Origin: Armatimonadota bacterium
GTDB lineage: Bacteria > Armatimonadota > Fimbriimonadia > Fimbriimonadales > Fimbriimonadaceae
Assembly (NCBI GenBank): GCA_021413725.1
Contig: JAIOPU010000070.1
Location: 1 to 38,570 of the forward strand
DNA: 38,570 nucleotides
Reading direction: 5' to 3'
Shown: positions 1 to 38,570 of the stretch, piece by piece
Position numbering within the stretch: position 1 is the stretch's first letter
How the letters are laid out: each line of letters begins with the position of its first letter
The notes under the pieces: generated by a model
Told to the model about the DNA's origin: nothing
Databases searched by the model: none
What the model saw: only the letters and a program-made list of their open reading frames with translations
Program-made: the position numbers and the translations under genes

Positions 1-1
1 C

Positions 2-421
2 GACCGAGTGACGGACTCCATGCAGAACGCGATTGATGAGACTGCTCGACGGCGCGAGATTCAGCAAAAGTACAACGAGGAAAATGGTGTTTCGCCAAGG
101 ACCATCGATAAGCGCGTTTATGAGACCGTGCGGTCCTACGACGCCGTTGCCGAAGTCGCCGCCCAATATGACGCGGCGACCATGGAGGCGATTGGAAAGG
201 ATGGCCAGCCTGTTCGAATCGAAGATATTCCGCTTCTGATTGGCAGCCTTGAGAAGGACATGAAGGACTTCGCTAAGGCGATGGAATTCGAAAAGGCAGC
301 CGGAGTTCGAGACGAAATCAAGCGTTTACGTGAAATTATGGGAGTGAGCGACGGTAGGATTGGTACCGAGAAACGAAAGCGCCCCGACCGGTTTACACGC
401 CAACGGGAGAGGGGAAAGTAA
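2..421 (+). CDS. uvrB: UvrABC system protein B, C-terminal fragment
   Basis: This is the C-terminal ~139 residues of UvrB, the damage-verifying helicase-like subunit of the UvrABC nucleotide excision repair nuclease; the gene enters from beyond the left edge. The first visible residues (DRVTDSMQNAIDETARRREI) match the end of UvrB helicase domain 2, followed by the YNEENGVSPRTI segment typical of the family. Residues about 75-112 form the C-terminal UVR domain (LEKDMKDFAKAMEFEKAAGV), the coiled-coil hairpin that contacts UvrC and UvrA. The tail is basic. The stop overlaps the 3' end of the convergent dapF gene by 29 bp. Identification is secure; the start and helicase motifs are not in the window. 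Confidence 0.95.
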   Translation, partial: DRVTDSMQNAIDETARRREIQQKYNEENGVSPRTIDKRVYETVRSYDAVAEVAAQYDAATMEAIGKDGQPVRIEDIPLLIGSLEKDMKDFAKAMEFEKAAGVRDEIKRLREIMGVSDGRIGTEKRKRPDRFTRQRERGK

Positions 422-1259
422 CTTGTTCTGGGGCTAGCCGTAGAATTTTCGCGCCGCCATAAACCAGTTTTGCCTCGCCTGTGACGAGCATATCCTTTGC
501 CCAAGATTCTGCTTCAACGATTAAGGTTCCACCGGGATTGACGACTTCAATGGGACCGCCGTGGTTGTCCCGGCGCATCGTGACAACTGCCGCAGCGGTA
601 GAGCCTGTCCCGCAGCCCAGGGTCTCGCCGACGCCTCTTTCCCAAATTCTGAGGGTGAGCTTGCGCGCAGAATCTACTCTCGTCCAGATCACACTTGTGC
701 GTTCGGGGAAGAGCGGATGGACTTCCAGAGCTTTGCTAATTGGAAAAAAGAAGTCGTCGTCCGGAAGCTCCTTGACGAAAATGATCGTGTGGGTGCTTCC
801 CGTCGAGACACTCGTGATGTGAAGTTCGGTACCCTCCACCGTCAGGCTTTGCTCAAATATTTCTTGCGAGTAGTCTGCAGGAACATCGGCCGGATCAAAA
901 CTCGCGGCGGGTAGGACGGTTGAAATTGATCCCGTGTCGTGGACAAATCCCTTAACCAATCGCCCCAGATGTTCAACATCTACGTTGCTGTCTGCGCCCA
1001 TGTGGCTATGGGCGTGTTGGATTGAGCACCTCAGCCCATTGCCGCAAAAGTCTTCGGTGCCATCGCCGTTGTACATTTTGAGTTCGAGACGGTTCGGGGT
1101 AAGCCGGTCAATAACGAGCATCCCATCTGCGCCGATCCCGAACTTTCGTTCGCAAGCCTCGATCGCCAGAGTAGGCAGATCATAGTCGAATACCGACTCT
1201 GCCTCAAAGAGGACGAAGTCATTTCCAATAGACTGATACTTGAAAAAGGGGACGTTCAT
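393..1259 (-). CDS. dapF: Diaminopimelate epimerase
   Basis: The 288-residue protein matches DapF, which interconverts LL- and meso-diaminopimelate for lysine and peptidoglycan synthesis in the cytoplasm. Both catalytic cysteines are visible: Cys72 in DFCGNGLRC and Cys216 in GCGTGSTAA. The N-terminal KYQSIGNDFV, the NGDGTEDFCGNG loop and the WERGVGETLGCG block are family hallmarks. The usual GNPH substrate-contact segment is replaced by GSTH near residue 154-157, a small deviation. The start is fixed by an ATGA overlap with the stop of the upstream 649-residue gene, implying translational coupling. The 3' end overlaps uvrB by 29 bp in convergent orientation. Confidence 0.93.
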   Translation of the reverse strand: MNVPFFKYQSIGNDFVLFEAESVFDYDLPTLAIEACERKFGIGADGMLVIDRLTPNRLELKMYNGDGTEDFCGNGLRCSIQHAHSHMGADSNVDVEHLGRLVKGFVHDTGSISTVLPAASFDPADVPADYSQEIFEQSLTVEGTELHITSVSTGSTHTIIFVKELPDDDFFFPISKALEVHPLFPERTSVIWTRVDSARKLTLRIWERGVGETLGCGTGSTAAAVVTMRRDNHGGPIEVVNPGGTLIVEAESWAKDMLVTGEAKLVYGGAKILRLAPEQVTFPSPVGV

Positions 1260-3205
1260 TGCAACGGTTCGAGATAGTACTCGGCAGTCTCCATCGTTCG
1301 CCGGAACCAGTCACCATTTGGTGAAAGAACGGAGAACCACCAAGCACTCGGTCGCTTTCCTGCCTTCTCCAAGCCGGTCGTGGCAATCACTGCATCGCGG
1401 ATCATACTGAGCCGTTTGAGTTCCGCTTCGACCTCAATGTTCCCGTAGGTGGCGTGGGCTTCTACGACCGCGGGGTCCGAAACTCGGGCCTCTTGCTCGC
1501 GAAGGACATCGTGCCATTGAGAGAGTTTGAACTTAATTTGGTGGCTGATGGAGGATTCTTCCTGGATAAACTCCTCCCGACGTGCCATCTCTGACGCTGA
1601 AGTCGTCTTTTCGAAGACCTTTTCGCGCCAGTGAATGCCTTTCGCGTGCTCGAGTTTGTTGCGTTTGGCTTTAAGCTCTTTGATCTGCTTCCAAATGACA
1701 GCCCGTTCATCACGAGCCTTTTGGATAGCCTCGTGCAAAACGTGCAATTCCGTTTGCGCTGCTTTGTACTGTTCTTCGAGAACGACCCAAGATCCCGCCT
1801 CTCGCTCCCGCAAAAATCGGATGAACTCCAGTGGGCTCGCCATTCCTCGTAGCCTTTCGAGGAATGCGCTCTGGGCAGTTGCAACTTCTCGCCATCTTGC
1901 CGCGAAGCTTGGGGCGCATAGCTCTTCGGTGCCAAAAGCCCTTGCAAGCGGGGGCGGCAATTTAAACCATAAATTTGTGCAAGATAATGAATCCCAAGTG
2001 GAATATTTCACTCGCAAAATTGGATTAATCTTGGCGTTCCACCCGTTTGCTTGCAGGGCGATGTGGAGCCGTCGGGAGAGTTTTACATAGGAACTGGCGC
2101 CCTCGTGAAACACAAAAACGAACTCCCTCGCCAACATTCCAATCAGCGTCACCGCTTTCCCAATGAGTGTGCATTCGGTGCCAAATTTCCGCTCGACCGC
2201 CGCCGCCAATTCTTCGATCGAAGTGATCGGCTTTTTCAGCGTGATGAACTGGGGGACAGGAGTCATGATGACGACGGCCTTGGGTGCCAGGCGAATTGTG
2301 CCGCGCCCTTGACCGGGAATAACAAGTTCAAAGGGTATCGCCCAAGTGCCGAACCGGGTCAAAGGATAAACTTCCGTGCCCGTGACAACTGAGTTATAGG
2401 CATCGCAAGACTGAACTCGATCGCTGATAAACTTTGCAACAATTTCAAATCTTGGCAACGTGCAAGTTTTGATGTTAAAATTTAGTAATTCTGTGGTCTT
2501 CGTAATAGAAACCGGCGTTTCTGCATGAGTGAGACTTTCTTGGATGTTGGGAAGCAAGGAAGTGTAGTAGTCTGCAAGAGAAATCTTGGATGATTGTTGG
2601 CTTGAATCACAGGCTTGATCTAGTAGCCGGCGCGCGGCGTCTTCTGCGGGTGCCAAAGTTGTCCCCGACGCCACCGAGACCGTTTCCTTCACGGAGTGCT
2701 CGAATGTCTTGAAGAGTTCTTCAAAAAGTCCGCTGAGCTTCGTTTCCGATGTGATCACCTGCCGATGACTGAGGGAAACCACGCCGCGCCATCCGAAAGC
2801 CTCGGTGATGCCATTCAGAAAGTTGGGGCGTTCGCGGGAAACTTTGGCGAGCTTAGCTCCGTGGGCTTGAAGGAGATCTCGTGTTACGACGGTTTCGGAG
2901 CCGAATATCGACGAAAACTCAGCGGCGGCGCTCCACAACTCTCTGGTTGTTGTATCGTTGTGGGGAAAGGCCTTATAGCCACCCCGTGCATCATCCGACA
3001 ATCCAGGCAGTTTTGCAAAGTAGTCGGTATCGTGAACCCCAGCGACTAAGGGGCGAGCAAATCCGAGCTGAGACGCTCGGTGAGCCACTCCTGCTTTCAT
3101 CGGCTCATCCCAAAAAATGGTCTGGCCTAATGCCAAAAAAGGAGCGTCCCCCGCAACAGTAGCGAGTTCCGCAAGCACTTCCTTTTGGCGACAGTCTGAT
3201 TCCAT
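1256..3205 (-). CDS. Unknown 649-residue protein with C-terminal coiled coil
   Basis: I do not recognise this family with confidence. The protein is soluble-looking: no signal peptide and no membrane segment. The N-terminal part contains GDAPFLALGQTIFWDEP and GVHDTDYFAKLPG, loosely reminiscent of the GQQ and EDHD-type segments of BshC-like Rossmann enzymes; that is only a weak impression. Residues about 465-575 are rich in E, K, Q and R with heptad-like spacing and probably form an antiparallel coiled coil. The gene lies between the DnaA-domain-I-like gene (41-bp gap upstream) and dapF (4-bp ATGA overlap downstream), so the three are probably one transcript. The link with dapF may only reflect transcription. 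Confidence 0.8.
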   Translation of the reverse strand: MESDCRQKEVLAELATVAGDAPFLALGQTIFWDEPMKAGVAHRASQLGFARPLVAGVHDTDYFAKLPGLSDDARGGYKAFPHNDTTTRELWSAAAEFSSIFGSETVVTRDLLQAHGAKLAKVSRERPNFLNGITEAFGWRGVVSLSHRQVITSETKLSGLFEELFKTFEHSVKETVSVASGTTLAPAEDAARRLLDQACDSSQQSSKISLADYYTSLLPNIQESLTHAETPVSITKTTELLNFNIKTCTLPRFEIVAKFISDRVQSCDAYNSVVTGTEVYPLTRFGTWAIPFELVIPGQGRGTIRLAPKAVVIMTPVPQFITLKKPITSIEELAAAVERKFGTECTLIGKAVTLIGMLAREFVFVFHEGASSYVKLSRRLHIALQANGWNAKINPILRVKYSTWDSLSCTNLWFKLPPPLARAFGTEELCAPSFAARWREVATAQSAFLERLRGMASPLEFIRFLREREAGSWVVLEEQYKAAQTELHVLHEAIQKARDERAVIWKQIKELKAKRNKLEHAKGIHWREKVFEKTTSASEMARREEFIQEESSISHQIKFKLSQWHDVLREQEARVSDPAVVEAHATYGNIEVEAELKRLSMIRDAVIATTGLEKAGKRPSAWWFSVLSPNGDWFRRTMETAEYYLEPLQ

Positions 3206-3246
3206 GAGGTCAAGCTCATTCTACGCCAGCAGAGATTGCCGCGTTT

Positions 3247-3852
3247 TTAGATTTCTACGGCTTTTTCGAGCACTGCTTGCGCAACAAGAACACTCGGAAC
3301 ATCGGCGTATTGCGCCACTCGCTCAAGAACTCGCGCAAAGTTTCGCTCATCAAGCTCAGAGGTAATGGGACTCGTCCGCAGTGCTTCCGCAACTAGTTCA
3401 ACTGCCTCAATGTAGAATTTCGCCCGATTCTGGGGAAGCGATTTGTTAAGAATGCCTGCATTTTTGCGAGTCAACCCTTCGTAAACTGACTCCCAGCTTG
3501 TTTCGGACTTCATCTCCGCTTTCGCGCGGTCAATGGCTTGTTGTTGGAGCCGTCGAACTTCGACGTCCTTGCGTTTTGCCATTTCCCAATCGGCAACGGT
3601 AACCCCGTCGATGATTCGGGCGATGATCGGTATCCCGAGCTTTGAGGCCATTGCACGCTCGATTAGAATCTTGGTCGAGTGCATTTTGAGGTGGCCGCTA
3701 AGATCGGTGGACTCATTCGGGAGACCCAAGACGAACTGCCCATCTTCCACGGCGACAGGCTGGCTGAGGTTGAGGGCGGTCCAAACGCCCATACCCGTAA
3801 CCCCGTTACGAATTTCGGGGAGCACTTCTTGCCAAGCTTGAGCAAAGTCCAT
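3247..3852 (-). CDS. DnaA domain I-like protein without ATPase
   Basis: This 201-residue protein starts with a segment resembling DnaA domain I, the small interaction domain that binds DnaB and DiaA/HobA-type partners: AWQEVLPEIR, then VAVEDGQFVLGLPNE, then ILIERAM. It lacks the AAA+ and DNA-binding domains of real DnaA. Residues about 95-120 look helical and charged (DWEMAKRKDVEVRRLQQQA), and the C-terminal half is predicted helical. It would be cytoplasmic. It is the first gene of the leftward operon ending in dapF. The minus-strand start codon is preceded by CATAAT at a 7-nt spacing, supporting this ATG. The domain assignment is from pattern recognition only. Confidence 0.75.
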   Translation of the reverse strand: MDFAQAWQEVLPEIRNGVTGMGVWTALNLSQPVAVEDGQFVLGLPNESTDLSGHLKMHSTKILIERAMASKLGIPIIARIIDGVTVADWEMAKRKDVEVRRLQQQAIDRAKAEMKSETSWESVYEGLTRKNAGILNKSLPQNRAKFYIEAVELVAEALRTSPITSELDERNFARVLERVAQYADVPSVLVAQAVLEKAVEI

Positions 3853-3859
3853 CGGTTCA

Positions 3860-3865
3860 ATTATG
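3860..3865 (-). promoter_or_regulatory. -10 box for the leftward dapF operon
   Basis: The minus strand reads CATAAT, 7 nt before the ATG at 3852, so transcription would start at or within a base or two of the start codon. No good -35 hexamer is visible at 16-18 bp. Confidence 0.55.
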
Positions 3866-3936
3866 ACGCGAACTTAGTCCCTATTGTTGACACAAAAACA
3901 GGTTGTAACGAGTGGACATCGTCTCGGCGTCCTTTA

Positions 3937-4593
3937 ATGGTGATCGCAACCTTGCTCTTAACCTGCCTTGCCGACCCGATTCCCGTTCTGTTTCTAGGCA
4001 ATAGTCACACATGGTCCAATGATCTTCCCGGCATGGTCCGGCAGCTCGCCGAATCGGACGGTAGCAACCGTAAGGTCATTACGGAGACTCTCCAATCTGA
4101 GTTTCTTGAGGGATTCGCCACAAGTGCCAGTGCCGCAAGTAAGATCAAGTCTAAAAGATGGTCCACGATTGTTCTTCAAGGGCTAAAACTGAGCAGTTCC
4201 CACAAATACCTGTACGACCACCAAGGTGCAGAAACTATAGCTGGTGTCGCAAAAGAGAATGCTGACAAAGCACTACTTTTCGCAGAATGGCCCCGCAAAG
4301 GGTGGGACGAAACGGAGTGGATTATTGACCAATATCGTGAAACAAGCAAGGTCAGCAAGGTACCCATTTGTCCGGTCGGTAGGGCTTGGGCTCCAGTTTT
4401 GCAAGAGTTTCCAAGTTTGGCGTTGTGGTCGCAAGATGGGAATCATGCGTCGGTAGCCGGGACATATTTGGCCGCTTGCGGTCTCTATTATTCAGTCTTT
4501 GGCGAGGATCGTGACCCGAAATGGCACCCGCAAGGACTTAAGGAATCGGTCGCGAAGAGGTTACAGAAACACGCCCACAATGCGGTCAAATGA
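3937..4593 (+). CDS. Secreted SGNH/GDSL-like hydrolase
   Basis: The 218-residue protein begins with a short hydrophobic stretch (MVIATLLLTCLA) that looks like a signal peptide; the cysteine is not in a good lipobox. It then has the SGNH block I motif LFLGNSHTW with the likely nucleophile Ser23, and a block V Asp-x-x-His (D167-G-N-H170) followed by ASVAGTYLAA. This layout fits SGNH hydrolases of the DUF4886-like type, acting on an unknown ester in the cell envelope. I chose the ATG at 3937 because the longer open frame runs antisense through the DnaA-like gene and lacks homology-like content. The 3' end overlaps the convergent PfkB gene by 8 bp. Confidence 0.8.
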   Translation: MVIATLLLTCLADPIPVLFLGNSHTWSNDLPGMVRQLAESDGSNRKVITETLQSEFLEGFATSASAASKIKSKRWSTIVLQGLKLSSSHKYLYDHQGAETIAGVAKENADKALLFAEWPRKGWDETEWIIDQYRETSKVSKVPICPVGRAWAPVLQEFPSLALWSQDGNHASVAGTYLAACGLYYSVFGEDRDPKWHPQGLKESVAKRLQKHAHNAVK

Positions 4594-5530
4594 GCCTGAC
4601 AGTGGCTTCACGCAACAGACCTTCAATCACCGCCTTCCGACCAATCTGAGTTCCGTCCGTCATTGCCGTCGCGGCACCTGCGGCAAGTCCCCAGCGGAGC
4701 GCTACTTCAGGAGATTCTCCGCCTGAGAGTTTCATGAGGAAGGCACCCAGCAGTGAGTCGCCACTGCCAATTGTGCTCTTAGCGACAATTTTTGGAGATG
4801 AGCCAATGTAGGTAGCGTCATGACACGCCAACACCGCCCCTTTCGCCCCTAGGCTGATTAGCGCCATGCCCCCCGGCGCAAGTCTTCTCAAAAGTTCGTG
4901 AGCAGCGGAAGCGGCTGTTTCCGGGTCTGGAATTTCGTACCCCAAAAGTCTCGCCGCTTCCTTCGAATTCGGCTTGATCAAATGTGGCCTGGCCTCAAGT
5001 CCAGCAACCATCGCTTCGCCATCGGCGTCCAGCAAGGTTTTCGCCCCGTTATTCTGGGCGATTGTAATGAGTTGGCCGTAGGCATCCGCTGGGGCGCCGG
5101 GGGGGAGAGACCCTCCCATCGCAACCCATTTGGCGTTTTGCGACAATCGCTCCACGACAGCAACCAGTTCATTCCACTCCGCTAGAGTTATCGCCGCTCC
5201 TCGCGAGTTAAGAGTCGTGGGCGGAACTTGTTCCTCTACCGATTCCACGTTGAAATTCCTCCGAGTCTCCTCCGCAACTTGGACAAATTCTGCCGCGACC
5301 CCCTGCGCAAGCACGGCTTTCAGCACAACTCGACCGTCATGCCCACCCAGAAATCCCGTTGCGGTAGATTCACCACCGATTTCCACCGCAATCCGCGATA
5401 AGTTAATCCCCTTGCCGCCCGCATCATGCTCTTGCCGGGTGACTCGATTCGTGTCGCTGACCAGCAGTTTTTTAACAAATAAAGTGGTGTCGACACTCGG
5501 GTTCAGCGTGATGCTCAGAATCATTGCCAT
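4586..5530 (-). CDS. PfkB-family 1-phosphofructokinase-like kinase
   Basis: The 314-residue protein is a ribokinase/PfkB-family sugar kinase closest to the FruK/LacC group, which phosphorylates fructose-1-phosphate or tagatose-6-phosphate. The N-terminus (ILSITLNPSVD) is typical of that group. AGGKGINLSR at 38-47 is PfkB signature 1, KPNSKEAARLLG lies at about 186-197, and TIGSGDSLLGAF at about 253-264 is signature 2 with catalytic base Asp258. The frame extends upstream, but the ATG at 5530 (GGGG about 7 nt upstream) or 5524 fits the family start. No PTS or fru regulator is adjacent, so the substrate is not fixed by context. It is divergent from the cyclophilin gene with only 34 bp between starts. 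Confidence 0.88.
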   Translation of the reverse strand: MAMILSITLNPSVDTTLFVKKLLVSDTNRVTRQEHDAGGKGINLSRIAVEIGGESTATGFLGGHDGRVVLKAVLAQGVAAEFVQVAEETRRNFNVESVEEQVPPTTLNSRGAAITLAEWNELVAVVERLSQNAKWVAMGGSLPPGAPADAYGQLITIAQNNGAKTLLDADGEAMVAGLEARPHLIKPNSKEAARLLGYEIPDPETAASAAHELLRRLAPGGMALISLGAKGAVLACHDATYIGSSPKIVAKSTIGSGDSLLGAFLMKLSGGESPEVALRWGLAAGAATAMTDGTQIGRKAVIEGLLREATVRLI

Positions 5531-5564
5531 ATTGTGCCCCGTTTTCTCGGTATTCTTGCGAGTG

Positions 5565-6092
5565 ATGATCGCAGTAGTCCTCGCAGCAACACTGGTCGGG
5601 AGCGGCACGCTCACCGGCCCCAAAATTCAAGTCACTTTCACAAGCGGAAAGTCTTTCGTGATTCAAACCGACGCCAAAGGTTCACCCCTCACCACGAAGC
5701 ACATCGTTGAACTCGTGAAGAAGAAGTTCTATGACGGTATTAAGTTCCACCGCGTCGAAGATTGGGTAGTTCAATGGGGCGATCCCGCTTCGAAGAAAGG
5801 CCTGAACGGTAACATCGGCAACGGTGGATCTGGTAAGCCCGTAAAATTTGAGGCGGGCAAAATCTCGTTCCTCCGTGGAGCGGTGGGAATGGCTTCCACC
5901 GGCAGCAAAGTTGGGGGCGATTCACAAATTTTTGTCGTGCGCAAAGACAGTTCTTTCCTCGACGGAAATTATGCGATCCTCGGTCAGGTTATAAGCGGCA
6001 TGGACGTGATCGACAAAATCGCGACCGGCGACACGATCAAGAGCATGATCGTGATGGGTGTGAAGTCGGTCAAGAAGCCGATCAAGAAATAG
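5565..6092 (+). CDS. Exported cyclophilin-type peptidyl-prolyl isomerase
   Basis: The 175-residue protein is a cyclophilin, catalysing cis-trans isomerisation of Xaa-Pro bonds. KIQVTFTSG opens the fold, FHRVEDWVVQWGDP (about residues 64-77) corresponds to the FHRVIPGFMIQGGDP catalytic segment with the conserved Arg, and GMASTGSKVGGDSQIFVV corresponds to the GMA...SQFFI region. The N-terminal MIAVVLAATLVGSG looks like a signal peptide, so it probably works outside the cytoplasm. The ATG at 5565 leaves 34 bp to the divergent kinase start; an upstream in-frame ATG at 5511 would add a second hydrophobic stretch and overlap that gene. TATTCT lies 8 nt before the chosen ATG. The stop overlaps the next start by one base (TAGTG). 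Confidence 0.88.
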   Translation: MIAVVLAATLVGSGTLTGPKIQVTFTSGKSFVIQTDAKGSPLTTKHIVELVKKKFYDGIKFHRVEDWVVQWGDPASKKGLNGNIGNGGSGKPVKFEAGKISFLRGAVGMASTGSKVGGDSQIFVVRKDSSFLDGNYAILGQVISGMDVIDKIATGDTIKSMIVMGVKSVKKPIKK

Positions 6093-6889
6093 TGTTCGGT
6101 GAGTCCTTCGCGGAAGCATGGGCGGCACGCTACGGCGCGCCGCCCACCGCTGATTTTCCCGAGTTAGGACCGTTTTTGCGGCATCGCAGCGTTCGCGCCT
6201 TTTCGGATCGACCTGTTTCCGAGGAGCTGATTTCAGCTTTGGTGGGAGCCGCCCAAAGTGCCAGCACCAGTAGCAATTTGCAGCTTTACTCCATGGTCAG
6301 CGTTCAGGATCGGGCTTTGCGTGCAAAGCTAAATGAATTCACGAGCAATCAATCTCAAGTCACAACCGCTCCATGGTTTTTCGCGTTCTGCGCCGACCAT
6401 TCTCGTCTGCGGCTCGCTGCATCGGGTTCAGAAGCAGACAATTTAGACTACGAAGACTACTTTCTCATGGCGGTCGTCGACGCCGCCCTCGCGGCTGAGC
6501 GAATGACCGTCACCGCTGAAGCCATGGGCTTGGGCGTCTGCTATATCGGTGCTCTCCGGAACAATCCCGCCGCTGTCGCCGACCTTCTTGGCTTTCCGGA
6601 CGGAGTCTTTGGGGTCTTCGGTCTCTGCCTTGGCTATCCCGCCGAGCAGTGCGATGCCGCGATCAAGCCGCGACTCCACCAGGACGCAATCTGGTTTCGA
6701 GAGCGATACGACGCGAAAATCGGCGTAGAAGAATACAATGCCAGAATGGCAAAGTTCTACAAAAGCCAAAGTCAAGATCCGACCGTGACATGGTCGCAGC
6801 GGAGTTTGCGTCGGCTAGAGAAGAAATACATGTCCGGTCGGGAAGTCATCAAGGCGTGGCTCGAAAAAACCGGCTTCGTTCGCCGCTAA
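6092..6889 (+). CDS. Nitroreductase family (NfsA/Frp-like) oxidoreductase
   Basis: The 265-residue protein matches FMN-dependent NADPH nitroreductases of the NfsA/Frp group. Hallmarks are the N-terminal RHRSVRAFSDRPVSEE (FMN phosphate contact), AAQSASTSSNLQLYS, the AERMTVTAEAMGLGVCYIG helix-strand region and GLCLGYPAE. The C-terminal extension (about 200-265, basic) is also typical of this subgroup. It reduces flavins, quinones or nitro-compounds in the cytoplasm. The GTG at 6092 overlaps the cyclophilin stop by one base, suggesting translational coupling. Physiological substrate unknown. Confidence 0.9.
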   Translation: MFGESFAEAWAARYGAPPTADFPELGPFLRHRSVRAFSDRPVSEELISALVGAAQSASTSSNLQLYSMVSVQDRALRAKLNEFTSNQSQVTTAPWFFAFCADHSRLRLAASGSEADNLDYEDYFLMAVVDAALAAERMTVTAEAMGLGVCYIGALRNNPAAVADLLGFPDGVFGVFGLCLGYPAEQCDAAIKPRLHQDAIWFRERYDAKIGVEEYNARMAKFYKSQSQDPTVTWSQRSLRRLEKKYMSGREVIKAWLEKTGFVRR

Positions 6890-6929
6890 CAAGAAAATTA
6901 AGCGGGAACGATATTTCTTCGAAAAAAGG

Positions 6930-6959
6930 TTGACTTTTGTAGGTGCCTTCCCGCATAAT
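6930..6959 (+). promoter_or_regulatory. Sigma-70-type promoter for the DnaJ-WD40 gene
   Basis: TTGACT at 6930-6935 and CATAAT at 6954-6959 are separated by 18 bp, the best -35/-10 pair in the window. The predicted transcription start near 6966 is only about six bases before the ATG at 6972, leaving no room for a Shine-Dalgarno site. Confidence 0.7.
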
Positions 6960-6971
6960 CAGTACACAGTG

Positions 6972-8126
6972 ATGAGTCTCTATGAAATATTGGGCGTAGA
7001 CCCAACCGCAAAACCCTCCGTCGTCCGTAGCGCCTACCGAAAATTGGCTCGCGAGTGCCACCCGGACGTCAACGATGATCCCGCTGCGCACGAGAAAATG
7101 GCCGAGATCAACTCGGCTTATCAGACCCTGATCGATCCGATCCGCCGCCAGGAATATGACCAGGCGCGCGACCCTGCCCCACCTGCTTCCACGCGCGTGG
7201 ACGAGCGACAGTTTGAGGACGCCAACCAGCTTAACATTCGCCTCCTGCACCGGCTCAAAGCGCACAAGACCCCGATTTACGCGGTCAGCTTTGCTCCGGA
7301 CAGCGGTCAAATGGTCTCCAGTTCCTTTGATAACGAAGTGATCTGGTGGAATCCAGTGACTTTCGAACCTAGCCGCAAGCTCAAGCTCGAAGGCGGTGTC
7401 GTCTCGACCGTACAGGCTCTCGAAGCCGACCGAATCGTCGCCGCCGGTAGCTCCGAGAGCGTGGTTTCGGTCTGGACTCTGGATGGTGAGCGCATCGAAT
7501 CCTGGCGCAACAACCCGCTAGAATGGGTCTGCTGCGTGGGCGTCTCCGGTGACGGCCGAAATGTCGCCATGGGCAGTGTCTACAACACACTCCAAGTTTG
7601 CCGCACAAAGAGCGGGGATGCCGTCTTCGCAGGAACGACTCACAGCCAATCGGTGACTGCGGTGACGTGGTCCAATGACAACCGCTACATCGCCACCGGG
7701 TCTGCCGACGCAACGGTAAAGCTGTGGTCGGGTGTGACCGGACAAGAGTTGACGACCTTCAAGGCTGTTCGCTCGACGGTTTCTTGCATCGCTTTCAGCC
7801 CCGATGCGCAGTACATGGCGGTCGCCGCCGTTGACCTTTCGATCCGGATCTTCCGAATGTCGGACTACACGCACATCAAGACCTTCTTCGGTCACGAAAA
7901 GCCGATTGAAGCGATGGCGTTCCATCCGAACGGAATGCTCCTCGGTAGCGTTTCGCGCGATGGCACGGTCGGACTCTGGAACGTCTTGCAAGGTCAAAAC
8001 CACGTCAAGATCAACGCGAGCGCTCAGCCTCTGGCCGCGATTGCGTTCAGTCCGGATGGGTCGAAGCTTGCCGCTGCAGGTTTAGATCGAATGCTCCGCG
8101 TCTGGGAACTTGAGTTCAGCAAGTAA
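6972..8126 (+). CDS. J-domain/WD40 repeat fusion protein
   Basis: The 384-residue cytoplasmic protein joins an N-terminal J-domain (about residues 1-62: SLYEILGVD, then CHPDV with the HPD triad at 30-32, then NSAYQTL) to a C-terminal beta-propeller of about seven WD40 repeats (about 95-384). Repeats show IYAVSFAPD, VTAVTWSNDNRYIATGSAD, VSCIAFSPDAQYMAVAAVD and IAFSPDGSKLAAAG endings, with degenerate WD dipeptides (KLWSG, RVWEL). There is no Gly/Phe region, zinc finger or DnaJ C-terminal domain. The HPD indicates recruitment of a DnaK-type Hsp70 to whatever the propeller binds; the client is unknown. Start M at 6972 sits directly before the J-domain. Downstream, the stop is followed by a 64-bp palindrome. 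Confidence 0.9.
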   Translation: MSLYEILGVDPTAKPSVVRSAYRKLARECHPDVNDDPAAHEKMAEINSAYQTLIDPIRRQEYDQARDPAPPASTRVDERQFEDANQLNIRLLHRLKAHKTPIYAVSFAPDSGQMVSSSFDNEVIWWNPVTFEPSRKLKLEGGVVSTVQALEADRIVAAGSSESVVSVWTLDGERIESWRNNPLEWVCCVGVSGDGRNVAMGSVYNTLQVCRTKSGDAVFAGTTHSQSVTAVTWSNDNRYIATGSADATVKLWSGVTGQELTTFKAVRSTVSCIAFSPDAQYMAVAAVDLSIRIFRMSDYTHIKTFFGHEKPIEAMAFHPNGMLLGSVSRDGTVGLWNVLQGQNHVKINASAQPLAAIAFSPDGSKLAAAGLDRMLRVWELEFSK

Positions 8127-8190
8127 GCCATAACGAAGTCAATTTATCGGTAATGAAATTATTTTTCATTGCCGATAATTTCGTTATGGC
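8127..8190. repeat. 64-bp near-perfect palindrome spanning promoter and start codon
   Basis: Outer arms 8127-8137 (GCCATAACGAA) and 8180-8190 are an exact 11-bp inverted match. Inner arms 8144-8158 and 8164-8178 match in 14 of 15 positions, with a 5-nt loop TTATT at 8159-8163. The arms are offset by a 6-nt left and 1-nt right insertion. The element begins right after the DnaJ-WD40 stop and contains both the -10 box and the ATG of the metal-binding protein. It could be an operator, or a hairpin in read-through mRNA. There is no T-tract, so it is not a classic terminator. Confidence 0.85.
8174..8179 (+). promoter_or_regulatory. -10 box (leaderless) for the metal-binding protein
   Basis: GATAAT lies exactly 6 nt before the ATG at 8186, inside the right arm of the palindrome. 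A transcript would start at the ATG itself and would not contain the hairpin. Confidence 0.6.
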
Positions 8191-8779
8191 GGATGAACAG
8201 TTTCCAAAAGGCATTGTAGCGGGGGTCGCAGTGGGGGTAGTTGCCCTCGTGCTTCTGTCTGTAAGCGTGCCGAAATCCAAAACAACGCTTGGCGAAGACT
8301 CCCACTCTCACTCGCACGAATCGGATTCGCATGAGAAAATATCGGCACCACTCGGGCCAGAGTACAACGAGTTCAACAAGAACGACGAACATCACCATGA
8401 TGAACACGACCACGATGGGCACCACCATGATGAAGGTGGTCATGGATCAACAGAGATGCCCGCAAAATTAGACAGTGACGTTGCGGCATCGGTTTTTTCA
8501 TCGCCTTCAGGCCAATATACAAAAGCGGACATCGCACTCAATGGAATTCAGACTCCCGAGGAAAAGTTCAAAGCTATTCGCTCGTCCCACGACATGCATC
8601 CCAAGCCAGGCTCAGCGATTTGTCCGATCACAAGCACGAAGGCGAACCCCGCATTTAGTTGGTGGGTTGGAGGGAAGAAGTACATCTTCTGCTGCCCTCC
8701 CTGTATTGAAGAGTGGGTTGTAAAAGCGAAAGCTAGCAAGGTGCCGTTTGCTCCCCCTGAATCGTTCATTGCCAAGTAG
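8186..8779 (+). CDS. Membrane-anchored His-rich protein with TRASH/YHS-like metal site
   Basis: The 197-residue protein has one N-terminal membrane helix (about 9-28, GIVAGVAVGVVALVLLSVSV). A His/Asp/Glu-rich region follows at about 38-86, with clusters such as HSHSH, HHHDEHDHDGHHHDEGGH, and then a C-terminal domain with Cys146 (AICPITSTKANP) and Cys169, Cys170 and Cys173 (YIFCCPPCIEEW). That cysteine pattern resembles TRASH/YHS metal-binding domains. A role in binding or passing on zinc, copper or nickel at the envelope is inferred. I chose ATG 8186 over the in-frame ATG at 8153 because GATAAT lies 6 nt upstream of 8186 and 8153 falls within the palindrome's left arm. No transporter or metal regulator gene is adjacent. 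Confidence 0.8.
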   Translation: MADEQFPKGIVAGVAVGVVALVLLSVSVPKSKTTLGEDSHSHSHESDSHEKISAPLGPEYNEFNKNDEHHHDEHDHDGHHHDEGGHGSTEMPAKLDSDVAASVFSSPSGQYTKADIALNGIQTPEEKFKAIRSSHDMHPKPGSAICPITSTKANPAFSWWVGGKKYIFCCPPCIEEWVVKAKASKVPFAPPESFIAK

Positions 8780-8780
8780 C

Positions 8781-8817
8781 AAAAAGGCGCCGCTCCCACC
8801 GAAGTAGGAACGACGCC
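8781..8817 (-). terminator. Rho-independent terminator, leftward
   Basis: Stem 8807-8817 with 8786-8796 pairs over 11 bp when read leftward (two G-U pairs that become C-A mismatches rightward), with loop 8797-8806. The minus strand then has five T (8785-8781). It therefore terminates a leftward transcript, not the rightward gene that ends at 8779. Confidence 0.7.
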
Positions 8818-8919
8818 ACTCCCCTTCCAGTAACTTTAGCGCAGGCGATTTCTGATCGTAGGCATGACTGCTCGAGAACTGCTATCGAGTAACCTCGCTG
8901 CAGGACTTTCGTTTCTAAT
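8781..8919 (-). ncRNA. Candidate small RNA or long 3' UTR
   Basis: No open frame fits the 234 bp between 8779 and 9014, yet a good leftward terminator sits at 8781-8817, about 200 bp past the nearest leftward stop codon. A possible promoter is TTGCGA (minus, 8952-8947) with TATAAC (8931-8926); the 15-bp spacing is short. The transcript of about 139 nt would contain small hairpins such as GACTATT/AAAGTC and CTCGA/TCGAG. I do not recognise a known RNA family: no SRP, 6S, tmRNA or RNase P signature. The alternative is a long 3' UTR of the gene at 9014-10336. Confidence 0.3.
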
Positions 8920-9013
8920 AGTCTGGTTATAATTTATCAGGTCTTTTCGCAACCTCTTGCTACAGCAGCACCCCTGAAAACCAGCGAATAGACCGGTTAT
9001 TAAGCGCCTATGC

Positions 9014-10336
9014 TTACTGGCTCGCCGCTGGTTGAGACAGACCTTTGTCCCCTAAGAAGCTCTTGCGCCACTTCATCCGCGAAATGATCTGGCTTTCATA
9101 GTCCCCCAGATCCATTGGATCCGTCAGCTTCTTCGCCTCAAAAGTCTCCGCGCAAACCCGGCTCAAAAGGCTTAAATTGCCCGTATTGACCTTACGATCC
9201 ATAAGGGTCGCCATCCCAGCCTCAGAACGAATGATGTCCGAAATAACCACTGAACGTCCAGCAAACTTCACCTTATCGTCGGCGGGATAGTAGTTGTTGC
9301 GCGCAACCTGAAGTTGCGAAACTCTAAAGCTATTGCTCAAGCGGCCTGCGCGAACAAAGACAGCCGCAAGTCGTTTGTCCTCAATAATTTCCATTGCGGC
9401 TTCGGAGCCGGTGACGATCTTTCCACTGCCGAGATTGACCACGGACAGATAATTGTCGAAGGTCACATCAATCCCATAGCGCCGAAAATCAGAATCAAAA
9501 GTGAACGGGTCGCGCGTCTTATACGCCCCCATGAGTTCGCCCAAGGAACCTTTACCCTCGGCTAATGATGCGAATTGAATGAAGCCGACCGACACGAAGC
9601 CAGTGTCGTAAGTATTGAAAGAGTCAAAGCCTCCTTCGAGAGGGCTTATAGCGCACATCACGCGCTGGATCGAACCGTTCAGATTCGCAGTTTCAAAAAG
9701 TGTGTCAACTGTCTTCGGATCAAGCTGCGTGAGTTGGGTTCCTTCGGTGTTCACGCCCTGCGGGAATCGGTAATAAGTGTAGTTGCTTCGCATTGCAGGA
9801 TTGTCTTCCAGTGCAATCTTGGTCCCGTCCTCGAAAACAACTTCGTGTACATGAGGCACGACTGCCGCGGCAAACTTAGGTGCATCACCGATTTGCAACA
9901 TCAACTCCGCCGGGCATGGCCCGGGACTGATCGGCGCGATTCCGTCTTGCGGTGGCAAAGCAGAACCGCCCGCTTCTTTATTCTTGGCGCGGCATAGGTC
10001 CGCCGCCTCCCAGCGATCGAAAGCGATTCGGCTCTTTACCCACTGTTCCCAGGTCAGTTGACTTGGATCAGTCGTGCCTGCGTCTTCGTTCGGAGCAACC
10101 TTGCCCGCAAAACCTTTTACTTTGTTGTATTTGGAAAGCCACTTGGAGCCTTCTGCGGTGAGCCGGACCTGCCATTTTCCGACTTTAGCCTCCTTCATCG
10201 AAGGCTTGATCTCATATTTGGCGGTCTTCTTCCAATATTCCTGGACGTCCTGGACATCCATTCCGGCCGCAGTTTTGGCCGGGGCAATCGATGCGCCCAT
10301 GGCTATCCCAAAAATAAACAAGCGAAAAATTCCCAT
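9014..10336 (-). CDS. Secreted protein with lysozyme-like segment
   Basis: This 440-residue protein has an N-terminal signal peptide (MGIFRLFIFGIAMGASIAPA) and no other membrane segment. Residues about 235-330 contain CAISPLEGGFDSFNTYDTGF, then VSVGFIQFASLAEGKGSL. A Glu-Gly-Gly followed by a Gly-x-x-Gln-Phe element recalls lysozyme/transglycosylase-type folds that cut peptidoglycan, but catalytic function is unproven. The central part is rich in W and charged residues without a recognised domain. The long upstream frame extension overlaps the divergent promoter region and is rejected; ATG 10336 has a weak -10-like GATGAT six bases upstream. It is divergent from the PrcB-like gene across 129 bp. 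Confidence 0.7.
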   Translation of the reverse strand: MGIFRLFIFGIAMGASIAPAKTAAGMDVQDVQEYWKKTAKYEIKPSMKEAKVGKWQVRLTAEGSKWLSKYNKVKGFAGKVAPNEDAGTTDPSQLTWEQWVKSRIAFDRWEAADLCRAKNKEAGGSALPPQDGIAPISPGPCPAELMLQIGDAPKFAAAVVPHVHEVVFEDGTKIALEDNPAMRSNYTYYRFPQGVNTEGTQLTQLDPKTVDTLFETANLNGSIQRVMCAISPLEGGFDSFNTYDTGFVSVGFIQFASLAEGKGSLGELMGAYKTRDPFTFDSDFRRYGIDVTFDNYLSVVNLGSGKIVTGSEAAMEIIEDKRLAAVFVRAGRLSNSFRVSQLQVARNNYYPADDKVKFAGRSVVISDIIRSEAGMATLMDRKVNTGNLSLLSRVCAETFEAKKLTDPMDLGDYESQIISRMKWRKSFLGDKGLSQPAASQ

Positions 10337-10453
10337 ATTGGAATCATCGGAAAAAACTTTGAAATTCTCTAGCGAAAACACAGAGCATTTTAACCTTTCT
10401 CGGATATACCCCCTTTTCGCACTAAAGTGTAACCAGCACGGCGGACTAAACGT

Positions 10454-10459
10454 TAGAAT
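10454..10459 (+). promoter_or_regulatory. -10 box (leaderless) for the PrcB-like gene
   Basis: TAGAAT lies exactly 6 nt before the ATG at 10466. No TTGACA-like -35 is visible at normal spacing. Confidence 0.6.
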
Positions 10460-10465
10460 TTTAAG

Positions 10466-11359
10466 ATGAAGAAAACTCGACTTCTCTTGATTTTGGGATT
10501 GTGCCTCACCATGGCCATCGCCGCTGTCGCACAACCCTATGTGAAATGGCGAACACTGAGCAAGGGAACGGACTCGAAGCAGACGAAGTACAGCTTCAAC
10601 CAGTTCCAAGTTGCGTCAGATTGGCAAAACATGTGGCGTGCTATTGGACAGCGCGGCAACGCCCCGAGCGTGAACTTTGACAAGGAAGCCGTGCTTTTCA
10701 TCAACCTGGAAACGCAAAACAAAGCCTGCACCAGCGTCTATGTTCAGACGGTCGACTACAAGGCCGGGGACATCATTGTTAAGGCCGTCCGAAGTCTCGT
10801 TGATCACGACCAAAAAGGAACCTCGAATCCCTATGTCGCAATTGCCTACGAGCGAATTGCGGGGACTCCCAAGATTCAAATAAAGGACATTTGCGAGCCG
10901 GTCACCTTCGTCCCTAATCGACGTTGGGGCTCGGGCTACGATGTTCAATTCCCGGTCGACATTGCCTTCGAAGTCGAGCTTGATGGTAAGAATTGCGATA
11001 TCGCTGGCCCCCTTTCCCTGGTGATCCAGGACCGAACCACTCTTCGCGCGTACTGGGATCGACTCTTTTTCACGATGAGGGCGTCCGACGTGCCGGACCT
11101 TCCACAAATTGATTTCCGCGACGACTTCTTGGTGGCGATTCACCTTGGGACCAAGTCTCAAGGCAACTACGGCCTCGGCGTGTACAGCATCAAGGTCCAC
11201 AATCCGCAAGAGACGGTCATCCAGTGGTACGAAGACACTCCGCCCGCCGGAGCCATGTCCACCATGCAAATCACCCAACCCTTCGTCCTCATCCGAGTCC
11301 CTCGGACCACGCCGATAGTCAAGGTGCAGAAGATGATGGGCAAGCCATTCGGTTACTGA
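10466..11359 (+). CDS. Secreted protein with two PrcB-like domains
   Basis: The 297-residue protein starts with a clear Sec signal peptide (MKKTRLLLILGLCLTMAIAAVA, cleavage after AVAQ). It appears to hold two copies of a PrcB C-terminal-like domain. The first (about 40-155) has FQVASDWQNMWRAIG and VNFDKEAVLFINL. The second (about 180-297) has LRAYWDRLFF, LPQIDFRDDFLVAIHLG and a GLGVYSIKVHN strand followed by an FVLIRVPR ending. In Treponema, PrcB is an accessory lipoprotein of the PrcA protease complex; whether this protein partners a protease is unknown. The start is supported by the TAGAAT box 6 nt upstream. Nothing in the neighbourhood encodes an obvious partner protease. Confidence 0.75.
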   Translation: MKKTRLLLILGLCLTMAIAAVAQPYVKWRTLSKGTDSKQTKYSFNQFQVASDWQNMWRAIGQRGNAPSVNFDKEAVLFINLETQNKACTSVYVQTVDYKAGDIIVKAVRSLVDHDQKGTSNPYVAIAYERIAGTPKIQIKDICEPVTFVPNRRWGSGYDVQFPVDIAFEVELDGKNCDIAGPLSLVIQDRTTLRAYWDRLFFTMRASDVPDLPQIDFRDDFLVAIHLGTKSQGNYGLGVYSIKVHNPQETVIQWYEDTPPAGAMSTMQITQPFVLIRVPRTTPIVKVQKMMGKPFGY

Positions 11360-11410
11360 TTGGCATTCCGGGCGGCTGATCTCGTGCCGCATGGCACTAC
11401 TTTCCCGCGC

Positions 11411-11416
11411 CATAAT
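11411..11416 (+). promoter_or_regulatory. -10 box (leaderless) for purN
   Basis: CATAAT lies exactly 6 nt before the GTG at 11423, which is also where PurN homology begins. This supports both the promoter and the start. Confidence 0.6.
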
Positions 11417-11422
11417 TCCACT

Positions 11423-11986
11423 GTGAATATTGCAATCTTGATCGGCGGGAAGGGTCGGGGATCAAACATGCAGGCGATCATCAAGGCCGGGCTTCCGGTC
11501 TCGCTCGTGATCGCTCCCGTCGAGTCTGCACCTGGGCTTGCCGTCGCGAAAGAACTCGGCGTCCGAACCGACATTCTGGACCCGCACATGGGTGGTTATG
11601 CCGAGAAGTTAGTCGCCATGCTGGAGTATTCCAAGATTGACATTCTCTGTCTCGCCGGATTTATGAGCCTGCTGCCCGCAAGCGTGCTCGGGGAGTTCTC
11701 CGGCGCGATTTTGAATATTCATCCCGCCCTGTTGCCCAAATTCGGTGGACAGGGAATGTTCGGCCATCACGTTCACGAGGCGGTGGTTGCTGCAAAGGAA
11801 ACCGAGTCCGGATGCACCGTCCACCACGTGAACGAGGTCTACGACCAAGGCGGAATTATCCTTCAAAAGAGGTGCCCCGTGCTACCCGAGGACACCCCCA
11901 CCACGCTCGCGGCGAGGGTGCTGCAGTTAGAACATCATGCGTACCCAGAGGCGATTCAAATGGTCGCTCAGGCTATGCATGTCTGA
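11423..11986 (+). CDS. purN: Phosphoribosylglycinamide formyltransferase
   Basis: The 187-residue protein is PurN (GAR transformylase), transferring a formyl group from 10-formyl-THF to GAR in de novo purine synthesis. The N-terminus NIAILIGGKGRGSN matches the PurN glycine-rich nucleotide loop. LNIHPALLPKFGG carries the catalytic Asn and His, and the VHHVNEVYDQGGIILQ block carries the conserved Asp. The longer ATG frame adds 21 residues unlike PurN, whereas GTG 11423 sits at the family start with CATAAT 6 nt upstream. It overlaps plsC by 8 bp. purH lies about 21 kb away in this window, so the purine genes are dispersed. Confidence 0.92.
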   Translation: MNIAILIGGKGRGSNMQAIIKAGLPVSLVIAPVESAPGLAVAKELGVRTDILDPHMGGYAEKLVAMLEYSKIDILCLAGFMSLLPASVLGEFSGAILNIHPALLPKFGGQGMFGHHVHEAVVAAKETESGCTVHHVNEVYDQGGIILQKRCPVLPEDTPTTLAARVLQLEHHAYPEAIQMVAQAMHV

Positions 11987-12644
11987 CTTCTATCCAAAGC
12001 AGAGACCCTGGTATTTCTGGCCCCTATTCCCGTTCATCAAGATTTTCGCCTTCATTTTCTGCCAACTTCTCGGCCCTTTCCGCTGGCGAAAAGAGCAGAA
12101 ATGGCCCAAGGGCGGCCTGCTCATTCTGAGCAATCACCTCTCGGACACTGATCCGGTCTTTTTGTATTTGGCTTGCGGGAGTCCGATGTACTTCATGGGC
12201 AAAAAAGAGCTGTTCTCCATGCGCGTAATTGGGCCGTTGATTAAATTTTTCGGAGCATTCCCAGTTGAGCGTGGTTCCCCTGACCGCACGGCGATCAGAT
12301 ACTCCATTGACCGCCTGAAGGCCGGGCACCGAGTAGGAATCTTCCCCGAAGGCCAGCTGAGTGAAACTGGGCTACTGCAACCGGTTCTGCCGGGAGCGGC
12401 GATGATCGCAAAAATGGCGGGCGTCCCGATTGTCTGCTGTGGCCTGATCAACACCGACCGGGTCATGCCCTACGGGAAACTGATCCCTCGACCTTCTTGG
12501 AAGTGGGTACGCGCGAATTTTGGAGAGGTCAGGAAATTCAGCGACGAGGCGAGTCACGAAGAAATTGTAACGTGGGTAAGTTCTGAGTTAGCGCGGCTTA
12601 CCGCAACAACAACTTTCCCTCTCCGTGATGGAGAGGGCCGGTGA
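11979..12644 (+). CDS. plsC: 1-acyl-sn-glycerol-3-phosphate acyltransferase
   Basis: The 221-residue protein belongs to the PlsC/LPLAT family, which acylates lysophosphatidic acid to phosphatidic acid at the inner membrane. NHLSDTD (His53, Asp58) is the catalytic HX4D motif, VERG and the IFPEGQLSETG block are the substrate-binding motifs, and a hydrophobic N-terminal helix (about 11-33) would anchor it. The ATG at 11979 lies within the last codons of purN, so translation is probably coupled. The last few residues (TFPLRDGEGR) are encoded by a CCCTCTCC/GGAGAGGG inverted repeat that seems to have replaced the native end of the gene. Confidence 0.9.
   Translation: MSDFYPKQRPWYFWPLFPFIKIFAFIFCQLLGPFRWRKEQKWPKGGLLILSNHLSDTDPVFLYLACGSPMYFMGKKELFSMRVIGPLIKFFGAFPVERGSPDRTAIRYSIDRLKAGHRVGIFPEGQLSETGLLQPVLPGAAMIAKMAGVPIVCCGLINTDRVMPYGKLIPRPSWKWVRANFGEVRKFSDEASHEEIVTWVSSELARLTATTTFPLRDGEGR
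12617..12637. repeat. Palindromic repeat inside the plsC 3' end
   Basis: CCCTCTCC (12617-12624) and GGAGAGGG (12630-12637) form a perfect 8-bp inverted repeat around GTGAT, followed by GCCGGTGAGCG and GGGGTGAGG. This composition is common in dispersed intergenic repeats; here it supplies the final plsC codons. Only one copy was seen in the window. Confidence 0.6.
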
Positions 12645-12687
12645 GCGAATCGAACTGGGGTGAGGTTTTGATCCTCCACGCAAAGAA

Positions 12688-12876
12688 CTAAGCCCGAATA
12701 TCGATAACCTGGCCTTTCCCGCCCAGCATGTTCATCAAAGTCGCGGCGTTCTCTTTCTCCATGTCCAAGGTCTTCTTGAGCATGCTCAACTGCACCTTTT
12801 CCTGAACCTGAGCCACCTGCGTCTCCGGCTGAAGAGCCTGAAGCATCGCGCCCGCATTTTGGTTGTCTATACGCAT
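12688..12876 (-). CDS. YjfB-like small protein
   Basis: This 62-residue protein resembles the YjfB family of small 'putative motility' proteins: a short N-terminus, an amphipathic Gln/Lys/Glu-rich helix (about 18-42, QVAQVQEKVQLSMLKKTLDM), then the LMNMLGG loop and a hydrophobic end (GQVIDIRA). It has no signal peptide or membrane segment. The family's function is unknown; it is often noted near motility genes, but no flagellar genes are present here. The start has TAACAT 6 nt upstream, and AGG directly before the ATG. A perfect 12-bp inverted repeat lies just upstream. Confidence 0.75.
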   Translation of the reverse strand: MRIDNQNAGAMLQALQPETQVAQVQEKVQLSMLKKTLDMEKENAATLMNMLGGKGQVIDIRA

Positions 12877-12882
12877 CCTATT

Positions 12883-12888
12883 ATGTTA
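12883..12888 (-). promoter_or_regulatory. -10 box (leaderless) for the YjfB-like gene
   Basis: The minus strand reads TAACAT, 6 nt (AATAGG) before the ATG at 12876. A shifted alternative, CATAAT 3 nt before the ATG, overlaps it. Confidence 0.4.
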
Positions 12889-12891
12889 TTG

Positions 12892-12924
12892 CCACATTTG
12901 CCCGGATTAATAGGGCAAATGTGG
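12892..12924. repeat. Perfect 12-bp inverted repeat, possible operator
   Basis: CCACATTTGCCC (12892-12903) and GGGCAAATGTGG (12913-12924) are exact reverse complements around a 9-nt spacer. It lies between the sigma-factor stop and the YjfB-like promoter, covering where a -35 element would be. No T-tract follows on either strand, so an operator or an mRNA-stabilising hairpin is more likely than a terminator. An 11-base match to one arm (CACATTTGCCC) recurs at 17814-17824. Confidence 0.8.
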
Positions 12925-12958
12925 AGAAAATCTGAAAAGAACGCGAAGGCTCCAGGGC

Positions 12959-13564
12959 TTAATACGCCGGTTGAGGGTTAAAGCCAAAGAAGTTTGACGC
13001 CGCCGAAGAGGCGGGCGTCAAGGATTCTCTAAGTTTCTTGTGCGCTCGGTGCAAACGCGACCGAACAGTGCCGACCGGGATTTCCAGGGTCTTGGCAATC
13101 TCGTCGTAGGGCATCTGCTCGACATCGGCAAGCAGAACCAGAGTGCGTTGCGCAGGCTTCAACTGCCGAAGCGCGGCTTGAAGTGGCTCAGAAACCTGGG
13201 ACTCCAGCAACACCTGCTCAGGGTTGGGACCCGGATCGGCAGACTGCATCTGCAAAGGCTCCTCATGAGCCCAAGAGAACAGAGGCGCGTCGTAGCTCTG
13301 AGCTTGAATTCGGCGCTTTCGGCTTCGAGTCATATCCAAGAACAAGCGGGTGACAATTCTAAAAATCCAGTTCTCAAACGGTCTGTCGCCTTCGTAGCCA
13401 TTGAATCCACGATAAGCGCGGAAAAAGGCTTCTTGGGTCAGGTCTTCCGCATCTGCGCGGTCGCCTGAAAGGCGGTACGCAAGGTTAAAAACCTTTTTGT
13501 AGGTTCGTTCCACGAGACCATGGAAAGTTGATTCTTCTAAGGGAGTGAGTGTTGCTACTGACAT
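12959..13564 (-). CDS. ECF-type RNA polymerase sigma factor
   Basis: The 201-residue protein is a group 4 (ECF) sigma-70 factor. Region 2 spans about residues 18-90 (LAYRLSGDRADAEDLTQEAF, NWIFRIVTRLFLDMTR), where -10 recognition occurs. Region 4 spans about 125-180 (LKPAQRTLVLLADVEQMPYD, EIPVGTVRSRLHRAHKKLRE), the helix-turn-helix for -35 recognition. An alanine/proline linker of about 30 residues separates them. A good Shine-Dalgarno AGGAGG (minus, 13580-13575) lies 10 nt before the ATG, unlike the leaderless genes nearby. A likely ECF-type promoter lies upstream. No zinc-finger anti-sigma gene is adjacent, so its control is unclear. Confidence 0.93.
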   Translation of the reverse strand: MSVATLTPLEESTFHGLVERTYKKVFNLAYRLSGDRADAEDLTQEAFFRAYRGFNGYEGDRPFENWIFRIVTRLFLDMTRSRKRRIQAQSYDAPLFSWAHEEPLQMQSADPGPNPEQVLLESQVSEPLQAALRQLKPAQRTLVLLADVEQMPYDEIAKTLEIPVGTVRSRLHRAHKKLRESLTPASSAASNFFGFNPQPAY

Positions 13565-13598
13565 TTTCGGTACGCCTCCTATCGGGCTTATACTAATC

Positions 13599-13626
13599 TA
13601 AACGCATTTAGACCCCAGTAGGTTCC
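13599..13626 (-). promoter_or_regulatory. Candidate ECF-sigma autoregulatory promoter
   Basis: The minus strand has GGAACC (13626-13621), a 16-bp spacer and CGTTTA (13604-13599). This matches the general ECF form GGAAC-N16/17-CGT. It would start transcription near 13592 and leave the AGGAGG site at 13580-13575 inside the mRNA. Confidence 0.45.
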
Positions 13627-13656
13627 AGCAATTTATACAAAAGAGTAAAGATTCTC

Positions 13657-15264
13657 TCAAGGCTCGACGTGGAGCGTCTTTTCGTGCGTATAGGTAACCG
13701 ACCCCGGCCCGGCCCCTTTTGCCCTTCGGACATACTTTTTGAGCGTGTAATCCACCGGCACCAGGTTCGAGTGCTTGCTCGAACTATGCTTCGCTGAAAC
13801 CTTCGCCGCGAACTCAAAAGTTTCCCGTTGGACCTTCAGTGGTTGATTGTTAGTCCGAATAATCACATGGGCCGAAGGACCCCCTCGGACGTGTAGCCAC
13901 CAATCGTTTGGCTTCGCCACCCGAACCGTGAGGTGGTCGTTGCCTTCCGCGTTTTCGCCGTACAATACCAGCCAGCCTCCCGGAGCAAGTACCTCTCGCA
14001 CCGCGAATCCTTGGTAAGGCCGCTCTTCTTTGGTCTTGGGTTGGGGTGCTTGTTGGGTCGTGAAGCGCCTTTTAGCGGCTTCTTCTTTGACTTCGTCAAT
14101 TTCGCGAGGAGTTGTCGCTCGTTTGGCAAGCGTGATCAGCGAGTTCAGCGTGATCACATCCGAGCCGATGCGCTCCAATTGCTCGCGCACGTGGTGCGCG
14201 CCGTCTTTGGCCTTCTTCGCCTTGCGAAACAGCCTTTGCGAATTCTCCACGGGCGTGAGTTCGGGGTTGAGTGGGATGCTCAGCGGCTCCCCGTCGTAGC
14301 CCATGACCTCCAATTCGGTCTGCCCCGGCTTGATTTGGGTGGCATACGCCAGAATCAGTTCTCCACTTTGTTGAAGCTGAGTCGCTCGTGATGCGGTATC
14401 CGCCGCCGTCTGCAATTCAGCCTGTGCAACCTCCCGCGCCAGCAGAACTCGCCCGAGCGCCGCCACAAGCGACAGCCGGGTGCGCTCCAAAAGCACCGTG
14501 GTTGACTCGATCCCGGCAAACGCAACCACCGCCTCGCTGAAGCTCTCAAAGCGAGTCACAACAGAATCCGCACGCGCCAAAGCCTTTATCTCAGAATCCG
14601 CCAATTCCAGCGGATAGGCGCCTTCGGAGATCATCCAAGGCCGGAACAGGTTCCCGCGTACTCGCCGTTGAACGTCCTCCAGCCCCAACGACCCGACCAA
14701 AGCCAGCACCGTCGGCGAAACGCCTTCGAAATCCTTGAGCGAATCACCCACTCCTGCCTTCAAAAAGGAAGGTCGAGACGGAAACGGCGGCGGACTGTAT
14801 TTCTGGCCCGGCAAGATCGCGCGACGACTCTTTTGAATGCTCAGCCATTTTGCCGCCCCTACCATCCGATCCGCGCTATCGCGCAAGATCAGGTTCGAGT
14901 GCTTGCCCATAAGCTCCGCTGTCAGGGTGAATTCTTCTTCAGGCGCCGAGAACACCAGGTCAATCACGCGGTCCAAGCCCCGTTGCTTCGACGAGACCAG
15001 TCGAGCGTTATTCAACCTTTTTCGAAGTTCGCTGACCATCGCGGTGGGAGGGACTGCTGCCGACGGGCGAGCCGAGCTTAGGAAGATGCGCGGCCGCTCC
15101 GCGTCCATGCTAATCGTGAGCCAAACCTCGCTCTGCAAATACAATTGCACCGCAACCGTAAGATCGTCCACCGCGAGCCACTTTTGCGCCCGCGCGCCCT
15201 CTAGTCGCGTCAATTCAAGTTGAATTGCACGCAAACAGACCGCATCGAAGGAAATTTTGAGCAT
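13657..15264 (-). CDS. rqcH: RqcH/NFACT-family ribosome quality control protein
   Basis: The 535-residue protein is the bacterial NEMF/Rqc2 homologue RqcH (older name FbpA). It binds stalled 50S subunits and recruits tRNA-Ala to add C-terminal alanine tails that mark nascent chains for proteolysis. The NFACT-N domain has the diagnostic Asp98-Arg99 pair in RGLDRVIDLVF, followed by a helix-hairpin-helix and long coiled-coil region (about 280-400). The NFACT-R domain then carries NDWWLHVRGGPSAHVIIRT near 455-475. The TTG frame start at 15300 is rejected; ATG 15264 fits the family (MLKISFDAVCLRAI). It is divergent from the Lrp gene with 70 bp between starts. Confidence 0.92.
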   Translation of the reverse strand: MLKISFDAVCLRAIQLELTRLEGARAQKWLAVDDLTVAVQLYLQSEVWLTISMDAERPRIFLSSARPSAAVPPTAMVSELRKRLNNARLVSSKQRGLDRVIDLVFSAPEEEFTLTAELMGKHSNLILRDSADRMVGAAKWLSIQKSRRAILPGQKYSPPPFPSRPSFLKAGVGDSLKDFEGVSPTVLALVGSLGLEDVQRRVRGNLFRPWMISEGAYPLELADSEIKALARADSVVTRFESFSEAVVAFAGIESTTVLLERTRLSLVAALGRVLLAREVAQAELQTAADTASRATQLQQSGELILAYATQIKPGQTELEVMGYDGEPLSIPLNPELTPVENSQRLFRKAKKAKDGAHHVREQLERIGSDVITLNSLITLAKRATTPREIDEVKEEAAKRRFTTQQAPQPKTKEERPYQGFAVREVLAPGGWLVLYGENAEGNDHLTVRVAKPNDWWLHVRGGPSAHVIIRTNNQPLKVQRETFEFAAKVSAKHSSSKHSNLVPVDYTLKKYVRRAKGAGPGSVTYTHEKTLHVEP

Positions 15265-15334
15265 CGGGTTGAATTTGGGAGTCAAATGATAAGATATCAA
15301 GTGCTAAGATAGTGGGGCTGTTGGGGCAAAAATT

Positions 15335-15799
15335 ATGCGAGAGAATATCGACGAGACGAATCTGGAGATACTAAGGATACTGCAGGATGATGGAAGCACG
15401 ACCAACGCGGACCTTTCGCGCAAAATCGGCCTCAAGCCGCCATCGGTTCTGCAAAGAGTCCGAAAGCTCGAACAGAGCGGCATCATCAAGAACTATACCG
15501 CTCATTTGGACGCCGAACAACTCGGCTTTTCGCTCACCGTTTTCGCTCAAGTCAGCCTCGCACTTCATCAAGACGACCCCATCAAAAACTTTGTCAAGGA
15601 AGTTTCGCATATTCCAGAAGTCCTCGAAATCCATCATGTGAGCGGCGAGTTCGACTTTCTGCTCAAGATCGTTGTCGAGAACATGCGCGACTATGAGAGG
15701 CTCATCCGCGATCATCTCAGCTCCATTCGGGGCATGGGCAAAATCCAAAGTTGCTTCGTTTTGGCGACCAATAAGAACTCAGCAAAGCTCCCTATTTAG
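15335..15799 (+). CDS. Lrp/AsnC-family transcriptional regulator
   Basis: The 154-residue protein has the Lrp/AsnC architecture: an N-terminal winged helix-turn-helix (about 6-60, IDETNLEILRILQDDG, then LSRKIGLKPPSVLQRVRKLE) and a C-terminal RAM ligand-binding domain (about 65-150, including HHVSGEFDFLLKIVVENMRDY). Such proteins form dimers to octamers and respond to amino acids. Its target is not evident; it may control itself and the divergent rqcH, since the 70-bp gap would hold both promoters. TAAGAT at 15305-15310 is a possible -10 box, giving a leader of about 18 nt that contains GGGG. Confidence 0.92.
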   Translation: MRENIDETNLEILRILQDDGSTTNADLSRKIGLKPPSVLQRVRKLEQSGIIKNYTAHLDAEQLGFSLTVFAQVSLALHQDDPIKNFVKEVSHIPEVLEIHHVSGEFDFLLKIVVENMRDYERLIRDHLSSIRGMGKIQSCFVLATNKNSAKLPI

Positions 15800-15862
15800 G
15801 CTGTAATATGGAACTAAATCAGGATGCTGCGCATAATAAGTATCGGACCTAAAAACAACCCC

Positions 15863-16396
15863 ATGAACACAATGAAGAAAATTCTCTATATCGGCGGCGT
15901 CGGAGCCGTCCTGTCCTTCACCGCGACCAATGTGATGGCCCAGCAAGGCGGAACCACACTTAAAGGCAAAGCGTTCCCGACTTTCACCTCCAAGTCGATC
16001 GCCGGCAAGACCGTCAGCAATGCCACCCTCAAGGGCAAGGTCTATTTTGTGGACTTCTGGGCAACCTGGTGCGGCCCCTGCAAGCAAATGTCTCCGGTCG
16101 TCCAAAAGCTCCAAGATAAGTACGGCAAAAAGGGCCTCGTCGTGATCGGCGCGAACCTCGAAGGCGGAACTCCCGCACAGGATAAGGTCAAAGCCGCAGG
16201 CTATCAGAAGGAGCACAAATATAGCTACACCTTCACTTACGACAACTCCAAACTCGCCACAAAGCTCAAGGTCACCGGCATCCCGGCGTTCTACCTTGTG
16301 GATAAGAAGGGCAAAGTGATCTGGGAAGGCGTCGGCGCGGACGAATCCATGGGCGACCAAATTTCTCCGCTCATCGAAAAAGCTCTTAAGGGCTAA
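15863..16396 (+). CDS. Exported thioredoxin-like (TlpA/ResA type) protein
   Basis: The 177-residue protein carries a signal peptide (MKKILYIGGVGAVLSFTATNVMA, cleavage before QQGG) and a TlpA/ResA-like thioredoxin domain with VDFWATWCGPCKQM (redox Cys70 and Cys73) and the cis-Pro loop VTGIPAFYLVDKKG. It probably acts as a periplasmic thiol-disulfide oxidoreductase, for example in cytochrome c maturation or peroxide defence. The open frame starts at 15824, but ATG 15863 begins the signal peptide. CATAAT at 15832-15837 is a likely -10, giving a short leader without an obvious Shine-Dalgarno. A strong terminator follows. Confidence 0.9.
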   Translation: MNTMKKILYIGGVGAVLSFTATNVMAQQGGTTLKGKAFPTFTSKSIAGKTVSNATLKGKVYFVDFWATWCGPCKQMSPVVQKLQDKYGKKGLVVIGANLEGGTPAQDKVKAAGYQKEHKYSYTFTYDNSKLATKLKVTGIPAFYLVDKKGKVIWEGVGADESMGDQISPLIEKALKG

Positions 16397-16406
16397 GCGA
16401 GCCCAG

Positions 16407-16448
16407 CGCCCTGTCTCGGCATCTGCGATGCTGAGGCGGGGCGTTTTT
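16407..16448 (+). terminator. Rho-independent terminator after the thioredoxin gene
   Basis: A 16-bp stem (16407-16422 with 16428-16443, including three G-U pairs) encloses the loop CTGCG and is followed by five T (16444-16448). It begins 10 bp after the stop codon. Confidence 0.9.
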
Positions 16449-16471
16449 GTGTCTCTCGGTCAAGAATCCGG

Positions 16472-17110
16472 TCAAGCCGCAAGTTGTTGCGCGCCGATGC
16501 CATTGTCATAGACGGAAGCGACATTGCTCGGCCCAGTTTGCTTTCGGGCTCGGTGGGCTGTGATGCGATACAGGCGGGGCAGGCCAGGAATGACGTTCTG
16601 AACCGTGAATCGAGTCCGAGTTGTCGCCGTTAATCCCTTCCAGGGGCCGCCATTGATACTGTGCTCGATGAGGAAATTCGTGCCTTGGGTGCAGCCGTTT
16701 CGGTTCCATTTGAGGAGAACTGAGGCATCCACAGGGTTCGCCGTCGCGAACAGCCTAACCGGCGGCTTGAGGACGCCGTTGCTCGGGGCAGGATAGCGCG
16801 GCGCGAGACCAAGTTCGGGAAGAAGAGCTTCATCGAGGTACTGATTTACGCGGAATTTCTGAGCGAATTCACGGACCTTCTTGGTCGACGCTTGGACGGC
16901 AAGGTCTTTGCCAGTGATCGCCGCTTCGAGCGCGGCTCTGGCAGCGAAAACGGCTTGGAGATGGGCTTTGACAGCGTCCGTCGCGGCTTGAATCTCGGCG
17001 GCTTGAGCAGGCGTGATTTGGAGTTCGCCGGGCTTCTCGGTGCAGACCTCCGCGAAATGACTCATCCAAAGGCTCCGCTCATCTTCTCGTCTCGGTAAGT
17101 AATCGTTCAT
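16472..17110 (-). CDS. Helical-N-terminus fibronectin type III protein
   Basis: The 212-residue protein opens with MNDYLPRREDERSLWMSHFA, then an Ala/Gln-rich helical region (about 30-85, ITPAQAAEIQAATDAVKAHL) ending in REFAQKFRVNQ. The C-terminal half (about 115-205) is a fibronectin type III-like domain (VDASVLLKWNRNGCTQGTNF, then LYRITAHRARKQTGPSN). This helical-plus-FN3 layout is a recurring uncharacterised family in Planctomycetes and related bacteria, from memory. No signal peptide is seen. It is convergent with the thioredoxin gene and followed upstream by a long repeat-rich gap. Confidence 0.75.
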   Translation of the reverse strand: MNDYLPRREDERSLWMSHFAEVCTEKPGELQITPAQAAEIQAATDAVKAHLQAVFAARAALEAAITGKDLAVQASTKKVREFAQKFRVNQYLDEALLPELGLAPRYPAPSNGVLKPPVRLFATANPVDASVLLKWNRNGCTQGTNFLIEHSINGGPWKGLTATTRTRFTVQNVIPGLPRLYRITAHRARKQTGPSNVASVYDNGIGAQQLAA

Positions 17111-17238
17111 CAGATTTTCTCGATTATTGTCCGCAGGGAGTTTTCGTTTTGTCCCTGTCCCTTTAATTATCGGTCGGCTTATCTTGAGTAAAGAGGGGTT
17201 TTTGGCAAAAAATGCGCAATTCAGAAAAAATTCCCTCC

Positions 17239-17406
17239 CAACGCTCCCGGCGTTGTGTGGGTCTTAATTTATTTGGGTACCAACGCTGTGGGCGTTGAGT
17301 GGGTTTGAGCTTTTTTGGGTATCAACGCTGGCAGCGGGGATCGACTTTTATCTTTTTTAGGTATCAACGGTGTGGGCGTTGTGGGACTTTATTCTTTGGA
17401 GTGGCA
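17239..17406. repeat. Degenerate 42-bp tandem repeat with embedded hairpins
   Basis: CAACGC/CAACGG begins at 17239, 17281, 17323 and 17365, exactly 42 bp apart. Units 1, 2 and 4 hold an inverted repeat of the form CAACGC-N5-GCGTTG (for example 17281-17286 with 17292-17297); unit 3 has a decayed right arm. Units end in a T-rich run and GGGTAC/GGGTAT/AGGTAT. Since 42 is divisible by three, reading frames stay open through it. Confidence 0.85.
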
Positions 17407-17517
17407 GATTCTTGGCAGGAATCTCCGCCTTTATTTGTTGGTTGGAGGGAATGCGGTGGAATTCCACACCCTCTGCCGATTGGCTTGCCAAGTCATTCTG
17501 AGAAGTCGCACAGGGGA

Positions 17518-17745
17518 GATTGTGCGATCCCTCCAGGATCGGGTCCATTTGCGACGTTAAACCCGGGGTGTCGCTACGCTCAACCCCGCGCTAAGAATTG
17601 TGTGATGCCTCCGGCATCGGACTTGCGATGGCTTGCAACTCGCCTGACCGCCCTTTGAGAGAGCCCGCAATTTCATCGGCGCAAACCAAATGTCCCGGAG
17701 GGATGACACAACCGTAGCCCCAGGTTGAGCGAAGCGACACCTGAG
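17518..17745. repeat. REP/MITE-like inverted-repeat module pair
   Basis: GGTGTCGCTACGCTCAACC at 17567-17585 recurs inverted at 17723-17741 with one mismatch. Each copy is followed 13-16 nt later (in its own orientation) by a TTGTGT-AT-CCTCCGG hairpin: 17604-17618 (GATGCC-TCC-GGCATC), and inverted at about 17690-17710 (TCCC-GGA-GGGA). A further hairpin of the same design is at 17525-17541 (CGATCC-CTCCA-GGATCG). The arms are about 53 bp long and 70 bp apart. No transposase is present, so it would be non-autonomous. Confidence 0.75.
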
Positions 17746-17881
17746 ATTTGGCGCGCTATGGCCTGACACTGGCGCGGGTCACACAATATGTTTGGACGTT
17801 GGGGGCGAAATATCACATTTGCCCCACTAAAATTGCGGCAAGTAGCGATGCCACACCGGAGGATTCGCCCGTTTCTGAAAG

Positions 17882-19570
17882 TTAGGGAAGTTTCTTACGG
17901 CAGCGTGCTAGATTAGCACGGCCCGCAATGGTATGAAGGTGGGTACCGCCCAAAAGATCCTCCAACCCCGCAACGGCGTCTTCGTACATGGCGATTGCTT
18001 CGGGAATTCGCCCAAGGTCTTCGTAGGTATTAGCGAGATTATTCATACTCGTGAGGGTGGCGGGGTGGTGTTCTCCGAGGACTTCTTTACTGGCGCTGAC
18101 AACTTCTTCGTGAAGCTTCAGAGCGTCGGCGTACCTTCCCATCTCCTGGTAGGTGCTGGCGAGGTTGCCCATGCTGATCAATGTGTCGGGATGACGTTCC
18201 CCGAGGACTTCCTGGCATGCCGCGAGTTCTTCTATCTGAAGCTTCAAAGCATCGGCGTTCCTTCCCATCTCACGGTAAGTCATTGCGAGGTTGTTCATGC
18301 TCGTGAGGGTGTCGGGATGGCGTTCGCCGCGAACTTCTTTGCTGCCGGTGAGAACTTCTTCCTGAAGTTTCAGAGCGTCCGCTTTCCTTCCCATCTCCCG
18401 GTAGGTGTCGGCGAGGTTGTTCATGCTCGTGAGAGTGTCGGGGTGGCGATCACCGAGGACCTTTTTCCGGGCGGTAAGAACTTCTTCCTCGAGTTTCAGA
18501 GCGTCGCGGTTTCTTCCTAGGGCTGCGTAGGTTCCGGCAAGGTTGTTTATGCTACTGAGGGTGTCAGGATGGCTTTCACCGAGGACTTCTTTGCGGGCGG
18601 TGAGAACTTCTTCTTGAAGTATAAGAGCGTCGGCGATCCTTCCAACCGCACGGTAGGTTTCGGCTAGGTTGTTCATGCTCGTGAGAGTATCGGGGTGGCG
18701 TTCACCGAGCACTTCTTTGCGAGCGGTAAGAACTTCTTCTTGAAGTTCCAAAGCCTCGGCGGTCCTTCCAATCGCACGGAAGGTCACGGCGAGGTTGCTT
18801 AAGCTCATGAAGGTGGCGGGATGGCGTTCTCCGTAGACTTCTCTGCTGAGATTTACCGCGACGAGTTCATGGGGCAGGGCATCTGCATCAAGACCATGGG
18901 CCCCATAAGCATTTGCAAGGGCAATATGAAGGCGTATCACTGCCTTGGGGTCTCGATCGTCCTCCGGGATGGATAGGATGTCTTGGAGCAAGTTTTCAAG
19001 GCGCGTAATGAGCTCGTCCTTCTCGACACGACTGAGACTAAGCGTTTCGCCCCAGCTCAGTTTGGAAGCCTCGGCTGAAAGTCGCTCGCGTTCCTCCCGG
19101 GATGGGGCAAAGTAAAACAGTCCCGAGCGGACCGAGAAGAAGTCGGGTGCTCCACTGTGCAGAAGCGCCGCGAGGTATTCAGGCATCCAAAGCACTAACG
19201 TCCCTGAGTAGGCGGTGGGCAGAGCGTTCCGTGTCGCATTGAGGTTAAGAATGAAAGCGTGCCGTTCTCCTGCTTTACCAGACTCAATCCAGCCTTCCAT
19301 CCCGACGACAAATAAGGCTTTCACCGACTCAAAGGAGTCCTCTCGCAACGCAGAGAGCAGGTTTTCTGTCTTTTCGGCCAGTCGCAGGACTTGAGTTGGG
19401 ACATCTTCCAATATTGATTGCAGCCGCCCAATCAGTTCCTCCCGGTACTGTGTGTTGTTGCACACCGCGAAAACGAGTGAGAACGAATTGCTGTAACGAA
19501 TGACTTGGGCTAGGGCGGCAAGCTGCTGCTCTTCTCCCAGCACGTCATTCTCAAAGGCTTCAAATGGCAT
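17882..19570 (-). CDS. TPR (kinesin light chain-type) protein paired with ATPase
   Basis: The 562-residue protein has an N-terminal alpha/beta domain (about 20-155) with a run I recall from other TPR partners of P-loop ATPases: LNLNATRNAL, TLVLWMPEYLAALL, APDFFSVRSGLFYF. A linker follows, then about eight 42-residue kinesin-light-chain-like TPR units (about 205-562), each with GERHPDTLTSMNNLA-type cores and ALKLQEEVLTARKEV helices. It has no signal peptide or membrane helix. It starts 9 bp after the upstream ATPase stop, so the two form one operon. The TPR array probably mediates protein contacts; no enzymatic motif is seen. The near-identical 126-bp DNA repeats suggest recent expansion. A role in defence or signalling is inference. 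Confidence 0.85.
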   Translation of the reverse strand: MPFEAFENDVLGEEQQLAALAQVIRYSNSFSLVFAVCNNTQYREELIGRLQSILEDVPTQVLRLAEKTENLLSALREDSFESVKALFVVGMEGWIESGKAGERHAFILNLNATRNALPTAYSGTLVLWMPEYLAALLHSGAPDFFSVRSGLFYFAPSREERERLSAEASKLSWGETLSLSRVEKDELITRLENLLQDILSIPEDDRDPKAVIRLHIALANAYGAHGLDADALPHELVAVNLSREVYGERHPATFMSLSNLAVTFRAIGRTAEALELQEEVLTARKEVLGERHPDTLTSMNNLAETYRAVGRIADALILQEEVLTARKEVLGESHPDTLSSINNLAGTYAALGRNRDALKLEEEVLTARKKVLGDRHPDTLTSMNNLADTYREMGRKADALKLQEEVLTGSKEVRGERHPDTLTSMNNLAMTYREMGRNADALKLQIEELAACQEVLGERHPDTLISMGNLASTYQEMGRYADALKLHEEVVSASKEVLGEHHPATLTSMNNLANTYEDLGRIPEAIAMYEDAVAGLEDLLGGTHLHTIAGRANLARCRKKLP

Positions 19571-19579
19571 CAGCTTTTG

Positions 19580-20911
19580 CTATTGTTTCAGGAGGTCTGC
19601 TTTATAGGCACTTAGTGCCGTGGTATATGAGCGAAGTTCTTTAAGGACGGGAGCAATGGCATACCATGCCTCTTGATCTTGCAAAAAACCCTGATTGTCC
19701 TCGCCGTTTACATATTCCAGCGCGTAAAGTTGCTCCAGAATGCTGATGCATACCGGGTCGTTAAGGTCAAGCGTACGATCTGGACTTTCCTCCAGTGCGA
19801 CGAGGCGCTCCCAAGCGGCCCTGCTGACTGTGAGTGATCGGACTATCTGCCCGAGAGCGGCCTTCGCATCGGCAAGAACAACTTTGCTCCCAGAGGCGGT
19901 GCTGATTGCCCCGCGAAGAGTGCCAAGTAAATCCCGGACGTGTCCGCCGGAGTATTCAATGAGCAGGTCCCGGGCATCGTTGTCAATAACCTCTGGATTC
20001 GCTCCTCGCTTGCTGAGCAGTTCTCTTAGCTTCACATAGCCACCGTCGTACCGTTTTCCGCTCCGATCAGACACCTTAATCATTGGGAGAGTGTGCGGTG
20101 GTTGCCCGTAGGCGCCTCTGAGTTGACCGCCGTGAGTATTCACCAGAGTAAGGGGTACCGTAAGCACAAAGTTACAGTTAAGGCCAACGAATTTCTGCGC
20201 TCTTGCAATGAAAAGCTCTCGATGTGACTCAGTGCCTTCATCTACTCCATCAATCCGTTGAATTTTCTCGAGATTATCGAGAATCAGAACAATATCTCGA
20301 TAGTTCTTCTTACGAATTGCAGTGCGAGCTTCTTCAAAAACTAGGTTAATTTGCTGAATGAAGGAAGATTCGTTTTGAACGAGTGCTCCTCGCACCTTCC
20401 TTCTCGCGGACTCGTCGATCCGCAGTAGCTTGACTTTCAGTTTCAAAAGCCCCGCCGTGACGTCCCCTTCGCTGACCTCAACGGTGCTTTTCAGAAGATC
20501 TGAAGCCTCATTTAGCTTCTTTACGAAATAGGAGTCGTCAAGATTGATGCCCGCCTTTGCCTTCACAGTTTCTGCAAGTTCCGAAACGATTGCGAGTAAG
20601 ATGTCATTCGGAGTGACATCATTGTCGTCAATGTACTCCTTGGAGTCCATCATTACCACCAAATAGGGTTTTTCCATTTGCTCGAGTTGGGCCTTAAGGT
20701 GGAGCAGTTCTGATGACTTGCCGCCGCCGACATGACCGGTAATCAGGAACCGGAGGAAAGAGCCATCGTCGCCTGCATTGGTCAGCGCTCCACAGAATTC
20801 TCTTGTGAACGCATGCCCACCTCTGACATCGCTGCAGTCCACGTACTGCTCTGATGTGGCAGGTTTCATAGGATCGCAAGCCTGGAAGAGTTTTGCAATT
20901 GGAGTACTCAT
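19580..20911 (-). CDS. STAND/AAA-like P-loop ATPase
   Basis: The 443-residue protein has Walker A GHVGGGKSS at 59-67 (Lys65) and Walker B-like DIVLILDNLEKI with Asp212 (about 206-217). The Walker A lies in a LITGHVGGGKSSELLHLK context typical of a broad AAA/STAND-like family in which an N-terminal YVDCSDVRGG segment precedes the loop. NFVLTVPLTLV may be a sensor 1 strand, and a helical region with HVRDLLGTLR (about 325-335) resembles the helical domain after the core. There is no membrane segment or fused effector; the partner TPR gene follows 9 bp downstream. ATG 20911 has TAAAAT 7 nt upstream and TTGAAC 18 bp further. Nucleotide-dependent switching is inferred from the family. Confidence 0.88.
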   Translation of the reverse strand: MSTPIAKLFQACDPMKPATSEQYVDCSDVRGGHAFTREFCGALTNAGDDGSFLRFLITGHVGGGKSSELLHLKAQLEQMEKPYLVVMMDSKEYIDDNDVTPNDILLAIVSELAETVKAKAGINLDDSYFVKKLNEASDLLKSTVEVSEGDVTAGLLKLKVKLLRIDESARRKVRGALVQNESSFIQQINLVFEEARTAIRKKNYRDIVLILDNLEKIQRIDGVDEGTESHRELFIARAQKFVGLNCNFVLTVPLTLVNTHGGQLRGAYGQPPHTLPMIKVSDRSGKRYDGGYVKLRELLSKRGANPEVIDNDARDLLIEYSGGHVRDLLGTLRGAISTASGSKVVLADAKAALGQIVRSLTVSRAAWERLVALEESPDRTLDLNDPVCISILEQLYALEYVNGEDNQGFLQDQEAWYAIAPVLKELRSYTTALSAYKADLLKQ

Positions 20912-20918
20912 ATAGAGT

Positions 20919-20948
20919 ATTTTACTCCGTGGTTCATTTTGCGTTCAA
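20919..20948 (-). promoter_or_regulatory. Promoter of the ATPase-TPR operon
   Basis: The minus strand has TTGAAC (20948-20943), an 18-bp spacer and TAAAAT (20924-20919), then 7 nt to the ATG at 20911. The transcript would be leaderless or nearly so. Confidence 0.6.
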
Positions 20949-21034
20949 AAGGCTGGTTGGTTGAAGGTTTCTGTGGCTACGCCAACCCTGCCTGGTAGAC
21001 TTCCGACATCGCGAATAACAATCCTCTCCGAGCG

Positions 21035-21940
21035 GTGAATGGGCGGGCGGTGCCGGTGGTTACCGCTGCGATTTGTGCCTGGTGTACCTATGTTTTCATC
21101 GGGATGCAGTCCACAAACCTGTATTCCGAGCTCGCGAAGTTTGGATGTTTCCACGACCGGGTCGTCTTTCGGGGCAACTATTTGCCGCTTGTTTCGATGG
21201 CCTTCGTGCATCGGGAGCCGATGCACTTTATCTTCAACGCGTATTGGATGTGGATTCTGGGCGGGGCGTTTGAGCGGAAGTTCGGGCCGGTGCTTCTTGC
21301 GGTTTTCGTCCTTGCCGCCGCTTGGATCAGCTCGGGAATTGAGCTTTCGATGGGGCAAATGGGGATTGGGCTTTCGGGGGTTGGGTTTGCTTTGTTCGGT
21401 TTTGGCTGGGCAGCGAGGGCGCAAGTGCCGGAATTCCAGAGAATCCTTAACGACACCACGGTCAAAATCTTCATCGGCTGGGGGATTTTCTGCGTTTTCG
21501 CTACTTACGCGAAAATCATGAACGTGGCGAATCTTGCACACGCCGCCGGGGCGGCATTTGGCATCGCCGTCGCGTCGTTCATCTACGCTAAGGAGTGGCG
21601 CGTCCCCGCCGCCCTGGGGCTTGTCTTGCTTTCCGTCCTGTCCGTCGCGACCCTGATTTGGAACCCGAAATCTCCCGAATGGGTTCTGGTGAAAGCCGAG
21701 AAAGCGATGGCGCAAAACAACGATGACGAGGCGATTCGGTGGCTCATTCGCGGCACTGAGATGAATGAGTATCCTGCTTATAGCTGGCTCCAACTCGCTG
21801 AGATCTACGGCCGGCAGAAAAACGTAGAAGGCTACAAGGACGCGATCGAGAACTTGCGCGCCGTAGACCGAGACTCGGCGAATGCCGCCTTGGACGTGTT
21901 CGGCCCTCCCGAAAACCTCAACGCCCCCGCCCCGAAGTAA
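21035..21940 (+). CDS. Rhomboid-family intramembrane serine protease
   Basis: The 301-residue protein has the rhomboid signature: His59, His64 and Asn68 in FVHREPMHFIFN, nucleophile Ser114 in IGLSGVGFALFG, and His169 in NLAHAAGAAFG, with about six or seven hydrophobic helices between residues 6 and 210. Both members of the Ser-His dyad are present, so it should be active, cutting membrane proteins within the bilayer. The C-terminal part (about 215-290) is soluble and helical with TPR-like spacing (AMAQNNDDEAIRWLIRG, YSWLQLAEIYGRQKN). The start is GTG 21035; in-frame GTG codons at 21050 and 21056 are alternatives. The stop abuts the ltrA-like ATG directly. Confidence 0.88.
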   Translation: MNGRAVPVVTAAICAWCTYVFIGMQSTNLYSELAKFGCFHDRVVFRGNYLPLVSMAFVHREPMHFIFNAYWMWILGGAFERKFGPVLLAVFVLAAAWISSGIELSMGQMGIGLSGVGFALFGFGWAARAQVPEFQRILNDTTVKIFIGWGIFCVFATYAKIMNVANLAHAAGAAFGIAVASFIYAKEWRVPAALGLVLLSVLSVATLIWNPKSPEWVLVKAEKAMAQNNDDEAIRWLIRGTEMNEYPAYSWLQLAEIYGRQKNVEGYKDAIENLRAVDRDSANAALDVFGPPENLNAPAPK

Positions 21941-23185
21941 ATGAACCTTCGCCCCAACCTCTTTATTCCGCCGATTTATCGGTCTCAAAACGCGCCAAAC
22001 CGGCGCGTCACGTGGCTGGAGCTTTTCTACGACATCATTTTTGTCGTTGTCGTGAGCCAGCTTACGAATACACTTTCGGGAAACTTCACGTGGAGCGGGG
22101 TGGGGCGGTTTGCTTTGCTTTGTTTACCCTGCTGGTGGGCGTGGATGGGGCAGACAATTTACCTGAGCCGATTCGATACGGACGATTTGACCCATCAAAT
22201 CTCGACCATGGTGAAGATGTTCATCGTGGTCGTCCTTGCGCTCGCGATTCCTCAGGCGTTTGGTGAGCATCGGCAGCAATTCGCCTACGCCTATGGCGCC
22301 CTTCGGCTGATTCTGGTTTTTGAATATTGGCGTGCGGGGGCGCACAACAGCCATACTCGTCCGCTTACGACGCGGTACTTCCTCGGTTTCCTTCTAGCGG
22401 CGGTCCTTTGGATTTGGAGCACGCGGTTTGAGCCTGAAATCCAGCTCTTTATTTGGATTCTCGCCATCTTTGTGGACTATATGACGCCGCTTGCCGCCGG
22501 GGCTTGGAACATGCTGATCCCTGCGCATGTGCGCCACTTACCAGAGCGGCTGGGGCTGTTTACGCTGATCATCATCGGCGAGAGTATTGTCGCGGTAGTG
22601 CTCGCGCTGGATCGCTCCGGATTCACGCCTTTGAGCATTGTGGCGAGCCTCGCCGCTTGGATTAGCTCTTTCTGCGTCTGGTACATGTATTTCAACGGCA
22701 TCCACGGGGCGGAGGAACGGACGGTGGAGGACGAGGAGTCCACTCGCGCTTATCGCACCTGGATGTACACCCATCTTGTGCTCATGATCGGCCTGATCGC
22801 CTCGGCGGGCGCGATGAAGGGAGCCATCATGGGCGCATCCGGGATTCTGAGCACGACCAACGCGGTGACTCTTTGCATGAGTGCGGGCATCACCATGACC
22901 TGCATGTTGGTTATTTTCCTTTCCAACCCAAGTGTCATCTGCGACGACGCGATGCGCAACTACATCCGTCCGCCCGCCCAACTGACTCTGGTCCCTTTTC
23001 TGCTTGCACCGATCTCGCCGTTCTTGAACGCGACCTTTCTTGCCGTCACGATCTGTATTTGCTGGATCGGTCAGTTCATCCTCACTCTTCGTGCAGGGGC
23101 TTCTCCCGAAATTGATGCCTCGGGCGGTTTCGCGGGGATGGAAGAGATTGTGGAGGAGTTACCGCCCGACAATGCTGGTGTCTAG
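21941..23185 (+). CDS. LtrA-family (low temperature requirement) membrane protein
   Basis: The 414-residue polytopic membrane protein matches the LtrA family (PF06772). Hallmarks are the N-terminal RRVTWLELFYDIIFVVVVSQL, an SRFDTDDLTHQ loop, and ERLGLFTLIIIGESIVAVVL near the middle. About ten hydrophobic helices run between residues 25 and 390. The family was named from a Listeria mutant unable to grow in the cold; the transported or sensed substrate is not known. It starts on the base after the rhomboid stop, so the two are co-transcribed, and its stop shares the CTAG tetranucleotide with the stop of the convergent PEP-CTERM gene. Confidence 0.9.
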   Translation: MNLRPNLFIPPIYRSQNAPNRRVTWLELFYDIIFVVVVSQLTNTLSGNFTWSGVGRFALLCLPCWWAWMGQTIYLSRFDTDDLTHQISTMVKMFIVVVLALAIPQAFGEHRQQFAYAYGALRLILVFEYWRAGAHNSHTRPLTTRYFLGFLLAAVLWIWSTRFEPEIQLFIWILAIFVDYMTPLAAGAWNMLIPAHVRHLPERLGLFTLIIIGESIVAVVLALDRSGFTPLSIVASLAAWISSFCVWYMYFNGIHGAEERTVEDEESTRAYRTWMYTHLVLMIGLIASAGAMKGAIMGASGILSTTNAVTLCMSAGITMTCMLVIFLSNPSVICDDAMRNYIRPPAQLTLVPFLLAPISPFLNATFLAVTICICWIGQFILTLRAGASPEIDASGGFAGMEEIVEELPPDNAGV

Positions 23186-23787
23186 CTTGACTTGCGTCGA
23201 CAACGCAAAGCGAACAGCCCCGTGACAAGAGCGGCGATAGACGCCGGCTCTGGCACGGCTCGCTCAACCGATATCTTATCAAGGCCAGCATGTACCGGTG
23301 AAGTCGCAGGTCCGCCGGCGAAAGACAGCAAGGTGCTTGCCGATGTTGCGGTGAACGTCCAACTCTGGGTCATCCAAGTATTATTGCCATTCGGATTCGT
23401 GAAGTCTGCAAACTGCGCCCCGGCCATAACTCGGATTTGTGACGTGTTCCCGTTATAAGTCCCTACGTCGAACAGAACATCGTAGCTCTGACCTACGACT
23501 GTGGAAATTGATTGCGAAATCATTCCGCTTGGGAATGAATCGTGATAACCGAACAGGTCAAGGTGGCCCACCCCGTCGGAAGGATTGATTCCAAAGCTCG
23601 TGCCGTTTGCCCAAGCAATCTCATTAACGGTGATATCCCACCCGACGAGTCGGGTCGATCCGACGGGAAGTGAATCGAAGTTCCCAGGCGCGGGAAGGGT
23701 TCCAAGTTCAAAGCTTCCGTTCGTGACCAAGTTTGCGTTGGCTGAAGCCACCACTGAGAATGAAATCAATACAAACATCTTTCGCAT
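23182..23787 (-). CDS. PEP-CTERM sorting-signal protein
   Basis: The 201-residue secreted protein has an N-terminal signal peptide (MFVLISFSVVASANA) and a C-terminal PEP-CTERM signal: VPEPAS, a hydrophobic stretch (IAALVTGLFAL) and a basic end (RCRRKSS). Such proteins are processed by exosortase and sorted to the surface or exopolysaccharide; the exosortase is not in this window. The mature region opens NLVTNGSFELG and continues with DLFGYHDSFPSGMISQSIST, a beta-rich DUF642-like or carbohydrate-binding-like sandwich. The longer frame upstream is rejected because ATG 23787 has TACAAT 6 nt upstream and begins the signal peptide. Confidence 0.88.
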   Translation of the reverse strand: MRKMFVLISFSVVASANANLVTNGSFELGTLPAPGNFDSLPVGSTRLVGWDITVNEIAWANGTSFGINPSDGVGHLDLFGYHDSFPSGMISQSISTVVGQSYDVLFDVGTYNGNTSQIRVMAGAQFADFTNPNGNNTWMTQSWTFTATSASTLLSFAGGPATSPVHAGLDKISVERAVPEPASIAALVTGLFALRCRRKSS

Positions 23788-23793
23788 CCTTTT

Positions 23794-23799
23794 ATTGTA
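23794..23799 (-). promoter_or_regulatory. -10 box (leaderless) for the PEP-CTERM gene
   Basis: The minus strand reads TACAAT, 6 nt (AAAAGG) before the ATG at 23787. The AAAAGG could alternatively serve as a weak ribosome site if transcription begins further upstream. Confidence 0.6.
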
Positions 23800-24043
23800 G
23801 TGCATGTTTGTCAATCCTGAACAATTTTGGAAACTTTCCAGCAAGTTTAACAGGCTCCTTGATTCTGACCCCTGGACCGTGCTGAAAGGTAAACTCATCC
23901 CGAATCGGGAATCCACGAAAAACATGAAAGGAGGCGTAGAAATAAAGACAACCGTAACCTCCTCCATCGGCCAAGCTCTCGCAATTGAGACGCTGATTCG
24001 TGAGATTTCGGACATCGTGAAGACGAAGGAACTAACCTATCCC

Positions 24044-25459
24044 ATGGCACAAGAAGAATTTGATACCGATCTCGTCGTGATTGGCGCAGGCCCTGGCGGC
24101 TATGTCGCCGCAATCCGCGCCGCCCAACTTGGCGCGAGCGTCACCGTGGTCGAGAAGGAGTTTCTCGGCGGAACCTGTCTGAACTGGGGATGTATCCCTA
24201 GCAAAGCGATGATCGCCAGCGCGGAAAGGCTACAACACGTCCTCCACGCCGATCAACTCGGAGTCAAAGTCGAAGGTAAAGTCTCGCTCGACTTCCCCGC
24301 ATTCATCGCCCGCAAAGACAAGATCGTCACCACCCAGCGCGGCGGTATCGGGATGCTCTTCAAGAAGAACAAAATCACCCACGTCGAAGGCTTCGCCAAG
24401 TTCATCGACGCGAACACGATTGAAGTCGAAAAGGACGGCGTCAAGAAGACCATCCGAGCCAAGAACTTCATCCTCGCGATGGGTTCCTCAGTCATCAAAC
24501 TCAACATTCCCGGACTCGACGGCGGTCGCGAAGAAGGCGTTTGGACCTCAGATGACGCGGTCACCGCTCCATTCGTCCCCGAAAGCATGCTCGTTCTCGG
24601 CGGCGGCGCCGTCGGTTGCGAATTCTCCTATGTCTTCAACGCCATAGGTAGCAAAGTCGAGCTCGTTGAGATGATGCCGACTCTAATCCCGATGATGGAT
24701 TCCGACCTCGGAGTCGAACTCGGCAAGTGCATGGGACGCCAGGGCGTGAAATTGCACACCGGATCGAGCCTGGAAAAGGTCGAAAAGAGCAAGACTGGCT
24801 GGAAGTGCTTCGTCAAGAAAGGCGGCGAGACGGTCGAAATCGAAGTCCAAGTCGTTCTGCTCGGCGTTGGGCGCAAGGCCAACACTGAGGGCATGAATCT
24901 CGAAGGCATCGGCGTCAAACTCCACAAGCGCGGCGTCGAATTGCTCGACGACTCGCTCCGAACCCACGTCCCCAACATCTACGCGATTGGCGATATCACG
25001 GGCCGCATCCAACTCGCACACGTTGCGAGTGCCGAAGGCATCCGCGCCGCGACGAATATCGTCAAGGGCGAGAATCGCCTGATGGATTACCGCGTGATCC
25101 CGAACTGTGTTTACACTGTTCCCGAAGTAGCGAGCGTGGGCATGACCCAAAGCGAAGCGGAGACGAAGGGCCACGAGGTCGTGATCGGCAAGTTCAACTT
25201 CCGCCCGCTCGGAAAGGCGATGGCGATTGCGGAGCAGGATGGCTTTGTGAAGGTAGTAGCCGACAAGAAGTACGGCGAAGTCCTCGGCGTCCACATGATC
25301 GGCGCCCACTGCACCGACATGATCGCGGCGGCGGCCACGGCGATGAGCCACGAGGCGACTCTGGAGTCGATGGCGGAGACCATCCACGCCCACCCGACGA
25401 TGGCGGAAGCGATGCTAGAAGCCTGGGAAGACGCCTTGGGCCACGCGATCCATAAGTAA
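24044..25459 (+). CDS. lpdA: Dihydrolipoamide dehydrogenase (E3)
   Basis: The 471-residue protein is the FAD-dependent E3 subunit that reoxidises lipoamide in 2-oxo acid dehydrogenase and glycine cleavage complexes. FAD binding is by VVIGAGPGGYVAAI, the redox disulfide is Cys45/Cys50 in GGTCLNWGCIPSK, NAD binding is by VLGGGAVGCEFSY, and the C-terminal HAHPTMAEAMLEA carries the His-Glu pair of the partner active site. The frame stays open to 23804, but the family start is ATG 24044, with TAACCT 5 nt upstream. The 256-bp leader holds a TCCCGAATCGGGA palindrome at 23898-23910 and an AAAGGAGG/CCTCCT pair that could fold. No E1 or E2 gene is adjacent. Confidence 0.93.
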   Translation: MAQEEFDTDLVVIGAGPGGYVAAIRAAQLGASVTVVEKEFLGGTCLNWGCIPSKAMIASAERLQHVLHADQLGVKVEGKVSLDFPAFIARKDKIVTTQRGGIGMLFKKNKITHVEGFAKFIDANTIEVEKDGVKKTIRAKNFILAMGSSVIKLNIPGLDGGREEGVWTSDDAVTAPFVPESMLVLGGGAVGCEFSYVFNAIGSKVELVEMMPTLIPMMDSDLGVELGKCMGRQGVKLHTGSSLEKVEKSKTGWKCFVKKGGETVEIEVQVVLLGVGRKANTEGMNLEGIGVKLHKRGVELLDDSLRTHVPNIYAIGDITGRIQLAHVASAEGIRAATNIVKGENRLMDYRVIPNCVYTVPEVASVGMTQSEAETKGHEVVIGKFNFRPLGKAMAIAEQDGFVKVVADKKYGEVLGVHMIGAHCTDMIAAAATAMSHEATLESMAETIHAHPTMAEAMLEAWEDALGHAIHK

Positions 25460-25468
25460 GAGGTTTTC

Positions 25469-27202
25469 GTGGAACTTACGGCGGAGGAGTTTTACGACCG
25501 CGGCTTTGAAAAGGCCGCGGCTAAGGACTTTGCCGGTGCGATTGCCGATTTTGATGAGGCCATCCGACTAGAGCCGGAGAACGCTTGGAATTGGGGTGGT
25601 CGCGCCATTGCAAAGGCCGACCTGGAAGACTTTGAGGGTGCGTTACAGGACTATGAGCAGGCGATCAAGCTCGAACCCGCAGAGGCTATCTTCTACCATG
25701 ACCGCGCGATTGTGAAATCGGATGCTGATGATCGACCTGGGGCAATCGCTGACTACGACGAGGCGATTCGCCTAAACCCCGACTACCAGTCTGCCTTTTT
25801 TAACCGGGCTTTTGCTAAGTCCAAGGTTGGAGATTACGCCAGTGCTATTGACGATTACACTGAATCACTGAGGCAAAAGCCAGAGCATGCTGATGCTTAC
25901 TACTGGCGCGCCGATGCAAGGGCAGAACTTGAGGACCATATTGGCGCGATTGCCGATAAAACAGAGTGCATTCTGCTTGAACCGGCCAATGAACTCGCGT
26001 ATTACAACCGGGCTCGGTCAAGACGGAAGATCAAAGACTATTCGGAGGCGATTGCAGATTACAACGAGTGCATTCGACTTGACCCGACTGACGCCGATTT
26101 CTATTTCCAACGCGGCAGGGTGAAGGAGTATGCGAAAGACTACACTGCAGCCATAGTTGACCTCAACGAGTCAATCCGACTTGATCCTGAAGAGCCTGTC
26201 GCCTACTATTATCGTGCGCGCTCCAAGCGCGAGTTGAAAGACTATGAGGGAGCCATTGCAGACTTCACCGAGGCAATCCGACTCGACCCCACAGACTTTG
26301 ACTATTTCGAGGAGCGTGGCCTGACAAAGGTTGACCTCGAAGACCATGAAGGAGCGATCTTAGACTACAACGCGACTATCCTATTGGAACCCGAAGAGCC
26401 TTCCGCATTCCGCAATCGCGGTCTAGTGTATTCGGAACTCAATCGATTCGAGGAAGCAATTCAGGACTATTCAGAGGCGATCCGCCTTGACCCAACTGAT
26501 GCCATGCCCTTCTATGATCGGGGAATTGATCGTGGCGAACTCGGCGACCGCCTCGGTGCGATTGCCGACTACGATGAGGCGATTCGGCTCGATCCCGACT
26601 ACGCGATGGCCTACAACAACCGTGGCAATGAAAAGCAAGAACTTGGCGATTTCGCGGGTGCAATCGCGGACTACACCGAGGCGATACGCTGCGATTCAGA
26701 AAACGCAGGCTATTACTCAAATCGAGGGAACGCAAAAGATGATTCAGAAGACTACGCCGGTGCAATCCTCGACTACGATGAGTCGATACGACTTGATCCA
26801 ACCGATTCCGGACCCTATTTGAGAAGAGGAAACGCCCGGGATGAGCTCGACGACCTCACGGGCGCTGTTGAAGACTATACAACGGCAAATCAACTCGATC
26901 CGACCGATTCAACTGGATTTTTTAATCGTGGATACGTTCGAAAAAAATTAGGAATGCGCCAGGAGGCGATCGACGATTACGATGAAGCAATCCGCCTCGA
27001 CCCCGCCGGGAGCATCAGCTCGCATTTTAACAAGGCTTCTCTCTATGCTCAAGAAGAAAATCTTGAGCTGGCTCTGCCTGAGCTAAGAAGTGCGCTTGAG
27101 CTGGATCCGCCGAGAATCCTGAAAGATACTCAAGATGGTGACGAGTTCGACTTTATGCGGGCGGACCCTGAGTTCCTTGCACTCCTGAGGGAATTCGAGT
27201 AG
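25469..27202 (+). CDS. Protein of about sixteen consecutive TPR repeats
   Basis: The 577-residue protein is almost entirely canonical 34-residue TPR units, about sixteen in a row, with cores such as GAIADYDEAIRLDPD and A/YYNRG... openings. It has no signal peptide, membrane segment or catalytic domain, so it is probably a cytoplasmic scaffold. It ends with a short cap (DEFDFMRADPEFLALLREFE) shared with the next two genes. GTG 25469 has GAGG about 6 nt upstream and lies 9 bp after the lpdA stop, so it may be co-transcribed with lpdA. The regularity of the units points to internal duplication. Binding partner unknown. Confidence 0.88.
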   Translation: MELTAEEFYDRGFEKAAAKDFAGAIADFDEAIRLEPENAWNWGGRAIAKADLEDFEGALQDYEQAIKLEPAEAIFYHDRAIVKSDADDRPGAIADYDEAIRLNPDYQSAFFNRAFAKSKVGDYASAIDDYTESLRQKPEHADAYYWRADARAELEDHIGAIADKTECILLEPANELAYYNRARSRRKIKDYSEAIADYNECIRLDPTDADFYFQRGRVKEYAKDYTAAIVDLNESIRLDPEEPVAYYYRARSKRELKDYEGAIADFTEAIRLDPTDFDYFEERGLTKVDLEDHEGAILDYNATILLEPEEPSAFRNRGLVYSELNRFEEAIQDYSEAIRLDPTDAMPFYDRGIDRGELGDRLGAIADYDEAIRLDPDYAMAYNNRGNEKQELGDFAGAIADYTEAIRCDSENAGYYSNRGNAKDDSEDYAGAILDYDESIRLDPTDSGPYLRRGNARDELDDLTGAVEDYTTANQLDPTDSTGFFNRGYVRKKLGMRQEAIDDYDEAIRLDPAGSISSHFNKASLYAQEENLELALPELRSALELDPPRILKDTQDGDEFDFMRADPEFLALLREFE

Positions 27203-27214
27203 GATTGCAACCAA

Positions 27215-28111
27215 GTGAAAGTGAATCCCGATATCGTTGACCGGGTCAAACGGCTTTATAATCGCATCAGAGTAAACGTCGGCGAGAGGGCGGTCCGGAT
27301 TCATTCAAAGGACGGACCAGCGTATTACGATCTTGGAAAAGCCAAAGCCGATCTTGGCGATCACAGGGGCTCAGTGCTCGCTTTCGACAGAGCGATTGAT
27401 TTAGGCATGGACTTTGCCGCTGCGTTCTGCTTCAGGGGGGAATCCAAGTACGCTTTACAGGACTACGATGGGGCGATCTCAGACTTTACGCAGTCGATTG
27501 CTCTTGAACCTTCTGCCGCTCGAGCACTTTATTTCCGCAGCGAATGTAAGGCGAAAATTGGTCAATACGAGGACGCCATTCTTGATATGGCAGAATCCAT
27601 TCGATTTCAACCCGATGTCTGGTCTTCTCACGCGAACCTTGCAAGGCTCCGTTGGTGGGTCGGAGACTTGAATGGGGCGATTTCAGACTACACGGAGGCG
27701 ATTCGACTCGCTCCAGACGATGTCGACAACTATCTTCAAAGAGCATTCGTTCGGTCGCTTGCCGGTGACGCGGCGGGCGCACGGGAAGATAGTGAGCGTG
27801 TTCTGAAAGCGGATCCCGCTAATTCCGATGCGCTGGTCTTTCGAGGGAACTACTATGCAGGGCTCAACGAGGATCAAGCCGCGATTGCGGCCTACGAAGC
27901 AATTATCCACGTCGACCCGAATTATTCAGTGGCCCACTTCAATCTTGCCTGCATGCATGCCCGCGCCGGAAACCTCGCGACGAGTCTTGGATTTCTTCGG
28001 CAAACCTTTGAACTAGAGCGAGAGGCGACAGAGAATGCGAAGACCGATCCCGACTTTGACTCAATCCGCGAAACCCCCGAATTCATCGCACTTCTCAAGG
28101 AATTCGAGTAG
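27215..28111 (+). CDS. TPR repeat protein, paralogue 1
   Basis: The 298-residue protein begins with a non-TPR N-terminus (VNPDIVDRVKRLYNRIRVNV), then about seven TPR-like units (about 33-260), and ends with the cap DPDFDSIRETPEFIALLKEF. An unusual last unit, HFNLACMHARAGNLATSLGF, is shared with paralogue 2. GTG 27215 opens the shared N-terminal pattern V/L-x-P-D-I. The upstream stop region GAATTCGAGTAGGAT supplies AGGA about 11 nt before the start; exactly the same 15 bases recur at this gene's own 3' junction, consistent with tandem duplication. No signal peptide or catalytic motif is seen. Confidence 0.85.
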   Translation: MKVNPDIVDRVKRLYNRIRVNVGERAVRIHSKDGPAYYDLGKAKADLGDHRGSVLAFDRAIDLGMDFAAAFCFRGESKYALQDYDGAISDFTQSIALEPSAARALYFRSECKAKIGQYEDAILDMAESIRFQPDVWSSHANLARLRWWVGDLNGAISDYTEAIRLAPDDVDNYLQRAFVRSLAGDAAGAREDSERVLKADPANSDALVFRGNYYAGLNEDQAAIAAYEAIIHVDPNYSVAHFNLACMHARAGNLATSLGFLRQTFELEREATENAKTDPDFDSIRETPEFIALLKEFE

Positions 28112-28123
28112 GATAGGCTTATC

Positions 28124-29092
28124 GTGCAACTTCACCCTGACATCGCAGAAGGTATGCGGCGAATCTATAAAGGCATAAAGCTCACCTTTGGCAGTGCACC
28201 GAGCGCGTCATTCAAGAAGGAGGCCTATGCCTACTACAATTTGGCCAACGCCAAGTATGCTCTTGACGACTTTGCCGGCGCCATCGAAGCGTATGACAAA
28301 GCACTTGAACTTGGGATGGAATCAGCTCATGTGTACTACTGGCGTGGGACTTCAAAGCTAAAGCTGAAAGATTTTGAGGGTGCGATCAGCGACTACGATG
28401 CGACGATGAAGCTCGAGTCGACGTGGAGCGGCACCTTTTATTACCGAGCTACCGCCAAGGAAATGCTCGGAATCTTTTACGAAGCACACCGGGATTATGA
28501 AGAAGCGATCCGACGGGACAAGAATTACTGGCCGGGGCATAGTGGGCTAGGGGACCTGAAAGTTAAGATGGGAAACCCGGCTGGAGCGATCAAGCATTTC
28601 ACCGAGGCGATTCGGCTCGAACCGGATGAAGCCTCGCTCTTCGTAAGTCGAGCCTGGGCTCGCCTCGCAAGCGGGGATAAATTGGGTGCTCTCTCAGATT
28701 GCCGTTATGTATTGGAAAAGGACGCCGCTCACACGGGCGCATTGTTGCTTCGTGGCAATTGTCGGGCCGCTCTCCAAGATGATCAAGGTGCCATTTGCGA
28801 CTACGAGGAGGCTTTGCGGATTGAGCCTGATTGCTGGACGGCGCCCTTCAATATCGCCTGCATGCACGCCCGAGCCGGTAAGGTTGAGGTGAGTCTCCAG
28901 TTTCTTCGGCAAGCGATTGAGCTGGATCGTGCGGCGGCGGCAGCGGCTAAAACCGACTCCGACTTTGACCCAATTCGTGATGAACCTGAGTTCATCGCTC
29001 TCCTCGACTCAGTTCCCCCGACGGGAGAAGATGGCGATGGTGACAGCGGCGAGGAAGCCGAAAAAGGCTCCATTGATGATCCCCAACCCTAA
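28124..29092 (+). CDS. TPR repeat protein, paralogue 2 with acidic tail
   Basis: The 322-residue protein mirrors paralogue 1: N-terminal LHPDIAEGMRRIYKGIKLTF, about seven TPR units, a near-identical last unit (FNIACMHARAGKVEVSLQFL) and the cap DSDFDPIRDEPEFIALLDS. It differs by an acidic, disordered tail of about 25 residues (GEDGDGDSGEEAEKG). GTG 28124 follows AGGATAGG of the repeated junction. The last 84 bp overlap the antisense small membrane protein gene. Function unknown; a paralogous scaffold pair is the simplest reading. Confidence 0.85.
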   Translation: MQLHPDIAEGMRRIYKGIKLTFGSAPSASFKKEAYAYYNLANAKYALDDFAGAIEAYDKALELGMESAHVYYWRGTSKLKLKDFEGAISDYDATMKLESTWSGTFYYRATAKEMLGIFYEAHRDYEEAIRRDKNYWPGHSGLGDLKVKMGNPAGAIKHFTEAIRLEPDEASLFVSRAWARLASGDKLGALSDCRYVLEKDAAHTGALLLRGNCRAALQDDQGAICDYEEALRIEPDCWTAPFNIACMHARAGKVEVSLQFLRQAIELDRAAAAAAKTDSDFDPIRDEPEFIALLDSVPPTGEDGDGDSGEEAEKGSIDDPQP

Positions 29093-29242
29093 TCCCGTGC
29101 CAATGGGGTTCGTTGTCGTTCCGAGGAAAAACCGAACCAATTCAGGCGCAGCCCAACCGATGAGAGGGCCGAAAATGACGCCCAATGCTAGCCCGGACAG
29201 GACGCATTTGACAAAGACGCGGATCAACTCGTCGGATTTCAT
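29009..29242 (-). CDS. Small two-TM glycine-rich membrane protein
   Basis: The 77-residue protein has two hydrophobic helices (about 9-30, VFVKCVLSGLALGVIFGPLIG, and about 48-70, GTGLGLGIINGAFFGFLAAV) with GxxxG-type spacing and charged ends. The composition looks like a real membrane protein rather than a shadow frame. It overlaps the 3' end of the convergent TPR gene by 84 bp, and the overlapped DNA encodes that gene's low-complexity acidic tail. No promoter is visible: a leftward terminator ends only 3 nt before its ATG, so expression would depend on read-through. Function unknown. Confidence 0.5.
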   Translation of the reverse strand: MKSDELIRVFVKCVLSGLALGVIFGPLIGWAAPELVRFFLGTTTNPIGTGLGLGIINGAFFGFLAAVTIAIFSRRGN

Positions 29243-29245
29243 AGA

Positions 29246-29274
29246 GCAAAAGGGGTCCGAAAACCGGACCCCTT
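29246..29274 (-). terminator. Rho-independent terminator after the beta-barrel gene
   Basis: Leftward, AAGGGGTCCG (29274-29265) pairs with CGGACCCCTT (29259-29250) over 10 bp around a 5-nt loop, with T-rich sequence following (TTTT at 29249-29246 after adjacent stem bases). It lies 10 bp past the stop at 29284. Confidence 0.85.
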
Positions 29275-29283
29275 CAGATCATC

Positions 29284-29847
29284 TTAGAACTTGAATCCAA
29301 CCATGATCGTGGTGTGGTTGAGGTCGATGCCTTGCCGCTTTCCGAGGATGTGGTAGTTCGCCTCAATGAAGATTCCCTGCATCGTCTGATAGCCGAGTCC
29401 TAGCTTAGCTCCGAATCGAGTCACCGTCTCGGAAGTTCCGGCGGCAGGGACGCGGCTGGGCCGTGCGTTACCGGCGGCAGGGGCAGTGGTAAGTCGCGAG
29501 GAGTAGACGCCTACGCCGAATGTTCCATAGGTCGTCATCGACTTGTCGAGGAAAACTTGCGGGCCAAAAGTGAGTCCCCAGTTGGTGTTCCGATTTCCAT
29601 TCTTGGAAGTGTCGAAGTAGGTGAGGTCGATTCCAGAGGTCTCGCGACCAGGAGCGATCATGGGCTTGGTTGCCATTTTGTACCCTAAGCCAAAAGCAAG
29701 GCCAGACGCTCGCGTGAAGTTCTTTGCCGTTTTGTTGGCGTAATTTCCAAGCCCGATCGAGACGCTGAATGGCTTTGCTCCATCCGCAGAAAAAGCGATC
29801 GAACCCAGTGCCGAAACAACTACCAAAGAAACGAGTTTGTTAATCAT
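29284..29847 (-). CDS. Outer-membrane beta-barrel protein
   Basis: The 187-residue protein has a signal peptide (MINKLVSLVVVSALGSIAFSA) followed by alternating hydrophobic strands typical of a small 8-stranded barrel: PFSVSIGLGNYA, SGLAFGLGYKMA, NWGLTFGPQVFL, TYGTFGVGVYSS, GAKLGLGYQTM. It ends IMVGFKF, a C-terminal aromatic signal for BAM-mediated insertion. This implies an outer membrane. No enzymatic function is apparent. ATG 29847 is supported by TAGGAT exactly 6 nt upstream. It lies 67 bp downstream of the ceramidase-like gene but has its own promoter and terminator. Confidence 0.85.
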   Translation of the reverse strand: MINKLVSLVVVSALGSIAFSADGAKPFSVSIGLGNYANKTAKNFTRASGLAFGLGYKMATKPMIAPGRETSGIDLTYFDTSKNGNRNTNWGLTFGPQVFLDKSMTTYGTFGVGVYSSRLTTAPAAGNARPSRVPAAGTSETVTRFGAKLGLGYQTMQGIFIEANYHILGKRQGIDLNHTTIMVGFKF

Positions 29848-29853
29848 GTTTTT

Positions 29854-29859
29854 ATCCTA
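29854..29859 (-). promoter_or_regulatory. -10 box (leaderless) for the beta-barrel gene
   Basis: The minus strand reads TAGGAT, 6 nt (AAAAAC) before the ATG at 29847. No -35 element is evident. Confidence 0.55.
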
Positions 29860-29914
29860 AAGCCGCGCTAACTTTAGCATATCCGATTCGCTGAGATCGC
29901 AGTTAGTTTCAAGT

Positions 29915-31105
29915 CTATTGCACAGGGGACAGGGCGTCCGTCGCCCGATTCGCAGCTTCGACAACCCGTGTTCCCCCGTCGCGGCCGAAGAAGGAAAGAT
30001 TTGCCTCGTAGCCGCCGCGATCGTAGTCATCGGGGAGGAGCATGTAGCCGGCCCAGCCGTTGACGTGGGAGATTACGAGGGGGCTGCGAAAGCCACGGGC
30101 GCGGGCATGGGCGATGATCTGTTGCCCCATCTCTGCGGTGGGTTCGCCGGGGATGCCGAGAATGAGGGTTTTGCCGATTCGGATGGCAGTGATCTCAGAC
30201 TTGGGCGGCGCGAAGGTCTTGACCATTGAATCGGCAAACGCTGCGGGGATTTTGTAGTCCCTCGCGAAGTTTGGGTGGGGAGTGGGGGCATCGAACTGGA
30301 CAGGCTCTGTCCGATACTGGAAAGGCTCCGTGGTTTCGGGACGTGGTTTCGGGTGCTGACTGAGAACTCGCTTGACGAACCAGTCCACTCTATCTTGCGG
30401 GTTTGCGCCTCCGCCGAATTTTGGCGAGACATCGCCGATTGCGCCGTCGAGTACGATCCCGCCCGTGGCGTTCATCAGGGCTCCTGGCCAGTCGCTTCTC
30501 AGCTTCAACTCCGTCGAGTCGTAGTTGACGGGATGCGCGGCGTAGCTCATGAGGAGAGGTTTGCCATCGGCGAGGATCGTTGTGAAAAGGGTGGAAGGTG
30601 TGGCAAGTTTACGGCGGCCGCGATTCGCAAGGAGGCGAAACTCTGCGACGCCTAGCTTATCAACCGACGTCCTCTTTGCTCTCAAGGCAAGCGAAATCGT
30701 ATCGGCAATGCGAGTGCTGAACCAGTCGAGCCACTTCCGGCGGAACGATGCGATGCCGGGAATTGCAAGCGTCATGCGGCGATTGAGCATCTGAGAATCT
30801 GGGGCGCAGTGGGTGTGAGTCGCGGAAAGGAAGAGATTGACTTTAGCCGGTAGCTTTTTTTGGACTTCCTCCTTAAGGCTCTCCGGGACAGTGAGCATCT
30901 CCAGAGACACAATCGCCACCGCTTCGTCCGAACGCAAGACGATAACCCGACACTTTAGGTCGTCGCCGCCGGGTTCAAACAGTTTGCCACCTCGCTCGGT
31001 GTAGCCACCTGGGGCGAGTGGCTCAGGAGGCACGATGCTCGCGCTCGCCGTGGCCATCGTCATTGCGGGGCGAGCCAGAAAGGCGAGGCACAAATGAGTG
31101 AGCAT
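29915..31105 (-). CDS. Neutral/alkaline ceramidase-like hydrolase (short form)
   Basis: The 396-residue protein resembles the N-terminal domain of neutral/non-lysosomal ceramidases, which hydrolyse the amide bond of N-acylsphingosine. SATHTHCAPD and YAAHPVNYDS carry zinc-ligand-type histidines, and GDVSPKF and HVNGWAGYMLLPDDYDRGGYE correspond to conserved segments. Full ceramidases exceed 600 residues with a C-terminal Ig-like domain; this one stops after the catalytic-type domain, as in many bacterial relatives of unknown substrate. The N-terminus (MLTHLCLAFLARPAMTMATASA) could be a signal peptide. TAAATT lies 7 nt before the ATG. Activity on ceramide is not assured. Confidence 0.8.
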   Translation of the reverse strand: MLTHLCLAFLARPAMTMATASASIVPPEPLAPGGYTERGGKLFEPGGDDLKCRVIVLRSDEAVAIVSLEMLTVPESLKEEVQKKLPAKVNLFLSATHTHCAPDSQMLNRRMTLAIPGIASFRRKWLDWFSTRIADTISLALRAKRTSVDKLGVAEFRLLANRGRRKLATPSTLFTTILADGKPLLMSYAAHPVNYDSTELKLRSDWPGALMNATGGIVLDGAIGDVSPKFGGGANPQDRVDWFVKRVLSQHPKPRPETTEPFQYRTEPVQFDAPTPHPNFARDYKIPAAFADSMVKTFAPPKSEITAIRIGKTLILGIPGEPTAEMGQQIIAHARARGFRSPLVISHVNGWAGYMLLPDDYDRGGYEANLSFFGRDGGTRVVEAANRATDALSPVQ

Positions 31106-31112
31106 TCCTGGT

Positions 31113-31118
31113 AATTTA
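31113..31118 (-). promoter_or_regulatory. -10 box for the ceramidase-like gene
   Basis: The minus strand reads TAAATT, 7 nt (ACCAGGA) before the ATG at 31105. AGGA adjacent to the ATG could also act as a ribosome site if transcription starts further upstream. Confidence 0.4.
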
Positions 31119-31140
31119 CCGGTGAAGGAGCCCTCTCTGC

Positions 31141-31146
31141 TACAAT
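31141..31146 (+). promoter_or_regulatory. -10 box for the Ig-like protein/purH run
   Basis: TACAAT lies 13 nt before the ATG at 31160, giving a predicted leader of only about 7 nt. It is back to back with the ceramidase promoter, 23 bp apart. Confidence 0.5.
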
Positions 31147-31159
31147 AGAGTCAAATCTT

Positions 31160-32767
31160 ATGAGTTTCACCGTACGTTTGAGTACCGACCATATTGCGGT
31201 TGAGCCGGGGAGTGCGCATGCGCTCTCGGTGGAAGTTTCGCACATGGGCGATGCCGCCGAAACGTACGAAATCGCGGTGGAGGGAATTGACCAGGGGTGG
31301 GTTGCTATCCCGATGCCGAGCTTTGAAATCGCTCCCCATTCGGTTCGTGCGGAAAAGCTTTTGTTCCGAATGCCGCGCGAGACGGACTCCCGCGCCGGAA
31401 CCTATCCTGCCCTGCTGAAGGTCCGGTCTTTGGTGAGCGGTGAGGCGAAGTCCGAGCAGATTCTGCTTGAGATCAAGCCTTATCACAACATCAACGTCGA
31501 CCTGCATCCCAAGAAGGGAATGGTCACCCCTTTCGCTCCCACTGCACGATTTGAAGTCGTTCTGATGAACTTGGGCAACCAGGACGAAACGGTCCAACTC
31601 TACGCGACGGACGTAGATGATCTCTGCGTTTTTGAGTTCGAACAAGACCGAATTCTGCTCTCCCCCGGCCAACAAAAGAATGTCGCGATGACGGCAGGCT
31701 CAGGCAAGAAGTCGTGGATCACGAGTACTCGCCTTCATGGATTCTCCGTATCCGCTCGGAGCACGGATCAGCCTGGCCTGATGGCAGCCAGCCAAGCCCA
31801 GCTTGAGCAACGTCCGATGATCTCCATGACCGCTGTTTTTGGCGTCGTGGCGTTAGGGGCGTTGGCTTCGGCTTGGATTTATGCTTATCCAAAACCGCCG
31901 GTCATCACAGACTTGCTTCTGGATAAGAAGGTTGCGATGGTCGGTGAATCTATTCGGGTGGACTGGCGAATGTCGCACGCGGACTCTATCGAGATTTTTG
32001 TCAACGATGAGTTGACGAAAAAGAGCTTTGACGAGAAAGGATTTCTCACCTTTGTTCCCTCCGGACCCGGCGTTTACAGAATTGTAGCGAAGGCACGGGA
32101 GGGGAAGCAAATCGCAGAAGTCTCCAAGAACTTGACGATTAATTCCAAACCCGACGCACCACTGCCCGAGATTGATGAATTTTCCGTCACTCCCACCAAG
32201 GCGATCTTTGGTCAAAGTTTGACGATTCGTTACCGCTTGGGAGCCAATGTGACGCGAGCGACGCTCGCTCCGATGGGGCAGTTGCTCGATCCAAAATTGG
32301 ACTCATTGCAGGTTCTTGCAAACCAAGTTGGGGATATGGAATTTACGCTAGTCGCCGAAAGCGAGAGCGGTGAAACTACTTCTAGAAAGGTGACGATCCA
32401 AGTTGTTAAGGAGAGCAAAGCGAAAATCTTGGCGCTGCGAGCAGAGCAGCAGACCATTGCCCCGGGCGAATCAACTCGCCTTGATTGGCAGGCGACGAAC
32501 GCAGTCCGGGGCGAACTTTCTGACGGGATCACCGTGACCGCAGTGAGCAACTTGACCGATGGAATCTTGGTTTCTCCATCCAAAACAACAACCTACACAC
32601 TGACCGTATTTGATAGCGACGGAGAGAAAATCACTCGGTCTGTCAAGGTGACAGTCAAGGCTCCGCCGTTGGTGAAGCCGCCGGACGAAAATCCCGCGAC
32701 GACGGGGACTGAACCCCCAGTCAGCACGGGCGGAGAGCCCGAACCCGCGAAGAAAGATAAACCATGA
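31160..32767 (+). CDS. Membrane protein with Ig-like domains on both sides of one TM
   Basis: The 535-residue protein has no signal peptide. It begins with two beta-sandwich domains resembling CARDB/NEW3-type folds (about 1-108, with VEPGSAHALSVEVSHMG, and about 110-205, with FEVVLMNLGNQDETVQL). One membrane helix follows (about 221-243, ISMTAVFGVVALGALASAWI), then two or three more Ig-like domains (about 247-505, for example IDEFSVTPTKAIFGQSLTI and APGESTRLDWQATNA) and a Pro/Lys-rich tail. If the helix is a signal anchor, the N-terminal domains are cytoplasmic, which is unusual for this fold. Its stop overlaps the purH start (ATGA). Confidence 0.75.
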   Translation: MSFTVRLSTDHIAVEPGSAHALSVEVSHMGDAAETYEIAVEGIDQGWVAIPMPSFEIAPHSVRAEKLLFRMPRETDSRAGTYPALLKVRSLVSGEAKSEQILLEIKPYHNINVDLHPKKGMVTPFAPTARFEVVLMNLGNQDETVQLYATDVDDLCVFEFEQDRILLSPGQQKNVAMTAGSGKKSWITSTRLHGFSVSARSTDQPGLMAASQAQLEQRPMISMTAVFGVVALGALASAWIYAYPKPPVITDLLLDKKVAMVGESIRVDWRMSHADSIEIFVNDELTKKSFDEKGFLTFVPSGPGVYRIVAKAREGKQIAEVSKNLTINSKPDAPLPEIDEFSVTPTKAIFGQSLTIRYRLGANVTRATLAPMGQLLDPKLDSLQVLANQVGDMEFTLVAESESGETTSRKVTIQVVKESKAKILALRAEQQTIAPGESTRLDWQATNAVRGELSDGITVTAVSNLTDGILVSPSKTTTYTLTVFDSDGEKITRSVKVTVKAPPLVKPPDENPATTGTEPPVSTGGEPEPAKKDKP

Positions 32768-34293
32768 GAGCACTTTTATCCGTAACCGACAAGACAGGAA
32801 TTGTGGACTTTGCTCGTGGATTAGTCGCCGCTGGGTTTGAGATTTTGAGTACGGGCGGGACCGCGAGCGTCCTTCGCGAAGCTGGCCTGACCGTAACTGA
32901 TGTGAGCGAAGTCACGCAGTTTCCAGAGATGCTGGAAGGACGCCTGAAGACTCTGCATCCGATGATCCACGGAGGTCTGCTCGGCGACCGAACCAAGGAA
33001 GATCATATCCAGCAAATGGAGGAGGCTCAGATTCAACCGATTGACCTCCTTGCTGTGAACCTTTATGCCTTCGAGAAGACCGTATCCGCTCCTCACACTT
33101 TGGCAGAAGCGATTGAGTCGGTGGATATCGGCGGGCCGGCCATGATCCGCGCGGCGGCAAAGAACTTTCTCAGTGTCACGGTTGTGACGGATCCCGATGA
33201 TTACGGCACTGTCTTAGGTGCATTAGCCAGTGGAACCGTCCAAGATTTGCGCATGCGGCTGATGGCAAAGGCTTATCGGCACACGGCTTACTACGACTCC
33301 AAGGTGGCTTCCTATTTCTCGAAAGCGGCTGGAGAAGAACTCTTTCCTGAGACTCTGACAGTGGGCTATCGCCGCAGTCTGGCGATGCGATACGGTGAGA
33401 ACCCTCATCAAAAGGCGGCAATGTACGTGGACTCGCTTGGTTCCTCAGGGGTAGCCCAAGCGAAGCAGCTTTGGGGCAAGGAACTGAGCTACAACAACGT
33501 CCTTGATACAGACGCGGCTTGGGAACTGGTGGCCGACATGAGCCCCGGCTCATGTGCGATCATCAAACACGGAAACCCGTGCGGGGCTTCGTCCATGGAG
33601 GCGTTTGCTGATAGCTACATTGAAGCTCGAAAGTCCGACCCGATTTCCGCATTCGGTGGCATTGCCGCTTTCAATGGGGAGATTGACCGCGATGCTGCTC
33701 TCTCGATGACCGACAAAGGGAATTTCTTAGAAGTCGTGATTGGGACGTCGTTTAGTGCCGACGCATTGGAAATATTTAAGAATCGCTCTGGCTGGGGCGA
33801 AAACGTGCGCTTGCTTGAAGCCGCGCTCCCCGGAAGCACTCCCGAAGTGACGATCCGAACCATTCGGGGGGGAGTTCTCGTCCAAGAAAGTGACGAAGAA
33901 TCAGAGTTGAATTGGAAGGTCGTGACGGAAACCCAGCCCACCGCCGAACAGCGAAAGGCGCTTGAATTTGTTTGGAAGATTGTGAAGCACGTTAAGTCGA
34001 ACGCAATCCTCATCGGAGATTCAAAGCGGCTCCTGGGAGTTGGAGCCGGTCAGATGAACCGAGTTCAGTCCGTGAGACTGGCGATTGAGCAGATGGGCGA
34101 GCGAACGAACGGCGCAGTTTTGGCGAGCGATGCATTTTTTCCGTTCCCGGATAGTGTGGTTACCGCAGGCGAAGCGGGAATAATGGCTATAGTCCAGCCG
34201 GGCGGGAGTAAGAAGGATGAGGATGTCATCGCAGAGGCGAACAAACGCGGAATTGCCATGATCTTTACGGGGTACAGACACTTTAGGCACTAA
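32764..34293 (+). CDS. purH: Bifunctional AICAR transformylase/IMP cyclohydrolase
   Basis: The 509-residue protein is PurH, catalysing the last two steps of IMP synthesis. The N-terminal IMP cyclohydrolase domain (about 1-195) has LLSVTDKTGIVDFARGL, ILSTGGTA and VDIGGPAMIRAAAKN. The C-terminal transformylase domain has YGENPHQKA, the catalytic KHGNPCGA and SDAFFPFPD near the end, closing with FTGYRHFRH. Length and motif order are standard. The ATG lies within the stop of the preceding Ig-like membrane protein gene (ATGA overlap), so purH is probably translated by coupling despite the unrelated function. Confidence 0.97.
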   Translation: MRALLSVTDKTGIVDFARGLVAAGFEILSTGGTASVLREAGLTVTDVSEVTQFPEMLEGRLKTLHPMIHGGLLGDRTKEDHIQQMEEAQIQPIDLLAVNLYAFEKTVSAPHTLAEAIESVDIGGPAMIRAAAKNFLSVTVVTDPDDYGTVLGALASGTVQDLRMRLMAKAYRHTAYYDSKVASYFSKAAGEELFPETLTVGYRRSLAMRYGENPHQKAAMYVDSLGSSGVAQAKQLWGKELSYNNVLDTDAAWELVADMSPGSCAIIKHGNPCGASSMEAFADSYIEARKSDPISAFGGIAAFNGEIDRDAALSMTDKGNFLEVVIGTSFSADALEIFKNRSGWGENVRLLEAALPGSTPEVTIRTIRGGVLVQESDEESELNWKVVTETQPTAEQRKALEFVWKIVKHVKSNAILIGDSKRLLGVGAGQMNRVQSVRLAIEQMGERTNGAVLASDAFFPFPDSVVTAGEAGIMAIVQPGGSKKDEDVIAEANKRGIAMIFTGYRHFRH

Positions 34294-34320
34294 TTTAGAT
34301 AGAATAAGGATTAATTCGAT

Positions 34321-34698
34321 ATGAAGAATCAAACAGAGTGGATTATCAGGGGCGTCTTTATCGTCGTCGGGCTTGGCGTGATCGCCTACAGCTTCTTCGG
34401 TGCGCGAGTGCCCGTAACTCCGTCTAAGCCAGAACAGCCACCTCTAGGCAAGGTTATGTTGCCAGCCGGACAGGTTGTCTACAAGGCTGAATTGCCCGGC
34501 GGCGGTGGATCAACCAACGGCAACGTGGGCGGCGGCGCAGCTGGCAACGGAGGGATCGTTCCTGCGGGCGCACGAGGTGGCCCTGGCACAGGAGCAATCA
34601 ATCCGAACGTTCTTGGCGGCGGCAGCGGTGCTCCAGCCGGTGCCGAAGCACCTGCGGTAAACAAGAACCGACCTGGCGCGGCAGGAGCTGGAAAGTAA
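34321..34698 (+). CDS. Gly/Pro-rich membrane-anchored protein
   Basis: The 125-residue protein has one N-terminal membrane helix (about 8-27, WIIRGVFIVVGLGVIAYSFF), a short region with VPVTPSKPEQPPLG, and then a low-complexity Gly/Ala/Asn/Pro tail (GGGGSTNGNVGGGAAGNGG). It is probably anchored in the inner membrane with the tail outside. No family is recognised. TAGAAT (34300-34305) and AAGGA (34306-34310) precede the ATG. It sits between purH and mreB, 17 bp upstream of mreB, so a structural or cell-envelope role is possible but unsupported. Confidence 0.7.
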   Translation: MKNQTEWIIRGVFIVVGLGVIAYSFFGARVPVTPSKPEQPPLGKVMLPAGQVVYKAELPGGGGSTNGNVGGGAAGNGGIVPAGARGGPGTGAINPNVLGGGSGAPAGAEAPAVNKNRPGAAGAGK

Positions 34699-34715
34699 AA
34701 CTTTTTAGAATCTGA

Positions 34716-35756
34716 GTGCGGTCAATTTTCTCCCGGTTTAGCAAGGACGTAGGCATTGATCTAGGTACCGCCAATACGTTGGTGCACCTGGCTGGTCGCG
34801 GCATTATCTTGCGAGAGCCAAGCGTGGTGGCGATCAATCGCGATACGGGCGAGGTGATAAGCGTCGGCGAAGAAGCCAAGCGCATGCTGGGGCGAACCCC
34901 AGCGAATATTATCGCCACGCGTCCACTCAAAGATGGTGTCATCGCGGACTATGAGCATACGGAGAAGATGCTCCAGTACTTTATCAAGCGTTCGACTCGC
35001 TCTGTGCCAAGCCTATTTGTAACGGTGGTCGTTGGCATCCCGAGCGGGGTTACCGAAGTCGAAAGGTTGGCGGTGATCGAAGCATCCCGGAAATCAGGCG
35101 CTTATCGAGCCTATGTCATTGAAGAGCCTATGGCGGCGGCGATGGGGGCAGGTTTGCCGATTGACGAACCGATCGGATCGATGATTGTCGATATCGGAGG
35201 CGGGACGACCGAGGTTGCAGTCATATCGCTGGGCGGCATCGTCACTGCAAATTCCATCCGAATCGCTGGCGACGAAATCGATGAGGCAATCGGAAACTAC
35301 GTCCGCCGCGCCTACAACTTGTATATTGGTGAGCGTACGGCCGAGCAGGTGAAGATCGACCTGGGATCCGCCTACCGGCTACAGCAAGAACTTTCGATGA
35401 CGATCAAAGGGCGCGACATGATTACCGGGTTGCCACGAAGCGCGGTGATCAGCAGTGAGGAAATTCGGGCGGCGATTGCGGAGCCTATTAACGCCATTGT
35501 CGAAGCCATCAAACTTACGTTGGAGACGACCCCGCCCGAACTCGCCGCCGATGCCATGAATCAAGGTATCGTTCTTGCAGGAGGCGGCGCTTTAATACGG
35601 GGACTTGATACTCTCATTACTCAAGAAACGGGAATGCCGGTGCGGATCGCGCCAGACCCGCTCGATTGTGTAGTTCATGGAACGGGCAGAATGCTTGAAA
35701 TGCTCCACGAGAACCCTCGAATTCGACGCATGTTGGAAAAGGCATCGAAAGGCTAG
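34716..35756 (+). CDS. mreB: Rod shape-determining protein MreB
   Basis: The 346-residue protein is MreB, the actin homologue that forms membrane-bound filaments guiding lateral wall synthesis. The phosphate-1 loop is KDVGIDLGTANTLVH near the N-terminus, the phosphate-2 motif is MIVDIGGGTTEVAVI (about 148-162), and the adenosine motif is IVLAGGGALIRGLD (about 286-299). The start is GTG 34716, since the family begins 10 residues before GIDLGTANT. A TAGAAT four bases before the GTG could be an internal promoter. mreC and mreD follow in the usual order. MreB indicates a rod-like cell with MreBCD-guided growth. Confidence 0.97.
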   Translation: MRSIFSRFSKDVGIDLGTANTLVHLAGRGIILREPSVVAINRDTGEVISVGEEAKRMLGRTPANIIATRPLKDGVIADYEHTEKMLQYFIKRSTRSVPSLFVTVVVGIPSGVTEVERLAVIEASRKSGAYRAYVIEEPMAAAMGAGLPIDEPIGSMIVDIGGGTTEVAVISLGGIVTANSIRIAGDEIDEAIGNYVRRAYNLYIGERTAEQVKIDLGSAYRLQQELSMTIKGRDMITGLPRSAVISSEEIRAAIAEPINAIVEAIKLTLETTPPELAADAMNQGIVLAGGGALIRGLDTLITQETGMPVRIAPDPLDCVVHGTGRMLEMLHENPRIRRMLEKASKG

Positions 35757-35794
35757 AAAGACCCAATCGTTGGGATTATATCGTTCCCTTCCTC

Positions 35795-36559
35795 TTGATG
35801 ATGGTCGGTGGTGCGGTGGGGCTCTCCCAAAACAAAGCTCGCAAACTTGGGTCGCTTGATCCCGCCAGTCAGGCCATTCAGTCCATAGTTCGTCCCGGAA
35901 TCAATGGGGTTGACGCGATCTGTGATTGGACTTCGGAGTTAACCCGTGGAATCGGAAGAGGACCCTCTCTGGCACGTGAAAATGCCATCCTTAAGTCTCA
36001 GGTTCAAGGTTTGCAGGGCTATTCCGACCGCGAAGAGCGACTCGAACGAGATCTGGAAGAAGCCAAGAGCCTGTTGGGTATTCGGGGGACGATTATTCGC
36101 CCGAAAATCGCAGCGTCAATCACCGACTTTCATCCTTACGAGGATAGAATAACCCTGAATGTCGGGTCCCGCAATGGAGTAAAACCGGGCCTTGCTGTCA
36201 TCAGTGGCAGGGGCCTGTTGGGGGTGATTCAGACTGTGAGTGCTGGCACGTGCCAAGTTACCCTGATATATTCTGCCGCCCTGACCGTTGGAGCGATGAT
36301 CAATACCGATCCGCCCGTGGCCGGCTTACTCCACGGGGAAAGCCCGAGTCGATTGGTTTTCGACACTAACGACTCAAACTTGGAAATGCCAGCCGGAGCG
36401 AAAGTGATGACAAACGGCTTTTCGGAAACCATCCCACGAGGAATCGTGATCGGGGTGGTCCAAGGCACGGAGAATCTTCCGGAGTTTGGAAGGCGTCAGG
36501 CTAAAGTAGTCCCCCTTGTCAACTTGGCGACGGTTGGAGAGGTATTCGTGATTCAATGA
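35795..36559 (+). CDS. mreC: Rod shape-determining protein MreC (start uncertain)
   Basis: This is MreC, the bitopic protein linking MreB to the wall-synthesis machinery. A coiled coil lies at about 50-85 (LARENAILKSQVQGLQ, ERLERDLEEAKSLLG), followed by beta-barrel domains with ITLNVGSRNGVKPGLAVISG, GLLGVIQTV and GIVIGVVQG. The first ATG/GTG/TTG (TTG 35795, ATG 35798) cuts the N-terminal membrane helix. In-frame coding continues upstream as RLERPNRWDYIVPFLLMM, a plausible basic-plus-hydrophobic anchor, with no standard start codon before the in-frame stop at 35696. ATC 35744, preceded by GGAAAAGG, is a possible non-standard start. The stop overlaps mreD (ATGA). Confidence 0.9.
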   Translation: MMMVGGAVGLSQNKARKLGSLDPASQAIQSIVRPGINGVDAICDWTSELTRGIGRGPSLARENAILKSQVQGLQGYSDREERLERDLEEAKSLLGIRGTIIRPKIAASITDFHPYEDRITLNVGSRNGVKPGLAVISGRGLLGVIQTVSAGTCQVTLIYSAALTVGAMINTDPPVAGLLHGESPSRLVFDTNDSNLEMPAGAKVMTNGFSETIPRGIVIGVVQGTENLPEFGRRQAKVVPLVNLATVGEVFVIQ

Positions 36560-37038
36560 ACGCGATGGTCTTGTCTCTGTCCGCAATCCCGATCTACTGG
36601 CTTGCCACCGTGCTGGATTCGGGTCTCTCACCCCGTATTGCCGTGATGGGTGGAAGCCCCAGCTTTCTTCTAGTTGCGGCCTTGGTGCTTGCGCTCTTTT
36701 CGCGACCGGCGGGCGGAGCGACCGCTGGCTTTTTTGCTGGCCTTTTGCAAGGTGCGGTTGCCGGGGCGAACATGCCCGCCTATGTGATCAGCCGAACCAT
36801 CGGTGCAACGGTTGCCAGTTGGAGCAGATACCTTGGGATCGAAGTCGGCCCCATATTGGCGTTTGGTGTCGTGTTCGTCCTCTCTGTGTTCACAAGTCTT
36901 TTGTTGATTTTTCTTGCCCCTCGCCCTGACTTTGCGGGTTCGTTGGGAAGTACAATAATATCAGCGATATACAATGGCGTGATCGCGGTACCGTTCTTTG
37001 TGATCTTAGATCGAATGAGAAGGTCGGCGACGCGCTGA
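36556..37038 (+). CDS. mreD: Rod shape-determining protein MreD
   Basis: The 160-residue protein is a small polytopic membrane protein with about five hydrophobic helices (about 2-20, 33-50, 53-75, 98-120, 128-152) and the position and size of MreD. The FFAGLLQGAVAGANMPAYVI segment resembles the G-x-x-x-D-loop region of the family. Sequence conservation in MreD is low, so much of the call rests on order after mreB and mreC and the ATGA overlap with mreC. It works with MreC and RodA/PBP2 in lateral wall synthesis. The end is basic (DRMRRSATR). Confidence 0.85.
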   Translation: MNAMVLSLSAIPIYWLATVLDSGLSPRIAVMGGSPSFLLVAALVLALFSRPAGGATAGFFAGLLQGAVAGANMPAYVISRTIGATVASWSRYLGIEVGPILAFGVVFVLSVFTSLLLIFLAPRPDFAGSLGSTIISAIYNGVIAVPFFVILDRMRRSATR

Positions 37039-37055
37039 AATCCTAGAGAGTAGAT

Positions 37056-38306
37056 ATGAGCGGTCACTTAGTTCTTGAAATGGCAAGGGAACAGCTTTCC
37101 CATGCAACCAAACATCTGGACCTCGACGAAGGTCTCCACGCCGTACTTGCTCGCCCCAAGCGAGCCCTCACTGTCAACTTCCCGGTTGTGATGGACGATG
37201 GTCGAGTCGAAGTTTACGAAGGCTATCGAGTTCAGCACAATACCAGTCGCGGACCCACCAAGGGAGGTATTCGATATCACCCTGATGTCGACGTCGAAGA
37301 AACCACCGCCCTCGCGATGTGGATGACCTGGAAATGCGCGGTCGCCAATCTTCCCTACGGTGGCGCTAAAGGATCGGTCAAGGTCGATACCAAGAAGCTT
37401 TCCCAACGAGAACTCGAAAAGCTCACCCGCCGATTTGCGACGGAAATCAACATCGTCGTCGGTGAGCGAAGCGACATTCCCGCGCCGGATATCGGAACCA
37501 ACGCCCAAGTCATGGCCTGGTTCATGGACACTATTTCGATGCAGGCTGGGCATACCGTCCCAGGCGTAGTCACCGGAAAGCCCATCGAACTTGGAGGCTC
37601 TGAAGGTCGCGTCGAGGCCACCGGTCGTGGCGTTATCGTCGCCGCTGAAGAAGCCATGAAGGGCTTTGGTGGCACTCTAAGCGGACAAAAGGTTGTCGTT
37701 CAGGGTTTTGGTAACGTCGGCTCGATCGCCGCGCTCTTGGCAGAAGAGCACGGAGCGATTATCACTGGTGTCAGCGACGCAAAGGGAGCTATTTACAACC
37801 CGAAAGGCTTGCCGATGCAAGAGCTTTATCATAAGTACAGCGGTAAAGACGGCGGCATCGCCGAGTATAAGGATTGCGAGAAGATTACCAATGAGGAACT
37901 CCTCGAGCTTCCCTGCGATATTCTCATTCCGGCAGCGATCGCGCAGCAAATCCACAGCGGCAACGCGGATAAGATCAAAGCCAAGTTGGTCGTCGAGGGC
38001 GCAAACGGTCCGACTACGACCGATGCCGACAATATCATGTCCGACAAGGGAATCCTCGTCGTTCCCGATATTCTCGCCAACGGAGGCGGCGTGATCGTCA
38101 GCTACTTCGAATGGGTCCAGGACCTTCAGAATTTCTTCTGGGAGGAAGCGGAGATCAATCAGAAGCTAACCCGAATTATGCAGCGCGCTTATTCTGATGT
38201 GGACAAGACCATGAAGGAGTACAAGACAGATATGCGGACTGCGGCACTCATTATTGGCGTTCGACGGGTTTCGGAAGCCACTGTTCGTCGCGGCATCTTC
38301 CCCTGA
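37056..38306 (+). CDS. gdhA: Glu/Leu/Phe/Val-type dehydrogenase, probably glutamate dehydrogenase
   Basis: The 416-residue protein is a hexameric-type glutamate dehydrogenase, interconverting glutamate and 2-oxoglutarate plus ammonia. GPTKGGIRYHPDVD (about 67-80), the catalytic lysine in LPYGGAKGSVKVD (Lys105), PAPDIGTNAQVMAWFMD, and the Rossmann loop VVVQGFGNVGSIAALL (about 209-224) are all present. VEGANGPTT and NGGGVIVSYFEWVQ are typical of the catabolic NAD-type or dual-specificity bacterial forms. It lies 17 bp after mreD with GAGAG about 7 nt before the ATG; it may be co-transcribed. A strong terminator follows. Confidence 0.95.
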   Translation: MSGHLVLEMAREQLSHATKHLDLDEGLHAVLARPKRALTVNFPVVMDDGRVEVYEGYRVQHNTSRGPTKGGIRYHPDVDVEETTALAMWMTWKCAVANLPYGGAKGSVKVDTKKLSQRELEKLTRRFATEINIVVGERSDIPAPDIGTNAQVMAWFMDTISMQAGHTVPGVVTGKPIELGGSEGRVEATGRGVIVAAEEAMKGFGGTLSGQKVVVQGFGNVGSIAALLAEEHGAIITGVSDAKGAIYNPKGLPMQELYHKYSGKDGGIAEYKDCEKITNEELLELPCDILIPAAIAQQIHSGNADKIKAKLVVEGANGPTTTDADNIMSDKGILVVPDILANGGGVIVSYFEWVQDLQNFFWEEAEINQKLTRIMQRAYSDVDKTMKEYKTDMRTAALIIGVRRVSEATVRRGIFP

Positions 38307-38328
38307 TAACAAGGGTAGGCGACGAGTC

Positions 38329-38359
38329 AAGGTCGAGGCGGAAACGCTTCGACCTTTTT
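38329..38359 (+). terminator. Rho-independent terminator after gdhA
   Basis: AAGGTCGAGGCG (38329-38340) pairs with CGCTTCGACCTT (38345-38356) over 12 bp (one G-U) around a GAAA tetraloop, with five T at 38355-38359. It lies 22 bp past the stop and ends one base before the stop codon of the convergent gene. Confidence 0.92.
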
Positions 38360-38570
38360 CTATCCGCCTGCGGGCGCCTCGAATTGAGCGACTTTGTCCT
38401 CCGTGAGTTGGCGGATTCTGCTTGCGAGGCTCTTGATATCGGATTTCTTGCCCTCGACCGTCACGGTTTCTAGCGTGGTCCGGTCTTGAGTGGGCGTGAA
38501 TTTCTGGAAGAAGATTTTCACCTTCACGACATCACCATCAACCGTGTACGTTCCGGCCAGGCGGTAGACA
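38360..38570 (-). CDS. C-terminal fragment of an unrecognised protein
   Basis: An open minus-strand frame enters from the right edge and ends with TAG at 38362-38360, giving 69 residues. It reads VYRLAGTYTVDGDVVKVKIF at the start of the visible part, then QKFTPTQDRTTLETVTVEGKK and a helical, basic segment (DIKSLASRIRQLTEDKVAQF). The strand-rich first half followed by a short helix suggests the end of a domain, but no family is recognised. The codon pattern looks coding. It converges on gdhA with the shared terminator between them. Confidence 0.65.
   Translation of the reverse strand, partial: VYRLAGTYTVDGDVVKVKIFFQKFTPTQDRTTLETVTVEGKKSDIKSLASRIRQLTEDKVAQFEAPAGG

Follow-up and report, generated by a model that had tools for sequence, protein, structure and literature searches.

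At positions 8127-8190 of the window (the whole 38,570-nucleotide stretch of DNA that was analysed), a nearly perfect 64-base inverted repeat lies between two genes, and the question it raises is whether this palindrome governs the expression of the second gene, and at which level, or is a relic of the event that made the two genes neighbours. A preliminary description had proposed a metal-responsive operator that doubles as a block on read-through expression. Our best reading, from sequence comparison, is that the locus holds a young, species-specific quasi-palindrome at the junction of a DnaJ-WD40 operon and an acquired, probably metal-binding, gene; going by modelled folds, we tentatively favour, with somewhat less than even confidence, a role in which its position would gate translation of the acquired gene in read-through mRNA. 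The features of the locus are as follows.

6972..8126, plus strand: upstream gene, a DnaJ domain fused to WD40 repeats (Pfam DnaJ and WD40)
8127..8138, plus strand: outer left arm GCCATAACGAAG (arm alignment, DNA fold)
8139..8143, plus strand: one-sided bulge TCAAT, 5 nt (DNA fold)
8144..8158, plus strand: inner left arm TTATCGGTAATGAAA (arm alignment, DNA fold, pattern scan)
8154..8168, no strand assigned: centre TGAAATTATTTTTCA, weakly Zur/Fur-like 7-1-7, probably incidental (motif comparison)
8159..8163, plus strand: loop TTATT (RNA fold, DNA fold)
8164..8178, plus strand: inner right arm TTTCATTGCCGATAA (arm alignment, DNA fold, pattern scan)
8174..8179, plus strand: candidate leaderless -10 box GATAAT, hexamer exactly at -12 from the ATG
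8179..8190, plus strand: outer right arm TTTCGTTATGGC, with the start codon inside (arm alignment, DNA fold)
8186..8779, plus strand: downstream gene, 197 aa (open reading frame, sub-threshold TRASH match, patchy homologues)
8786..8817, minus strand: ordinary intrinsic terminator of the convergent gene 9014-10609 (pattern scan, terminator score)

The palindrome occupies the entire gap between the two genes: the DnaJ-WD40 stop codon (TAA, 8124-8126) directly adjoins the left arm, and the likely ATG of the downstream gene (8186-8188) sits in the right arm. This start is the most likely one because the resulting N-terminus is similar to the one found in the G048 homologue (MSKGNLIGLVLGIALLGML), with a short polar stretch followed by a membrane segment. 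Beyond its N-terminal membrane segment, the 197-aa protein contains a His-rich stretch and, C-terminally, a TRASH/YHS-like CP...CCPPC domain, features that make metal binding likely and to that extent bear out its earlier labelling as a metal-binding protein, although the TRASH-domain match itself is sub-threshold (E 0.008, with homologues down to 0.0004). The upstream gene has an orthologue with 81% identity in a same-genus genome, G001.

Arm alignment confirmed the extent and match counts first reported for the palindrome, as well as its coverage of GATAAT and ATG 8186 directly after the upstream stop. Segments 8127-8137 and 8180-8190 match at 11 of 11 positions, and segments 8141-8158 and 8164-8181 show 89% complementarity. 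As a single hairpin, the sequence has an outer stem of 12 bp, separated by a one-sided bulge of 5 nt from an inner stem of 15 bp, which a loop of 5 nt closes; all 27 stem positions are paired (25 Watson-Crick, 2 G-U), and the bulge is the sole interruption. Both arm mismatches are single-base differences that become G-U pairs in the sense RNA, which is no more than suggestive; two such cases could be chance. The palindrome as a whole far exceeds what chance would produce, judging from fold z-scores and simulated DNA: the RNA fold of 8110-8215 reaches -39.6 kcal/mol (z -8.16, equalled by 0 of 200 shuffles), the DNA fold of 8127-8190 reaches -21.8 kcal/mol (z -9.75), and DNA simulated with equal dinucleotide content yielded no hairpin scoring at least 16, against approximately 19.4 for the palindrome. 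That score ranks seventh among the hairpins of the 536 kb scanned as background out of the 3.13-Mb genome. An assembly fold-back artefact was rejected, given that two substitutions and a 5-nt insertion distinguish the arms and that each flank has a homologue in G001. Also rejected was a dyad reaching into both coding regions, its continuous extension being non-significant (p 0.47) and the local flank match marginal (p 0.026). As separate observations on genome content, 11 hairpins scoring at least 18 were counted in 536 kb of this genome versus 1 in 400 kb of G001, and short tandem palindrome-rich repeat arrays, some within open frames, were seen at L111:19588-19727, L114:16277-16453, L120:15228-15359 and L103:6509-6659.

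Counting this genome, homologues of the downstream gene were detected in 14 of the 291 genomes of the phylum, and also in Pirellulales/Planctomycetaceae MAGs; none was found in G001, where the junction, the metal gene and the palindrome are all missing. G001 carries on one strand the homologue of gene 9014, a peptidyl-prolyl isomerase, a nitroreductase and DnaJ-WD40, followed by an ordinary terminator and a ubiE-like gene (so labelled from its translation). Comparison of window positions 5559-10609 with G001 locus L160 showed the isomerase-nitroreductase-DnaJ-WD40 block inverted relative to gene 9014-10609, with the palindrome and the metal gene placed exactly at the rearranged junction. Searches showed the palindrome itself to be single-copy in this genome and absent from 84 other family genomes, with only chance matches in 290 other phylum genomes, two short ones of which, checked in context, fold into no comparable palindrome; plasmid, phage and viral-contig collections likewise held no copy, and a known RNA family was rejected because no Rfam family matched. 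Upstream regions of the downstream-gene homologues contained no similar palindrome, nor any hairpin of comparable strength covering the start; several bear Shine-Dalgarno-like sequences in its place. With neither a second copy nor a hairpin upstream of homologues, the palindrome cannot be counted as a REP-type repeat or as a conserved operator. The preliminary description had taken scattered REP-type copies, or a lack of conservation upstream of orthologues, as evidence against its operator; scattered copies were not seen, the palindrome being single-copy across genome, family and phylum, and conservation was absent.

These searches also bear on whether the palindrome is the remnant of a palindromic mobile element, whether two abutted terminal repeats, a MITE, a REP or an attC-like site. 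A long inverted repeat adjoining an acquired gene would fit such an origin, as would the presence of other REP/MITE-like palindromes in this genome, but with no second copy in any collection and no target-site duplication seen around it we consider this very unlikely, and a dispersed repeat or mobile element was rejected. An integron attC site was rejected in turn, as the pattern RYYYAAC/GTTRRRY of attC sites is not matched by the palindrome ends GCCATAAC and GTTATGGC. Elsewhere in this genome, a multi-copy REP/MITE-like palindromic element (GCCCTCA...TCTCCCAGAGGGAGAGG...) occurs at approximately 10 places in 0.54 Mb, for example at L087:6595-6699, L120:15580-15683 and L120:17406-17518.

A more serious alternative is that the inverted repeat arose by template switching at the rearrangement junction and has no function. 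Long hairpins can be created by this process in one event (PMC8794818), and a single-copy, species-specific palindrome at the junction of an inverted gene block, in a genome with many other strong hairpins, is what such an event could leave behind. Against a functionless repeat stand the stem paired at every position apart from the bulge, the two substitutions that each preserve pairing in the sense RNA, and the placement of the palindrome, which begins right at the upstream stop and finishes over the downstream start. Described template-switch quasi-palindromes (PMC8794818, PMC7202029) are similarly imperfect, single-copy, lineage-specific inverted repeats near rearrangements, the difference being that we infer the origin here without the ancestral junction sequence. 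The palindrome probably owes its origin to replication template switching in the course of the rearrangement that joined the genes. Evidence from one genome, too few for covariation, is compatible with both a selected gate and a neutral relic; for this reason the gate is held only tentatively, and a neutral relic, while on the unlikely side, keeps a substantial share of our belief.

The operator first proposed would bind a metal-sensing dimer (Fur/Zur, or of ArsR/MerR type) over the promoter. Its geometry has some appeal, with the dyad axis (8161) at approximately -25, between the -10 and a -35 position, and the genome encodes two Fur-family proteins, one of them beside a catalase-peroxidase-like gene. 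Scored against Fur/Zur consensus strings, the centre TGAAATTATTTTTCA matches one Zur-type 7-1-7 pattern, one of 13 motifs tried, at 12 of 14 positions, a level that 0.7% of compositionally matched random palindromes attain; its agreement with Fur (10/14) and Bacillus subtilis Zur (8/14) is lower. However, no canonical box was found near either Fur-family gene, and the suggested genome scan gave no sign of a regulon: of the other top matches, the 14 that were inspected all lie inside open reading frames. The half-sites TAATGA/TCATTG, previously likened to those of Fur/Zur-type regulators, do not have Fur's spacing, and 27-bp arms with a one-sided bulge are more than such a dimer needs. Known Zur/Fur operators (PMC6103462) share with this locus an AT-rich dyad over the promoter of a probable metal-binding protein gene, and differ in that here there is no regulon, no conservation and much greater arm length. 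The palindrome is not a conserved metal switch, and because of the location of the 14 sites, the missing boxes and the lack of conservation upstream of homologues, we regard any operator role as improbable.

A further reading makes the palindrome a transcription terminator of the DnaJ-WD40 operon. G001 has a terminator at exactly this place, and the inner stem, with the tail TTTCGTTATG, is among the hits of the pattern scan. The stem is AT-rich and its T-run poor, however, and by the terminator scoring formula the inner stem scores -11.8 and the full palindrome -60.4, whereas the G001 terminator reaches +19.4 and the neighbouring one +31.1. On these scores an intrinsic terminator was rejected, leaving termination here a slim prospect, and with no intrinsic-terminator potential between the genes, read-through from the DnaJ-WD40 operon is plausible.

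In such a read-through mRNA, folding predicts that the long hairpin encloses the downstream start codon, with the ATG bases unpaired at a probability of at most 0.001. Constrained folds with a ribosome at the DnaJ-WD40 stop gave unpaired probabilities for A, U and G of 0.992, 0.900 and 0.169 when 6 nt beyond the stop were covered, and of 0.952, 0.796 and 0.663 when 9 nt were covered; for a leaderless RNA starting at the ATG, the predicted values were 0.999, 0.915 and 0.155. By these probabilities, the hairpin would block untranslated read-through RNA, yet a ribosome finishing DnaJ-WD40 would open it. The earlier idea of a read-through block is therefore retained in part: the start is predicted to be locked in read-through RNA, with A and U open in the leaderless form, but a terminating ribosome would reopen it. 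As modelled, making the metal protein from read-through mRNA would require a ribosome to halt on the stop codon next to the palindrome and pull the outer stem open.

This predicted behaviour matches RNA-unfolding coupling, an established model (PMC12548453). Coupled pairs with a start-sequestering intercistronic hairpin resemble this locus in the hairpin over the downstream start and the abutting upstream stop, and differ in that here the stem is longer, AT-rich and fills the entire gap, the downstream start has no Shine-Dalgarno sequence, coupling is predicted from folding, and a possible leaderless promoter lies within the stem (PMC12548453). Against gating count the lower coupling efficiency reported from one screen for structure just 3′ of the stop codon (reviewed in PMC12548453), the low efficiency expected here for want of a Shine-Dalgarno sequence, and the homologues, whose starts lie under no comparable hairpin. 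Should the gate be real, a hairpin arising from one mutation can insulate or couple an acquired gene dropped behind an operon, and promoter and lock share the same 64 bases; if it is not, this is another striking promoter palindrome that need not be an operator.

The leaderless promoter proposed by the preliminary description would offer a second route to the protein. Counted over 301 genes of this genome, TANNNT is most frequent at -12 from the start codon (27 genes, against a background of approximately 5), and the same peak was found in G001 (23 of 196 genes, background approximately 2), with G at -14 and -13 in approximately 60% of the seed set. TANNNT at -12 is a real leaderless-promoter signature in both genomes and agrees with the one published for leaderless bacterial genes (PMC3160421). 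The box at 8174 has a G in place of the consensus first T and is preceded by CC instead of the lineage's GG; of start candidates, 6.7% attain its score of 0.71 bits at -12, versus 2.4% of background positions, and the promoter pattern scan found no sigma-70-type -35/-10 pair at GATAAT. As in the TA-led leaderless genes (PMC3160421), a TANNNT-type hexamer stands at -12 from an ATG with no Shine-Dalgarno sequence; the departures lie in the hexamer GATAAT itself and the CC before it. With the lineage signature and the exact -12 placement in its favour, and the moderate -10 match and missing sigma-70-type pair against it, a leaderless promoter of the downstream gene's own at GATAAT is plausible. 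A transcript from this weak promoter would begin at the ATG and escape the lock. That one palindrome combines leaderless promoter and RNA lock for the same start codon, providing two separately gated routes to the protein, strikes us as a long shot; were it so, own-promoter mRNA would be freely translated, and read-through mRNA only alongside translation of the upstream gene. Across loci L081-L140 of the two genomes (this one, G000, and G001), the leaderless signature GGTANNNT, with its hexamer at -12, is common to both, which suggests that this lineage makes use of leaderless promoters of that type.
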